NCBI GenBank assembly: GCA_963669155.1
Contig: OZ022589.1
Coordinates: 7,585,272 to 7,649,271 of the forward strand
DNA length: 64,000 nt
Direction: 5' to 3'
From: Arbacia lixula
Taxonomy: Eukaryota; Echinodermata; Echinoidea; Arbacioida; Arbaciidae
A program made the translations under genes and the position numbers. This document shows positions 1 through 64,000 of the stretch, piece by piece. The notes beneath the pieces are model-generated. The model was not told the DNA's origin and ran no database searches. It saw only the letters and a program-made list of their open reading frames with translations. Numbering within the stretch: position 1 is the stretch's first letter; each line of letters opens with the position of its first letter.

Positions 1-3000
1 TTTGTAAAAAGAGCGCAGATTAAATGACCTCACTACAGTACGGAAACCACACATCATGACAAATGTAAACACTGGAAAAAAAGTGTGGTAACTTGAGATA
101 TACGGAGGTTTATACACGTCATGTATCCCCTGCGTACACATATCCAAATTAGGAGAAAATCTACGCCAAATTAGTTAGAAAAACAACGCAGAATAGCTTG
201 CTATATTCAGCTCTCCCTCTGACCTCATAAACCAACTTGAAGTTGCTTTGATGGCCAATTGCTTACAACCAATCGCGTTGATCACACCCACACAACAGCG
301 GTTTGCTTTGTGGTTTGCGTCAACACGCTATGCAACGTGTCGTGTCGTAGCGTGTCATAGGAGGTGATGATTCTATCCAAACACCTGCCCATTTAACCCT
401 AAAAATAACAAAACGGGGGTGATTTAAACCCCAACAATTACTGCGATCATTTTGCATAGGGCATCGATATTACCCCTTTTATCATGATGCAACCATCATC
501 GATAAAATCTCTTTTATCCTTGAGCTTCGCCCGCCTCTTTTGACACAAAGTACTTTGGGAAATGATGACTCCATGCCACCTGAAGATCATGCATCCTATC
601 AAAAATGCTAGATTCGGGGAAAATACAAAAAAAAACAAGCAATTAATTAGAAGTAACAGTCTGGCATTCAGAACGATTAATGATCAAAATGCTAAAAAAA
701 AAAAAAAGGGAAAAAAAAAATTCAGTGCAGATAGCAGGGAAGTACTGATAAAAACTTGATTTTCCCCCCGTACCTAATAGGCACAGAATGTTTGTTTCAT
801 GCAGTCCAGTTTAACAGGTAGCCCTGGCAAACAAATGTTTTTTCTCCTCAACTTGTGCTCTTCTGGTAAAAAAAACAACAACCACAGTGGCATACACAGA
901 AGTTGAACTTATCCTTTTCACTGTGGCAAGTGGATAAGTGCTGAGAACCGCTGCGGCTGGTTCCAAGTGAAGGCAGAATTTTAGTTTATAGCGCCCTCTA
1001 CTGAGCCAGCGAGACATCCGTCGTGGCTCCTGCCAATTTCCTAACTGGGCCGTTGCACTGCGCGAGGAGCAGACAACAGCAGCAAGGTGCGAGAATGAGG
1101 TCATAATAAGGAGGCTGGCTAATAACCCCCTCCTCCATTCAGGAGACGCAGACGGTACGCGGTGACGCCGCTCCGTCTTTTTACGCCCCCCGTGAGGAAA
1201 GAACTCGTCTTGAGTCGCGGCTCTTCAGGAAGACAAGCCTCGAAAGAAGGGGGGGGGGATGAATGGGGGAGCGGGTTCCAGGAAGGAGGGGGGGGGGAGG
1301 GGAGGAAATAGACGTGTGAAGAGGTTTATTAGCTGAAAAGCTGAAGAGGAAGGGCTTGGTTCAGGCGGGGGGATTTTTATCACAGTCCAGCAGATGCTCA
1401 GGGATTTAAGAGAAAAATGTGCGAGTGAGACAGCGAAATCCGGGGGCTTTAACTTAGGAGGCAGCGGGAGATGTGACGGGCATACGCAGAGAGAGAGAGA
1501 AAAAAAAACACAGAAGAACTCTCCTGCTCCTGTGAATATCACAACAAGGCATTCGCTTCTTCATTATCACTTTGCGAGCTTTCAGAATAATCCTGATTCA
1601 AACAGCCCCTGACATATTTACAGACATCTTGCTCTCTATGTCCGCTAAAAACATGCTCTGTGGCCTTGGAATAGCTCACACTACTAATCACCTTTTGATG
1701 TGAATAGGAGCTTTGTTGTCCACGCACTTTAACAGTGCAGACATAATTTTACAGTGTCACTTAGTCTTCTCAGCAATTTTTAAAACAAATTTGTGCAACA
1801 AAAAATGTGTAACTTGTGTGTAGACATGGCAAAACATTGATATCTTAGTGTAAAAGTGTGTCTAATCTTTCCTTTCCATCAAACTAACAAAAAGATCTCT
1901 CCAATTTAAATTCAAACAAAACTTTCAAATGTTTTAATAGCAAAGAAGACAGCAAAAGGGGAAAAAAAGAAGACACTTTTAATAGAACACAACTTCAATA
2001 TGTGTCCGCTTCAGTTCTGTAAAAATGTACTTCTTTCTTTGCTCCTGTATGGTTAAATTCTCTATATAACTAAACAAATAAAATGTGCTCTCGCACAAAC
2101 ATTACATTTTGAAATCGTCGCCGGTAGCAACATGGACTCATCAAAAGTCTGATTTCCCACAAACTTGCATCGTAAAAATGTGTCATCCATTTTCATTGAT
2201 GTTGACAGGGCGGTTAGGTCAGCTCTGGGGCTACTGGGGTTGCCTCCGGAGTTCTCAGAGACGTTTCTCCGAAAATGTTCCCCACATTTGACACTATGTT
2301 CCTTTCACTTCCTCTCCCAGAACGGGGAAAAAGGGCAAGCGATTCTCTGAAAAAAAAAGCAAAAAGGATGACTCTCCCAGAGAGTCCGCAAGGCCAAACC
2401 CGTGCAGCCACCTCCCTCATTGAGGTGGCTTAGTCCTTATCCCTATAATTTGAAACATTTTGACACCATTGCTGACACAGTCACAAGCAAGCTTCTCTTG
2501 TATGGCCTGTAAATATTCAGGCACGCACCTCACCCTCAGTGATAGGTGCTCCCCGCCCCCCTCTGCCTCCTCTTTACCCCCCCCCCTCCTAAAAACAATA
2601 CAAGAAGAAAACCTCTTAAGGAAATACTCCAACCAGGTTGGTGAAGAAGGCTTAGGAGAAGGAGAGCATCAAATTGAGAACACATATCCTCTGTAGCACA
2701 CATGTGACCCAAGCCTGCTTGGGCAGTCGAGTGTTAAATCCGTCTGAATTTGATGGGGGAGAGGGTCACATCTGCAAAACAGATGAGCGCAAGAAAGAAG
2801 CAGCACAGGGACATCTTTCTTGTAGCCTGACCCCAAAACCCACTTCTTCAGCCGTCGTGGGTAGACTGCAGACTTTTTTCAATGATTTCCAATCATTTCA
2901 TGATTTGATTGCTTTGCTCCAGCCCTAAACATTGCCCCTCCCTGCAAAATATCCACAACTTCCCTCCCCCCCCCCCCCACCCCTCTTTCAAGGTCTCCAC

Positions 3001-3549
3001 CACTGACTTCTTGCCCACAGCATTTGGAAAAGTCACAATAAACTCATATTTAACACCAAATATGCTAGATAACTATCTACAAGCATATTTGACAGGAAGA
3101 TTATTGGATAACGATCAGAAAAAAACACCAGACACTATAAACACCATGGTATCAGGGTTCTGTCATGCACTGACATCTACTTCATGTTTCTGTAAAAAAA
3201 AAAAAAAAAATGGGTGAATATGAGTACTTAGCTTGGTTTCTATGCTGTTGGACAATTTTCTGATCCAAACTGAACTAGAGAAATTCATTTTTTTCTTCCC
3301 CGCCCCCTCACTTTTGAATAATTGAGACTGAGGTGAGAACAGGAGCCAAGAAGCACTAATATGACATCATTTATTATCTATGATTGATAATACTAAAGGG
3401 GGATTAGGAAAGGTTACACCATACCAGGAATTCATATCACTATGATAATGACAATGACAATTTAGTCTCACGCCTGATGAACGTAAGGTACTGACTGGAT
3501 AAATATAAGAGAGTGAGAAAAGAAGAGTGGATATCAAAGAGAAATAGAG
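1..3549. other. SMARCD intron sequence, left edge
   Basis: Presumed intronic sequence of SMARCD between the exon at 4165-4317 and an unseen exon to the left. I see no coding similarity in either strand. A GC- and CpG-richer block sits at about 960-1300, followed by short poly-G runs near 1250 and 1290. Poly-C runs occur near 2577-2586 and 2967-2979, and poly-A runs near 697 and 3194. Nothing else is identifiable. Confidence 0.6.
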
Positions 3550-3551
3550 GC

Positions 3552-3559
<8 letters not shown>

Positions 3560-3626
<67 letters not shown>

Positions 3627-4095
3627 GAGACAGAGAGTGAGAAAGAGAGAGAAAGAGAGAGATAGAGAAAGAGAGAAAGAGGGAAAGAGAGAGAGGGAGA
3701 GGGTGAGAGAAGAGGCTAACAAGAGAGGGTGATAGGGAGAGAGGGTGAAAGGGAGAGAGGGAGAGGGAGAGGGAGAGGGAGAGGGAGAGAGAGAGGGAGA
3801 GGGAGAGGGAGAGAGAGAGGGAGAGGGAGAGAGAGAGGGAGAGAAAAGGCAAATGAGAGACCGAGAGAGTGAGAGAAAGAAGACAAAATTGAGTATACGG
3901 GAGAGATTCAGATAGAGAGTGAGCAGACAAAAGAGAAAAAGACACAGAATAGGTAAAACATGTAGAGAGAGAGCAGGAGAGAGAGAGAAAAACAAAGTGA
4001 GGGAAAGAGAGGGGTAGAGAGAGAGAGAGAGAGAGCAGGAGAGATAAAGAAACAAAGTGAGGGAAAAAGAGGGGTACAGAGAGAGAAAGAGCCAG
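3560..4095. repeat. Long GA-rich microsatellite
   Basis: A short TA run is followed by more than 500 bp of imperfect (GA)n with GGGAGA and GACAGA variants. In the SMARCD transcript (minus strand) it is a CU-rich tract just downstream of the donor at 4165. It produces long serine/leucine-rich open frames in the minus strand, which are low-complexity artefacts. Confidence 0.95.
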
Positions 4096-4164
4096 AAAGC
4101 CAAGAAAAAAAAAACAGTAGACAGACAACTAGGAAAAAAACTACTAGAAAAAACAAAAAATTAC

Positions 4165-4317
4165 CACTTCCACGTCGATGTCGTAGCAGGCGGTCTTCTT
4201 CTGGTCGCTGCTGTCGACGTTGATGGTGTGGTGGATGACGATGGGGTCCGGGGCGTGGAGGAGAGGGTGGAGATGCTGAGGGATCTCAGAGAACTTCATC
4301 CTTTCACACTCAAAGAT
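4165..4317 (-). CDS. SMARCD1: SMARCD (BAF60) exon ending the SWIB domain, last seen in window
   Basis: This 51-codon exon starts [20 protein letters not shown] and ends [14 protein letters not shown]. It completes the SWIB domain and begins the region that follows it. Family proteins read [16 protein letters not shown] at the start and [19 protein letters not shown] at the end, so the next exon should begin with DDTLK or similar. The acceptor is GATCAG and the donor is GTAATT after a GTG codon, both ends phase 0. No exon for the C-terminal segment was found between here and position 1, so it should lie beyond the left edge. A GA-rich array (CT-rich in the transcript) starts about 70 bp past the donor. 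Confidence 0.96.
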
Positions 4318-5241
4318 CTGATCGGCCAGGCAGAGCAAGACGGGGGGATGAACCAGACATGAAGAAGAAATAAATATCATTTTTTTTAATGTGGTACTGT
4401 AATTCAAACCAACGCCATAGAACAGCTCTTTGTGGGGCTGATAAAGGGATAAGGAATGTGTTAGATCAATAAGAGCACCCTGGACATAAACAATACAAAT
4501 GTTCACGTTTTCAGTCATTAGGGGTAAAAAGCACAATGTTAACAGTAATGTCAGCACACCTCAGTAAATGTTCACATTTTCAGTCATTAGGGGTAAAAAG
4601 CACATGTTAACAGTATATGTCAGACACACCTCAGCAAAGGCTTTGCATGACTATTGATCATGCAGATATCATAACTACAAACTTAAAAATATACCAAGAG
4701 ATGTATATTATGCAGGTTTCTGGTAATAGTGAGAGTTTCACTGGTCTGACATTGTCTAGCGGTCTAGTTCGGGCACTCCCAATGGAAATTCCTGTTACGA
4801 TCTCTGCTCTTTGCCTACATAGTGTAGAACAAGTTGTCTTCAGAACATGCTTATATACTCTATACCATCCCTAAAAATTGCCCAAGATTTGCCCAACATA
4901 GCAACTGATATATGCAAACTGCAAGCTTGTCTTCATTATCAGAAGAATGTGCTTTGTGCATGGCAGTTGGACAAATGCACTATTCCTCAACTGGCAGAAC
5001 AATAACTGCTTGAAAATATTCCAAGCTTCCCTATTCACAGAGGTTTGCCTGGCAAAGCAACGCGTCTGATCAATCTAGAAAATAAAGAAATGGACTTTTG
5101 AGCAACCAAGGTCTATGTAACAAAGGTTAATTAGCGACTGTATCGCTATTCTTTGTGCTGCAATACTGCCAGAGGTCTGTCTGTCATATCATCAGCTGTT
5201 GTAGTCCATGCCACTCCATTCTGGTATTCTTGCTTACCTAT
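4318..5241. other. SMARCD intron, first part
   Basis: Intronic sequence between the exons at 4165-4317 and 7608-7769. Apart from the 69-bp direct repeat at 4497-4634 I see nothing identifiable here. Confidence 0.6.
4497..4634. repeat. Two-copy tandem repeat, 69-bp unit
   Basis: Two adjacent copies share AAATGTTCAC, then TTTTCAGTCATTAGGGGTAA and a CACACCTCAG end, with a few single-base and small length differences. This is a local tandem duplication inside the intron. Confidence 0.9.
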
Positions 5242-5677
5242 GGCCGTGTTTATCATCTTTTCAGAATTTGAAACAAGTTTCCAAAGGCCTTTATGAACGC
5301 ATTTCAAAACGCATTTCCAAATGCGTTAAAAAAAACGGTGCGTTTATCAACTCTATTGCCCAAGTCGAAAACTGGCCTTGTCACTGCACAGCTCTACTGC
5401 GCCGTTACACGTGCATTGCAGTACTAGTGTGCGATCAATGTGTTTACTTGGCGTACACATGGTTTAAAGTCGTTTCAAAACAGCTTTGCGTTTATCTCGC
5501 TTCTCTAAACGCGTTTCTGGCTTAAACGCATTTAGGATCGCACAAATTTGCATGTTTCAAAACAGCTTTCAAAACCCCATAATCAAAACACCTTTGCGTT
5601 TATCAACTCCTTGAAACGCGTTTAAATTTTTTTGGAAACCTTAATTGTACCAAAAAAAGAGTTGATACACACGCCCT
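5242..5677. mobile_element. TIR element rich in AACGCGTT-type motifs, copy 1
   Basis: A non-autonomous element of about 436 bp whose ends are inverted: GGCCGTGTTTATCATCTTTT at the left and AAAAGAGTTGATACACACGCCC at the right read as inverse copies (consensus GGGCGTGTTTATCAACTCTT). A second copy of the same length lies at 53580-54015. The interior repeats AAACGCATTT, AAACGCGTTT and CAAAACAGCTTT motifs. No transposase remains. Superfamily not assigned. Confidence 0.85.
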
Positions 5678-7000
5678 AAGACACCTTGATATGGCACACA
5701 TAACACATAGAAGAATAAAATAATGACTACTTTGTGATGAAGGCATATAAAAAGACTAGTTTGAGCAGTGTGAGTTAAACATTGCTCTTGTGTCTGAACA
5801 TTCAAACTAGCATTTTGAGTCATATGATCATGTAGAATGCAAACTCTACAGCAGCTGAAAGAGTGTGAACGCGGGGTGATGAGATACAGCTTATCTTTCA
5901 AATCTGTAGATTCATTTGGCAGTTTCGGGGGACGATCCTAATCTGTTGTGACAGCGACAAGATAATGTGTGAGGATTTCTAACCAAGGATCTGGTAGGAG
6001 CAAGTCATTAGAAGGATGAAGAGATGACCAAATGTAACTAAGGGCGCAAGCTTTTCTTTGCGCACGTTGAAACAAACAAAGCGGGGCTCGTTCCAACCTC
6101 TGATGTATGAGATGCGACTTCTTATGCATCCCTGCGGCTCCATCATGTAAACACGCATCGAGCCCACCAGATTGGCAGTGACTTTTACGACTTTGCGTAG
6201 TCGGGCGGCGCGGGCCGTCGCACATCCTTGGCCCCGTCCCCCTCCCCCAATCCTGCCATCTTCGCACCCCCACGGACAAGAGAGGGCAGTGTGACTCATG
6301 ACAGTTGTATAAATCCAGATCATCTCTGACAAACAACATCCGTCGCGAATCTATTTGAAGTAGCGATTGGGGATTTGAATCACGACATGCCACGGTTTGG
6401 CATCGAGATTTTTTCTCACTTGGTTCCACATCACATTTCTACATCTTTTCCCAATGTAACTGAAGATATAAAAAAGATTCCAGTCCGCACTTTAGCAGGC
6501 TCTTATGACGTATGAACAAATGTCACGTTCCTGGTGTCATGATGATCACTCACTATCATATCGATGATTACTAATCACTACTGAATGGAAGGATATGAAA
6601 TGTGGCACCACAGGCAGGCATTGTCAGCCTCAAAAAAAGGTTTCTAGGTCAACTACATCATTTCCTCTGTTTCTTTTTAGAGAAGCTGTAAACAGTTAAA
6701 GTTTAAACGGGGTATGTGCCAAATATCTATTACATTTTGGTTAAAATAAGTATGCAGTTGAATTTAAAATCTTTCTTAATTCAACTGCCAAACATTGCTT
6801 TCAGTAATCTGCTGTTTCCTCACTAAATTGAATTGACCTAAACACACACTCTGTTGCAAAATGCAGTAATTTCACTCAAACCATCAGTATCCAGGCTAAT
6901 TTTCTCAACAAAATACTGCAAAATGCATTGTGGTTGAGAGCTCTGATTATTTTACATTACAATTCCACTCCACCCCACCCCTCTTCAGCATGTCTCCTAC
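5678..7000. other. SMARCD intron, no gene seen
   Basis: Intronic sequence with one GC-rich patch at about 6160-6260. The open frames here are short, lack splice-site context and match no family I know. Confidence 0.5.
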
Positions 7001-7290
7001 TACTCCCTCTTCCTCCTGTCGATTGTTAATGTTCAAGGCCATCCTGTAGGTGATGGGACTTGATGGACTGTTTCCTTGTCCCCTCTACCATGTCCTCATA
7101 CATGCTGCACTAACCCCATACCATCCCATTCCACCCCTGCCTATCCTTACCCCTTGCTCCTACCTGTTGGAAGTAGGTAGGATTGTTGATGTTCAAGGCC
7201 ATCCTGTAGGTGGTCGGACTTGATGTACGGTTTCCTTGTACCCTCTACCATGTCCTCATATTTCCTGCACTACCCCCATACCATCCCCAC
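7001..7290 (-). pseudogene. Two decayed tandem copies of the SWIB exon donor end
   Basis: Two units about 160 bp apart resemble the donor-side half of the exon at 7608-7769 plus flanking intron. The better copy (about 7157-7240) keeps the donor context (CAACAG followed by GTAGGAGC) and the bases for YIKS and LQDG. It has lost about ten bases inside, so the frame is shifted. The other copy (about 7017-7085) has also lost the donor. Both continue into shared sequence (CCCTCTACCATGTCCTCATA in the + strand). They are non-coding relics of local tandem duplication. Confidence 0.85.
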
Positions 7291-7600
7291 CCCACCCCAC
7301 TGTACCCGTACCCCCAGCCCCACCCCCTGCCCCAGCCCCACCCTAACACATTGTACCCCTACCCCCAGCCCCACCCCCTACCCCAGCCCCACCTCACCCC
7401 ATTGTATCCCACCCCCTACCCCAGCCCCAGCCCCTACCCCAGCCCCACCCCCACCCCCACCTCACCCCATTGTACTCCTACCCCTAGCCCCAGCCCCACC
7501 CCCAGCCCCACCTCACCCCATTGTACTCCTACCCCTAGCCCCAGCCCCACCCCACCCCATTGTACCCTTAGCCCCCTACCCCCAAGCCCCTACCCCCTTG
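7280..7600. repeat. C-rich tandem tract next to a splice donor
   Basis: Imperfect repeats of CCCCTACCCCAGCCCCA-like units interspersed with CTCACCCCATTGTA blocks. In the minus-strand transcript the tract is G-rich with many runs of three to five G, and it starts within about 10 bp of the donor of the SWIB exon (7608). It has the base pattern expected of G-quadruplex-forming sequence on the minus strand. Confidence 0.93.
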
Positions 7601-7607
7601 CTCCTAC

Positions 7608-7769
7608 CTGTTGGAAGTAGGCATCATTGTTGATGTACTCCCGCTCATGGCCATCCTGCAGGTGGTGGGACTTGATGTACTGCCACAGAGCGTTGATGAT
7701 GACTGGCCGGGTCTGGGTATGTACCCCTAGCAGCCGGGCCAGGCGGGGGTCCAGCTTGTACTGGGGTGG
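7608..7769 (-). CDS. SMARCD1: SMARCD (BAF60) exon carrying most of the SWIB domain
   Basis: This 54-codon exon starts [20 protein letters not shown] and continues [20 protein letters not shown] to end in YFQQ. It holds most of the SWIB/MDM2-like fold, a small protein-interaction domain used by SMARCD to contact other proteins. The length equals that of the corresponding vertebrate segment as I recall it. The acceptor is CCCCTAG, the donor is CAG followed by GTAGGA, and both ends are phase 0. The stretch EYINNDAYF is less conserved than the rest (vertebrates have a FVICDKYL-like sequence). A C-rich tract starts right after the donor, and two broken copies of the donor-side half of this exon lie 350-600 bp further on (7001-7290). 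Confidence 0.97.
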
Positions 7770-7920
7770 CTAGGGGAGCGTGGAGAGGAGGAGGAAACAG
7801 ATGGGAGAGAAATGGTGAGTTAGATGCCTTTCAGTAACGAAGTTCAGTAGCTACCACCGCCAGACACCATTTTGAACAAAGCAGGCAGTAGTCAAACTTT
7901 GTATATGGAGCAATAGCTGA

Positions 7921-8083
7921 TAGAGAGAGAGAGAGAGATGGGAGGGGATATGAAGAGACTGACAATCAGAGATTGAGTGACAGAGCGGGGGAGAGAGAGA
8001 ATGAGAGAATGAGAGAGAGAGAAAAAGAGAGAGAGAGAGGGGGGGGGGGGTGAGAGATAAAGACAGAGAGAATGAGAGAGAGG

Positions 8084-8150
<67 letters not shown>

Positions 8151-8165
8151 GGGGAGAGATATAGC
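7921..8165. repeat. GA-rich microsatellite
   Basis: Imperfect (GA)n with an internal poly-G run near 8040-8050. It is pyrimidine-rich in the SMARCD transcript and lies about 150 bp upstream of the acceptor of the SWIB exon. Confidence 0.95.
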
Positions 8166-8785
8166 TAAGGATAGATAATTCGAGACAGAGAGTTAGAGGT
8201 AGATTGGGATGGGAATGGAAAGATAGGTGAAGGCAATGGTGAGGGAAAAAAAAGGGAGACAGCAAGAGAAAAAGATACACATATAAACAGAGGATGAGAA
8301 CCGAGAGGAAGATGAAAGAGAGAAGAGGAGAACACAACATATATGAAAGCTTAAGCTTGGAGACAATGTGATGCAGATTCTGTAATAAAGCACATTTGAA
8401 TTACGCTGACAAGCTACACCTCCCTTTGGGCAATGATTTTACGACCGCCATGAGAGACCTCTTTGTAGAAGTGTCATCGTCGCTGTCTCTTTCTCAAAAT
8501 CTGTACATCAGTTTCTCGTTACCTATCAGCGTCGTCACGACTGATCTATCAAGCAATTCCATTACCGGTAACCGTTTAGAATGACGCAACCATTGATGGA
8601 AGTGAGACATGTAGAAAAAAATGTTATCTTCAAAAGAAAACATTTAACATAAGAGAAAGGATTCTGTGGCATGTGACATGTACACAGATTGACATTAAAT
8701 ATTATTGAATAGCACATGCATTTCCCGGGATTTAATGAAGGACTTAAGTTTCAAAGAAACGATTAAAGAATAAGCAGTAATATCG

Positions 8786-8819
8786 AGAGGAAGGGTGAGA
8801 GGGAGAGAGGAGAGAGGAG

Positions 8820-8866
<47 letters not shown>

Positions 8867-8898
8867 CGAGAGAGAGAGTGAGAGTGAGAGTGAGAGAG

Positions 8899-8952
<54 letters not shown>
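8786..8952. repeat. GA-rich microsatellite
   Basis: A near-continuous (GA)n array with GGAGA and GTGAGA variants. Confidence 0.95.
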
Positions 8953-8953
<1 letters not shown>

Positions 8954-10354
8954 TTTGTTTTTACACAATTCCTCTCAGAGTTTCAAAAAAGGATTATGCA
9001 GACAGATTATTTGAGCTTCATGCATATCACAACAAACGCTCTCCTCTAATTTCAGAACAATTCTCTAATTTCTGTCTGAATGAAGATAATACTGTCCTTG
9101 CCATGGGGAATAAAATATCTTGAGAAGACTTAATAATTATCACTTATCACTGCAGATTTATCCTATGATTATTTCATAAATTACAGACAAAAGCCCACAC
9201 AAATGACAGAGATCAACGAATTTGGTCTTCTTTGTAAATAATAAACGAAGGAGAGGATTTTTAAATGAGTAATCGGATAGCTTCAATTGCTTTATTTATG
9301 CAACATGTCGCTTTTCTTGACGGAAGCTCCGAAAATAAATGGGAGATTTCTCATAAACATGCTAAGTTCCCCATGGAGCTGGGTTACTTGCGGTTAACCA
9401 GAGAAGTGAAACGCGACTCATAACTGAAATCATTAGCAAAATCCCACAATTATCGCATCTCTCCCACGCCATCGTAGCGCTGGCTTTACAGGCGCAACCG
9501 ACAGCGCCCGGGGATCTGTCTTGAATGAACATCACCCTGGCTTAAGCCACCCAGGGATTTGGGCTTGAATATCAAGTGAGCATGGCTTCTCTCCTGCGCT
9601 TGGGGCGCCGCAAGAACCAGATCGTTTGTCGGTCGCGAAGGCAAGAGCCGGCTTCTCGATGGCGGAGGGGAATGAACTTGCTCATGTAAACAGCTATTAC
9701 TCTGCGTGTACCAAATACTCCACGGCGGCTGCGCTGGTACCCGTAAATAGTCTCTGCCTCGGGCCCCGTATACACAGAAGAGGAATTCCTATACACAGGT
9801 GACTGCGATCGAGTGAGCGTAAAGACAAAAATGATAAAGTCATTCCATGATCGGTGGACAGGAGATAAGCGTAAATCACATGGGGACAGAATTCTCTATA
9901 TGTTGGAAGAAACGATGATAAACGCCTCAAGGGGATGACAGCTTTGTCCACAATCTCCCCAATTTCCCCTCTAATGACTACCCACCACTGGGTCTGATTG
10001 GCTAAGCTTTTTTATACCCAGTATAAATATATACACATAAATGTTGCATGTCGTCGTAAGAATGTTCACAATAGTGCCAGTTCAGACATTCATGTTGACA
10101 GAATGTGCGATCTGTTCACACGCCATTGATTAGTGCACTGTGATCTTGTTTCCAAATCAACAATTCTGGAAAACAAATGCTTTCCCCGTATTTTCCACGT
10201 AATCCTATTCAGATTTCTGTAACAGTTACCTTATTAGAACCACATGCAGACGTGACCCTAGCGTTATTTGTTTTAAAGTTCTAATTCGCTAATCCGCTTC
10301 CTATCACTCCTAAGTCCATATATTTAATTACTTCTTGTATTGATGTTCACATTA

Positions 10355-10522
10355 GTGCCATTCTCATTGGGCTAAAAAAATCGCGAAGTTAGGGTGAAAG
10401 TTGCCCAGCAACCGTACCAAAAGCCGAATGGTCCTATTGTCCCCGTCCCCTAACTTCGCGATTTTTCTATCTTCGCGATTTTTCTATCTTCGCGATTTCT
10501 TAAAGCCCAATGAGAATGACAC
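10355..10522. mobile_element. Short TIR element (MITE-like) with a triplicated CTTCGCGATTT motif
   Basis: The ends CATTCTCATTGGGC (10359-10372) and GCCCAATGAGAATG (10505-10518) are perfect inverses and are followed inward by a second inverse pair, ATCGCGAAGTTAGGG and CCTAACTTCGCGAT. The right arm holds three tandem copies of CTTCGCGATTTTTCTAT, the last one altered. The spacer is about 60 bp. This is a foldback element of about 168 bp with no coding capacity. Confidence 0.8.
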
Positions 10523-11861
10523 AATTGTATTCTTTGCCCCAAAACCGGTGTGGAGACCTCTTTGACTTTCATTCTCAACAACGTCTGAATATTGTTTCTA
10601 GGGGTGTGGCCAGCAGATGATGCAGACCACAGGTGTGTTCTCACACAAGTCTCAATAATTCTTGGGTGCATTCACACACAAGTTGCCAAACGTTATGTGC
10701 ACATTGTGTTTGCATTGGCTAGAAGATCACAGCTATTCACAAAAAATCTCACTTATCTCACCAATTCAACCATGGTCCAATCTCACTTAAAAGTGAGGTT
10801 TGGGGGTTCACACAAGAAAGATTAGTGATTTTCTGACAGAGGTCGAACCAATTGAAATCTCATTAACTTTCATGTGTATAAATAATGTTTGCGGTTTCAC
10901 TACGCCAACCCTTGCGGCGGTTTCTCCTAAAGTAGGATTAACATTCGCTATGAATTTTCAGAGAATTTGTTATGAAGGGACGTCAAAAGCTATGAAGCTA
11001 TGTTTGAGAGGCACGAGGGTCGTCTCATGCGTCCTTTCCTCCCGCTGTTCGCACTCTCGCTTTCAAGAACAGAGACGTTCCGCTGCCTCATTCTGTGGTC
11101 ACTCCAGAGCACGCAATGGCCGAGCGAATAAATCCCTCGCTTCTCTCTCCCCTCTTCCCTCCGTTCCACTTCACCTCCGCTGTGAAGGAGGACGTTTGAC
11201 AAGCGGTGGACATTCCCCTCTGCCAGGCTGCACTTCTAATCTTGGAAGATCGATTTATGATCATCAAAGATTTCCTCCGTTTTCACTTGGAACAATGATA
11301 TATCACGCTTTCTGTTAAAAAGTTCAACATTTTGCAGGAACAACACAAGCCCTCTGGCAGTACAGTCACTTTCTTTCTAAAAAAAATTTTTTTTTTCATA
11401 AATGTGTATTGTTGTTTTGATTCTTCTCTTTTATCTGATCATCACAGATGTGGTAAAATGAGTAAAAACAAGAGAAGAAGACTCAGAAATCTATTTTGTT
11501 TAACAATGACAATGATTTTTAACTAAAATGTTACATGGCACTTAAGAAAAAAGATTTCATCTCCCCACTACCCCTCCCCCCCCCCCCTCACTCTTTGTCT
11601 CATTCTCGCAATTTCTGGCCCGCTCTCCCTTTATCTCACCCAGTGTCTTTCTCAAAGAATAATTCTACGAATGGGACCATGACCAATCATAATTAACTCT
11701 ATTTGTGGCTGAGACGATTTTCCCCATTCATCCTGGTGAAACCCATAGAATCAGTTTGTCTGCTACATAAAGAGTTAAACGGCTTTCACACGCTATCACA
11801 TGCTACAATCAGGTTTTTAACAACAAGCCAGTTTGAGGAAACACTAGATATATAAGTACTA

Positions 11862-12223
11862 CCATGATTTTCTATCATATGTCACCACTGAACAAAAAGC
11901 GTAATCTGAAATGTTTGTGATGAGAAGTAACTAGCTTACATATGAAATGTCTTTGTCCAGTTTTTATTTTTAATTTGTCCTAAATATGTTGACTTTTAGG
12001 GAAAAAATGACACCTAAATATTTTTCAGCTCCTGATGAAAAAGCAATGTGATGAAGGGGCATGACATACTCATTTGTTTGATATCAAATTCATTATGATA
12101 TATTTGAAATGAAATATAAAATGAAATATGAAATATCTTATAAGATACAGTAAATTTTATGATGTTTGGTAAGTGTCAACTTTTCCTTGAATTTCCTGGG
12201 TGTATGTAAACCTCTGGCCTCTA
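11862..12223. mobile_element. Tc1/mariner-like non-autonomous element, truncated copy
   Basis: It shares its sequence with the two longer copies at 14350-14954 and 61551-62190: CACCACTGAAC, TCTGAAATGTTTGTG, AGCTCCTGATG, CAATGTGATGAAGGGGCATG and a terminal GGGTGTATGTAAAC followed by GGCCTC. The other terminus is missing. The terminal motif (inverse of GTTTACATACACCC) is typical of Tc1-like elements. Confidence 0.8.
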
Positions 12224-13592
12224 CTTGCTCTTAGGACTCATGAGAGACACATTCCAGCATTGAGGAAGTACCACTACACTTGATGAATAAAACTCAAATT
12301 AGCAATTATATCTGAGAGTCTCATAAGTTGATGTGCAAGTAGGGTCCTCTGAGACTACATTGTATAAGATTAATAGGGCATAGCTTTTCTCACTTTGATA
12401 CATTACTGGTTTTCCAGGCTATTCTGCATTTTTCTCAATACATGGGTCTGGCTGCAGTAGACTAATCACTCTCAATTCCTTCTCCAGATCATCCAAACAG
12501 AAGGAAGGAAAGAGCCCAATGATTTTCCGCTAAATTGCCAAAAAGCAGCTGGAAAGAAATGTATCGTGTAGATTTTGCATGTCGCATATTTACCCGGGAT
12601 GAATCGATGAAAATTGTATCGATCACCGATAGCCTGGATATCGATAGTCCAGAGGGAAAGAAAAGACTATTTTTGACATGACGTCACGAAATAGTACTTT
12701 TTTTCCCTCTGAGCTCTCTTCCTTCAAATAGTTCATCTATTTATGGTCATGTGACACCCTTCCAACCAATCAACGAACTGGAATATATTAATGAGGGATA
12801 TAAACTATATTTTTTCCAGTTTGAATCAGAATTGTCTAAAAGCCTGGAAGCAAAGCTAAATAAATCACTATCTGACATTGCCCTGCCCTGGCACAACAGG
12901 TTCCCTCCTTACTGGAGGGTGAGACATAGATCCTAGCTGTCATCTCCTTTATATCAAAAGTAATTAAGCCCCAAATAAACACAAAGAGGGACCAAAATAT
13001 CCAGAAAGTGATAATGAGGATTTGAGGAGATGCACGTACCAGGAAGAGGAAGGAGAGGGGTTTCTGCAATCTAGGCTGGAGCCATGACCAACCAGGCCCA
13101 ATTTTGGGGGCGCTGACCCACCGTCCCCACGGAGCAATTAAAAAAGGAGGGCAAGGAGGAGCGCATAGTCACAATGACTTCCCACAATCTTTTCCCGTTC
13201 TTTGAGCAAACTTGCAGCCTTCTGCATCTCCCGGGGTTTCTTTTATAGCCAACATTCACACCAGGTTCTCATTATGCAATACGGTATGGCAGGACATGCG
13301 CCCAGCTGTGTCACAGTTTGATGGATCAATAAATCATTTTGAATGATAACAGTGTCACGCGACTGTAATAAAAAATAGAGAATCATCCGTTGACCTTTGT
13401 CTTATTCTTTTAAGGTGAATTTAGTTTGAGTTCGAATGTATCTTTAGTTGTGTCACAGAACTTTCAGACTTTCATGAATCAACTGTAACCCCCTCCCCCC
13501 CCCCCCCCCACTTCCTCTCCATACAAACTCTTGCAGAAGCCTGCGGTGCATGGGGATTTAAGATTAGCCCCGATTCTTGTACGCTGACTAGA
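12224..13592. other. SMARCD intron, no gene seen
   Basis: Intronic sequence without identifiable genes or complete repeats. It has a 15-base poly-C run at 13495-13509. Confidence 0.5.
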
Positions 13593-14145
13593 TTAAAGGG
13601 TTACTAAATTAGACAAATAAGTTCCCAGTGATCTATGTAAAATCATCCACTAAAAACAAATTTCACATTCGTTTGCCGCAATAAAGTCTCAGTTTGACGG
13701 AAATTTGAGAAAAAAAACGCACGCCCCCAGTGACGTATGAGAAGTCAAAATGCCATAAATGCCAACGGCGTGAATAAAATAGTTTATTCACGCTGTTCAA
13801 ACAATACGTTACCAATGGGAACCCCAAAGCTTGTCGGAGTAGCAACAACTAATAGATTCAAAGTGCATGCCATGCATTAAATCTGAATGACAAGATAAAG
13901 GTGAATGCAATAACGCGTTACTACGCAGTTAGGGGAAAAGTTGTGAATACATTACGAAAATGGTCTATTGTTGACTTCCGTACAATCTATGGCATTTTGA
14001 CTTCTCTGACGCCACTGGAGGCATGCGTTTTTTCAAATTTTAGTCAAAATGAGACTTTATTGCGGCAAACAAATGTGAAATTTGTTTTTAGTGGATAATT
14101 TTACGACAAGTGGGAACTTATATTTCTAATTTAGTAACCCTTTAA
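13593..14145. mobile_element. TTAA-bounded foldback element
   Basis: TTAA stands at both ends. Inside them the arms are inverse copies of about 155 bp: the left begins AGGGTTACTAAATTAGA and the right ends TCTAATTTAGTAACCCT. Arm similarity is high, including GCCGCAATAAAGTCTCA against TGAGACTTTATTGCGGC. The spacer is about 230 bp. TTAA target duplication is characteristic of piggyBac-type transposons, so this is probably a non-autonomous derivative. No transposase is present. Confidence 0.85.
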
Positions 14146-14150
14146 ACATG

Positions 14151-14310
14151 GACCCTGTTGGATGAAAATTATCATTGATGGTACGTTGCTATTTACTGGC
14201 CACTTCTATGGAAACCATGAATTTGATTGGTTATTGAGCGATGTTACCATGGTAGTTACTATTGAGGACAGAGTTACCATTGACGGTAAGTTTTTCTGCC
14301 TCATACAGAA
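14151..14310. mobile_element. Degenerate GGGCCCTGTTGCATAAAA-end MITE
   Basis: It starts GACCCTGTTGGATGAAAA and contains TTCTATGGAAACC, TTACCATGGTAGTTAC and GACAGAGTTACCATTGA. These match the better-preserved copies at 62397-62543 and 58352-58499. The right terminus is not recognisable. It sits directly between the TTAA foldback element and a Tc1-like element. Confidence 0.7.
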
Positions 14311-14349
14311 ATATGATTGATCGCAACTTGACCTGCGATTTATATACAT

Positions 14350-14954
14350 TTGAGGCCAAAACTTGACATACACCAATGGAATTCAGTGAAATTTGTTCGC
14401 TTGCCAAACAATGTAAAATTTACTATATCTTTAGAAATTTTAGTACTACCATGACAAATTTGGTATCAAATTAAAGAGTGTATTAAGTTCTTTTTTATGA
14501 TTGGAATGCCATTAGGATTAAATCATATCTTAGGTGGAATTTTCTTTGAAGAGAAAAAAAAGTAATATTCATGCCAAATGTACTCTATTGTTTATTATAT
14601 TTTCAATCATCATTTCATATTAATGTCAAATCTATGATTTATATTACATTTTCTATTATGATATGTCACCACTGAACAATAAAGTGTCATCTGAAATGTT
14701 TGTGTTGAGAAGTAATTATTTTTAATTTGTCTAAAATATAAAGATTTTTTGGGTAAAATGACAAAAAAAGGAAAAACAGTCTTATTCAGCTCCTGATGGC
14801 AAAGCAATGTGATGAAGGGGCATGACAAACTCATTTGATATCAAATTCGTCATGATAGCAAAAATGTTTTATAATATACAGTAAATTTTATCATGTTTGG
14901 CAAGTCATAACTTTTCTTTGAATTTCAGAGTTGTATGTAAACTTTTGGTCTCAA
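14350..14954. mobile_element. Tc1/mariner-like deletion derivative
   Basis: The ends TTGAGGCCAAAACTTGACAT and (right, inverse) TTGAGACCAAAAGTTTACAT are terminal inverted repeats of the Tc1 type, resembling the GAAGTTTACATACAC end seen in fish elements such as Sleeping Beauty. The interior is AT-rich, without a transposase frame, and matches the copy at 61551-62190 along its length (in inverted orientation). About 605 bp. Confidence 0.85.
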
Positions 14955-15536
14955 CTCTATATAGTTACTCTGTACATTAATGATAAAGAATTGCAGTCTA
15001 CTATGCATCAGACTAATATGATTTTAGGCAAAGAGCTGTTTGTTTTTTATAAAAAAATATTGAATAATCACCCAAAATTTTGAAAAGACTAAACCGCATC
15101 CACCTTAAAAGCCTGAACTGAAACAATGGCCTAACTTCTCTGAACCCTTACTGGAGTCTTCCTGGCCTGCCCCTCGGAAAGCAAGACTCGATCCCCAAGG
15201 GCCTGTCAGGTGACCACACAAAGACCCCGCTGGCTCTCTCTCAGCACAATGCCGCACGCTTGCCACAGCAAGTTTTACAGCTTCCTGCCAAAGTTTAGGA
15301 CTTTCCTGGTGTGGCCACAGGAGCTTAACCTAGCCACCAGCCTGTAGGACATTTTTTTTTAATCCAAATTGAAAAGTAGAGTCTAGTAATCTAAGACTAG
15401 TCACTTTATTTCTGGCAAGCCTTGGAAGAAATTGAGAATGATTAGTCTACTGTAGCTAGACTCTTTTACTGAATTGTTTGTCCAGAAATGCTCGACAACC
15501 TGAACGCCAGCCTAGGGATTAATGTACCTACAGATG
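14955..15536. other. SMARCD intron, no gene seen
   Basis: Ordinary intronic sequence. I see no repeat or coding signal in it. Confidence 0.5.
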
Positions 15537-16110
15537 ACTTGTCGCATTTACCGGATGCAATGACCTTGTGTGCTACGTCATATCGTACACATGTGGTCAC
15601 TGAAAATTATAATTTGTACCTTCTGGACACTTGTGGCTTGACCGATACAATGACCTCATGAAAAATATATCATGACTTACTCTAGTCAATACAAAGGATA
15701 TCGTGTATTCAGGGATATCACTGAAATCATTGTCGCATTTTCCGATGCAATGACCTTGTGAGCTGTGTCGTATCGTACACATGTGGTCACTGAAAATTAT
15801 AATTTGTACCTTCTGGAAGCTTGTGGCTTGACCGATGCAATGACCTCATGAAAAATATATCATGACTTATTCTAGTCAATACAAAGGATGTCGTGTATTC
15901 AGGGATATCACTGAAATCATTGTCGCATTTTCCGATGCAATGACCTTGTGAACTGTGTCGTATCGTACACATGAGGTCACAACAAGTTATAATGTGTACC
16001 TTCTGGAAACTTGTGGCTTGACCGATGCAATGACTTCATGAAATAGATATCATGACTTATTCTAGTCAATACAAAATATATAATCTATTCAGGGATATCA
16101 TTGCATATGT
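15537..16110. repeat. Tandem repeat, 190-bp unit, three copies
   Basis: Three tandem units with starts 190 bp apart, each containing TTGTCGCATTTTCCGATGCA, CGTATCGTACACATG and GACCTCATGAAAAATATATC. The second and third units differ at few positions while the outer ends are more diverged, which suggests expansion from the middle. Each unit gives a near-identical 61-residue minus-strand open frame, which is a by-product of the repeat. Confidence 0.93.
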
Positions 16111-16157
16111 GACTACTTCTGCAGGCTAATATGCCTTCAACTGGGCTGTACAAATCA

Positions 16158-16212
16158 TTTTGACTTTGAAAGTCCGATATCATTTTGACTTTGAAAGTCC
16201 GATATCATTTTC
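16158..16212. repeat. Short tandem duplication
   Basis: Two adjacent copies of a 27-bp unit containing GACTTTGAAAGTCCGATATC. Confidence 0.9.
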
Positions 16213-16479
16213 CATTTAACAATGACATATGGCCTTACAGTCATTGAATCTATACAAAGTAATTTAGGTATGGGTTTGTGAGATATCTCTTCTTCCCCTT
16301 TCAGCCACTGATCTGCATTGATCGCAGTTAGATGTGACCTATTATAAGATAGATGTGACTCATTGGTGCTTTCTTACATTTCTTACCAACTAGCCCATAC
16401 ATGATTATGATGACTCTAAGGTGTTAACACACGAGACCCTTATACCCTACAGTTTATTCCTCGAACATGTAGAGGAGAA

Positions 16480-18181
16480 TGAACGGATTGAGTTAGATGT
16501 GAACACATTGGAACATGAGGACCTATCCTAACTCACTGGCGCAAACCAAAGAAGAAAACGCTGAATGTGAACAGATCAAAAATTTCCCCCTTTCCTCAAT
16601 TTCTAGCACGTAAATACCACACAATTGCTGACTAAGTTAGATGTAAACACATCAAAAATCTCTCCCATTCCCTAACATCCTGGTACATTCAGTCAAGAAA
16701 ACGCTGATTGGAACTCTCTTTCCTGCCCTCAGATCTTGGTACATTCAGTCTAGAAAACGCTGACTAAGTTAGATGTGAACACATTGGAACTCTCTTCCCT
16801 TCCCTCACATCTTGGTACGTTCAGTCAAGAAAACGCTGACTAAGTTAGATGTGAACACATCAGAAATCTATCCCCTTCCCTTACATCCTGGTACATTCAG
16901 TCAAGAAAATGCTGACTAAGTTAGATGTGAGCACATCAGAAATCTCTCCCCTTCCCTTACATCCTGGTACATTCAGTCAAGAAAACGCTGATTTAGTTAG
17001 ATGTGAACACATTGGAACTCTCTTCCCTTCCCTCACATCCTGGTACATTCAGTCAAGAAAACGCTGATTTAGTAAGATGTGAACACATCAGAAATCTATC
17101 CCCTTCCCTTACGTCCTGGTACATTCAGTCAAGAAAATGGTGACTAAGTTAGATGTGAGCACATCAGAAATCTCTCCCCTTCCCTTACATCCTGGTACAT
17201 TCAATCAAGAAAACGCTGATTTAGTTAGATGTGAACACATCAGAAATCTCTCCCCTTCCCTTACATCCTGGTACATTCAGTCAAGAAAATGTTGACTAAA
17301 TTAGATGTGAGCACATCAGAAATCTCTCCCCTTCCCTCACATCCTGGTACATTCAGTCAAGAAAACGCTGATTTAGTAAGATGTGAACACATCAGAAATC
17401 TATCCCCTTCCCTCACATCTTGGTACATTCAGTCAAGAAAACGCTGACTTAGTTAGATGTGAACACATTGGGACTCTCTGCCCTTCCCTTACATCCTGGT
17501 CCATTCAGTCAAGAAAATGCTGATTTAGTTAGATGTGAACACATTGAAACTCTCTGCCCTTCCCTTACATCATGGTCCATTCAGTCAAGAAAACGCTGAT
17601 TTAGTTAGATGTGAACACATTGGAACTCTCTTCTCTTCCCTCACATCTTGGCACATTCAGTCAAGAAAACGCTGACTAAGTTAGATGTGAACACATCAGA
17701 AATCTCTCCCCTTCCCTCACATCTTGGTACATTCAGTCAAGAAAACGCTGATTAAGTTAGATGTGAACACATTGAAACTCCCTTCCCTTCCCTTACATCT
17801 TGGTACATTCAGTCAAGAAAATGCTGATTTAGTTAGATGTGAACACATTGGAACTCTCTCCCCTTCTCTAACATCCTGGTGCATTCAGTCAAGAAAACGC
17901 TGACTAAGTTAGATGTGAACACATTGGAAATCTCTCCCATTCCCTAACATCCTGGAGGGTGTTTCAACAAGCTATTCGTAAGTTACGAACGACTTTACGA
18001 ATGACTGGTGATCCCTTCTTGTGCTAAATGCGATACCATACTTTGCTCATTGAGAATCTGATTTAGCAGAAGAAGGTATCACATCAGAAATCTCTCCCCT
18101 TCCCTTACATCCTGGTACATTCAGTCAAGAAAACGCTGATTTAGTTAGATGTGAACACATCTGAGATCTGTCCCCTTCCGT
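16480..18181. repeat. Minisatellite, ~75-bp unit, about 20 copies, interrupted by a MITE
   Basis: Each unit contains CATTCAGTCAAGAAAACGCT, then GTTAGATGTGAACACAT and a CCCCTTCCCTTACATCCTGG-type segment. Two variants are mixed along the array: one with TTGGAACTCTCTTCC and one with CAGAAATCTCTCCCC. The left end (16480-16640) is diverged. At 17957-18081 a partial TIR element interrupts the array and one unit follows it. The array stops about 30 bp from the donor of the exon at 18209-18310. Confidence 0.95.
17957..18081. mobile_element. GGGTGTTTCACCAAG-end MITE, partial, inside the minisatellite
   Basis: The left end GGGTGTTTCAACAAGCTATT followed by GTTACGAACGACTTTACG and GACTGGTGATCCCTTCTTG matches the left ends of elements at 24823, 38046 and 39076. 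The right half is short and fades into the repeat unit at about 18080. Confidence 0.8.
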
Positions 18182-18208
18182 ATTCCCTACTTCCTCTTGC
18201 ACACAAAC

Positions 18209-18310
18209 CTGGTGGTCTAGGAGCAGCAGAAGAGTGCACTTCACATTCTCGTTTCCGGGCCGCTTCACCTGGAACCCATCAGTCTCCGTGGTGGCGTTGG
18301 TACGGTGCCA
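18209..18310 (-). CDS. SMARCD1: SMARCD (BAF60) internal exon, third seen in window
   Basis: This 34-codon exon encodes [19 protein letters not shown] and ends in [10 protein letters not shown]. It matches the SMARCD stretch between the LVE-WHRT junction and the start of the SWIB domain, where family members read WHRT...[11 protein letters not shown]...LLMLDYQ. The acceptor is TTACACAG. The donor is CAG followed by GTTTGT, a weaker site than the others. Both ends are phase 0. Immediately downstream in the transcript, about 30 bp past the donor, lies the ~75-bp minisatellite at 16480-18181, so the intronic side of this splice site is hemmed in by repeat DNA. The intron upstream is 33.3 kb and the intron downstream is 10.4 kb. 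Confidence 0.96.
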
Positions 18311-18474
18311 CTGTGTAAGAAGGAGGAGAGAATGAAGAGAGAGAAAACAAAGGACCAAACATGATGATTGAGCAAGCTTCAATTATCATAAAGGAATCAT
18401 AGCAAATGCATTCAGTCATGTACTTCCAGGGGCTCTTTCTTGATCAAGATTGAATGCGACCTTAGTGGCAGAGC

Positions 18475-19026
18475 TTAAAGGTGATATTCATAGAAAATCC
18501 AAAAATATGAAGATATTCATCTACAGAAAGCTTATAAGCCATACAATGAGCTCGGATGACATTAAAAAAATATATCACTTTCCAAAAAGCGAAATTAGGG
18601 TGAAAACAATCACCGTATTCTCAGGGACAAATTTGACCTACTGTCATCCGAAACGGCTTTTAGGTCTGACGTAAGAAACGGGAGGCGTTATTGTGCATCA
18701 CACATGCCAATCCGCAGCTTCTTTTCCGCCAGAAGCATCAGGCATTGTTAATGAAGCTATGATGGCAGTTGCTAGTGGATTAACAGGTGTGATACACAAT
18801 GGTCATTGTGCAGCATATCCCGGCTGTGACGTACACACAACGCCACTTTCCCTTAGGCGATTTCGTAGGTCAGAAACAGAGTCAATTTAGTGAAATTTGA
18901 CTTTCATTTAACACAAAACTGAACACTTTCATGGCATGTTAGCTGCATATATTGCTTTAATAACTCATTCAATTATAAAATAAACTATATTTATTTGATT
19001 TTATTTCCTTTGAATATCACCTTTAA
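18475..19026. mobile_element. TTAA-bounded element with AGGTGATATTC ends
   Basis: Both ends carry TTAA. The left continues AGGTGATATTCATAG and the right is TTTGAATATCACCT, an inverse match of about 11 bp. The interior shows no long internal palindrome and one short open frame (18693-18890, 65 codons) with no family similarity. The TTAA duplication suggests a piggyBac-type non-autonomous element. Confidence 0.75.
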
Positions 19027-19284
19027 AGAAAGAGAGAGGAGACAGTGGGAATAAATACTTTATTGACCTTGTACTTAACTGTTTCTTTACCAAGCAGTGC
19101 GATATCCGCGTAATCTGCTGTACAGACAGAATATGAATATAATTTCCAATTCCTTAAAGGGTGCAATTAAGCCATACATCTTTGGTTTAGTGCAGGTCCA
19201 TGGCAGAATTTGACATCCTAACTGGATCAGTACAAGAAGCCACAAAGTCAAGTGAGCAACGTGTTAAATGTAACTTAAGTACAA

Positions 19285-19700
19285 CCTGTCTATATCAGCC
19301 ACCAGCCATTAGTGAACACCACCAACTCCTCTGCAGAAAAATTCAGAAGTGAAGACCCTTTGTACAGCAGCCACTTGTCTACCATGGTCATTTTTCCACA
19401 GTCAATATCTAAACGTGTATAGCAGCCATCAATTCTAAGGTCACCCGTTGGTGTCAGCGGGAAAGTTCGCTTTTTGCAATGCGACGTAACCTAGTAAAAA
19501 GCTACAGGTGTGATAAGCCCACTTTCTAGCTGTATGACGCAATACAGCTCATTGACACATCATCCAATTGTATGAAGCTGGTAAAAATGGGATTTTCAAC
19601 TAATAAATAATGCAAAACAGATTATGCATGTAAAAAATCAAAATAGCCACCGACCTGTCTATAGTGGTCATTTTTGCCATTCCCCTGGAGTAGCCTATGT
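19285..19700. repeat. Probable dispersed repeat with CCACCTGTCTATA-type motifs
   Basis: The segments AACCTGTCTATATCAGCCAC, CACTTGTCTACCATGGTCAT and GACCTGTCTATAGTGGTCAT are variants of one motif, all followed by a (T)TTTCCA or TTTTGCC-like stretch. Similar motifs occur in dispersed repeats of many invertebrates. The boundaries are not defined. Confidence 0.45.
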
Positions 19701-22700
19701 ATCACCTATCCAATTTCTAAAAGAGTTTAGCATGCTCATGAAAACAGTGGGTTTACGAATTTAAAATTGTGAAGTACGTCATAAAGGGGTTGTGGTATTA
19801 AAAAAGTGGGCTGAAAATCGATGTTTGGCATGTGTGAAACATGACACATGCTCAGTCATGTATGGCCAGACAGGGAATTGTCTGCATCACAGAGGTTGGT
19901 TGTTGTTAGTGTGTGTGATTGAGTGTTTGGGTGACAGGTACATCTGATAAAGTTTGCACTGTGATATTTTCTCAATGACGTGGCTGGCGCGATCATCATG
20001 TGCAAAACATTGGGAAAGAACATGGATATTGCCAGAGGATAAAACACATAAGTAGGGAAGCGGGGACATGTGACTCAAGTCGCTATGGCGTCTCCGAGGA
20101 GGTAGAGCACGGGTGGTCAACTCTCAAAGTCGGTTAAATGTGATGTCCTGATAGAAGACGCCGAGAGTTTGACACGTCTCATGTTGTTGATGTGACTAGC
20201 TACTCATGTTTGTGATTACCGTACAATCCCCTCTGGTTTCGTATCCAAACAATAAAACACAGCAAAAAGCTCATAGATGCACAATGTTTACTAGTGCAGA
20301 GAGCTCGCAAAAGGATCATTGCGCCTGCACATTTGTGGCACATGAGTATGCTTCGAAATACATGAAAGACCTTAGATATCGGTGAACTTCCCTTTGGTAT
20401 GACCACCTGCACCAGCACAATCACAATAAAGACTAAACTTTTTGAGAATTGTTCAATAGATTTGGGACATCTTGATGAAGAAGGACCGCGGTTAGATGCC
20501 TCCTTGAATTATCTTTATTTACAGGTTATCATTTTGTAGAGAGAAGAATGCAAGATATTTGTTATTGTCAATATCATTATCATCATTCCCACTATCATGA
20601 ATATCACCATCATCACCACCATTACCATCACTACCATCTGCACCATTATCACATCATCATCAACATCATGACCACCAACATCATCATCATTATCACCATC
20701 ACCATCACAATCAACATCATCATCACCATCATTCATTACATTCATCACTATTATCATCATCACTATCTTCCCGATTATCATTGCCACCAACACCATCAGC
20801 ACTCACTATCATCATCCGCATCCCTGAGCAATTATCATCTCCTGGAACACTGAACTCCTGATGTTAGATCAAGATATCAACCACTATGACTCCTGAGAGC
20901 TTTCACTATCAGAACCACATGCACATGTATCTACTCAATCTAATTTGTATAATTCTTCAACATATCAGCATTGACATAAAGCTATGATTTTTATAAACAA
21001 ATAATCAAATACACGTACTATCATAAATCCTGCAAAGCATGTTTTTCCTCAAATGACCATCCACTATAACCCTAACTATAAGTGCAATGCATAGTCATCA
21101 TGAGTTACCATGATAACATCACATATTGAAATGTTGTAGCCTACTAAAGTGTTGAACCCTGCAGCTCTTAGTGAGCCCACATAGTGATCATTCAGCTCTC
21201 CCCCCTCCTCCGGGCCCGCAATGATCCTCAGGCCCAGGAGGCTCCCCAGAAGTGTGAAAATCTGTCAGGGGTGATTACCCCCAACCCACTTCTCTGCTGT
21301 CAGACCGATGTCAGAACGCTGTCTGACGTCTGCCTCTGGTTACTGGTTTCCCGTCCCTGTCCTTGCCCCTCTCAATTCAAGTCAAGCACACAATAAACAG
21401 TGGCTCAGAGCGTTCTCCCGATTGATCCGCAGCCCGCTCATTATTTTGCGTCGCTCTGCCAGCTTCGATGACGGCGCGGCGCGGTGAGGCACGCTCTCCT
21501 GACACTTCGAGGGAAGCGGATGTGAAACAGAGGTGTGAAAACCCCAATCATACATATCAACCACTAATCCGTCCTTCAAACGCAATGGCCCACATCGCAC
21601 CAGCCAATCAAAGTTAACCCTCTACTCAATTTTAAAACAAACATTTGGTCTGCATTACGCAGGATGTCTGTTTAGGTTTCTAATTTTTCACGGGAGCTCT
21701 TCCGCGACGGGAGCGTGCGAAATTCCCGCTTGGAACTGCTACAAAGGATGTGACTAAACGCCAATTTGGAGCAGAGTATCGCGGGGCAGCCATCAACAGC
21801 GCCAGAATGACAATGACCCAGAATCTCCATTACCCCCTTACAGAAACTATTTCATTGCAACAACAAAAATATGATCTTCAAGCAAATACACGCCATTCAT
21901 CTATCACCAAACGCAAGTAATTCCATCCGTGTTCTTTTCTCCGATCGATCCCACTGTGACCGGCCTATTCTAAAGCCGCATTATGCAATTAATTGATCAG
22001 ATGAGTCAGATGAAATTTCATGCACAATATCCCCAAACCAGTCAAGTTGATTCTCTAGAAATCATAAAGTTGGATTTACTTACTTTTCAGAATACCAAAC
22101 AGTCATAACGTATGCTAGTGCACATGCTTATATGCTCTCAACAATCTTTGCGTAAAAAGCCATCATTGCTGGTACAGGCACAGTTTTCAGAGTACTAATT
22201 GGCTATAGCTAAGACATTTTTTAACATAAGTGGCGCTCAGAATGCCATCCCTGATTTCCACTAACTGACAGATGACTATGTTTTACAGTTAAACAAAATT
22301 AGATGGAAGTTCACAGTGTTTAGCACCTGTGAAAAAAGGGCAATCTGAAATGTGTTTCAAAGGGTTTGATCCATAACATTAGGCTTAAAAAGAAACCCCA
22401 ACAAAGATTCCCTGGGCCTATACTATGGACTAAACAAACTTCCAGCTTTGATTCCCAATGGAGTTCTTGCGTTATGGGCAAAACTTACTCATATTCTGCA
22501 AACAAGTAAGGTTTAACTTGAAACTCATGCATTTCTACTATTATCATCAATGATATATGATCATAAATTTTACCACAAAACAAGGGTGAAGATCCCACGA
22601 CAAATGTCTCTAACAATGCCTGAAAGATGAGGGGGGTCATTTCAAGCAAATAATTTGTCGCTTCCACAAAGATATGATAGCAGAAACAAGTTGAAATTTA

Positions 22701-24175
22701 ACAGGAGTTAGTTGACATGTACCACATGATTCTGGGAAATTAATTCCAGCTTACATTACTGTTCACTCTTCTGGTCCTGGGTTTGGAGGCCCTGACACAG
22801 AAATACAAGCCGGAAATGGGAGTTTAAAGCCCACCGAGGTCAAATGGCTGCCTTTCACGCTCTACTAATGGGTTCAAAGTGTGAAACCTGACGCTTCCAA
22901 AGCCGGCTGTCCCCATAGAAACCGACTTGACGGGTAATTAAAAGCGATTAAAAAAAAATGGGTGTGTGCAGTACTGGGGCTGGAGGAATAAACCGAGACA
23001 GAAGTGATGAAACTATAGGAACATGGCGGATTAGTACGCCCAGGGGAAGCACAATTTGTGATACTTTCTTCAAGGCTACCCAATGTCTCACTTTCAATTT
23101 GATCATTTTGAAAATTTGGCTTTCCCCCGAAGAGCTGTTCAATCGCGCATGCATGCCAAGATCTTGCACATCGAACCGCTTCTGAATCAAGCATGGCATG
23201 TTATTCCAAATACTGGCACTGGCTTGTCGCTAGCACTGAGAGAAGAAAGAGATCATGGAGGACGCGGCCCAGATCCTCATCAGATTAGCATCCAGGGAAT
23301 ATGGTCTTCTGATTCTCACACACACGCAAGCTCGCTGCAGATGGCATGCACCCTTGATGCGACGCAATGAATTCAGACAACTTATTCTCTTGACTCCCCT
23401 TTCATTTGTCCGCGAAAAAATGTGTCATAGATATCTATAATGTTCTTTGAGATATTCGCTCAAGACAAGGAAGGAAGAAGCATATTAAACATTCTCCTTT
23501 TAGCTAATTCAGAGACTGAGGGTGTACCACCCATGTCAAGTACACAGGATAGAAAAAAGAGACTTCTCCAACTGAAGGAGATATAACACATAGCAATGGA
23601 CCCACTGATTCCTGTTAACCCTTCCAGTACCAAGCCAGAAAAAGCATGTTGACTTCTTACACATGTCATGCAAATATGATACTCTGAGGACTAAATGGAC
23701 CATCAAAGACATTCTCTTGAGGACATCAAATGTACATTCATGTGGATGTCATTTGCTCCTGTTGAATCACACAGAGATGCCTAGGCACCATGATGTTGGC
23801 ACTTCCAGAGGACTCCTGCATCCCTCCCCATTCTACTCAGGACACCCTCTATAGTCTAGATGATACCCAATATCTGTCTGGTGGAGCATAGCCTGGCTTC
23901 CAGGCTGTTAAGCATTTTCAATCCGCACTTCAATATTCTGATCTGGCTGCAATAGACAAGTCATCCTCGTTTCTTTCTTCATCTCGCCCAAACAAGGACG
24001 GAGGAAAGAGGAGAATGAAAGAGTGACTGGTCTTGTGAGTGCGACTAGACTTACTTTTTCAGTTTGAATTATAATGTCTGAGAGCATGGAAAACAGGCTA
24101 GGTTGAGCATGTCACACAGGGTAGAGTCTAGAAGACCTCTGGACTCCCACCTAACTGTCCTCCATGTACTCCATA
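19701..24175. other. SMARCD 33 kb intron, 19.7-24.2 kb part
   Basis: Intronic sequence without recognisable genes. It holds the CAT-rich tract at 20560-20830 and a CpG-richer block at about 21410-21500. A TTAACCCTTCCAGTACCAAG end at 23615 looks like one terminus of the TTAACCC family, but its partner end is not clear. Confidence 0.5.
20560..20830. repeat. Imperfect ATC/CAT trinucleotide repeat
   Basis: About 270 bp of CATCAT, CACCAT and TATCAT triplets, interrupted often. It produces histidine/isoleucine-rich open frames on the + strand and aspartate/valine/methionine-rich frames on the - strand that are not genes. Confidence 0.92.
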
Positions 24176-24255
24176 TTAACCCTCTCATTACCAAGTCTTG
24201 AAGTCCACATTGACTTACAACACATCTTCATGTCTTATGGTAATGAGAGAGTTAA
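24176..24255. mobile_element. Short TTAACCC-type foldback MITE, copy 1
   Basis: Eighty base pairs bounded by TTAA. The left end TTAACCCTCTCATTACCAAG is the inverse of the right end TGGTAATGAGAGAGTTAA. The TTAA plus CCC terminus is that of piggyBac-type elements. Confidence 0.8.
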
Positions 24256-24347
24256 GCAGACACAAGATAGTATAGAGGCAGTGGGGTATGCACACCCCCC
24301 TGAGCCACCCCCTTAAATGGATCATTGAAGGACTTCAGGGATGACTC

Positions 24348-24424
24348 TTAACTGCTACATTACCATGGCCTTAAACCCATTGGCTTTCTACACATCTTCA
24401 TGCCAACGGTAATGAGAGAGTTAA
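24348..24424. mobile_element. Short TTAACCC-type foldback MITE, copy 2
   Basis: Bounded by TTAA at 24348 and 24421. The right half (CTACACATCTTCATGCCAAC then GGTAATGAGAGAGTTAA) matches copy 1. The left arm (CTGCTACATTACCATGG) is degenerate. Confidence 0.7.
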
Positions 24425-24822
24425 ACTAGATTGCCCAGCGTACACAGAGTAACAGCTAGGTGTTAAACTGTGCTAAACACCGTTTGTTATCTGCTTGAAT
24501 GTGCTATACAAGGGACTACCATAAAACACTACTTTGTATAACCTTGCTATTTACATGAATATATATAGAAAGCCAACTTTTTTTTTTTTAACCGTCTTAG
24601 TCCCATAGGAAAGAAACTGAGTTGAAATCAACATCGGACTATCCTTGGTTGGTAGTGAGAGGGTTGATAGCCCAACAGACATCGATTGCATCCAGACCAT
24701 GAAGACTCCATGAGGACATCCAGAAATGGTCTTTGGTACTCTGTAGACAAGACCTCCTGGACTCCACTTAGTTTGTCATTCTTGTGCGAGATAAGCTTAC
24801 TCTCATCTAGTCTACACCAGGC

Positions 24823-24955
24823 GGGTGTGTCACCAAGATATGCATAAGTTACACATGATTCTACGTACAACCGTTGACCTGTTCTTGGGTGCCAAATAAG
24901 ATACTCACTGATTTTGATATTCCCATTAGCTTAAGTCAAAATCTGATCTAGAAGA
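24823..24955. mobile_element. GGGTGTTTCACCAAG-end MITE, partial
   Basis: It begins GGGTGTGTCACCAAGATATG followed by AAGTTACACATG and then GTGCCAAATAAGATACTCAC with TGATTTTGATATTCCC, matching 39076-39377 in order. The second terminus is missing. Confidence 0.75.
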
Positions 24956-27322
24956 CATCAAATGGATTCAGAAGTTCCTTATCGTCAAATAACAATGACA
25001 ATAAGAACAGCAGAGGTCTGAATTGTTTGTAGTTATTGCCCTCAATTGCACAATGTAGCCCTGAGGTACTGCTGTTCCTATGAAAGGATTATACCTGGTA
25101 TATGTCGACAGGACATTCCAAGGTAGCATCTTAAGGTTTTCTGAAGACAACAAGGTACCCAGAAGTCCCCCTAGTTTGTGACTCTTAGCCTAGATGGCCT
25201 GATTTTAGCTTGGTCACCCAATCGGACTGAATGGCTTACACTATACCGGTAGATTATACAGGTTTTCCAGCAGTAGTATGTTAAGGTGATCTCAAAACAA
25301 TAAGATCTCCTAAAGTTATTCTGTTTTTCCCTTAACCCCTGGTGGCCAAGTACTGGCATGGGATGACCCAGAAATGGCCACCCTACCCATTGGCATTTTT
25401 AATGAACCATGTGCTACCTACAAATGTAGAGCATATCCCATAAACACAAAGAAATTTAGTGCCAGAATGTTAGTGCAGGCATGAGGTAATTAGTATTGAT
25501 GCTTGCCCAGTGAACAATTAAGAATCAATCTCAATATTCAAGGAACAGAGGTTAATTTTCAATTATGCAGTTCTAAATCTACAACCTTAACCTGATATTA
25601 CATCAACGTCCACAATAAGGCAACACTGGGTAGCTATAAACAAGAAACTTAGTAAGAAAAAAAGACTGGCACATACAAATGTAAGGTGAGATATTTTGGC
25701 GGAAATCAAGGATAGAAACTGCTGAATCGACGTGTGGGACTCGCGCATGGTCCCAGCCTAGCAATAAAAGTCAGAAGCAGATACTCGCATCCCACGTAAC
25801 CATGGCCTACATTTTCACGGAATCCCCCCACGACTTCTCATGAATATAAAAGAAAAACACTCTGGGGGAGATCTATTGCGATAATTGTATATTGTCATCC
25901 CCAATCCTTGGCAAATACTAAAGACGGGGAAGAAGAAGGACGAACGGAGAAACTGTGTTAGACGGGACGGACGGTTGCTACTTCTGAGGGAAACCATTGA
26001 GTCACCATCCTTCAGGAGCTCACACTAGACTCTCCTCTGACCCAAATTTGTCAAGTAAGGACACCCAAATCGGTTCCATAACTGTTTAAAGACAGGGGGG
26101 GGGGGGTATTAAGTTTTCATTTTCCAGATCATTTCCTTGGTATGAGTTTCATGAGTAGTAAACATTATCATGAAACGTATTTGAACATTATGTTTCCTTG
26201 TGACTCAGGCACATCAATGTTTATCATCGATCAACGAATCCCCAGGACGAAAGCTTTATTACAGTAATTCAAGAGAATTGTCAGAAATGACACTTCACAT
26301 GTGACAGGACAAATTCATTTACTTCTTGATAGTTGGCATACAATCAAGTCATTCTGACATGAAACATGACTTTTTAGTAAACTAGAGATATTTGACTGCA
26401 TGCACTTGACTCGTTTGTGCCTTGGTTCTTCTGCGGAAATACTGAAGTATTACCGAATCACATTTGCATGACCTATGCCTGAAAAATAATGATTTCACTT
26501 TTAACCCTGAACACTGACTTTGACTTATTACTTTGTTGAGATTAAGCCTGATTATTGATACATCTGTCCAGGTACAAACAGATATATTCCCCAATTCTGC
26601 CTTCTTTCTGCATGATTTTGGGACCATACTCCAACCAATTGCTTATCATATCAATTGTGCCAAAATTGACCAAATAAACTTTCATTTTTCTAGAGTGAAA
26701 TTTCAGAAATTTAGTCTTAGCCCCATGACCTATGACCTTATGTAGGACAAATTGCATAGGCCAATTATGCAAAACAACTGTACAATGATGGGAACTGATT
26801 CATGTAAAGTACTCCAAATCGATTGTTTGTTTCCATGACAATGACAGGTATACAGTTACAATCTTGACCTTCAAGCAGAAGGACAGAAAACAAAAATATT
26901 TCAGTAATTTCTGTATTCCACTTCATTCCGGAACCGCTACCAAATTACGATATAAACGGAAACAAGAAGGAAAAATAAGATTAGGATCCTAAATCCTGAA
27001 GATCACTTTCTGAACAAGGAAACATTATCTGTTTCCACACCCTGTAACTCAGTCTACTCATGCCCACTCAAAATAAATAATCTATATATTTGCAGGCACT
27101 ATTCCTTTCCCTTAGCTTTGTTGGAGAAATGTGGATGACAGAGACAAGCTATTTCCACAGAAAACAGGCCAGGATTACTGGCACAAAGCAAGCAATTGTC
27201 TCTGTAAGTGTCAAGGATTGAGCATGAAGATGCAAGGTAATGCTGGGCAATCTTAAAGACATATTTTGCCAGGATGTGTGGTAACTCAGATTCTGAGTGA
27301 AAGTCAACAGAGAAGCCTATTG
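24956..27322. other. SMARCD intron, no gene seen
   Basis: Intronic sequence with an 11-base poly-G run near 26097. No repeat with clear ends or coding exon was found. Confidence 0.5.
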
Positions 27323-27425
27323 AACGTGTTTAAAGTCAGGGTGTCCCTTTTGCAGGTCAAAGCATAGAACGTTGTAAAAATCACAGAAAATGGAAGAAGA
27401 TGACCTTCCCTCACCGAAGCGCATG
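27323..27425. mobile_element. End fragment of the AAAGTCAGGGTGTCCC family
   Basis: It starts TTTAAAGTCAGGGTGTCCC followed by TTTTGCAGGTCAA, CACAGAAAATGGAAGAAGA and CCTTCCCTCACCG. It is an inverse-orientation match to the right end of the element at 33420-33692. Only this end is seen. Confidence 0.75.
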
Positions 27426-30400
27426 TATTTAAAGATATAGTGCTCCATTTGCAAACGTCACAAAACACTTTCGATATTGTGGTGTATAAAACAGCCATAT
27501 AGCTCCACTATCACTCTCAGGAAAAATATCAAATTAGCTTTGTTTTTTTAAAGAAATACCATTGAAAGAAAACAAAATAAATATGTTTCCTGTTCAATTC
27601 TACTTCTATGCATTGTATCTTGGGCTAAAAGTACTAGAATCATAAAAATTCACAATATACACCTCAAATATTGACACCCTTAACTTTGAGCTAAAGAGAA
27701 TATTGGGCAGATATGTTTTCTCTTTGTATGTGCTAACAAACTCCCAAAATAGATCACGTCAGATACAATATCTCATGCTTTTTTTTGTTCTATAAAATTT
27801 GAGATGGGAGGACATCTTGTTACTAAGCCTGATGAAATTGATCATGCCACAAAATGGTTTCACACCATGACATCATAACAACCCCTTCTAAAGCACTGCA
27901 TTAGTTTCTGTCAATCTCCTGGGAGATCTATTTAAAAGAGCGCTTTGCTTTCTTAGCCAGAGTATCTGACCACCACACTTCTCCCCAATGTATGAATTAC
28001 CAAAAACAGAGTGACATCAAAAGCTGAACATAAGGATAAGCAGGTGTCCAAATAATATCCATCTTCTCTTCGAGATGAGGCAGAGGAGATAAGTGATCTC
28101 TTCACCCAAGTAAACACATGCTCAGAATTAATGGTAATCTTGTGATCTGATGTGACTAAGGCAAACATATCGCATCTCAGTGTTAGGTGAACACAAATGA
28201 AAGTGATATGAACAATGAGCCATATAAGAGATTGCGAGAGTTAAAATCAAGAAAAGAAGGCAAAGCGAAAAATCAAAATACTTCAGAAGAGAAGTGAGGT
28301 AATACAAGGGGGAAAAAGTAGGGTGCAGCGCAATCATTGAAACTATGAAGATTCCATGTCTATAAAGGGAAGGATAATTTCTCAGCGAGTCAGCTGAATG
28401 TAGTGATAGTATGTATATCTGTGTGCCGAATCACAGAGTGAGGTGCAATAGAAAACAACTTTGCAATTAAATGGAAAGGTTCTATTGAAACTATAATGTA
28501 GGTGTATCACAAGTCACCACCGCTATCTATTGCAAGTCCCAGTATTTGCATGATTTTCTGATTAATTGGTTAATAACGATCCATCTGGCTCATAAACTAA
28601 ACGGGGGACAGATAAAAATATATAAGACACTGTCCTCTCTGCTGAAACAGAGATTGCAAAACTTCTACAAAGAGTATCATGAAAAACAAAGAAACCCACT
28701 CATAATCTGCTGTAAATCTAAGTTGCAAATATATTAGTCTTGCCAGGACAGTGACATTCGTGTATAGAAGGAGAATTTCTGTTTGTGTATTTTCGTTAAG
28801 TTGATCTAATCATGTCCTAAGTGAAGAAAGTAGTCCAAAGTACGACAACATCAGCCAAACAACAGAGTGATACTCTATCGCAGCTCTATGTCACGACATA
28901 CTAGACAATGGGGCAGATAAGCAGGGTGCTGTATTTCCATGTTGGTACACTGGATGAGATTGGACTCACAAACCGAGCCTAATGCACATTCATCAACATC
29001 CCACATGCAATTATGTCTGTAACCAGGAACCCTGGGGGAGGATTAAAGCTTCAAGAATGGATGAAAATGATAGTCCACCAAGATTTCCTCACTAGCGGCG
29101 AGGGGATACAACTCTGAAGACCAATGTGCGGTATCGAGCTACAAGCTCAGGGAGGAGGGAAATCCGGACTGCGATTGACGAGGAGAATAATATGCGCAAA
29201 GATAATGTAAGTCAGGGAAAGTATGTAATTCTCCCCCCCCCCCCCCTCCCACCTCTTTCTCCCCCTCTCTCTCCCTCCTTCTCTCGGTCCTTCCCTCTTC
29301 TCATCATTTATCTGTCATGATGTTTTTCTTCTTCAACTCCACCATACTGCCCTTAATCTCAGGTGGGTGCGATATAATTGACTTTCAATCCACCTGTACC
29401 GCAACATGGACGCATACCCCGCTGTCATCACCGATATAGAGTTCTTCTCAATTGATATTGCGTGTCGGCACGGATCGTCGGAAGGGAGAAAGCGCTCCGA
29501 AAGCCGGCTCGGTCATCGACACTCCTGGTGACAGGCGAGAGTGTTGGGCCAAGAGAGGGGAACGTGGGCGGTGGTATCAAAGAAGGGATAACACCACGCA
29601 GCCAGCTCGCTCCAGGAATGCACTAACTTTTCCACACCACGACATCAAATGAAACTGATCCCTAAACACCATACAGGTTTTCTCATCGCAACACAGCAAT
29701 ACAAGCAAACACATGTATGTAGTCCCATCACATGCATTTCAATGTTCCTTTAAACTTTCTCCCACCTTTCCTCCCCCCACCCCTTTAATTTTTCCTCTGC
29801 TGTGGTTAATATCCTTTTCGGTCAGGGAAACTATGTCATCTTCATAAACCTATCTTTTGTCACGTATTCTGCTCCCGTCTAATCTTACAAGAATGCCGTA
29901 ACTCAAACAAATTTTCACCTCAAAACTGTTCATGATGACGCAAATAACACCTCATGCACCTCTATTGTTTGAAAGAAATTATGATCAAGCTGGATCATGT
30001 TTTAGCTCCTAATTCCTCACGCTGACAGCTTTTAAATAATTTATCTGGGTCGTTATTTGCTAATTTGCCACCTGGACAATACCAGGGAGGGACATTACCC
30101 CAGTTCCAGCCCAATGTGGCTTCATCACCACCCCCAGACAGCCAGCAACAAGCGGGAACGCGGGATCCAATTTCTGTTCTTCTGACAGCATCTGTTAACT
30201 TTTGTGTCCCAATTTCAAAGCCGATTGTATTATTTGACATTGTGAATTATCACCCAGACTGACCCATGCTATTGTCATGTCTGATCTACAAGAGAAATAT
30301 GGCATCTTGACATGATATTGGAGCCTCCCAATGACCAATCAGTGCTCACATCCTCGTATAATATTTCACAACTTAACGCCGTCAAAGGATCACATTGAAG

Positions 30401-31726
30401 CTTTGTTTGATTTGGAATACACACTGCTCTCTTTGTTGTCCAAAAATGACTGTCAATTCAAAATAAAGTATTCATATGCCTCTTATCTTAGTAATAGACA
30501 AAAGCACACTGCTGGAAATATTGAGCAAGAAAGAAACTAATAGTCCATTGCAAAACTTTTCTATTCTTTTCTTGATAATTTGTATGACTACGTCACTCTC
30601 TTTCTCCATTTCATCTCGTATTCTTCAGTCTAACTACCAAAACAAACAACAAAAGTTGTGCTCCTTTTTAAACAAAGCATGATAAATAATAGCAGGAAAC
30701 TGAGAGGCAGTGTGACATAACAACTTCTTGACCAAGTTGGTAATTTGCTTCTACAATATTTCAATTTTTGTATTGATTTAAAAGCACTCAGAACTTTATG
30801 AATTTTTCAGATTTCCATCTACTTGTTGGATGTTTCTGCTTCTATTGAGAGCATTTTTTTTTGTTGGCACACAATGCCCCCACAAGTCAACACACACATA
30901 TGGACACACACACATGCACGCACACAGGAACATACACACACACACACACACAAAGAAATGACCAAGCATGAAGTACATTGTCAAATACTGAGCCTTGAAC
31001 CATAAACCAGCTACTCCTTACTACAGTGTCAATTGTCCTGCGGCTAGCCCCCCCCCCTCCTCCCTCCTCCCCCTCCCCCCCCCCCACCACACACACACAC
31101 ACCTCCCCTCCCCCACTTCCATAAAGTGACCCGTCAACCTGTCAGACCTGAGTGCCTTAAAAGCTGAAAAGCTGAAAAGCAACCCTGGCTAATTATCTGA
31201 CTAAACAACGGAAATGGAGCACCCGATAAGCTCTGATCAACTGGCTTAGACCATGTTCTACCAGCAAATGACATGGTAATCTATTGCCATTCAAAGGGAA
31301 GAAAGAACACATTCTATCAGGATCGTACACGTCTTCTTAATTTTATACTCGTTCGTTTTCTTTGAAGTTGTCTTCATTGTGTTTCATTGTATGTTTTGTT
31401 TATTGTTATATTGTCTAAATAAAATTTATTTAAAGACAAATCCTTTCAATGCTACATTATACATGTAGATTCAAGTTGTCCCCCACCCCCTCCCCAACCT
31501 CTCCGCCCCCCCCCCCCAAAAAAAAAAAGCACGAAAAAAAAAAGAAGAAAACAAAGCAAAGAGAAGCTTGGTATCTCTCAGGTCAACAACCTACATGTAT
31601 ATTAGCAATTCAGAGTTTCAGGGCTGATTAAGATTTTCAAAATTGTATGCTTCCTTTAGCTGACAAACAAAAAATTCAATAACTTCAACGGTGTCATGAA
31701 ACAAGTAAGGGTACATGTCTGTACTT
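27426..31726. other. SMARCD intron, no gene seen
   Basis: Intronic sequence. It includes a poly-C run at about 29235-29247, a CpG-richer patch at 29440-29600, an AC-rich stretch at 30885-30955 and the poly-C plus AC stretch at 31046-31105. No exon similarity was found. Confidence 0.5.
30885..31105. repeat. CA microsatellites and C-run cluster
   Basis: Two (CA)n stretches (30885-30955 and 31085-31105) with C-runs broken by CTCCTCC between 31046 and 31085. Confidence 0.9.
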
Positions 31727-32098
31727 TTAAAGGGCATATACTGTACTGGGAAGGCAAAAAAGCCTTCAAAATGTAATTGTTAGCAATCTTCTTACCAATG
31801 GTCTTAAATTCATGTATTGTCTATTTTATAAGCTTGCTGAAAGTTATTTGCCCTCAAATGATCCACATATGGAGTAATTAATGATTAATGATCAAATCCT
31901 CAAAATGTTCGGGCCGAAGATTTTGAGGATTTGTGATTTAATCACTCATTACTCCAAATGTAGATCATTTGAGGGCAAATAACTTTCAGCAAGCTTCTAA
32001 AATAGACAATACATGAATTTAAGACCATTGGCAAGAAGATTGCTAACAATTACATTTTGAAGGCTTTTTTCTTTCCCAGTACAGTATATGCCCTTTAA
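31727..32098. mobile_element. Near-perfect 372-bp palindromic TTAA element
   Basis: TTAA is present at both ends, and the two halves are inverse copies almost to the centre (about 31914, where CAAAATGTTCGG meets CCGAAGATTTTG). The termini are TTAAAGGGCATATACTG and CAGTATATGCCCTTTAA. Only scattered mismatches separate the roughly 180-bp arms, so the copy is probably young. This is a foldback MITE with piggyBac-type target choice and no coding capacity. Confidence 0.92.
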
Positions 32099-33419
32099 GA
32101 AACTAAAGCAAATTGTGTTACACTTTCTTTGACTTGTGATGGCTTGTCATGACTTGCGATACAAGTTAAGAATATAACTGAATGAGGTCTTGATGATTAT
32201 GATATATCATCTGAAGTATGTTTTCCACTAATATTTGAATGTGCATTTGATTATACACGCTTTCTATCATAGTTTAAAGGTATTATATCTCTTTCATAGG
32301 CAACTATTATACAGTGATGCAAATAGTGCATATCAGACAATACCATTTACAAAATAACTTCAGACTGTTATAGGTACTGAAAACCTATTTTAAGTAGAAT
32401 TGTAATGACTGTTAAATTTCATATTGAGTTTTTAAAAGATCGTCCAAAAACTTGTACATGTGGAAACTTTGTACAAAGTTGTCAAAGTGTCACAAGTACA
32501 GTGACTAGTTGAGAAAAATGTACATGATTTTATGTCAATCTTGTGATAAGATGTAATTATGTAGGCAACATGACAATATTAATGTTAGTTCCATACTCAA
32601 TTGGCATTTTAAAATAAAGCTGAATCTAACAGGCTAACTACAAGGAAAGAGTGTTTTCACACATTACTTAAATTCTACTTCTTTCTTCAGTTTCATATAT
32701 CATAAATTTGACCTATATGTAATAATTGTGAAGTTTGACTGAGCTTTGTTTTGTCTGCAAAAGGGAAATGCTACCGTACCTTTAACACTTTCTTTTATGA
32801 AAACACCTGCGGAGGATGGCTGAAGAAAAAGAAAACACCCACTAAAGAACTGGAGCACCGTCACAGAAGAAAAGTGAAATCTGCTATGAGAAACACTAAA
32901 TTTGACAAGTTTAATGGTCCGAGAATTTTTCTGACATGAAAATTTAAAATATATTTCCTTGGCATTGACACCTCAAGTTTTCACTGATTTCCCCAGAGGG
33001 CTCTTACTTGAAAAGAGAGAGCAGTGAGCAAAAAGGGAAGGTAAAAATTGGGAATTACCATTATAATGGCCACTAAAGAATTGGAGGGGTATCTGGAAAT
33101 GATGACAACTTGACGTTCAGCTCTCAGTCTGTCTCGCAAGTACCTTCTGGGCTTTAAGCGTAGTCTTACTGTTTGCCTGTTAGGATGCTTATCAATAGTG
33201 TGCTACCGTAAATGGGACAGAAGCAAAAAATATGGAGTTTAACCCGATTTTTTTTTTCTTATCTTTTCTTTCTTTTTTTCCACTGTTCATCCCAATCATT
33301 TCTAAATATTGTAATTTGTCTTAATTGTAACTTTTCAGTTTATATCTCTTTATATATATTATTCAATATATTCCTTAATAAAACACACACACACACACAA
33401 AAAAAAAAAAATTGTGAAG
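32099..33419. other. SMARCD intron, no gene seen
   Basis: AT-rich intronic sequence with a short (CA)n followed by poly-A at 33384-33412. Nothing else was identified. Confidence 0.5.
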
Positions 33420-33692
33420 GTATTGTATTGTCCCTCTCAGCGGGCGAAGCGAATATTACTCCCATTGAACGCATGCAGTGTGGAGCTGACAGATGTGGAC
33501 CAAGCCGCATCGACGTCTTCAATCTCTAGGCCTCCAATAACCTCCTCAAAATCTACTGATTGCTATAATTTTGTTTTAAGTCAGTTTCCAGTTCTATTAT
33601 CGGGAGGGAAGTTCTAATAAAATGTCTTCATCCATTTTCTGTGGTTTTTACCCCAAAAAATTGATCTGCAAAAGGGACACTCTGTCTTAAAA
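33420..33692. mobile_element. AAAGTCAGGGTGTCCC family element, partial
   Basis: The right end CTGCAAAAGGGACACTCTGT then CTTAA is the inverse of the end at 27323. The interior (CCATTTTCTGTGGTTTTTACC, GAGGGAAGTTCTAATA) matches 49840-50118 and 57367-57842. The left end is not resolved. Confidence 0.75.
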
Positions 33693-36600
33693 GGAAACCT
33701 TAGCATTGTACCTGTTCACACCAAGACGCTGTAATTGCTTTGTGAAACTTGCCCCACACTATGCTGTTGTGGAGGATTGGAGCCTAGATAACGCTTTCTG
33801 ACTTTACAGCTAAGCTTAGCGTTGTTCTCTACCCAAGGCTATGTTGTGGTGTAGAGGAATGGAGCCCATTGAGGTTAGCATTGTCCTTGTTTTGTGAAAC
33901 CCCAGATCTCGTTAAAAAGAGTGGTTGCTGCTTTATCAAGAAATATTGAAGTCCTTCCTTTCACAATATCAGCACTTAAGGATGGTTCCATTGTATGAGT
34001 AGCTTAAATGTGCTTTATCGTCTAGGTGTTACAAGTTAATGGTCAAAACCACTAAGAGCAACAATCTTTTCAAGTTGGAATACAGAGTAACAATATCGAA
34101 ACTTGCTCGTGGGTACATAAAAGCCATCCAGGCCAGCAGCATGATATGAAATGGACAAGCATGACAATAAGTGACAAATGGCAGCTCAAAGTATGATTAC
34201 TTGTAAAGGTTATAGCGAGTCAATGACCCAATTTCTTTTTACTTCTTGAACTGGTATACAGAAATGAAAATCTTTCAAAAAAGTTAGATTCAAATATTAC
34301 TGAAGTGTAAGGCGTGTGTTACGCAGTGCAAACACAACCTCGCTTACTATAGGTGTGTTTATCATCTCTTTTCTAGCCTATTATTGATGTTTTCAAACAT
34401 GATTTTGGCTAATGTTTGTAGTTAATTAATGCACATTCAAATAATTTGTGTTTTGACACCAAATCTGCGCGAAAACAATTAAAGCCCTGCATCTCAATTG
34501 TTGACAAGCTGATAAACATGGAATTACAGAATTATGTGCATGTAAAATGCTGATTCCAACTTTAGAAAGTACACCCTTCATGCTGCATGTATTTATGGAT
34601 GCAAGAGCTGTACATCTGTAGCTGTAGCTACAAACAAACCACTATAAAATTACACTGGGTCTGAAGAAAAAAAAAGCATACAGTAAAAAGCAAAACCAAT
34701 TTAGGGCGTTTGTTTCAGGATGCTTGAAAAGTTGCTCTCGCTAATCTATTTAAATCCCCCCCCCCCCCCCTTCTCAGGAAGTAACTCTTACTCAGCTTTT
34801 TATTCCCTTTGGTTGTACTAGATAGACAACTGCACAGTGTTGCCCAAAGAAGTCATCAGTTTAGTAAAGCAGTGAAAACTTTGCTTGTCACTTGAGGGCA
34901 GTATTTACGGCTTATGTGTGAAACATAGTAATTCACTGACTTATGAGTGTCTCATACGGGCAACAGAGAAGTTGTAATTGTCTTGTTTTCACACCAGAGT
35001 GTTTCTTGAGAACACAAAGACATACAACAATGTTAACAGGTGTGTTGGAGGATTGTAACTTTTGTTTTCATTCCAAGACTAGGAGAAACCATCTTGGAAT
35101 TGGACAATGTGTCTTGTCAGAGGCCAGAAGTGAGAACTCATCAGTGAGAAGTGAGAAGTTGAGAATTGGAAGTAAGAACTTTCCACATGTTTGCTATTCC
35201 ATGATGTGATATGACATTAGTGTTTGGTTAGAGTAAGATTCATGCGTTATGTATGATATCATGTTCCTGACCCACTCTTCATTGTTGACATGTTCTTGGT
35301 GTCATTTCACACAGAAAACTAGGAAGGAGATGAAGAAGAAGATATCGAAAGAAAAAAGGACAAGAAGAAGGAGGGGAAGTAAAGGACAAGGTGGAAAAGG
35401 CAAAAGAGGAAAAGGACGAGGAGGAGAAAAAGGAGAAAGAGAAGAGGGAGGAGGAGGAGAGGTAGGAGGAGAGGTAGGAGGAGAGGTAGGAGGAGAGGGA
35501 GGAAGAGAGGGAGGAGAGGGAGGAGAGGGAGGTGACAAAGAAGAAGAAGAAGAAGAAGAAGAAGAAGAAGAAGAAGAAGAAGAAGAAGAAGAAGAAAAAA
35601 AAAGAAGAAGGAGGAGGAGGAGAAGAATAAGATAAAGATGAAGACAGTCTGTACCTGTCTAAACTAGACACATCACTGACTTCTACACTGACAAATCCAT
35701 TCTCGTCAGAGGAGTTCACATAACATCATGATCAAACCAGTTTCAAGAAAACACATAAATGACAAAAATAAACCATTCTACATTTATAGCTGCATGTCAG
35801 ACATGAATAAAATGCACTTTTGTTTTGGCTTAAATTGCGTCCAAGGCCATTTCCCATTCTTATTTCCTCCCTGACTATTTGTTTAACACCCCGTCTTCAT
35901 CGGTGTGTGCTATTCTCCTGGCACCTGTATGTAAATTTGCAGGGAAATGCTTGGATGGGGGTTTTGGGGTCCAAGTCTTCGAGACTTTATTCTCCATCCT
36001 CGTGCGTTTTCCGGTTTGGATCACTTGTCTCAAACTGTTTGGGCTTAAAGGCCGGATGGGCTGTTTGCACAGCTCCCGCACGATGGGCGGATGGGCGGAT
36101 GGGCGGAGCTAAGACACACTCACATGGAGAAGTGGGAGGGGAAAAAGACAAATGTAAATGATTGGTACCACAAAAACTGCACACTTCTGAGAGTATGTTT
36201 ATTTCCTGTTTTCTGAGCTAGAAGCCTAGAATCAGCATTTTTATAACATGATCAGTGATATTTTGGTGGATTAAAATACAAAAACACTCATAAAAATGTC
36301 ATTGATTGAAAACACTGCGAGTGAGCCCATGGCAATGACAGCATTATGGTCAGTAATGTCCATTCAGATGGGTAGTCAACAAGTCTTGTTTTTTCAGGAA
36401 GAATCAACTGAGGAGGTAATTATATCCTGTGCTTACAGGGAAAAAAATATAACGGCATCTAAAAAGCGGTCCATGATATTACCTCAAGAAAATGGATGAT
36501 TGCTCATAAGGTCCTCCTGTCGGAAGATGGTATAGATACATCTCTGCCTCCCTTCATTAAATATTACCTCATAATATTCAGATGTGACTGGCTCAGGATT

Positions 36601-38045
36601 CATTATCCATTTTGATGACACAGGGAAATCTGGTTTAATGACAAACTCTATAGAAAGATCACATGTCTGTAGATAATTTTGTTTTTCTTTCTATCGCGCA
36701 ATATTTCTCATTGAAGCTGTATATATAGACTAAGCTTGGGTCGGATCGGTCTGTGAACCGGTGCATGACCAAAGCTGTTGGGCTCCGGTTTGATTTTTTT
36801 CCAATTCGTTGTACAATCATTGCAAAATTGACATATATGCCTACGCGTTCAAGGAGCTTATCAGGGATTATCTTATAGGTGAATCACCTTTCAAAGGTTT
36901 GCGCGATGTAGCATACAAAGAAATGAATTGTCTGTGATATTTTGAGTTGGACCCTGCAGTCTTAACACATGTTCAGAATTCTAAGAATCGGTATCCAGAG
37001 GGCGGTTACATTAGCGTTACATCCCTGCAAAATTGGCAACGTGGGCTTATTCGTGGCAAAAGTTATCAGGCTTGGTGCGGTAAATGCAACTTTCAGCTTA
37101 TTTCTATAATAATTAATTTGCAAATATGTCGCTCGCGGCTTGCTAGCTATATAGCTAACTAGCAGCACACAAACATACGTACTAAACTGGCTGATCTAAG
37201 GTTTGTAGTATACCAGATGAGGAAAGTTTTTCTTCTCAAGGGCTCTTGGATATATTTGTGGTGGCTCTTCATGTACATTGGGGGGGGGGGGGGGGACCAC
37301 ACTGGGCCCCTGGATAAGTTTTGTCAATGTTTCACTGTATTTCAGATTTAAACCAGAAATCAAACATGACGTAGTGTGCATAAATGTGATTCTACCTTTA
37401 AGCAGGGCCCAAATCTGGCCTTGTGATTGGCACATGTCATCGAGCTGTTGACAAACCCAGTGGTATGTGCAAACTAAGGCTAGAGTGTGGAGTTGGGGGT
37501 GGGGTGGGGGGTGGGGAATGGATGTTTTGCATTGGTGCTGGCAGTATGTACACACTTCACTACGAAACCCTGTGAACCAGAGAGAAGGAGCTCATGTGAG
37601 AGGGGAAATGTCTTCCGTTACAGTGCAGTGTTTTCTTCGTTGTTGCTCACTGGCCATATGCACCAGCTGAACGAGGTTACTACGACATGGATGGTGGCAT
37701 AGCTAGGATACAATCAAACACGCTCTCTTGCCACCTTCAGTCTAATAATGCAGACCCATCTAACGGAGAAACTACAGCCCCTGTTCCACTTTGCCGCTCT
37801 CGCTACAATTTTAAAATTTTTTCAGGTCAAGACGATCATGTATAAAATCGGCCGATCTGGACCGAATGTGTTCAGGCAAGGTTCCACTATCACAATTACA
37901 ACCTGTACAGAAAGACCACTTGCTTATAATGACTGAATTTCTTGTCTCCCTTGAGTGATATTTTTATTTCAGGTTTCATTGTAGTCGTAAAGATAACAGG
38001 AGCTGTCATCATTGCAGTTGCTCATGTTATGACTGCAGGTCCTAG
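33693..38045. other. SMARCD intron, no gene seen
   Basis: Intronic sequence with poly-C at about 34756-34770, the GAA/GGA array at 35320-35632, GC-richer sequence at 35985-36110 and a 16-base poly-G at 37280-37295. No coding similarity was found. Confidence 0.5.
35320..35632. repeat. GAA/GGA trinucleotide-rich tract
   Basis: A purine-only tract, GGAGAGGTA-like at first, then about 75 bp of near-pure (GAA)n at 35538-35595. It encodes long Glu/Gly/Lys runs and, on the other strand, Phe/Ser runs, which are artefacts. A purine tract of this kind can form triplex DNA. Confidence 0.95.
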
Positions 38046-38292
38046 TGGGTGTTTCACCAAGCTGTTCGTAAGCTAAGGACGACTTTACGCATTTCTGGTG
38101 CTAAATCTTTTGTTTTGTTCCTGTTTTAACATAGTGGGAGTTAATTTTCTACAATCCTAATCAAATTTGACAAATCATAAACTTTGTATTCAGACACTTG
38201 TTAACAACAAGAATTTGAATTGATAAAGATCAGGGTCACCAATCGTGCGTAAAGTCATTCTTAGCTTAAGAACAGCTTGGTGAAACATCCCC
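38046..38292. mobile_element. GGGTGTTTCACCAAG-end MITE, complete
   Basis: The left end GGGTGTTTCACCAAGCTG and the right end CAGCTTGGTGAAACATCCCC are inverses, and the match continues inward (TTCGTAAGCTAA against TTAGCTTAAGAAC; GACTTTACGCA against TGCGTAAAGTC). Length 247 bp, non-coding. It is the best-preserved of four members in this window. Confidence 0.88.
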
Positions 38293-39059
38293 GGTTCTTT
38301 TATAATTTCCAAAGCAATCACATGATAACTTGAAACACAAAAAGATCAAATCATAATTTGACGAACTGTTCTGCCATAATTACAAGTCCAATAAACTTAA
38401 CCACTCCTACTCTTTACCTTCCGTGCAAGCATAAGAACGGGGATAACAAGCAAGAGGCGGGAACGTAATCCGACTTCTTAAATGCTTGTGCCAGTCATTC
38501 TTTGATTGGCAGCTCTCTTTGTTTGGGGATAAAAACCAGACAATAGCCCACCTGTGTAATTACTGCAGATAAAGCGTGCTCATACAGTACACTGACAAAC
38601 CGAGCCCTCGCTGACATTACTTCAATGGCATGTAAGGATACACTTGTAGCAAATTAAAACCATGATGTCAGATGTGTGTAGACAGTGAGTTTGCTCATCT
38701 TCACGAGTTATCGCCCCTTTTGATCCTCTCGGATGACTTCCAAAGAATCGTTATGAGGGGGCGATAATCGGCGCCATCAGATCTCTGTCATTACGTTCAC
38801 GATTGTTTTCTTTTACAACTGTATGTATTGTCAAAGTGTTGAGCAGTACGTGCGTGCAGTTTATCAAAAAAAATGTCTTAATGAGACGGGGGGGGGGGGG
38901 GGGGGGGGCTTATGGTGATAAGCCTCCGCAATACAAACAAGAGGCCCTGTAAACAATTATTTCGCAAGTGGTTAAATTTGCGAAAATATAAACCAAGCGA
39001 ATTATATGACGTATACAGTAATCCCAATTTTTATTTCAGAGTCTTCATTTAAAGACAGC
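38293..39059. other. SMARCD intron, no gene seen
   Basis: Intronic sequence with a 21-base poly-G run at 38888-38908 and no other recognisable element. Confidence 0.5.
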
Positions 39060-39060
39060 A

Positions 39061-39377
39061 GGGGGGGGGGGGGGGTCACCAAGATGTCCATATGTTACGC
39101 ACGACCTTACACACGACTGGTGACCTCTTCTTCGGTACCAAATCAGATTCTCACTGATTTTGATTCCCGCCTGCTAAAGTTGAAATCTGATCTTTGTAGA
39201 TTAAAATTCTTGTTGTTAGCAGGCATCTGAATATAACGTTTATAATTAAATTTGATTAGGATTGTAGGAAATTTTACTCCAACAATAACAAAACAGTAAC
39301 ATACTGGGACAGCTCATTAAGCACAAGAGAAGGTCACCCATCGTGCGTAACTTACACACATCTTGGTGAAACAGGGT
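39061..39377. mobile_element. GGGTGTTTCACCAAG-end MITE with a poly-G at its left end
   Basis: The element reads TCACCAAGATGTCC at the left and CATCTTGGTGAAACAGGGTC at the right, with internal inverse motifs around TACGCACGACC and ATCGTGCGTAA. The first bases of the left terminus are replaced by, or merged into, a 15-base poly-G (39061-39075). Confidence 0.82.
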
Positions 39378-40914
39378 CAAAGCTTGAAAAATTGCCCCAG
39401 CTATTCACTCTTTTTTTTTCTGAATGCAAGAAGGTATTCTTTACCATTCCTTCTCAATACTACAATTCTTCAATGGAAGAGTTTCCTTAAGTAGGAGGAC
39501 ATGAGTAAGTGCATCTTAAAAATCAACTCTCGAGTGAGTGCAATCACCTGCAGTCAGCTTCACGCATTCGCACAGGTTTGCTTGCAAGCACTGGCCAGCA
39601 GTCAAGCTGATCTGCGGCTACACTCTGCTCCTACTCTGCAAAGTAAAACAGATCTGCTTGGCTGCTAGTTTGATATGGCGACAACTAATAAAGTAAACTA
39701 GTTTGGAACACAAAAAAATAGAATAAGTTCATTAAGGGGGAAAATAACTTTTCTGGTGCTACCATGGCAACGCAGCACGAATTTCAATACATTCAAGTAA
39801 GTAGCCCCATAGAAATAGTTTGGGACTATTTGTCCAGGATAACTCGGCATAAATGGCAGCTCAATTGTCAATGTCAACCTGAAGAGTCTGCCAATCACGG
39901 GCTTGCTCTGTCAATACATCAACGGGGGAACGGATCCAGCAATAAAAACATCTTTTTGTTGAATGTTTACTTGTTATGTCAAGCTCTCATTCCGAGGGCT
40001 TCATATTCCCCAACACGACAGACGCGCTACCTCTCTCTCTCTCTCTCCCTCTCTCCTGCATTTTCCTTGTTTTTGTACACGCTTTTAAGATAAGAGAGAA
40101 CAAGACCACTTTGGGGCCACATAGTCGCACTTGTGAATTTCTATGTTTTATCTGTGTCACCAGGAATATGTTAATAAATATTACAATTTACATTGCGGAG
40201 CTTTCTGTTAACGTGTTAAGTAATCAGCCTTGTTCATAACGATCATTTCATTTGATTCATATTCTTCAGTGTTAAATCTAATGTAAGCAGAAAAGTCACA
40301 TCATTTTAATTTTTTGACTTTTAAATATGACCAGGCAGGAGCATCTCTAACTCTTTGTGTGCCAAATGTGACTTTTTTCACAATTGACTAACACAATTTC
40401 CAAAGAGCAGCAGATCATCTTGCATACATAGGGTATTAAAAACGATGTCAACTAACTTTCAATTTAGACAAAGCCCACACATAAATTCGATACTAAGAGC
40501 ATACTGAAATAAACGGACAAAGACTATGTCAGTCATAACGAAAATCTTCTCAGCTTAACAAATCAGACCGCACCCAAATGTCCTCTTGAAATGGGGTTTG
40601 AAAAGCGGGACAATTCTTTATTTTTTTCTCCTTTAGGGAAGATCAGTATTTGTACATTGTCAAATTCTGGCCCCCAGTTGATTGTCAATATTATACTTCA
40701 GCCATCCCGTTCTAAAATGGGTTGGGAAAATACTCTGGCAAGATCATTGCGCGTCGCCGAGAAAAATAGCACAGTGTATTGACCCTGCGTGTCTTTGCCT
40801 ACCACCGTGCCACCAATCAAAGGGCAATCGATGGCTGGGTACATCAATTATCTATTAATCTATACAACTGAGAAATCCATCATATCATATAAATAAATAT
40901 GTATATATTTGTAG

Positions 40915-41008
40915 GATATGATATGATATGATATGATATGATATGATATGATATGATATGATATGATATGATATGATATGATATGATATGATATGATATA
41001 TGATATGA
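40915..41008. repeat. ATATG pentanucleotide microsatellite
   Basis: About 17-18 almost uninterrupted copies of GATAT, ending in a slightly disrupted TATATGATATGATG. Confidence 0.97.
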
Positions 41009-41225
41009 TGTATCAAAAGCTTAAACAATATTTTGAAGAGGAGGGGGGGGGGGGTAAAAATATGTCAAAGTGTCCTTTTCCTTTTCTTCTTCATTTTTTC
41101 TAAGCGCATAGGGACTTAAATTCATTTTTTGTGATATGCGCTATACAAGAATTGTTCATTATTATTATTATTACATAGGTAGGGGCTTAGGGTAATTTAG
41201 TCTCTGTGAATAACAAGAGCCCAAT

Positions 41226-41283
41226 TTGTGTGTGTGGGGGAGTTCTATCCTTAACCCCCCCCCCCCCCACACACACACACACG
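41226..41283. repeat. GT/poly-G and poly-C/CA foldback
   Basis: GTGTGTGTGGGGGAGTT is followed after about 10 bases by AAC, 14 C and (AC)n, so the two sides can pair as a hairpin. Confidence 0.85.
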
Positions 41284-41494
41284 CACCAACACCCACATTT
41301 CATACCAATGCCATAATATCTCTCTGTCTCTCTTTCTAGTTACCTCATTCAACTCTCCTAGCTGTGTCTTTTAACTTCACTGCTGTCTGTTTCTTTTTCA
41401 TCTGCCCATCTTTCTCTTCTTCTCCTCCTTTATGTTTTGCTCATTTCTTTCTCTTGTTACTAACTGCTCTGTATCTCTCTCCATTTGCCTCTGA

Positions 41495-41508
41495 CCACCT
41501 CCCCCCCC

Positions 41509-41549
<41 letters not shown>

Positions 41550-41555
41550 TCTTTC
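41495..41555. repeat. CT microsatellite
   Basis: (CT)n preceded by a short poly-C run. Confidence 0.92.
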
Positions 41556-42599
41556 TCATTCCCAGCCCTTTTGTCACACAGTCGGCTTGCCTTAATCATC
41601 GGTGGTCAGGTCAACTTCAATTATCCATTCAATAAAAGAAAAGTTAGGGTTAATGATGACAAGATAAAACAAGCCCGGGACACGCGCCCACCCACAATGA
41701 CCCAAATCAAATCGATGACAAAATACCTTGACTTAGATTCTCAGGGCCAATTCTTTCTCTGAATCACCACCAAAGCCGCACACTTTACCCCAGCCCTTTC
41801 CTAGGAATATGGCTACCCAGGTGACGATGCAGCTTTTTTTTCTCTCACTTCTGTTTGCCCGCAATACCTCAACTGCCATATAAGGAAAAACATCAATTTG
41901 GTAATTAAGGTAGTGCATCCCTTTTGCATCTATCATCAAATTCTTAGAATCGTTACACGGGGTAAAATAACTACTGCTCATCGAAGGCCAGTTGCTGACA
42001 CAGCAAATTTTTAAGTGAGGAAGGAATCAAATAATGCTTGGTAAATGCACTACATATATGTAGTTTGTAGTTTGCTTTCAGCGTCCATTGTAAAAGACAA
42101 ACTCTAGCTGAAATTCCATTTAGCAACATAATCTTATCAAAGAGCAGACAAGAAATATCAATGGTAACATAATTATTCTCAACAGCTTCCTAGGCTTGAT
42201 ATTTAAAAGTAAGGTGCTTGTACAAGGGTCTCCAACATATGAGACTATTGTTTTACACAACCCATCGACAAATTTATTTAAAATTCAATGGTTATTACAA
42301 CTACACTAGAAATTTATCTTGTGCTTCCTATATTCTGAGGGATTTGTTTTTAATGGCATGCCACTGATTTTACTGTTTAGACAATTTTATATCGTTGTCC
42401 TGAGAAAGTATACAAGACCTTAAAATAAATGTGATATATACTGGATGTACTCTGTCCCTGTTTCAGGCAAACAATTTGTTGATTACTATTAGAAACATGT
42501 TTTGTTTTTATGTATCAAATGCAAACTTATAACTTATCATGGGAAACATGAAAACATAATTTAAAAAAAGACAGTTCAGGACACATACGTGTACATGTA

Positions 42600-42701
42600 C
42601 ACCTCTATTCATCTATTTCATCCATCCATCCATCCATCTGTATCTCTGTATCTCTTTTTCTTTCTTTCTTTCTTTCTATCTATATATCTATCTATCCATC
42701 C

Positions 42702-42743
<42 letters not shown>

Positions 42744-42844
42744 AGATCTCTCTACCTATCTATCTATCTATTTAAAAATCTATCTATCTATCCATCTATC
42801 TATCTATCTATCTATCTATTTATCTATTACCTATCTATCTATCC

Positions 42845-42890
<46 letters not shown>

Positions 42891-42895
42891 ATCTA
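42600..42895. repeat. TATC tetranucleotide microsatellite
   Basis: Nearly 300 bp of TATC with CCAT and TTTC sections and a few interruptions. The resulting Ser/Ile/Tyr/Leu-rich open frame is an artefact. Confidence 0.96.
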
Positions 42896-43232
42896 TCTTT
42901 AGGTAGTACATCTTCAAAGTAGTAACTGGGCTATTAAGAAAGGGAAAAACCCCAAAGTCAAGGCAATTTTAATAACAGCATGAAACATAATGCAACACAT
43001 GACATAAACTTGTCATTGTGGATTGTTTACAAAATTTTGCTTTGGAAAGAAGCCAAGATAAATAGTATTCAAAATCAATTAGTTGGTCACATGCTACCCA
43101 GTTATGGTCGTTTGTGCCAAAACTAACTTTGGTGAGATGTTGGCTTGTACATAATTTGTGAAAACTAGCTCACACACAAGACACAGAGTCAGCAGTCAGA
43201 GGTCTGACAATTACAACACAAAGCACACTCAA

Positions 43233-43400
43233 AAGGGAGAGTTCACCCTGAAATTAATCTGATTTAAATAAAAGCAGAATCATGAAAGAAACTTATTAGT
43301 GAAGGTTTGATGAAAAACCGTCAAAGGATGAGAAAGTTGCACTTTTTTAAAGTTTTGATGTTGTGACGTCACGTGCGGGATGCTCTCCCATTCGTTGTGG
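43233..43400. repeat. Probable dispersed repeat (GAGTTCACCCTGAAAT type)
   Basis: The series GGGAGAGTTCACCCTGAAAT, AATCATGAAAGAAACTTATT, GGTTTGATGAAAAACCGTCAA, GATGAGAAAGTTGCA and GTTGTGACGTCACGTGCGGG resembles a repeat type common in marine invertebrate genomes from memory. No second copy is present here to prove it. Confidence 0.4.
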
Positions 43401-43417
43401 TTTTTTTAAAAATGTTA

Positions 43418-43510
43418 AGGGGGGAGAGTGGGAGAGTGGGAGAGGGGGAGAGGGGGGAGGGGGAGAGGGGGAGAGAGGGGAGAGTGCGAGGGGGAGAGGG
43501 GGAGAAGAGA
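43418..43510. repeat. GGGAGA purine tract
   Basis: G-rich (GGGAGAG)n-like tract immediately after the repeat above. Confidence 0.9.
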
Positions 43511-44432
43511 AAATAGGCTGCCATTGCTCAAATGAGTTGATTATGCAGAAATGTGCACAGTGCTTTGAACTTAGCATCATAGTTAAAAAACAACCCATTG
43601 GGTGCGTACATGTGGTATTCTTATTTTTCTTTCTCACATTTTAAACCGATCAAACGTTCCAGACAGAACTCGGTGATCAACACTAACTCGTGTTGACTGC
43701 AATAAGGGGGCAGCACAATTACAGAACATTACAAAAGTAGGCCAATAATTGGGTCTGAGATTTGAAATTACTCAATCGACCCAGTTTTGGCATAAACAGT
43801 AAGATCAGATACGCTAATGAAATCTGAATTTGTGGTCGGCAAGACCACACAGGCACTACCCGCAATTCTTGTCTGTCACCTAACCTGAGCATTATCCTTC
43901 TGTAGAGGTATTCTAAATTACATCATACCGCATAATTGCATTAACAAATGAAGTGAGGAGGGGGAGGGAGTCTTTAGGAAGAACCAGCTTCACCTTTTGT
44001 TTTGAAGAGTTCATCTTAACGGCAGGGACATACAACTTTTGGCATCTGCTGGAAATTAACCCACATAGCCAAAATTGTTCATTAGTGTGATGTAGGGCAG
44101 GAGATAGCTCGCACATGAACATGTCCGACCGCACTGCACGTGGTCTGCGTCAAAGTCGCAGAGGAATAGTGAGTAGAAGGAGATAAGGCACATCATGACA
44201 CGCTGGCACATTCAGTCATAATGAAGTGAAAAACAAGAGAAAGAGAGGGAGAGACAGACAGACAAACAGACCAATGAAAATGGAGAACAGTAAATCACTG
44301 AGGATAAGGCAGAAGGGTGTGGAACTTTGTAAGTTCTGAGAACGGCTTTTAATGAGTTCCCGAGTCTGAACTGGTTCAATCATTATGGTGGACCACGTGT
44401 TTGAAGGAGACACCTTCAAGACACTCGTCATC
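43511..44432. other. SMARCD intron, no gene seen
   Basis: Ordinary intronic sequence without identifiable features. Confidence 0.5.
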
Positions 44433-44523
44433 ATTCTCTTTCTAATGCATTGCATCTTTCCTCACAAATGTTATCTTTAACATAACACCTTTCAGGAAAG
44501 ATGCATTGCATTAGAAAGAGAAT
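44433..44523. repeat. 30-bp-arm hairpin
   Basis: ATTCTCTTTCTAATGCATTG continuing to CATCTTTCCT (44433-44462) is the inverse of 44494-44523, with one mismatch in 30. The 31-base loop contains a smaller inverse pair (TGTTAT / ATAACA). No TTAA or other target duplication was found at its ends. Confidence 0.9.
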
Positions 44524-45244
44524 TAACATGAAGTTCATAAAGCTGAGTTTCATTAAATATCTCTTCCTTCATTTCAAAATAATACAACAAAATCACCCTA
44601 GCGATCAGGGACAACTAAATAAAGGGATTTATTTCCTACAAATTGATGTGTCGTTTACTCAAATTAGGTTCACAAAATTGTTCAGAACTGAAGGGAAATT
44701 TTAGAAAACCTCTGTTTCCCCCATTAAGAAAGCAACGACAAAAGCAAAATAACAGAGGAAATCAGAACAACGCACTCTTAGGTGACGGAAATGAACTGAA
44801 AAAATAGTAGGTCGGATCGTGATTCAGCCCGTCACGTCTGAGAGCACACATGTTTGTACTCCTTACCCCAGAATCCTTAATGAACGTGTCTTAATCGACC
44901 TGCCCATGTTTGTTCTGATCCGTGCATGCTGACTCCATTCTCAGAGCCCCCACCTCCCCCCTCCTCACCCTCCCCCCTCCGATGGATCGGGAGTCATCTA
45001 TGACAAAGGTGCTTAACCCAGATGGGTTTGGATCGGCAGAAGGAAGCATTAATTTATCCGTTTGTTGCACTCTGGCATGCCAGCACAAGTGAGCTGTCAG
45101 CACGGATGAGAGTACAGAGGGGTGAAGGTACACCCAACCTGGGCACCCCTTGCTTTAACCCTATCGTTACCAGCACCACGAGGGTAGGTAGTTACCCTTT
45201 GCAGGTTTCCACCGCCCGGTAATGTTGGGGGCCAACCCATTCTG

Positions 45245-45490
45245 GTCCCAAACGGCACACATGTCTTGTTTGGAGCTCAGGCTAACTTTAGATACTAATA
45301 GTCAACATACCAAATGGCAAAAATGTGCTGTTTGCAGCTCTAACTTCAGATACCAATAGTCAACATACCAAATGGCAAAAATGTGTCGCTTGCAGCTCTA
45401 ACTTTACATACCAATAGTCAAAGAATACAATAACGTACAGACCAAACTGCAAAAATGTGTTGTTAGGGGCTCTAACTTTCGATACCAATT
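45245..45490. repeat. Tandem repeat, ~60-bp unit, about four copies
   Basis: Diverged units containing CAAATGGCAAAAATGTG, GCAGCTCTAACTT and ATACCAATAGTCAA. Confidence 0.88.
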
Positions 45491-46083
45491 TTCGATGAAT
45501 AAACTCACAGATGCATCAAAGGAAAGAGTACACATTTATCCACAAGATAAGCCCATCATGGTCATAGAGCAATATGTCTCCCATTGCAATAATTGTAAAC
45601 AACTGAGACGGCAAAATGAGTACTAAACCTCCAAATTGACAATATCCTAAAAATATTAAATTCACTTTTTTCTCCTACAATAGCCACACCTGCATGAATT
45701 GCTTGAACTTTTATTTTAAGAACTTTTATTCTAAGAGTAGTCTGTTTTAGGATAACCATCTAATACATTTCAAGTATTGTCAATTTGAATGACAAAGTAG
45801 ATTTTTGCTCTTTAATGACTCTTCCAAATGCAAATTAACTTTACTAGTGAACAACAATGTATTCTATTTGCCTCGACACCCATACCTTTTCACAAAGTTG
45901 ACAAGAGATCCCCCTGCATACATATTTACTCTGAATGAGTCAATTAGATAACAATCTTCAAAATTACTTAATCAATATACAATGAAGTAAAGGTCCACAT
46001 ACATGAAATTCCACCAAAAGTCAGTTTTCAGTTTCGTTTTTCAGAAGGAAGTTGTGAAAATGAATTTATTTCCAATCATTGTA

Positions 46084-46335
46084 TTAATTTACACAACTTT
46101 ATATCTATGGCCTTCAAAAGGGAAATACCATGTGTAAAATATTATCTTATTGGGAAAACAGGAATGTTATGTTTATCATTTAAGAAAGGGGACCAAAAGT
46201 ATTTATCTCTATTCATTTTATTAATTTACACAACTTTATATCTATGGCCTTCAAAAGGGAAATACCATGAGTAAAATATTATCTTATTGGGATAACAGGA
46301 ATGTTATGTTTATTATTAAAGAAAGGGGACCAAGA
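46084..46335. repeat. Two-copy tandem duplication, 137-bp period
   Basis: Copies at 46084-46200 and 46221-46335 share TTAATTTACACAACTTTATA, GGCCTTCAAAAGGGAAATAC and AACAGGAATGTTATGTTTAT with few changes, so the duplication is recent. Confidence 0.93.
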
Positions 46336-47532
46336 AGGAAGAATGGAACGCAGTATTCCTGCCTGGTTCATAAATGTGCTACATTATCATTTTACCAATA
46401 CTAATGATATTTGGTCAAATATGTATAATGTAAACAGGGAAATGAAAAGATTTGACCTTGAACTTTGACCTAGCAGAACCAAAAGATAATCATTAAAATG
46501 TTCTGTCAATTACTTCTGTAGCAAGTTATATATTACGGTTTTACATTCACGTACATTTGACCAACAGTACATCACCTAAAACGTAATGTTATAATCAAAT
46601 GATTGTTATAGTAAGTTAGGTGAAGTTTGGAGGCTATCAGAGCATCAGTGACGAGTCAGAACGATGGTCACTCTGAAACGAGATATTTCACATGTAAATA
46701 ATAATAGCTTTGCTCTTTTCTCGAGAAAAACAATTCATGAAGCTACAACTGTGAGATTTGATATGTGTTAGCAATAGGGTATACAACTGATCAATGTTGA
46801 TTTTGACTACTTTTGTACGAGGGCTACACCACTTTTGGGACATCTTTTCGGGACCAAGTACCACCAAGGGGGTGGGATGGCTTTTTCTCAGCAGCAACGC
46901 TGTACAGTGTGAAGCCATGTATTCCCATGAATCGAATCATCCTCCCTACATCGTCTTCTAAGACCTCCTTCAACTATGCCATCGACCTTTTTTTTCTCCT
47001 TGCCGCATCCAAGTTCAGACCAACTGTAGCAGCGTAACCAAACCACACAACAAAATAAACACGTGGTGCTTGAATTTCATAACAGGGCTGGTTTTGAAAC
47101 AACACCACTTGATACGTTCGGAGATCACACTCACTGGATGAGAGCTCTGGTCCTCCATGCCTTCCCATGGTGCCTTTCTCCATTCTAGAAACGACGTCCG
47201 CTCCCCCGTCCATTCAAACCGCTTGGTGCCAATAGTCTCTTTCTCGTTCACAAGGAAAGGGATTGCTCAATCAGTGGCACAATTAATGGGTACTTGACCC
47301 ATTTCTCCATCTTTTTTTTTAAAACATATTTTACAGATGATGTATTGGGTGACAGCTTGTCATGTGAGGGAGCTTTTTGTGACAAGTACATGTCAATTAA
47401 CTCTTTGGGCAGCAGACTACTGCTGCTGTATGGGGTTGCTGTGGGTAGTGCTTGTGCAATGAATGCAACAATTTCGCTTCAAGAGTTAAGGGATTATATG
47501 ACTACTAATCAAACAAGGCATTAGCAATATTG
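46336..47532. other. SMARCD intron, no gene established
   Basis: Intronic sequence. A minus-strand open frame at about 47015-47251 (KRFEWTGERTSFLEWRKAPW) has protein-like composition but no match I recognise, and a stop precedes it. Confidence 0.45.
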
Positions 47533-48485
47533 TGTCTCGCCCACTTGCGAAAATAACCAGAAATATCGCGATCTCTGTTGCTACGCAAAAGAAAACTTTA
47601 AGTTAACTTTAACGTATGACCTCAAATGACCTTTGACCTTATCCTGTGACCTCCAACGGTACCATAACATGAAGGTACCCCCAGTGCATCTATGACCCAA
47701 GTTAGGTTGTAATCCAAGAAACCTAAGTGAAGTTATTTGTCAAAAGAGAGTCTTGCAGGTAAACTTTAACGTATGACCTCAAATGACCTTTGACCTTATC
47801 CTGTGACCTCCAACAGCACCATAACATGTAGGTACCCCCAGTGCATCTATGACCCAAGTTAGGTTGTAATCCAAGCAACCCATGTGAAGTTATTTGTCAA
47901 AAGAGTCTTGCAGGTAAACTTTAACGTATGACCTCAAATGACCTTTGACCTTATCCTGTGACCTCCAACGCCACCATAACATGACGGTACCCCCAGTGCA
48001 TCTATGACCCAAGTTAGGTTGTAATCCAAGCAACCCATGTGAAGTTATTTGTCAAAAGAGAGTCTTGCAGGTAAACTTTAACGTATGACCTCAAATGACC
48101 TTTGACCTTATCCTGTGACCTCCAACAGCACCATAACATGAAGGTACCCCCAGTGCATCTATGACCCAAGTTAGGCTGTAATCCAAGCAACCTATGTGAA
48201 GTATTTGTCAAAAGAGAGTCTTGCAGGTAAACTTTAACGTATGACCTCAAATGACCTTTGACCTTATCCTGTGACCTCCAACGCCACCATAACATGAAGG
48301 TACCCCCAGTGCATCTATGACCCAAGTTAGGTTGTAATCCAAGCAACCCATGTGAAGTTATTTGTCAAAAGAGAGTCTTGCAGGTAAACTTTAACATTTG
48401 TGACGGACGACGGACGACGGACGGACGGACGGACGGACGCCATTTGGATCCCTTAGTCTCGCCTTCACCTCCGGTGGGCGAGACA
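47533..48485. mobile_element. GTCTCGCCCAC-end element with five tandem nuclear-receptor-site units, copy 1
   Basis: The left terminus TGTCTCGCCCACTTGC is the inverse of the right terminus GGTGGGCGAGACA. Between them are five units of 155-157 bp, each with AACTTTAACGTATGACC, CCCCCAGTGCATCTATGACC and TTAGGTTGTAATCCAAG, then a truncated unit and a GGAC/GACGGAC microsatellite (48402-48438). The perfect DR1 motif TGACCTTTGACCT is at 47627, 47784, 47939, 48096 and 48252. Homology with copy 2 also covers about 23 bp left of the terminus (ACAAGGCATTAGCAATATTG), so the true left boundary could be near 47512. No transposase is present. Confidence 0.9.
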
Positions 48486-49839
48486 ATAAACTTGGGAACA
48501 TCTATCTGTCCAGGCCCCCCCTCCCCCTCCCCCTCTCCCCCCCCCCCCCCCCTATTACAAAGAGTCAGCGGCTATCTTTAGCAGCTTTGCGATTGATTGC
48601 AAAGTTTGCTCCCTTTTGCAAACTCACTGTATCTCAAAACTTCAAAATGTTATATAGTCCAAGCCTATGACTACATGTATTTTGCAATAAATCGTACATT
48701 ACAATACACTGTAGATCCACACAAGCCATGATTAATACTAACTGCAAGTTATCGATATCGATCATGGATCCTATTTGGTATGGAGTTACGATTGATATCA
48801 ATCAAAGCTCTTTGTGATACAGACCCCAGGAGTACTGAAAGCCTGGGTCCTGTCTCATAAAGACTTACACTTGATCGCAACTTGACTCAGGATTGAAATC
48901 AATTGTAACTCTGTACGTTCGATATAGGGGAGTGGATTTACAATCGATTCACATCAATCGTAACTCTTCATATGACAGGGCCCTATAGTTTGGAAATAAC
49001 CCCTACCCTATGCTGTAGTCCTTTCCTAAATTTACATTATGCTGTGTTTTGTTTGAGTCAGTCTTTATTCATGGACCACCAAAACATTTAAAAACTTGGC
49101 ATTGGGGAAGGTTTAAAGCTTAGCATAGTGAGTGCTCTTACACAATGCAACTTGGCTTGGCTCCGGTATACTTAAATGATAACATGACATCTCAGTAGTC
49201 ATAGCTTCAAAAACTTTGTCAGGAAAAGTGAAAAGCCATTTTTCTTTATGTTGACAACAACCTGTTCTACAGTGACATTATTAGTTACATCCTGCTTGTT
49301 CACCGAATACGGGATATATCTATGTTCTGGCTCCATATTCCATAAGACAGATTAAAGAATGTAAGCAATAGCAATCCCGTACGCAAGTCACGTGATTATG
49401 CATTAATTTTACCAATTTCTACAGCCATGCACTTTTTTGTGCAGCACTGTGCCGCATTTCCCTGTTTGTGTATAAACTCTATGCAAGCTACATGTAGGTT
49501 GCTCTGGGCCGATTGATCCAGCGCGCGGTGTACGCGCAAGCTAGCTGCGTGTATGTGCTTGAGCGTGCTGTTTCATGGAATACAGGCTCATATTCAGTGG
49601 TTGAAATCGCCACTGCACGTGTGCACAATGATGAAAACACCATAATATATTAAAACAAAAACAACAACAAAACATAAACAGGTAATACGGGCGCAAATTA
49701 CCCCTTTGATATTTTCGACCACGTAAATGAGGTAAATACAGATTTGTCTCAAAGACAAATTGACCAATCAGATTACAGAATTCATGAAAAAAATGGCCCA
49801 CTAAGAGATAATAGTCTACATTAATTGCACCGGTCAGTG
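48486..49839. other. SMARCD intron, no gene seen
   Basis: Intronic sequence with a poly-C run at about 48538-48552 and a degenerate TIR repeat at 48843-48985. Nothing else is recognisable. Confidence 0.5.
48843..48985. mobile_element. GGGCCCTGT-end MITE, diverged subfamily
   Basis: It begins GGGTCCTGTCTCATAAAGAC and ends CTTCATATGACAGGGCCC, an imperfect inverse. The interior has TTACACTTGATCGCAACTTG and inverse ATCAATCGTAACTC motifs. It is related in its termini to the elements at 58352 and 62397. Confidence 0.65.
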
Positions 49840-50118
49840 CATTGGTCAGTTTACTGGTCAGCAGGGCTCTGTGCTAGCCTCAATGCACCATTGCAGCGCA
49901 GAGAGCTGTGATGTGCGCTACTGCGGTCTTGGGTCTCTGGATTCTACGATCCACTTAGTTTAGGACAACCTGTCCAAAAGTTAACTCAAAATCTAGCAAT
50001 CAATACAATTCCACTTTCCAGACAGTTTCTAGCTGTCATATATTGTGAGGGAAGTTCATAAGACAGTATTTTCTTCCATTTTTGTGGTATAGACACAAAT
50101 TTACTTATTTTTAACATG
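49840..50118. mobile_element. AAAGTCAGGGTGTCCC family element, truncated
   Basis: It matches 57560-57820 in order: AGAGAGCTGTGATGTG, ATTCCACTTTCCAG, GTGAGGGAAGTTCATAAGAC and CTTCCATTTTTGTGGTATAG. The TTAA terminus present in other copies is missing. Confidence 0.75.
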
Positions 50119-51085
50119 GAAATGGGCTCAATCAACGTTATTTTGAACTAAGCACACATTTTGAAACGCAAAGTCCAAGGAATAATCTGATGCCACAGCG
50201 ATGATGGCAGTATTAACTTTGCATTGCTTGCTCGCTCGCTCTCTTCTTGGCTATCACTACCACACAGGATAGGCAACACGGTTTTGGCTAAATCGGGATC
50301 TAGGGCACGGGGGTTGGGGTGGGCAGTGACGTCATACGCACCCACATGTTTGATGAAGTCATTGCTGGTTATCGCGTTGTTTCATCTACCCGGCTGCCCA
50401 CAAATATTTGGCTTGGTTTGTTCTATAATTGGGCTAATTGATCTATTTTGGGTATGTAGGTCTTCATTTCTATCCTCAGCTTTATTAATCATACTTGCAC
50501 TAGAGAGAGAGAGTAAGTTGGCGCAAGGTACCTTCCAGTCTATTCTCAGAGTCTCTGAGTGTCTTGAAGAAACCTAACAACTTTCAATAATATTGCACAA
50601 GCCAAAGATTAAGAACAGACAGAAAAAGATGAGAAGAACCTAATGGTGATAACTACTATAAGTATTTCAAGATTGATTGATTGATTAGAAAGAGTGGGTA
50701 AGGGGGAAACAAATGTGGAATGCTCTGATATCTATAGCTAGTGAACTGTTTGTATAAAGACAAGTAGTCTCCAATGCAGGTCTAGTTACATTATGTTCTC
50801 AAAAATTCACAAATCAATAACACCTCTTCCCAAGCAACGTTTCAACATTTTCAACTTCTATACAAACTAACTTGCTCATATGCTTTTGACAACCGATTAC
50901 AAGTATGTCGAGGGCAATGGGCAAGGATATTTCCCGCAGAACTACTGTATCAAGGAAGTCCCTGAAACGGCGTGGATGGCAGCAACTCAAACATGAAAGA
51001 GAGCCCATGATGCAAAACAGCAGGATCTGTGCCACACCTCTGTCCCTAATAGACAATAGTTTTTTTCTTCACATCACTAAAATAA
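50119..51085. other. SMARCD intron, no gene seen
   Basis: Intronic sequence without recognisable features. Confidence 0.5.
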
Positions 51086-51347
51086 TACCCTGTCTTAGCA
51101 GACGGTTCTCCAGAGAATCTCCGGAGAAGAAGCTCAGAATAAAAATTCCTTGTTTGGGCCAACATTTTGGACACTGTCTTAACAGCCACTGCTCGAGCTC
51201 GAGCCACTGCAAGAGTTCTCTGGAGGTTCTCCAGAGGTTCTCCGGAAGTTCTCCTGTGTCGAGCGTCTTAACAGACAGTGAGTAATTTGTTCACTAGAGA
51301 TTCTCCGAAGGCTACCCCGCAAATTTTTCTCTGTTAAGATGGGGTAT
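51086..51347. mobile_element. ATACCCTGTCTTAGCAGA-end element
   Basis: The left ATACCCTGTCTTAGCAGA and right CTGTTAAGATGGGGTAT are approximate inverses flanked by TA. The interior repeats GTTCTCCAGAG, TTCTCCGGA and TGTCTTAACAG motifs several times on both strands. It is a non-coding element of about 262 bp, and no second copy is visible in this window. Confidence 0.65.
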
Positions 51348-52569
<1,222 letters not shown>

Positions 52570-52692
52570 ATCTTCCAAGAGTCTTCCTTCCACCCTGAGC
52601 TCCCAGGAGGGCACGCTGGAATCATCCTCATCTGCATCTGGCTTTCCGGGGTAGTAAGTGTTGGAGATAAACACTCGCAGCTTCCGCTTTTG
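52570..52692 (-). CDS. SMARCD1: SMARCD (BAF60) internal exon, first seen in window
   Basis: This is a 41-codon exon of the SWI/SNF (BAF/PBAF) subunit SMARCD/BAF60, a nuclear protein that links the remodelling complex to transcription factors. The translation begins [18 protein letters not shown] and ends [13 protein letters not shown]. Both stretches match the segment just N-terminal of the SWIB domain in animal SMARCD proteins as I remember them. The acceptor reads TTTGCAG and the donor is a full-consensus GTAAGT after the GAT codon. The exon is phase 0 at both ends, and its reading frame continues into the exon at 51605-51718. The acidic linker (DADEDDSS) is slightly different from the vertebrate one. 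The paralogue (D1, D2 or D3) cannot be assigned; most invertebrates have one gene. The preceding exon was not found up to the right edge. Confidence 0.95.
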
Positions 52693-53333
52693 CTGCAAAG
52701 ACAATGAGAAAACAGCGCACTGAAAGTTTAAAGATATCTTGAATGATCTATTCTTCCCTCATGCATTCTTGAGCATTCAAGTGGTATATTTTTGCATATT
52801 AGCTTCTGCTTTTCATTGAGGAGCACCTTGAAGATGTACTCACAGCAGAGAACTCCTCGGCATCTGTCTGAATTACATAGAATAATGTTACATGAACTAG
52901 ATGCACAGGGTACATGTGTTGTTTTGTTGTGGTATACATGAAAAGATAAACAGAAATGTCTATCAATTGAATGATAGCAGTGGGGAAAAGAATACAATTT
53001 AGAAATTACAATGCAAAGGAGAGCAAGCCCCTGTAGATAATGAAGGGCCCCTGTGACCATTATATAGTTCTCTCATTGGCTATAATACACAGGGTGTGTG
53101 TGTTTCATAATATCACTCTTGAAGAGTAGTAGCCCCACAAATAATATTTGAATCTTTTATCAGATAGATATGGAGAAATAAAAATATATTTCCCTGAAGC
53201 ATTTTAGCCTATCACATCAGTTCTCAAAGACATTCATTAATTTTGAATATTAATATATTCCATACCATGACAAAGGGAAACTTTTCTGACAAGGCAATTC
53301 CCCTCACAGACAGATCCACAGTACATGTATGTA
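52693..53333. other. SMARCD intron upstream of the first seen exon
   Basis: Intronic sequence. No SMARCD exon for the segment preceding QKRKLRVF (family motif similar to LDQTIMRKR) was found here or up to position 64000. Confidence 0.5.
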
Positions 53334-53412
53334 TTAACCCAGTCAGTACTATTGTTACTGATGTGTGTAGTAAGTCAATGGGGTTCTCAAGGCTTGGTAA
53401 TAGGAGGGTTAA
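53334..53412. mobile_element. Short TTAACCC-type foldback MITE, copy 3
   Basis: Bounded by TTAA, with TTAACCCAGTCAGTACTA at the left and GGTAATAGGAGGGTTAA at the right. Length 79 bp, as in the 24176 copy. Confidence 0.72.
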
Positions 53413-53579
53413 AATACTAGAAAATACCATCGTCAAAATTTCTCTGAATACATCCGAACCCACCTGGACCTCTCCGTACACTGCTGAATATTGTGCCGTC
53501 ACACAGGGTAGCATGATCCATCCAGTAAATACCAAGATGGAGCACGCTATTCTTTAAAACTACTACGAACAACAAGTCA

Positions 53580-54015
53580 GGCCTCGTTTATCAACTTTTC
53601 AGAAATTTAAACGCGTTTCCAAAGGCCTTTACGAACGCGTTTGCAAACGCGTTTAAAAAAAACAGTGCGTTTAGCAACTCAATCACCCAAGTCGAAAACC
53701 GGTCTTGTCACTGCGCAGCTCTACTGTGCCGCTACGCGTGCACTGTAGTACAATACGGTGCGATCGATGTGTTTACGGAAACACGCAGTTTAAAGTCTTT
53801 TCTAAAGACAGCTTTGTGTTTATCTTGCTTCTTTGAACGCGTTTCTGGTTTAAACGCATTTAGAATCGCACAAATTTGCGTGTTTCAAAACAGCTTTCCG
53901 AACCCCATAATCAAAACACCTTTGCGTTTATCAACTCCCTGAAACGCGTTTAAAAAAATGTAAACGCGTTTGGAAACCTTAATTCTACCAAAAAAAGAGT
54001 TGATAAACACGCCCT
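53580..54015. mobile_element. TIR element rich in AACGCGTT motifs, copy 2
   Basis: It has the same length and order as 5242-5677: a GGCCTCGTTTATCAACTTTT left end and an AGAGTTGATAAACACGCCC right end, with GTCACTGCGCAGCTCTACTG inside. AAACGCGTTT or AACGCGTTT occurs at least six times. Confidence 0.87.
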
Positions 54016-57000
54016 CACACAATTTACTTAATTTGTTGTTCATTTCTTTCTAGTTGCTTGCTTAGTGCAATTATTATGCTTACATATTTTAGTGTAACTT
54101 TTGAATATTTTTAACGTACTCCAATCACACATTTTTATGTAAACTGGCTTAGAAATAATCTTTGTAATATTTATATATCATGTATGTGTTGTATCATTTA
54201 TCTAAGCTTTCAAACAGTACACATAGGAAATTCAGCCTTTAGCTGCTATACATGTTTATTTTCATCACTACAACTTAAATTGAATACATCAATATGATCT
54301 AATAAAATAGTTCTATCTAGATAGGCAGAGGCGTGCAGATAGAAGGATGTACACTGTACATATTCTACCCCTTTCCAATATCAAACACAAAGTCTTTTCA
54401 GAGTGACACAGATAGCTGAGTTTACTCCACTTTAGCTGAGCGGTTTGATGATTAATTTGAAGAGATAGATCATACCAGCCAGATCTGGGTCATTGGTGCT
54501 CCTGTCAGCTCCCTGACAAACACTCATTTTTCCAGCCCCAAATACGCCCCAGCCACCAAACAAAGTGATAAAAAAACAAACACCGCCATCATGTGTGTGC
54601 GTTATTGTGTACCAGTTATTGAGGATAAACAAATCCCCGTTTCTTTTATACTTTGTACGCGAGACTGATTTTTTTTTTTCTTTTCTGAGATATGAATTGT
54701 TCTCCGCTTTTGAATTTTTGAATGTCTTTGAGGTTTTCTACTTTCCGGTTATGTTGTTAACGAGGCGCCCTTTTCTGTTTCCTAGCTTAGCCCAGTTCAC
54801 ATACGCCACCTATCCGCAAAATAAGCGCAACATTTGTGGCAATTTTGCTGATGCAATACTGATAGCTGCGTAGGGTATACGATATTTGCTTCCTCCTTTT
54901 TTTCGCTTATTTTGTGGCTATTTTGCGGATCGAAACCTAGTAATTATACTAAAATACTGTGGTAAGTGAATTTTATAAACTGCGTGCGTAAAAAAGCTGT
55001 AAATGTAGCGCATTGCGCTCTGGCATGTGGTTCCCTAATCGCATCGGGTGAACTATCTCTTTAATGTTTCAGTATTTTTATACAACTTCTAATGCTTGCA
55101 TAACATTTCTATTAAGCTCTGTGTGAGACGACCTTTACCTTCATCATACCACGAGACAAGACCGACATTGAAAGAGGGGAAGAACGATGTCTGTCAAACC
55201 CAGAGTGACGAGTATCTAGATTACACAACATATAAATATTTATACCACCAAAGGCAGAGCAGAGAGGGAGCACGGCCAGCCAGGATGTCAGAAAAAAAAG
55301 ACACGCAATTTTAAAAAAGAGAAAAGAAAAGAGAGAAAAGGAGCGTGACATGATGATGAAGTGATGCCATTGATGTGAAGACACAATAGCTTCACAAACA
55401 TAACCCAGATATCATTGACGTCTTGTCATAACACAATCAATTACTCCATTGTCAGCTGTCAGTCTATTGTACAAATCTGCTCTGCCTTCTACTAAGCCCT
55501 GTCTAAACCCTCTTCCAGCCTCAATAGGGCTGTCTTCGTGGCACCAAATCTGCAAATTAGCGTGCTTTTTCTGATTTTTTTTTTTTTGGGGGGGGGGATA
55601 GAAAAAAGTATGCTTTTTTTTGCTACTGAAGATCTGATACAGACAAACTAGTGTGCTATTTGCCTGTTTTACAGATGTGATGTTGACTTTAGACTAATTT
55701 GCCTGGTGGAATAGAAGGATATGCTGAAGGTACCTCATACATGTGTAATGGACCATTATTTACAGTACTTTATGCAAATGTTATGCATATCTTCCAAACA
55801 ACAGTCTGCTCACAAAGACTACTACCTAGACCCAAGTCCTAATGGAATGCTCAGCATCGAGTCTGATTGGTTGATTGATGAGGGACATGCATGCATGTAG
55901 CTTTGTCATCATAATGCCTAACCATTCAACTGATCCCAAATTCTGATTTGTAGGCTTCTTTTGACAGTAAATTCCATTCTGTTAAGCACAGAAGTACAGA
56001 ATTTATCCTACTTCAATTACAAATCTATTAAAGATGTTTTAAGTGCTTCCCTCCTTTTTACGGTTTTTCCCAGAGGTAAAAAAAAACCCCAAAAAACAAA
56101 ACGGGTGAACACCAGCAAAAATGGTACAGTAACCTACAATAGTTTATACTGAAGAAATGTGAAAGTGTCAAAGTGCACTAATTTCTGGAAATTAAACTCA
56201 ATGGCAACAAACAGGGTACTTTGCATATTACAACATCTGAGATACTATTTCATACTAATAAAAATTATTGTTAAGCAAACATCACACACTGCAATGAGCC
56301 CATTAGCACTTGGTGATGGGACTTCGAGTAATCACGACATAAACTACTGCATGTTTTGCCTTTTTTTCTCCTTTTCCTTTTCCCTTTGGTTGTTTTGTAT
56401 GCTGTAAGGAATTTGCTCCATCCTCATGAATTATGATTTTTTTTATGTACAGTATAACGCTTTTGCAAATGCTACTAAAGTGTGAATGATCCCTTTTGAT
56501 AAGAAAATCACATGGGGAAAAAACCTAAAGTAAGAACGCGCCACAACACTTCGGGTTTAAAAAAAAAGTGGGTCTAAAAAAAGTGGATCACAAAGAAGGA
56601 GTGACTGAGTGAGGGTTCAGCAAACGCGAGGTCAGAGACTTTCCATCTCTCTTCCATCACGGAGAGAAACAGGAGAAAAAGAAGAAGAGAAGAATAATAT
56701 AGGACAGGACAGGCACAAACCAGTACCCTAAAAAAAATGCATGGTTGTCCCTGGCATGAATATTAACAAACAATGGCTAAAATGTACTGCGAATCCTTCT
56801 GGGACGTTGCTGTTCAGAATTCACCCCCAGGGCCTGAAACGAGTGAAGAACGAGGAAAGAAACGCCAAACAAAACCCTTAAGTCGTTGTGATTCTAAGCC
56901 TAGGATGCTGACAACAGTACTAATTGTAATTACAAGTGTTGCCATGGAAAATGGAAGAGAAAGAGAGAGAAAGAGAGAGGGAGAGAGGGTGCGTGAGAGA

Positions 57001-57366
57001 GAAAAATGAGATGACAAATCGTAAAGGACAATAACTATGAAAAGTAGAACAGGGAGAAAACACTAACATAAACTTTGCCCCAAGCAGTATTTTCTTTTCA
57101 CTATTTTACCTCGCTTTTAGTATATTTATCACTTGTCAAATCTCCATTCTGTTAAAACTGTATCAACAGCCATAGAAGCATTAAATAGTATCGTTGGCTC
57201 CGCGCCGTCTTGTGCCTAGTGTGGATTTCTCTGGACGTCAGCTTTTCTTCTGTGTTTGGTTATGCTCTTTATTTTACAGGTGACTTTTCTTCCTGCTTTC
57301 TTCATACCTTCTCACCGTTCATTCCACTATTATTCCCTTTGTTCTCTGTGTCTCTTACTGAAAACC
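54016..57366. other. SMARCD intron, no gene seen
   Basis: Intronic sequence. A weak inverse pair, ATCCGCAAAATAAGCG (about 54812) and CGCTTATTTTGTGGC with TTTTGCGGAT (about 54904-54929), may be the remains of another foldback element. Short GA-rich tracts lie at 55315-55345 and 56950-57005. Confidence 0.5.
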
Positions 57367-57842
57367 TTTAAAGTCAGGGTAGCCCTTTCATAAAAAAAAC
57401 TCATGAAACTCAGCATGGATTAAAAGTGTACCCCAATGATGTATAAATATCAGTCATATCTTCAGAAACCTTTTCAAGAAAATAGAAAAAACTCTCCTTG
57501 TTTATATTTGACACCCCTTGTTTCATTCCAACCATAGCCTGTTTTCACATACTGTATTACCCCAGTCAGCGGTGCAATGCTCGCCTTCAACGTACCGCTC
57601 TGGTGTGGAGAGCCGTGATGTGTACTATTGCTGTCTCTGGTATTGAGGCTATATACAGGAACCTCAAAAGGCGACCCGTCCAAAACTCAACTCATCATCT
57701 AAATCAAATATCATTCCACTTAAAGCCAGTTTGTAATTCTAATACTGTGAGGGGAAGTTATTATACAGTATGTTATTCCATTTTCCTTGGTATTTACACA
57801 AATCAATTTTGTTGGTAAGCAAAGGGGGGATAGTACCTTTAA
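57367..57842. mobile_element. TTAA-bounded AAAGTCAGGG family element, longest copy
   Basis: TTAA stands at about 57369 and 57838. The left end reads AAAGTCAGGGTAGCCCTTTC. The right end, inverted, reads AAAGGTACTATCCCCCCTTTGC, a degenerate inverse. The right half matches 33420-33692 and 49840-50118. Length about 475 bp, non-coding. Confidence 0.75.
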
Positions 57843-58351
57843 GTTCTTTCCGTTCTGAACCACAAGTGGGGCATCTTCTATTTTTGGGATTCTGCTGAAA
57901 GAGAGAACAATCCCCATTGGCTCATTCAGGCATTCTTTGAACACAGACGGCATCATAAAACTCATGTCATACACCTTGACTTTTATCACTTCTTTCGCCC
58001 TCAGGTTTGGGTGTACTGAAGTTCATCTAGAAAGTAACTTTCAGGCAATTTTACAGCTTGCAGAAAAGAGTCAAATTGGTTCAAACATGTAGAATCCTCT
58101 AGCCTGGAGCTATTAATGTAGTCTATGATAGCAATGTCTGAAATGAACAAAACAACACAAACATATATACAAACTGTATGTATTCTTTAAAAAATTCATT
58201 TAAATATGATGCAGGAAAAAAGGAGAAAAAATGTAAAATTGCATCTCATTTGATCAAAGGGTTAGGCCCCTGGATATAGAGATATCTGTGAAAAATCAGG
58301 GCTCGACACTAGCAGTTGCCTATCACACGTGGATACCCAAGTCAAACTTCT
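57843..58351. other. Intron with an unexplained minus-strand open frame
   Basis: A minus-strand open frame ends upstream at a stop near 58022 and contains KVKVYDMSFMMPSVFKECLN and PLVVQNGKNLK. A possible acceptor (AACTTCAG) and a possible donor (AAG then GTACTA) bracket it, but the donor lies at the repeat boundary. I do not recognise the protein and do not call a gene. Confidence 0.3.
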
Positions 58352-58499
58352 GGGTCCTATTGCATAAAACTTGCCATTAATGTTAACTTTGCTACTAATG
58401 GCAACTTCTATGGAAACCTTTAATTCAAACCAATCAAATTCAAGATTTCCACAGAAATTACAATTGGTAGCAAAGTCAAGTTTTATGCAACAGGGCCCC
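58352..58499. mobile_element. GGGCCCTGTTGCATAAAACT-end MITE, complete
   Basis: The left GGGTCCTATTGCATAAAACT and right AGTTTTATGCAACAGGGCCC are inverse, 148 bp in all. It contains TTCTATGGAAACC, as do the other copies. Confidence 0.85.
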
Positions 58500-59072
58500 G
58501 AAGACATACTAACTGATAAGCAGGGTTGGGAATAATGAAAGCTGTGCGTGTAATGAAAAAGTCTTTAATATGTTTAAAAGATAAGAATTTAATTGCATTT
58601 CCTCACACCAAAACGATCCCCTCTCCTTCATTTTCTCTCTCTCAAAATACCAGTCATTGTTGGTCTCCCCCCTTTCCTCCCACACTGGTTTTTCCTCTTT
58701 TGTAGCTTTCTGCTCCAGTATCGGAGAAATTGGCTCTTCCACGTAGACGGGGTTTGATCCCAACCGGCAAATCACTCAAGCTCAGGTACATGAATTACAT
58801 AATCAATACACCATCCCCTTAAGAATGGAAACATATTATAGAGCAGCACACCATTTGGCACAGGGGGAGCAACGTATATCCAAATCACACGATCTACTAT
58901 TGATGTGAACGTACAGTGCATTAAATATCTTAGTACCAACCATTGCTGGTTACACATCAATTACAACACAATTTATTGCCTATGGGACTGACAGGGTAAA
59001 ACAAATGTATTGTGCTTAGTAATGCATATCATTCTAAGCACTCAATGAAAAAACAAGGCATTAGCAATATTG
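58500..59072. other. SMARCD intron, no gene seen
   Basis: Intronic sequence. The minus-strand open frame at 58509-58775 has no family match and no good splice context. Confidence 0.5.
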
Positions 59073-60250
59073 TGTCTCGCCCACTTGCCTAAATCTACAT
59101 CAGTAATGCTCACACATGCTCACACAATTCTGTGCACAAGTTAGGAAGCCTTCACCTAGAGTCTTGCAAGTAAACTTTAACGTATGACCTCAAATGACCT
59201 TTGACCTTATCATGTGACCTCTTACAGCATAATAACATGCAGGTGCCCCCAGTGCATCCATCATCCAAGTTTGATTGCCATTGTAGCAACATGTGATGAG
59301 TTATGTGTGATAAGAGAGTCTTGCAAGTAAACTTTAACGTATGACCTCAAATGACCTTTGACCTTATCCTGTGACCTCCAACGGTACCATAACATGAAGG
59401 TACCCCCAGTGCATCTATGACCCAAGTTAGGTTGTAATCCAAGCAACCTATGAAGTTATTTGTCAAAAGAGAGTCTTGCAGGTAAACTTTAACGTATGAC
59501 CTCAAATGACCTTTGACCTTATCCTGTGACCTCCAACAGCACCATAACATGTAGGTACCCCCAGTGCATCTATGACCCAAGTTAGGTTGTAATCCAAGCA
59601 ACCCATGTGAAGTTATTTGTCAAAAGAGAGTCTTGCAGGTAAACTTTAACGTATGACCTCAAATGACCTTTGACCTTATCCTGTGACCTCCAACGCCACC
59701 ATAACATGAAGGTACCCCCAGTGCATCTATGACCCAAGTTAGGTTGGAATCCAAGCAACCCATGTGAAGTTATTTGTCAAAAGAGAGTCTTGCAGGTAAA
59801 CTTTAACATATGACCTCAAATGACCTTTGACCTTATCCTGTGACCTCCAACAGCACCATAACATGAAGGTACCCCCAGTGCATCTATGACCCAAGTTAGG
59901 TTGTAATCCAAGCAACTTATGTGAAATTATTTGTCAAAAGAGAGTCTTGCAGGTAAACTTTAACGTATGACCTCAAATGACCTTTGACCTTATCCTGTGA
60001 CCTCCAACACCACCATAACATGAAGGTACCCCCAGTGCATCTATGACCCAAGTTAGGTTGTAATCCAAGCACCCCATGTGAAGTTATGGATCATAAGAGA
60101 GTCTTGCAGGTAAACTTTAACATTTGTGACGGACGACGGACGACGGACGACGGACGGACGACGGACGGACGACGGACGGACGACGGACGGACGACGGACG
60201 GATGCCATTTGGATCCCTTAGTCTCGCCTTCACCTCCGGTGGGCGAGACA
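59073..60250. mobile_element. GTCTCGCCCAC-end element with six tandem nuclear-receptor-site units, copy 2
   Basis: It has the same termini as 47533-48485 (TGTCTCGCCCACTTGC left, GTGGGCGAGACA right), in the same orientation. There are six units; the first is more diverged. DR1 motifs TGACCTTTGACCT are at 59195, 59352, 59507, 59664, 59821 and 59978. The terminal GGAC/GACGGAC microsatellite (60127-60202) is longer than in copy 1. The stretch after it (CCATTTGGATCCCTTAGTCT, GCCTTCACCTCCGG) is identical between the copies. Confidence 0.92.
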
Positions 60251-61550
60251 AAAAGTAGAGAGCTTGAAATCATGTACATTCAAACGATAGCCCTTTCACT
60301 ACTATGGAACTGTGTTGGAATTCAGGGCAGTTTGCAAGACATGGTATTAAGGGGGTTAAATGTGCTGGATGTGTTTATTGCACTGTAAAATAAAGAAAAA
60401 AAGCAAGTATCATTCTAGAAGACCAGGGCCACATTGCATATAGGTTTTCATTTATTGTAACTAAAAAATTAAAATGTTATTGCTTTCAGCATGGTAATCA
60501 ACTGCAGGCACTCAAGCACTGATTGGACGATTATGGCCCATCATCATATCATAATAATTATAATAAATATTATTATCTTTGGTTGTGGAGTTTGATAGTT
60601 TTACTACAAAAATTGCTAGATCAAATTCCATTATCGCTGCCACACTCTTTTCATCAGGAAGATATCATGCATAAAACATGCTCTTTGTTTGATATCAAGT
60701 TTTCTTGACAAATTTGCACGAACCTGACCCAAATTCCGGTGATAAAACCTGATAGACAGCAGTAAACACCTCCTCCAATCACCTCTTCCCTCTGAATGAT
60801 TTCCCAAAATGCAGCACAAAAATAACATTGACTTTGGAGCCAATGGAGCCTAAAAATAAGGTTTTTATGCCACCATCAAAAGAGCATTAAATTAATCCGT
60901 TTCTCGAAAAAGAAGACATCTGAGGACAATTGGCAGGGTCGTTGAGCTCTAGTAATGATTGCTGATTGTTCGCCAAGTGTAACCTTGGGATCATAATACC
61001 ACAAAAGAATTCCTCGGCTGGTTACGAGCAGTACATTGCGTGCAGCGGCTTTTATGTATTTGAATCGTATGACCTGGAAATTATTCTTAATCCCGCCCCA
61101 TGCTGTTATGGGGACAGCGACAACATTAGATTACGACCTACTTGGCACGCCAGTCGGCTTCTGTGTTACTGTGCGGTCACAGGAAAATTTGAGAAAATTA
61201 TGAAAAATTCTCAAAAACAATCTTCAACTCACATCATTTATACATACACATAATTTCATCTTTAATCCGGTATTGTATGTCATATGTAGGTCTTGCCTGT
61301 CTTTGTGTACCAATGCAATTCAATTAATAATCATTCTACATGAATTGTGAGCTGGCAACAGCTATTCATGCATTTCTCATGATTTTAAGGGTAGGACCCA
61401 GAAGTAGGTACGCAACAGTCAGCTAACAGATGAAGTGTCACAAATACTGAACTTGTTAAAGTACTCAATAATGTTTGTGGCCGAGATAAGTAATACATTT
61501 GTCAATGTGTTTAAACAAGTCAGTGCCAAAAGTGTTTGGCATGTGTTATA
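60251..61550. other. SMARCD intron, no gene seen
   Basis: Intronic sequence. The + strand open frame at 60966-61253 has no match I recognise. Nothing else was identified. Confidence 0.5.
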
Positions 61551-62190
61551 CAGTTGAGGCCAGAAATTTACATTTAACCAGGAAATTCAAAGAAAAGTTG
61601 ATACTTGCCAAACATCATAAATTTACGGTATCTTATAAAATATTTGTGCTATCATGAGGAATTTGATATCTAACAAATGAGTATGTCATGCCCCTTAATC
61701 ACATTGCTTTGTCATCAGGAGCCGAAAAATATTTAGGTGTCATTTTTTCCCAAAAAATCTTCACATTTTAGACAAATTAAAAATAAAAACTTGACAAAAA
61801 CATTTCATATCTGTGCTAGTCACTTCTCAAAACAAACATTTCAGATTACACTTTCTTATCCAGTATTGACATATCATGATAGAAAATGTAATATAAATCA
61901 TATATTTGACATTTATATGTTTCTATGAAACAATGTTTGAAAATGTAGTAACAAACTAAAGAATACATTTGGCACAAATTTTTTTCTTCAAAGAAAATTC
62001 CACCTGAAATCTGATTTAATCCCAACGGCATCCAAATCATGTGAAAGAGCTTAATGTGCTCTTTCACTTGTTACCAAATTCGTCATGGTAGTATTTATAT
62101 TTCTGACGATATAGTACATTTTACGATGTTTGGCAAGTGAACAAATGTCACTGAATTCTGTGGGTGTATGTAAACTTTTAGCCTCAAAGT
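61551..62190. mobile_element. Tc1/mariner-like deletion derivative, inverted relative to 14350
   Basis: The left end CAGTTGAGGCCAGAAATTTAC and the right end GGGTGTATGTAAACTTTTAG then CCTCAA are inverse Tc1-type termini. The interior matches the inverse of 14350-14954 throughout, with AAGCAATGTG-, TCTGAAATG- and TTTTCTATCATGATATG-type segments. About 640 bp, no transposase. Confidence 0.86.
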
Positions 62191-62396
62191 CAATGAGCTT
62201 CTCCTAGCTTGGTGCTGAGAAAGCTACTGCTTGCATGTGTCGGGCCATAAGACCTTCAAAAGTGTTAAACCTGTTCCACCTCTCAATCTTAATTAATTTT
62301 TTTTATTCATTATTTAGACGCAATGGCGTGATGGGTCTGTCCCATTTTGCAGGGCTACAACTGAACTCTAAAGAGATATGCTATAATTAAAGTCCT

Positions 62397-62543
62397 GGGC
62401 CCTGTTGCATAAAACCTACCATTGTTGGTAACTTTTCTACCATTGACAACCTTGATTTTGATTGGCTGTTGAGTGGTGTTACCATTGTAATTACCATCGA
62501 TGACAGAGTTACCACTAATAGTAAGCTTTATGCAATGGGGCCC
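62397..62543. mobile_element. GGGCCCTGTTGCATAAAACC-end MITE, complete
   Basis: The left GGGCCCTGTTGCATAAAACC and right GCTTTATGCAATGGGGCCC are inverse. The interior TTACCATTGTAATTACCAT is itself palindromic. It touches the following element with almost no intervening bases. Confidence 0.85.
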
Positions 62544-62544
62544 T

Positions 62545-63154
62545 GGGGGGGTATTCCGAAAACGAACTTAGGAAAAATTTTATTGTATCTCAGGGACTTA
62601 GGAAAAATTTTATCTTTTGGTATTCCGAAAAGCCAACTTACAATAAAAGATAAAATTTTTATTCAAATGAGCTAGAGATAAAATTTTTATGTAAATGAGC
62701 CTCCGAGATAAAATTTTTATGCAAATGAGCTAAATCGGTATTCTGAAACGCACTTAGGAAAAAAAGTTAGGATAAAAGATAAAACTGCTCCCAAGCAATT
62801 TTATCTCCAGACGTACGCGCCTAGACCCATAGCATTACGTGCAAAAATAATTCGCGCATTCAACTTTTTGCACATGAGCGCATCAGGCGCGCTGAAAGAC
62901 ATTGATGCGCAATGTCCCTTTCAGTTTCATGACATCACACCATCAGCTTGATGGTGTTAATGTATGCAAAAGACATGAAAGGACGTTTATTACTGGCTGC
63001 CTCTGGGATAGGGGCGCAGGGCATGCGCTCATTAATATTGGTTAAAATCTTCCTAAAATGTTTTTCGGAATACCAAAGATAAAATATTTTAAGGACATTG
63101 TATCTTTGGGGAGATAAAATTTTTATCTCTGTGGATTTTCGGAATACCGCCCCC
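62545..63154. mobile_element. GGGGGTATTCCGAAAA-end element
   Basis: The left GGGGGTATTCCGAAAA and right TTTTCGGAATACCGCCCCC are inverse. Further inverse pairs lie inside (TTTTGGTATTCCGAAAA at 62617 and TTTTTCGGAATACCAAA at 63062). The left part holds three tandem GATAAAATTTTTAT units each followed by AAATGAGC. About 610 bp, non-coding. Confidence 0.82.
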
Positions 63155-64000
63155 GGTTGCTGGATACAAGAACATATCATGCACGCATACGTGCACCATC
63201 TCCATCCGCTTGCCTGCTTCAAGATATTGACGCTGGTTCTGTGTTGCGCGAAAAGCACAGAAATATATGTTGCGCGAAAATTACCAGTTTTACAGTAGCT
63301 TTAGCAATCAAAATGATAGCAACATTTCTCCAAATAAATGCCCCTGAATACACATTTCCTCTGAGCTTTCCAGGTTATGCTCGACCGAATTTAGGTCACT
63401 GCTGGTTACCAGGGACTAGAGACCTAGGTTTGCCATCGGAATTGGGCTATTTTAGGAGCTGCTTCAGTCATTCATGGAGGACATGGTAGGGAGAATAGAT
63501 GGAACTCGTCGCTGAATCAGTGTTCATAAACCATCCGGAAGGTGCAATCCGGATGTACTCAACAGCCGCTGGATGATTGGTTATGTCACCATTCCAAGAG
63601 CATCAACAAAAATAATGCAACATATCTTCTGTAATTTTCTTATTAATTCTGACAAGTCGAAAGCATAGCATGTTTTCCCTTCTTTTTGTAAGATTCGTCA
63701 TGTGACCTTCCAAGAAATTACCAAACAACCATGCGCAGCATACTTCATCTTCTTTGAATATCCTTTTTTATTCTGATTTTTGTTAACCCTTAGCATGTTA
63801 TTTGTGAACATGCTATTTCTGGATTACAAACCAGAGAGCTGCATTTTGTCTAGCACATTGAGGATTAATAAGTATAATCTGCCCTTTTACCCCAATAATC
63901 AGGAGTTCCAAATGTGATTCTCAATTTGAAAAGTTAATAAATGCACCCTACATGTATGTCATAACTGAGTTGCATTAACTCTCAGATTCAAAATACATGG
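63155..64000. other. SMARCD intron, right edge
   Basis: Intronic sequence with no recognisable exon or complete element. TTAACCCTTAGCATG at about 63784 may be one end of a TTAACCC-type repeat, but no partner end is seen. Confidence 0.4.

What the first reader, a model, noticed from the sequence alone, without database searches (positions are those of the whole stretch)
47533..60250. Transposon-borne tandem arrays of perfect DR1 (and DR4) nuclear receptor sites inside SMARCD introns
Seen: all eleven units of the two elements (five at 47.6-48.3 kb, six at 59.2-60.0 kb) hold four TGACCT half-sites in the same strand, separated by 4, 1 and 7 bases. The middle pair is TGACCTTTGACCT, whose inverse AGGTCAAAGGTCA is the textbook DR1 bound by HNF4, RXR and COUP-TF type receptors. 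The first pair is a DR4. Units diverge elsewhere, yet the DR1 core is the same in all eleven. Inference: the element carries and multiplies a receptor-binding array, which may act as an enhancer, a silencer or a receptor sink, or the motif may serve the element's own replication or integration.
Basis: partly seen in the sequence, partly recalled or inferred. Interest (0 to 1): 0.78.

Follow-up and report, generated by a model that had tools for sequence, protein, structure and literature searches.

The report
Jumping genes carrying hormone-receptor-like site arrays
Two copies of a rolling-circle type jumping gene in this animal genome carry tandem copies of a sequence that nuclear hormone receptors are known to bind, and the jumping genes seem to preserve that sequence as they spread; this may reflect use of host receptors, but no binding has been shown.

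Summary
In detail: 11 units in two elements (47513-48486, 59053-60254), each with four TGACCT half-sites spaced 4, 1 and 7; the DR1 occurs 23,903 times genome-wide against 48 for the reversed pattern. On the minus strand both elements have HINE anatomy (non-autonomous Helentron): 12-bp subTIRs, inner inverted repeat, GTCC-type microsatellite, ~157-bp central repeats. 1,983 places match the 3' end. A second family (B, 2,292 ends) with other termini and mostly 140-174-bp units keeps AGTTCA-T-TGACCT-T-TGACCT-C-TGACCT. Half-sites differ from consensus 6.3 (A) and 2.3 (B) times less often than the rest. Variants private to one unit hit half-sites at the normal rate, while variants shared by several elements are rarer there, so constraint appears to act on the propagating lineage, not on single copies. 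Of six half-site variants counted genome-wide, the two fitting RGKTCA are the commonest. This fits a box kept for the element's own spread, plausibly bound by host nuclear receptors; binding is not shown. Nothing supports an enhancer of SMARCD. Against a receptor reading: a neighbouring non-receptor block is as conserved, units are not independent, and the shared-variant contrast in A weakened with more data.

The parts
47513..48486 (-). Element 1, A-family HINE, about 974 bp, five units, inside SMARCD
   Evidence: Same 3' border as 27 other A copies; its 5' border reads GAGACAATAA, as in 1 of those 27; 3' end matched at 1,983 places with up to 3 mismatches
59053..60254 (-). Element 2, A-family HINE, about 1,202 bp, six units, upstream of the SMARCD exon at 52.65 kb
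48474..48485 (-). 5' subTIR of element 1 (TGTCTCGCCCAC on the minus strand)
60239..60250 (-). 5' subTIR of element 2
47533..47544 (-). 3' subTIR of element 1, followed on the minus strand by the 3' tail CAATATTGCTAATGCCTTGT
59073..59084 (-). 3' subTIR of element 2
48402..48439 (-). GTCC/GTCG-type microsatellite of element 1
   Evidence: Tandem Repeats Finder
60128..60202 (-). GTCC/GTCG-type microsatellite of element 2
   Evidence: Tandem Repeats Finder
47605..48386 (+). Central array of element 1: five units of 155-157 bp, each TGACCT-4-TGACCT-1-TGACCT-7-TGACCT
59173..60112 (+). Central array of element 2: six units of 155-157 bp, same half-site pattern; the first unit is the diverged one
47627..47639 (+). 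Example DR1 core TGACCTTTGACCT (others start at 47784, 47939, 48096, 48252, 59195, 59352, 59507, 59664, 59821, 59978)

Best explanation
Both features are non-autonomous Helentron-type rolling-circle elements (HINEs) inserted in or beside introns of SMARCD. Their central tandem repeats carry a box of RGKTCA half-sites that is kept while the element lineage spreads and decays neutrally in individual copies. Shown: the anatomy, the copy number, fewer differences in half-sites in two families with different ends, a contrast between private and shared variants (moderate statistics), and an excess of half-site variants that still fit RGKTCA. Inferred: the box is a cis signal for the element's own propagation, most plausibly bound by host nuclear receptors that use DR1 sites (RXR, HNF4, COUP-TF type; recalled) in germline or embryo, opening chromatin or otherwise favouring transposition. 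My split: HINE identity 0.93; constraint on the box in propagating lineages 0.65; receptor binding as the reason 0.35.
For: HINE anatomy as described in PMC7492417 and PMC4067079. 1,983 A ends and 2,292 B ends, 0 in the reversed controls. DR1 23,903 against 48; 94 of the first 100 listed, all on contig 1, lie in clusters. A family, 185 distinct units from 50 elements: half-sites 35/4431, spacers 48/2217, rest 1105/22353; 13 diverged units of the smaller set: 7/312, 28/156, 371/1566. B family, 68 units: half-sites 74/1086, spacers 25/133, non-core 1296/8367 (gaps set aside), and the slowest 20-bp window of 156 is AAGTTCATTGACCTTTGACC, an IR1-plus-DR1 layout. A: singleton variants 15 in 24 half-site columns, 75 in 121 other columns; columns with variants in at least 3 elements 4/24 against 55/121, p=0.011. 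B singleton:shared 13:13 against 78:201, p=0.025; A and B pooled by Mantel-Haenszel, odds ratio 2.29, p=0.009. Second DR1 half-site, 6 of 18 single changes counted genome-wide: the two that fit RGKTCA 2172 and 1493, four that do not 870, 714, 529, 193; before the counts 529 and 714 were run it was noted that both should fall below 1493. 54 zf-C4 matches, exon by exon.
Against: A non-receptor block next to the box (unit positions 141-157 and 1-8) is as conserved: the lowest 13-bp window of A lies there, 8 events against 14 for DR1. The diverged A units represent about two lineages, so rates overstate independent events. The A contrast for variants in at least 2 elements was 3/24 against 57/121 (p=0.0014) with 30 elements but 8/24 against 67/121 (p=0.072) with 50, and the A singleton-versus-shared table alone is not significant (p=0.11 and 0.13). 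In 20 of 68 B units the first half-site falls in an alignment gap, i.e. these units hold two half-sites rather than three; 1 of 6 B copies chosen by the 5' end (L204) has no DR1. Variant counts are copies, not events, and some TGACCC copies lie in an unrelated array. No binding or chromatin data.
Confidence: 0.6

Rival explanations
1. The half-site box is conserved only because of how tandem units are copied: conversion and slippage homogenise inner units around a stable segment, and the sequence has no binding partner.
For: A neighbouring block without half-sites is equally conserved, and one diverged lineage shows a sharp change at unit position 40; arrays share order between the two window elements.
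Against: Spacers inside the box differ far more than half-sites in diverged units (28/156 against 7/312; B 25/133 against 74/1086); the box recurs in a second family with other ends and mostly different repeat sequence; of six variants counted, those that fit RGKTCA are commonest.
Confidence: 0.27
2. The box is a recognition or replication signal for Helentron machinery (Rep/helicase, RPA) or a recombination signal, and its likeness to receptor sites is a coincidence.
For: Constraint seems to act on propagating lineages; 43 Helitron_like_N matches, many with open frames of about 3,300 aa, so intact autonomous elements seem to exist.
Against: The signals suspected to be needed for Helentron transposition are the terminal subTIRs and stem-loop (PMC4067079, passages), not central repeats; the variant counts follow the receptor half-site consensus.
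Confidence: 0.15
3. The arrays act as an enhancer, silencer or receptor sink for SMARCD or the genome at large.
For: 23,903 perfect DR1 sites, 94 of the first 100 listed in clusters, could titrate receptors.
Against: Variants private to one unit hit half-sites at the normal rate, so single copies look unconstrained; no chromatin data.
Confidence: 0.05

Closest known systems
Cg_HINE elements of the Pacific oyster (PMC7492417; outline, passages, sections 7 and 9 seen)
   Same: 5' subTIR of 11-12 bp, complementary inner IR, GTCC-like microsatellite in several elements, central tandem repeats, 3' subTIR with palindrome, T-rich insertion sites without target duplication; some repeats share two conserved segments
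   Different: Another animal, sequences not compared; no receptor-site content is mentioned in the parts I saw, and the motif letters there (figures) were not seen
DINE-1 and HINE elements, with sea-urchin elements cited as DINE-1-like (PMC4067079, passages; the cited Tsp paper is not held)
   Same: subTIRs, IR, microsatellite or tandem repeats, 3' stem-loop, TT preference
   Different: Families not compared by sequence; no half-site box in the passages seen
Bivalve BIV160/Cg170 satellites and pearl-family repeats (CvA, DTC84) (PMC5139131, passages)
   Same: Repeats linked to such elements, with two conserved motifs held over divergent monomers
   Different: Motif letters not seen; homology to the present units not tested
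Nuclear receptor DR1 and IR1 response elements (recalled)
   Same: AGGTCA direct repeat with spacer 1; B units also AGTTCANTGACCT
   Different: Located in transposon repeats; binding untested

Membership tests
HINE (non-autonomous Helentron) | Identical 11-15-bp subterminal inverted repeats | tested here: met
   TGTCTCGCCCAC/GTGGGCGAGACA perfect in both elements
HINE (non-autonomous Helentron) | Inner inverted repeat complementary to the 5' subTIR | tested here: met
   GTCTCGCC...GGCGAGAC hairpin, -11.4 kcal/mol in ViennaRNA
HINE (non-autonomous Helentron) | Microsatellite and central tandem repeats | tested here: met
HINE (non-autonomous Helentron) | Palindrome after the 3' subTIR | tested here: inconclusive
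   Only a weak hairpin, -1.3 kcal/mol, in the 3' subTIR plus tail
HINE (non-autonomous Helentron) | Fixed ends and T-rich insertion site | tested here: met
   27 of 27 listed copies (all chosen for a perfect 3' end) start ACAAGGCATT and 26 of 27 end GAGACAAAAA on the plus strand
HINE (non-autonomous Helentron) | No target-site duplication | tested here: inconclusive
   None seen by eye in the flanks printed; no empty site was looked up
HINE (non-autonomous Helentron) | No coding capacity | tested here: met
   No stop-to-stop frame above 116 aa in either element in the list of frames of 90 aa or more
HINE (non-autonomous Helentron) | Autonomous Helentron partner with the same ends | tested here: inconclusive
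   43 Helitron_like_N matches; 4 of 43 loci inspected over about 3.5 kb, no A or B subTIR
Nuclear receptor response element | AGGTCA half-sites in direct repeat with spacer 1 | tested here: met
   11 of 11 window units; 267 of 299 sampled A units
Nuclear receptor response element | Half-sites more conserved than surroundings | tested here: met
   but a neighbouring block is equally conserved in A
Nuclear receptor response element | Bound by a receptor, affects transcription | not testable with these tools
   No binding, chromatin or expression data; 54 zf-C4 matches exist, subtypes not assigned

The most novel reading that the evidence does not exclude
Helentron-type elements have adopted host nuclear-receptor sites: the RGKTCA box in their central repeats recruits receptors so that the elements land in or keep open chromatin in germline or embryo, and in passing they have seeded most of the roughly 24,000 perfect DR1 sites of this genome.
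Probability: 0.28. Interest if true: 0.82.

Novelty: new variant of a known kind. Interest (0 to 1): 0.52.

Why it matters
Why satellite-like repeats inside HINEs keep short conserved motifs while the rest diverges is an open question in bivalves (PMC5139131, passages). Here the motif has a concrete candidate meaning that can be tested by binding assays, and it would mean that one transposon class supplies most consensus DR1 sites of a genome.

Tried and rejected
Host-gene enhancer: set aside as main reading because variants private to one unit are not depleted in half-sites. Heptamer slippage (TTTGACC)n alone: in A the first and fourth half-sites stand at spacings 4 and 7 and are as conserved as the DR1 pair. 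Rfam: no match in the window at the gathering threshold. A 108-bp non-core DNA query found nothing; the tool says it skips very common words. A screen of these 122 loci flagged 22 places, none HINE-like to my eye; the loci show runs of 2-9 heptamers. Literature: the listings showed no title or abstract start that links Helitron or Helentron repeats with receptor sites; most subscription papers are not held. The first rate table was spoiled by 4 truncated units and replaced.

Homology between families outside the box is weak: of 8 cross-family pairs, 4 reached 15 or fewer of 1,000 mononucleotide shuffles and 4 did not; the pair within B did not either (125 of 1,000).
Full report
Observation. 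Eleven copies of TGACCTTTGACCT lie in the window, none expected by shuffling. Each belongs to a unit of 155-157 bp with four TGACCT at spacings 4, 1 and 7. Ten units are near identical (0-11 differences) and the arrays of the two elements have the same order; only the first unit of element 2 is diverged, by 27-30 differences. In that unit the first 39 bases equal the majority sequence.

What carries it. On the minus strand each element reads: T-rich 5' end, subTIR TGTCTCGCCCAC, inner repeat GGCGAGAC, GTCC/GTCG microsatellite, tandem repeats, subTIR GTGGGCGAGACA, tail CAATATTGCTAATGCCTTGT. This is the layout given for HINEs in PMC7492417 (sections 7 and 9) and PMC4067079 (passages). Of 27 further copies listed, all chosen for a perfect 3' end, 27 share the 3' border beyond the chosen letters and 26 the 5' border. 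The 3' palindrome is weak, and no autonomous partner with these ends was found: 43 Helitron_like_N matches exist, 4 were inspected over about 3.5 kb.

Genome. The window lies in contig 14 of an unnamed assembly of 607 Mb. That this is an echinoderm, perhaps a bat star, is my guess from recall of genome size and repeat content; it was not tested. The DR1 occurs 23,903 times against 48 for the reversed pattern; among the first 100 listed, all on contig 1, 94 lie in clusters of two or more and 6 are isolated. The A 3' end matches at 1,983 places with up to 3 mismatches, reversed control 0. Of 20 copies chosen by a perfect 3' end, from the 100 listed, 20 carry at least one unit; one has a single unit. 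A second family, B, with subTIR ATGCCTCCGCC, matches at 2,292 places by its 5' end with up to 1 mismatch. Its units, mostly 140-174 bp with shorter ones at the array start, carry AGTTCA-T-TGACCT-T-TGACCT-C-TGACCT. Of 6 B copies chosen by that end, 5 have DR1s (5-7 each, any spacer base) and 1 (L204) has none. Outside the box, A, B and a third single-unit element in L020 are only weakly alike, chiefly in TGTACCAAGTTTGAT...AATTG.

Rates. From 60 loci and the window, nhmmer with a model of the non-core part only gave 313 hits; 303 were long enough, 4 were dropped because their upstream part is not homologous, leaving 299 units of 50 elements (one per locus, two in the window), 185 distinct. Twenty of the loci were first chosen by the DR1 itself, forty by the 3' end. 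Differences from the consensus: half-sites 35/4431 (0.8%), spacers 48/2217 (2.2%), rest 1105/22353 (4.9%). DR1 is intact in 267 of 299 and all four half-sites in 258. In the smaller set the 13 most diverged units gave 7/312, 28/156 and 371/1566; these represent about two lineages. In B, 68 of 69 units gave half-sites 74/1086, spacers 25/133, upstream AGTTCA 25/408 and non-core 1296/8367, gaps set aside; the slowest of 156 windows of 20 bp is AAGTTCATTGACCTTTGACC. In 20 of 68 B units the first half-site falls in an alignment gap: they hold two half-sites instead of three. The eight B loci of the first set were chosen by the DR1, which favours intact sites; the six later ones were not.

Against a receptor-only reading, the A block at unit positions 141-157 and 1-8 is as conserved as the box (lowest 13-bp window 8 events, DR1 14, mean 63.9).

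Level of constraint. In A, variants seen in one unit only number 15 in 24 half-site columns and 75 in 121 other columns. Columns with variants in at least three elements number 4 of 24 and 55 of 121 (p=0.011), in at least two 8 of 24 and 67 of 121 (p=0.072); the singleton-versus-shared table gives p=0.13. With the first 30 elements the at-least-two contrast had been 3 of 24 and 57 of 121, p=0.0014, and the table p=0.11, so that contrast weakened as data grew; the threshold of three was added with the larger set. In B the table is 13:13 against 78:201, p=0.025. Pooled by Mantel-Haenszel: odds ratio 2.29, p=0.009. Copies thus seem to decay evenly, while variants that spread tend to avoid half-sites.

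Kind of change. Receptor half-sites tolerate RGKTCA (recalled consensus). Of 18 possible single changes in the second half-site of the DR1, six were counted genome-wide. The two that fit: TGACCC 2172 and TGAACT 1493. Four that do not: TGATCT 870, TGACTT 714, TAACCT 529 and TGGCCT 193. Reversed-pattern controls in the same order: 16, 80, 23, 154, 26, 4. The transversion TGAACT exceeds the transition TGATCT at the same base. That TAACCT and TGACTT should fall below 1493 was noted before they were run. These are copies, not events, and some TGACCC copies lie in an unrelated array.

Conclusion. Identity as HINE is firm. Constraint on the box is likely. Host receptors as the reason are plausible and untested; the genome has zf-C4 receptor domains (54 matches counted exon by exon, subtypes not assigned). 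No evidence favours a role at SMARCD.

Noticed in passing
window 15539-16100: Three 190-bp tandem repeats, not similar to the HINE units by eye, with two half-site-like stretches per unit (GCAATGACCTTGTG and CAATGACCTCATG; one of the six reads TGACTT).
   Followed up: partly
window 16707-17955: Tandem array of about 16 copies of a 76-bp unit a little downstream of the previous array.
   Followed up: no
L209 1-1201 (minus strand): Array with steps of about 112-126 bp that looks like a repeated short exon with a TGACC-rich intron ending in TGACCTTTGACCCAG; not a HINE by its look.
   Followed up: partly
L009 around 2308: An isolated DR1 followed by TTCAG and what reads like an EGF-like exon, so some isolated DR1s may simply be branch-point and 3' splice-site sequence.
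   Followed up: no
G000, one search list: 16 of 43 Helitron_like_N matches lie in open frames of exactly 3,278 aa, which suggests a recent burst of an autonomous rolling-circle element.
   Followed up: no
L061-L182: Short runs of the heptamer TTTGACC (2-9 copies) in many prokaryote contigs, among them cyanobacteria and Prevotella.
   Followed up: partly
PMC7161275, primer table passage: A primer for a sea cucumber transcript reads AATGACCTTTGACCTCCACC, so similar repeats may lie in echinoderm transcripts.
   Followed up: no
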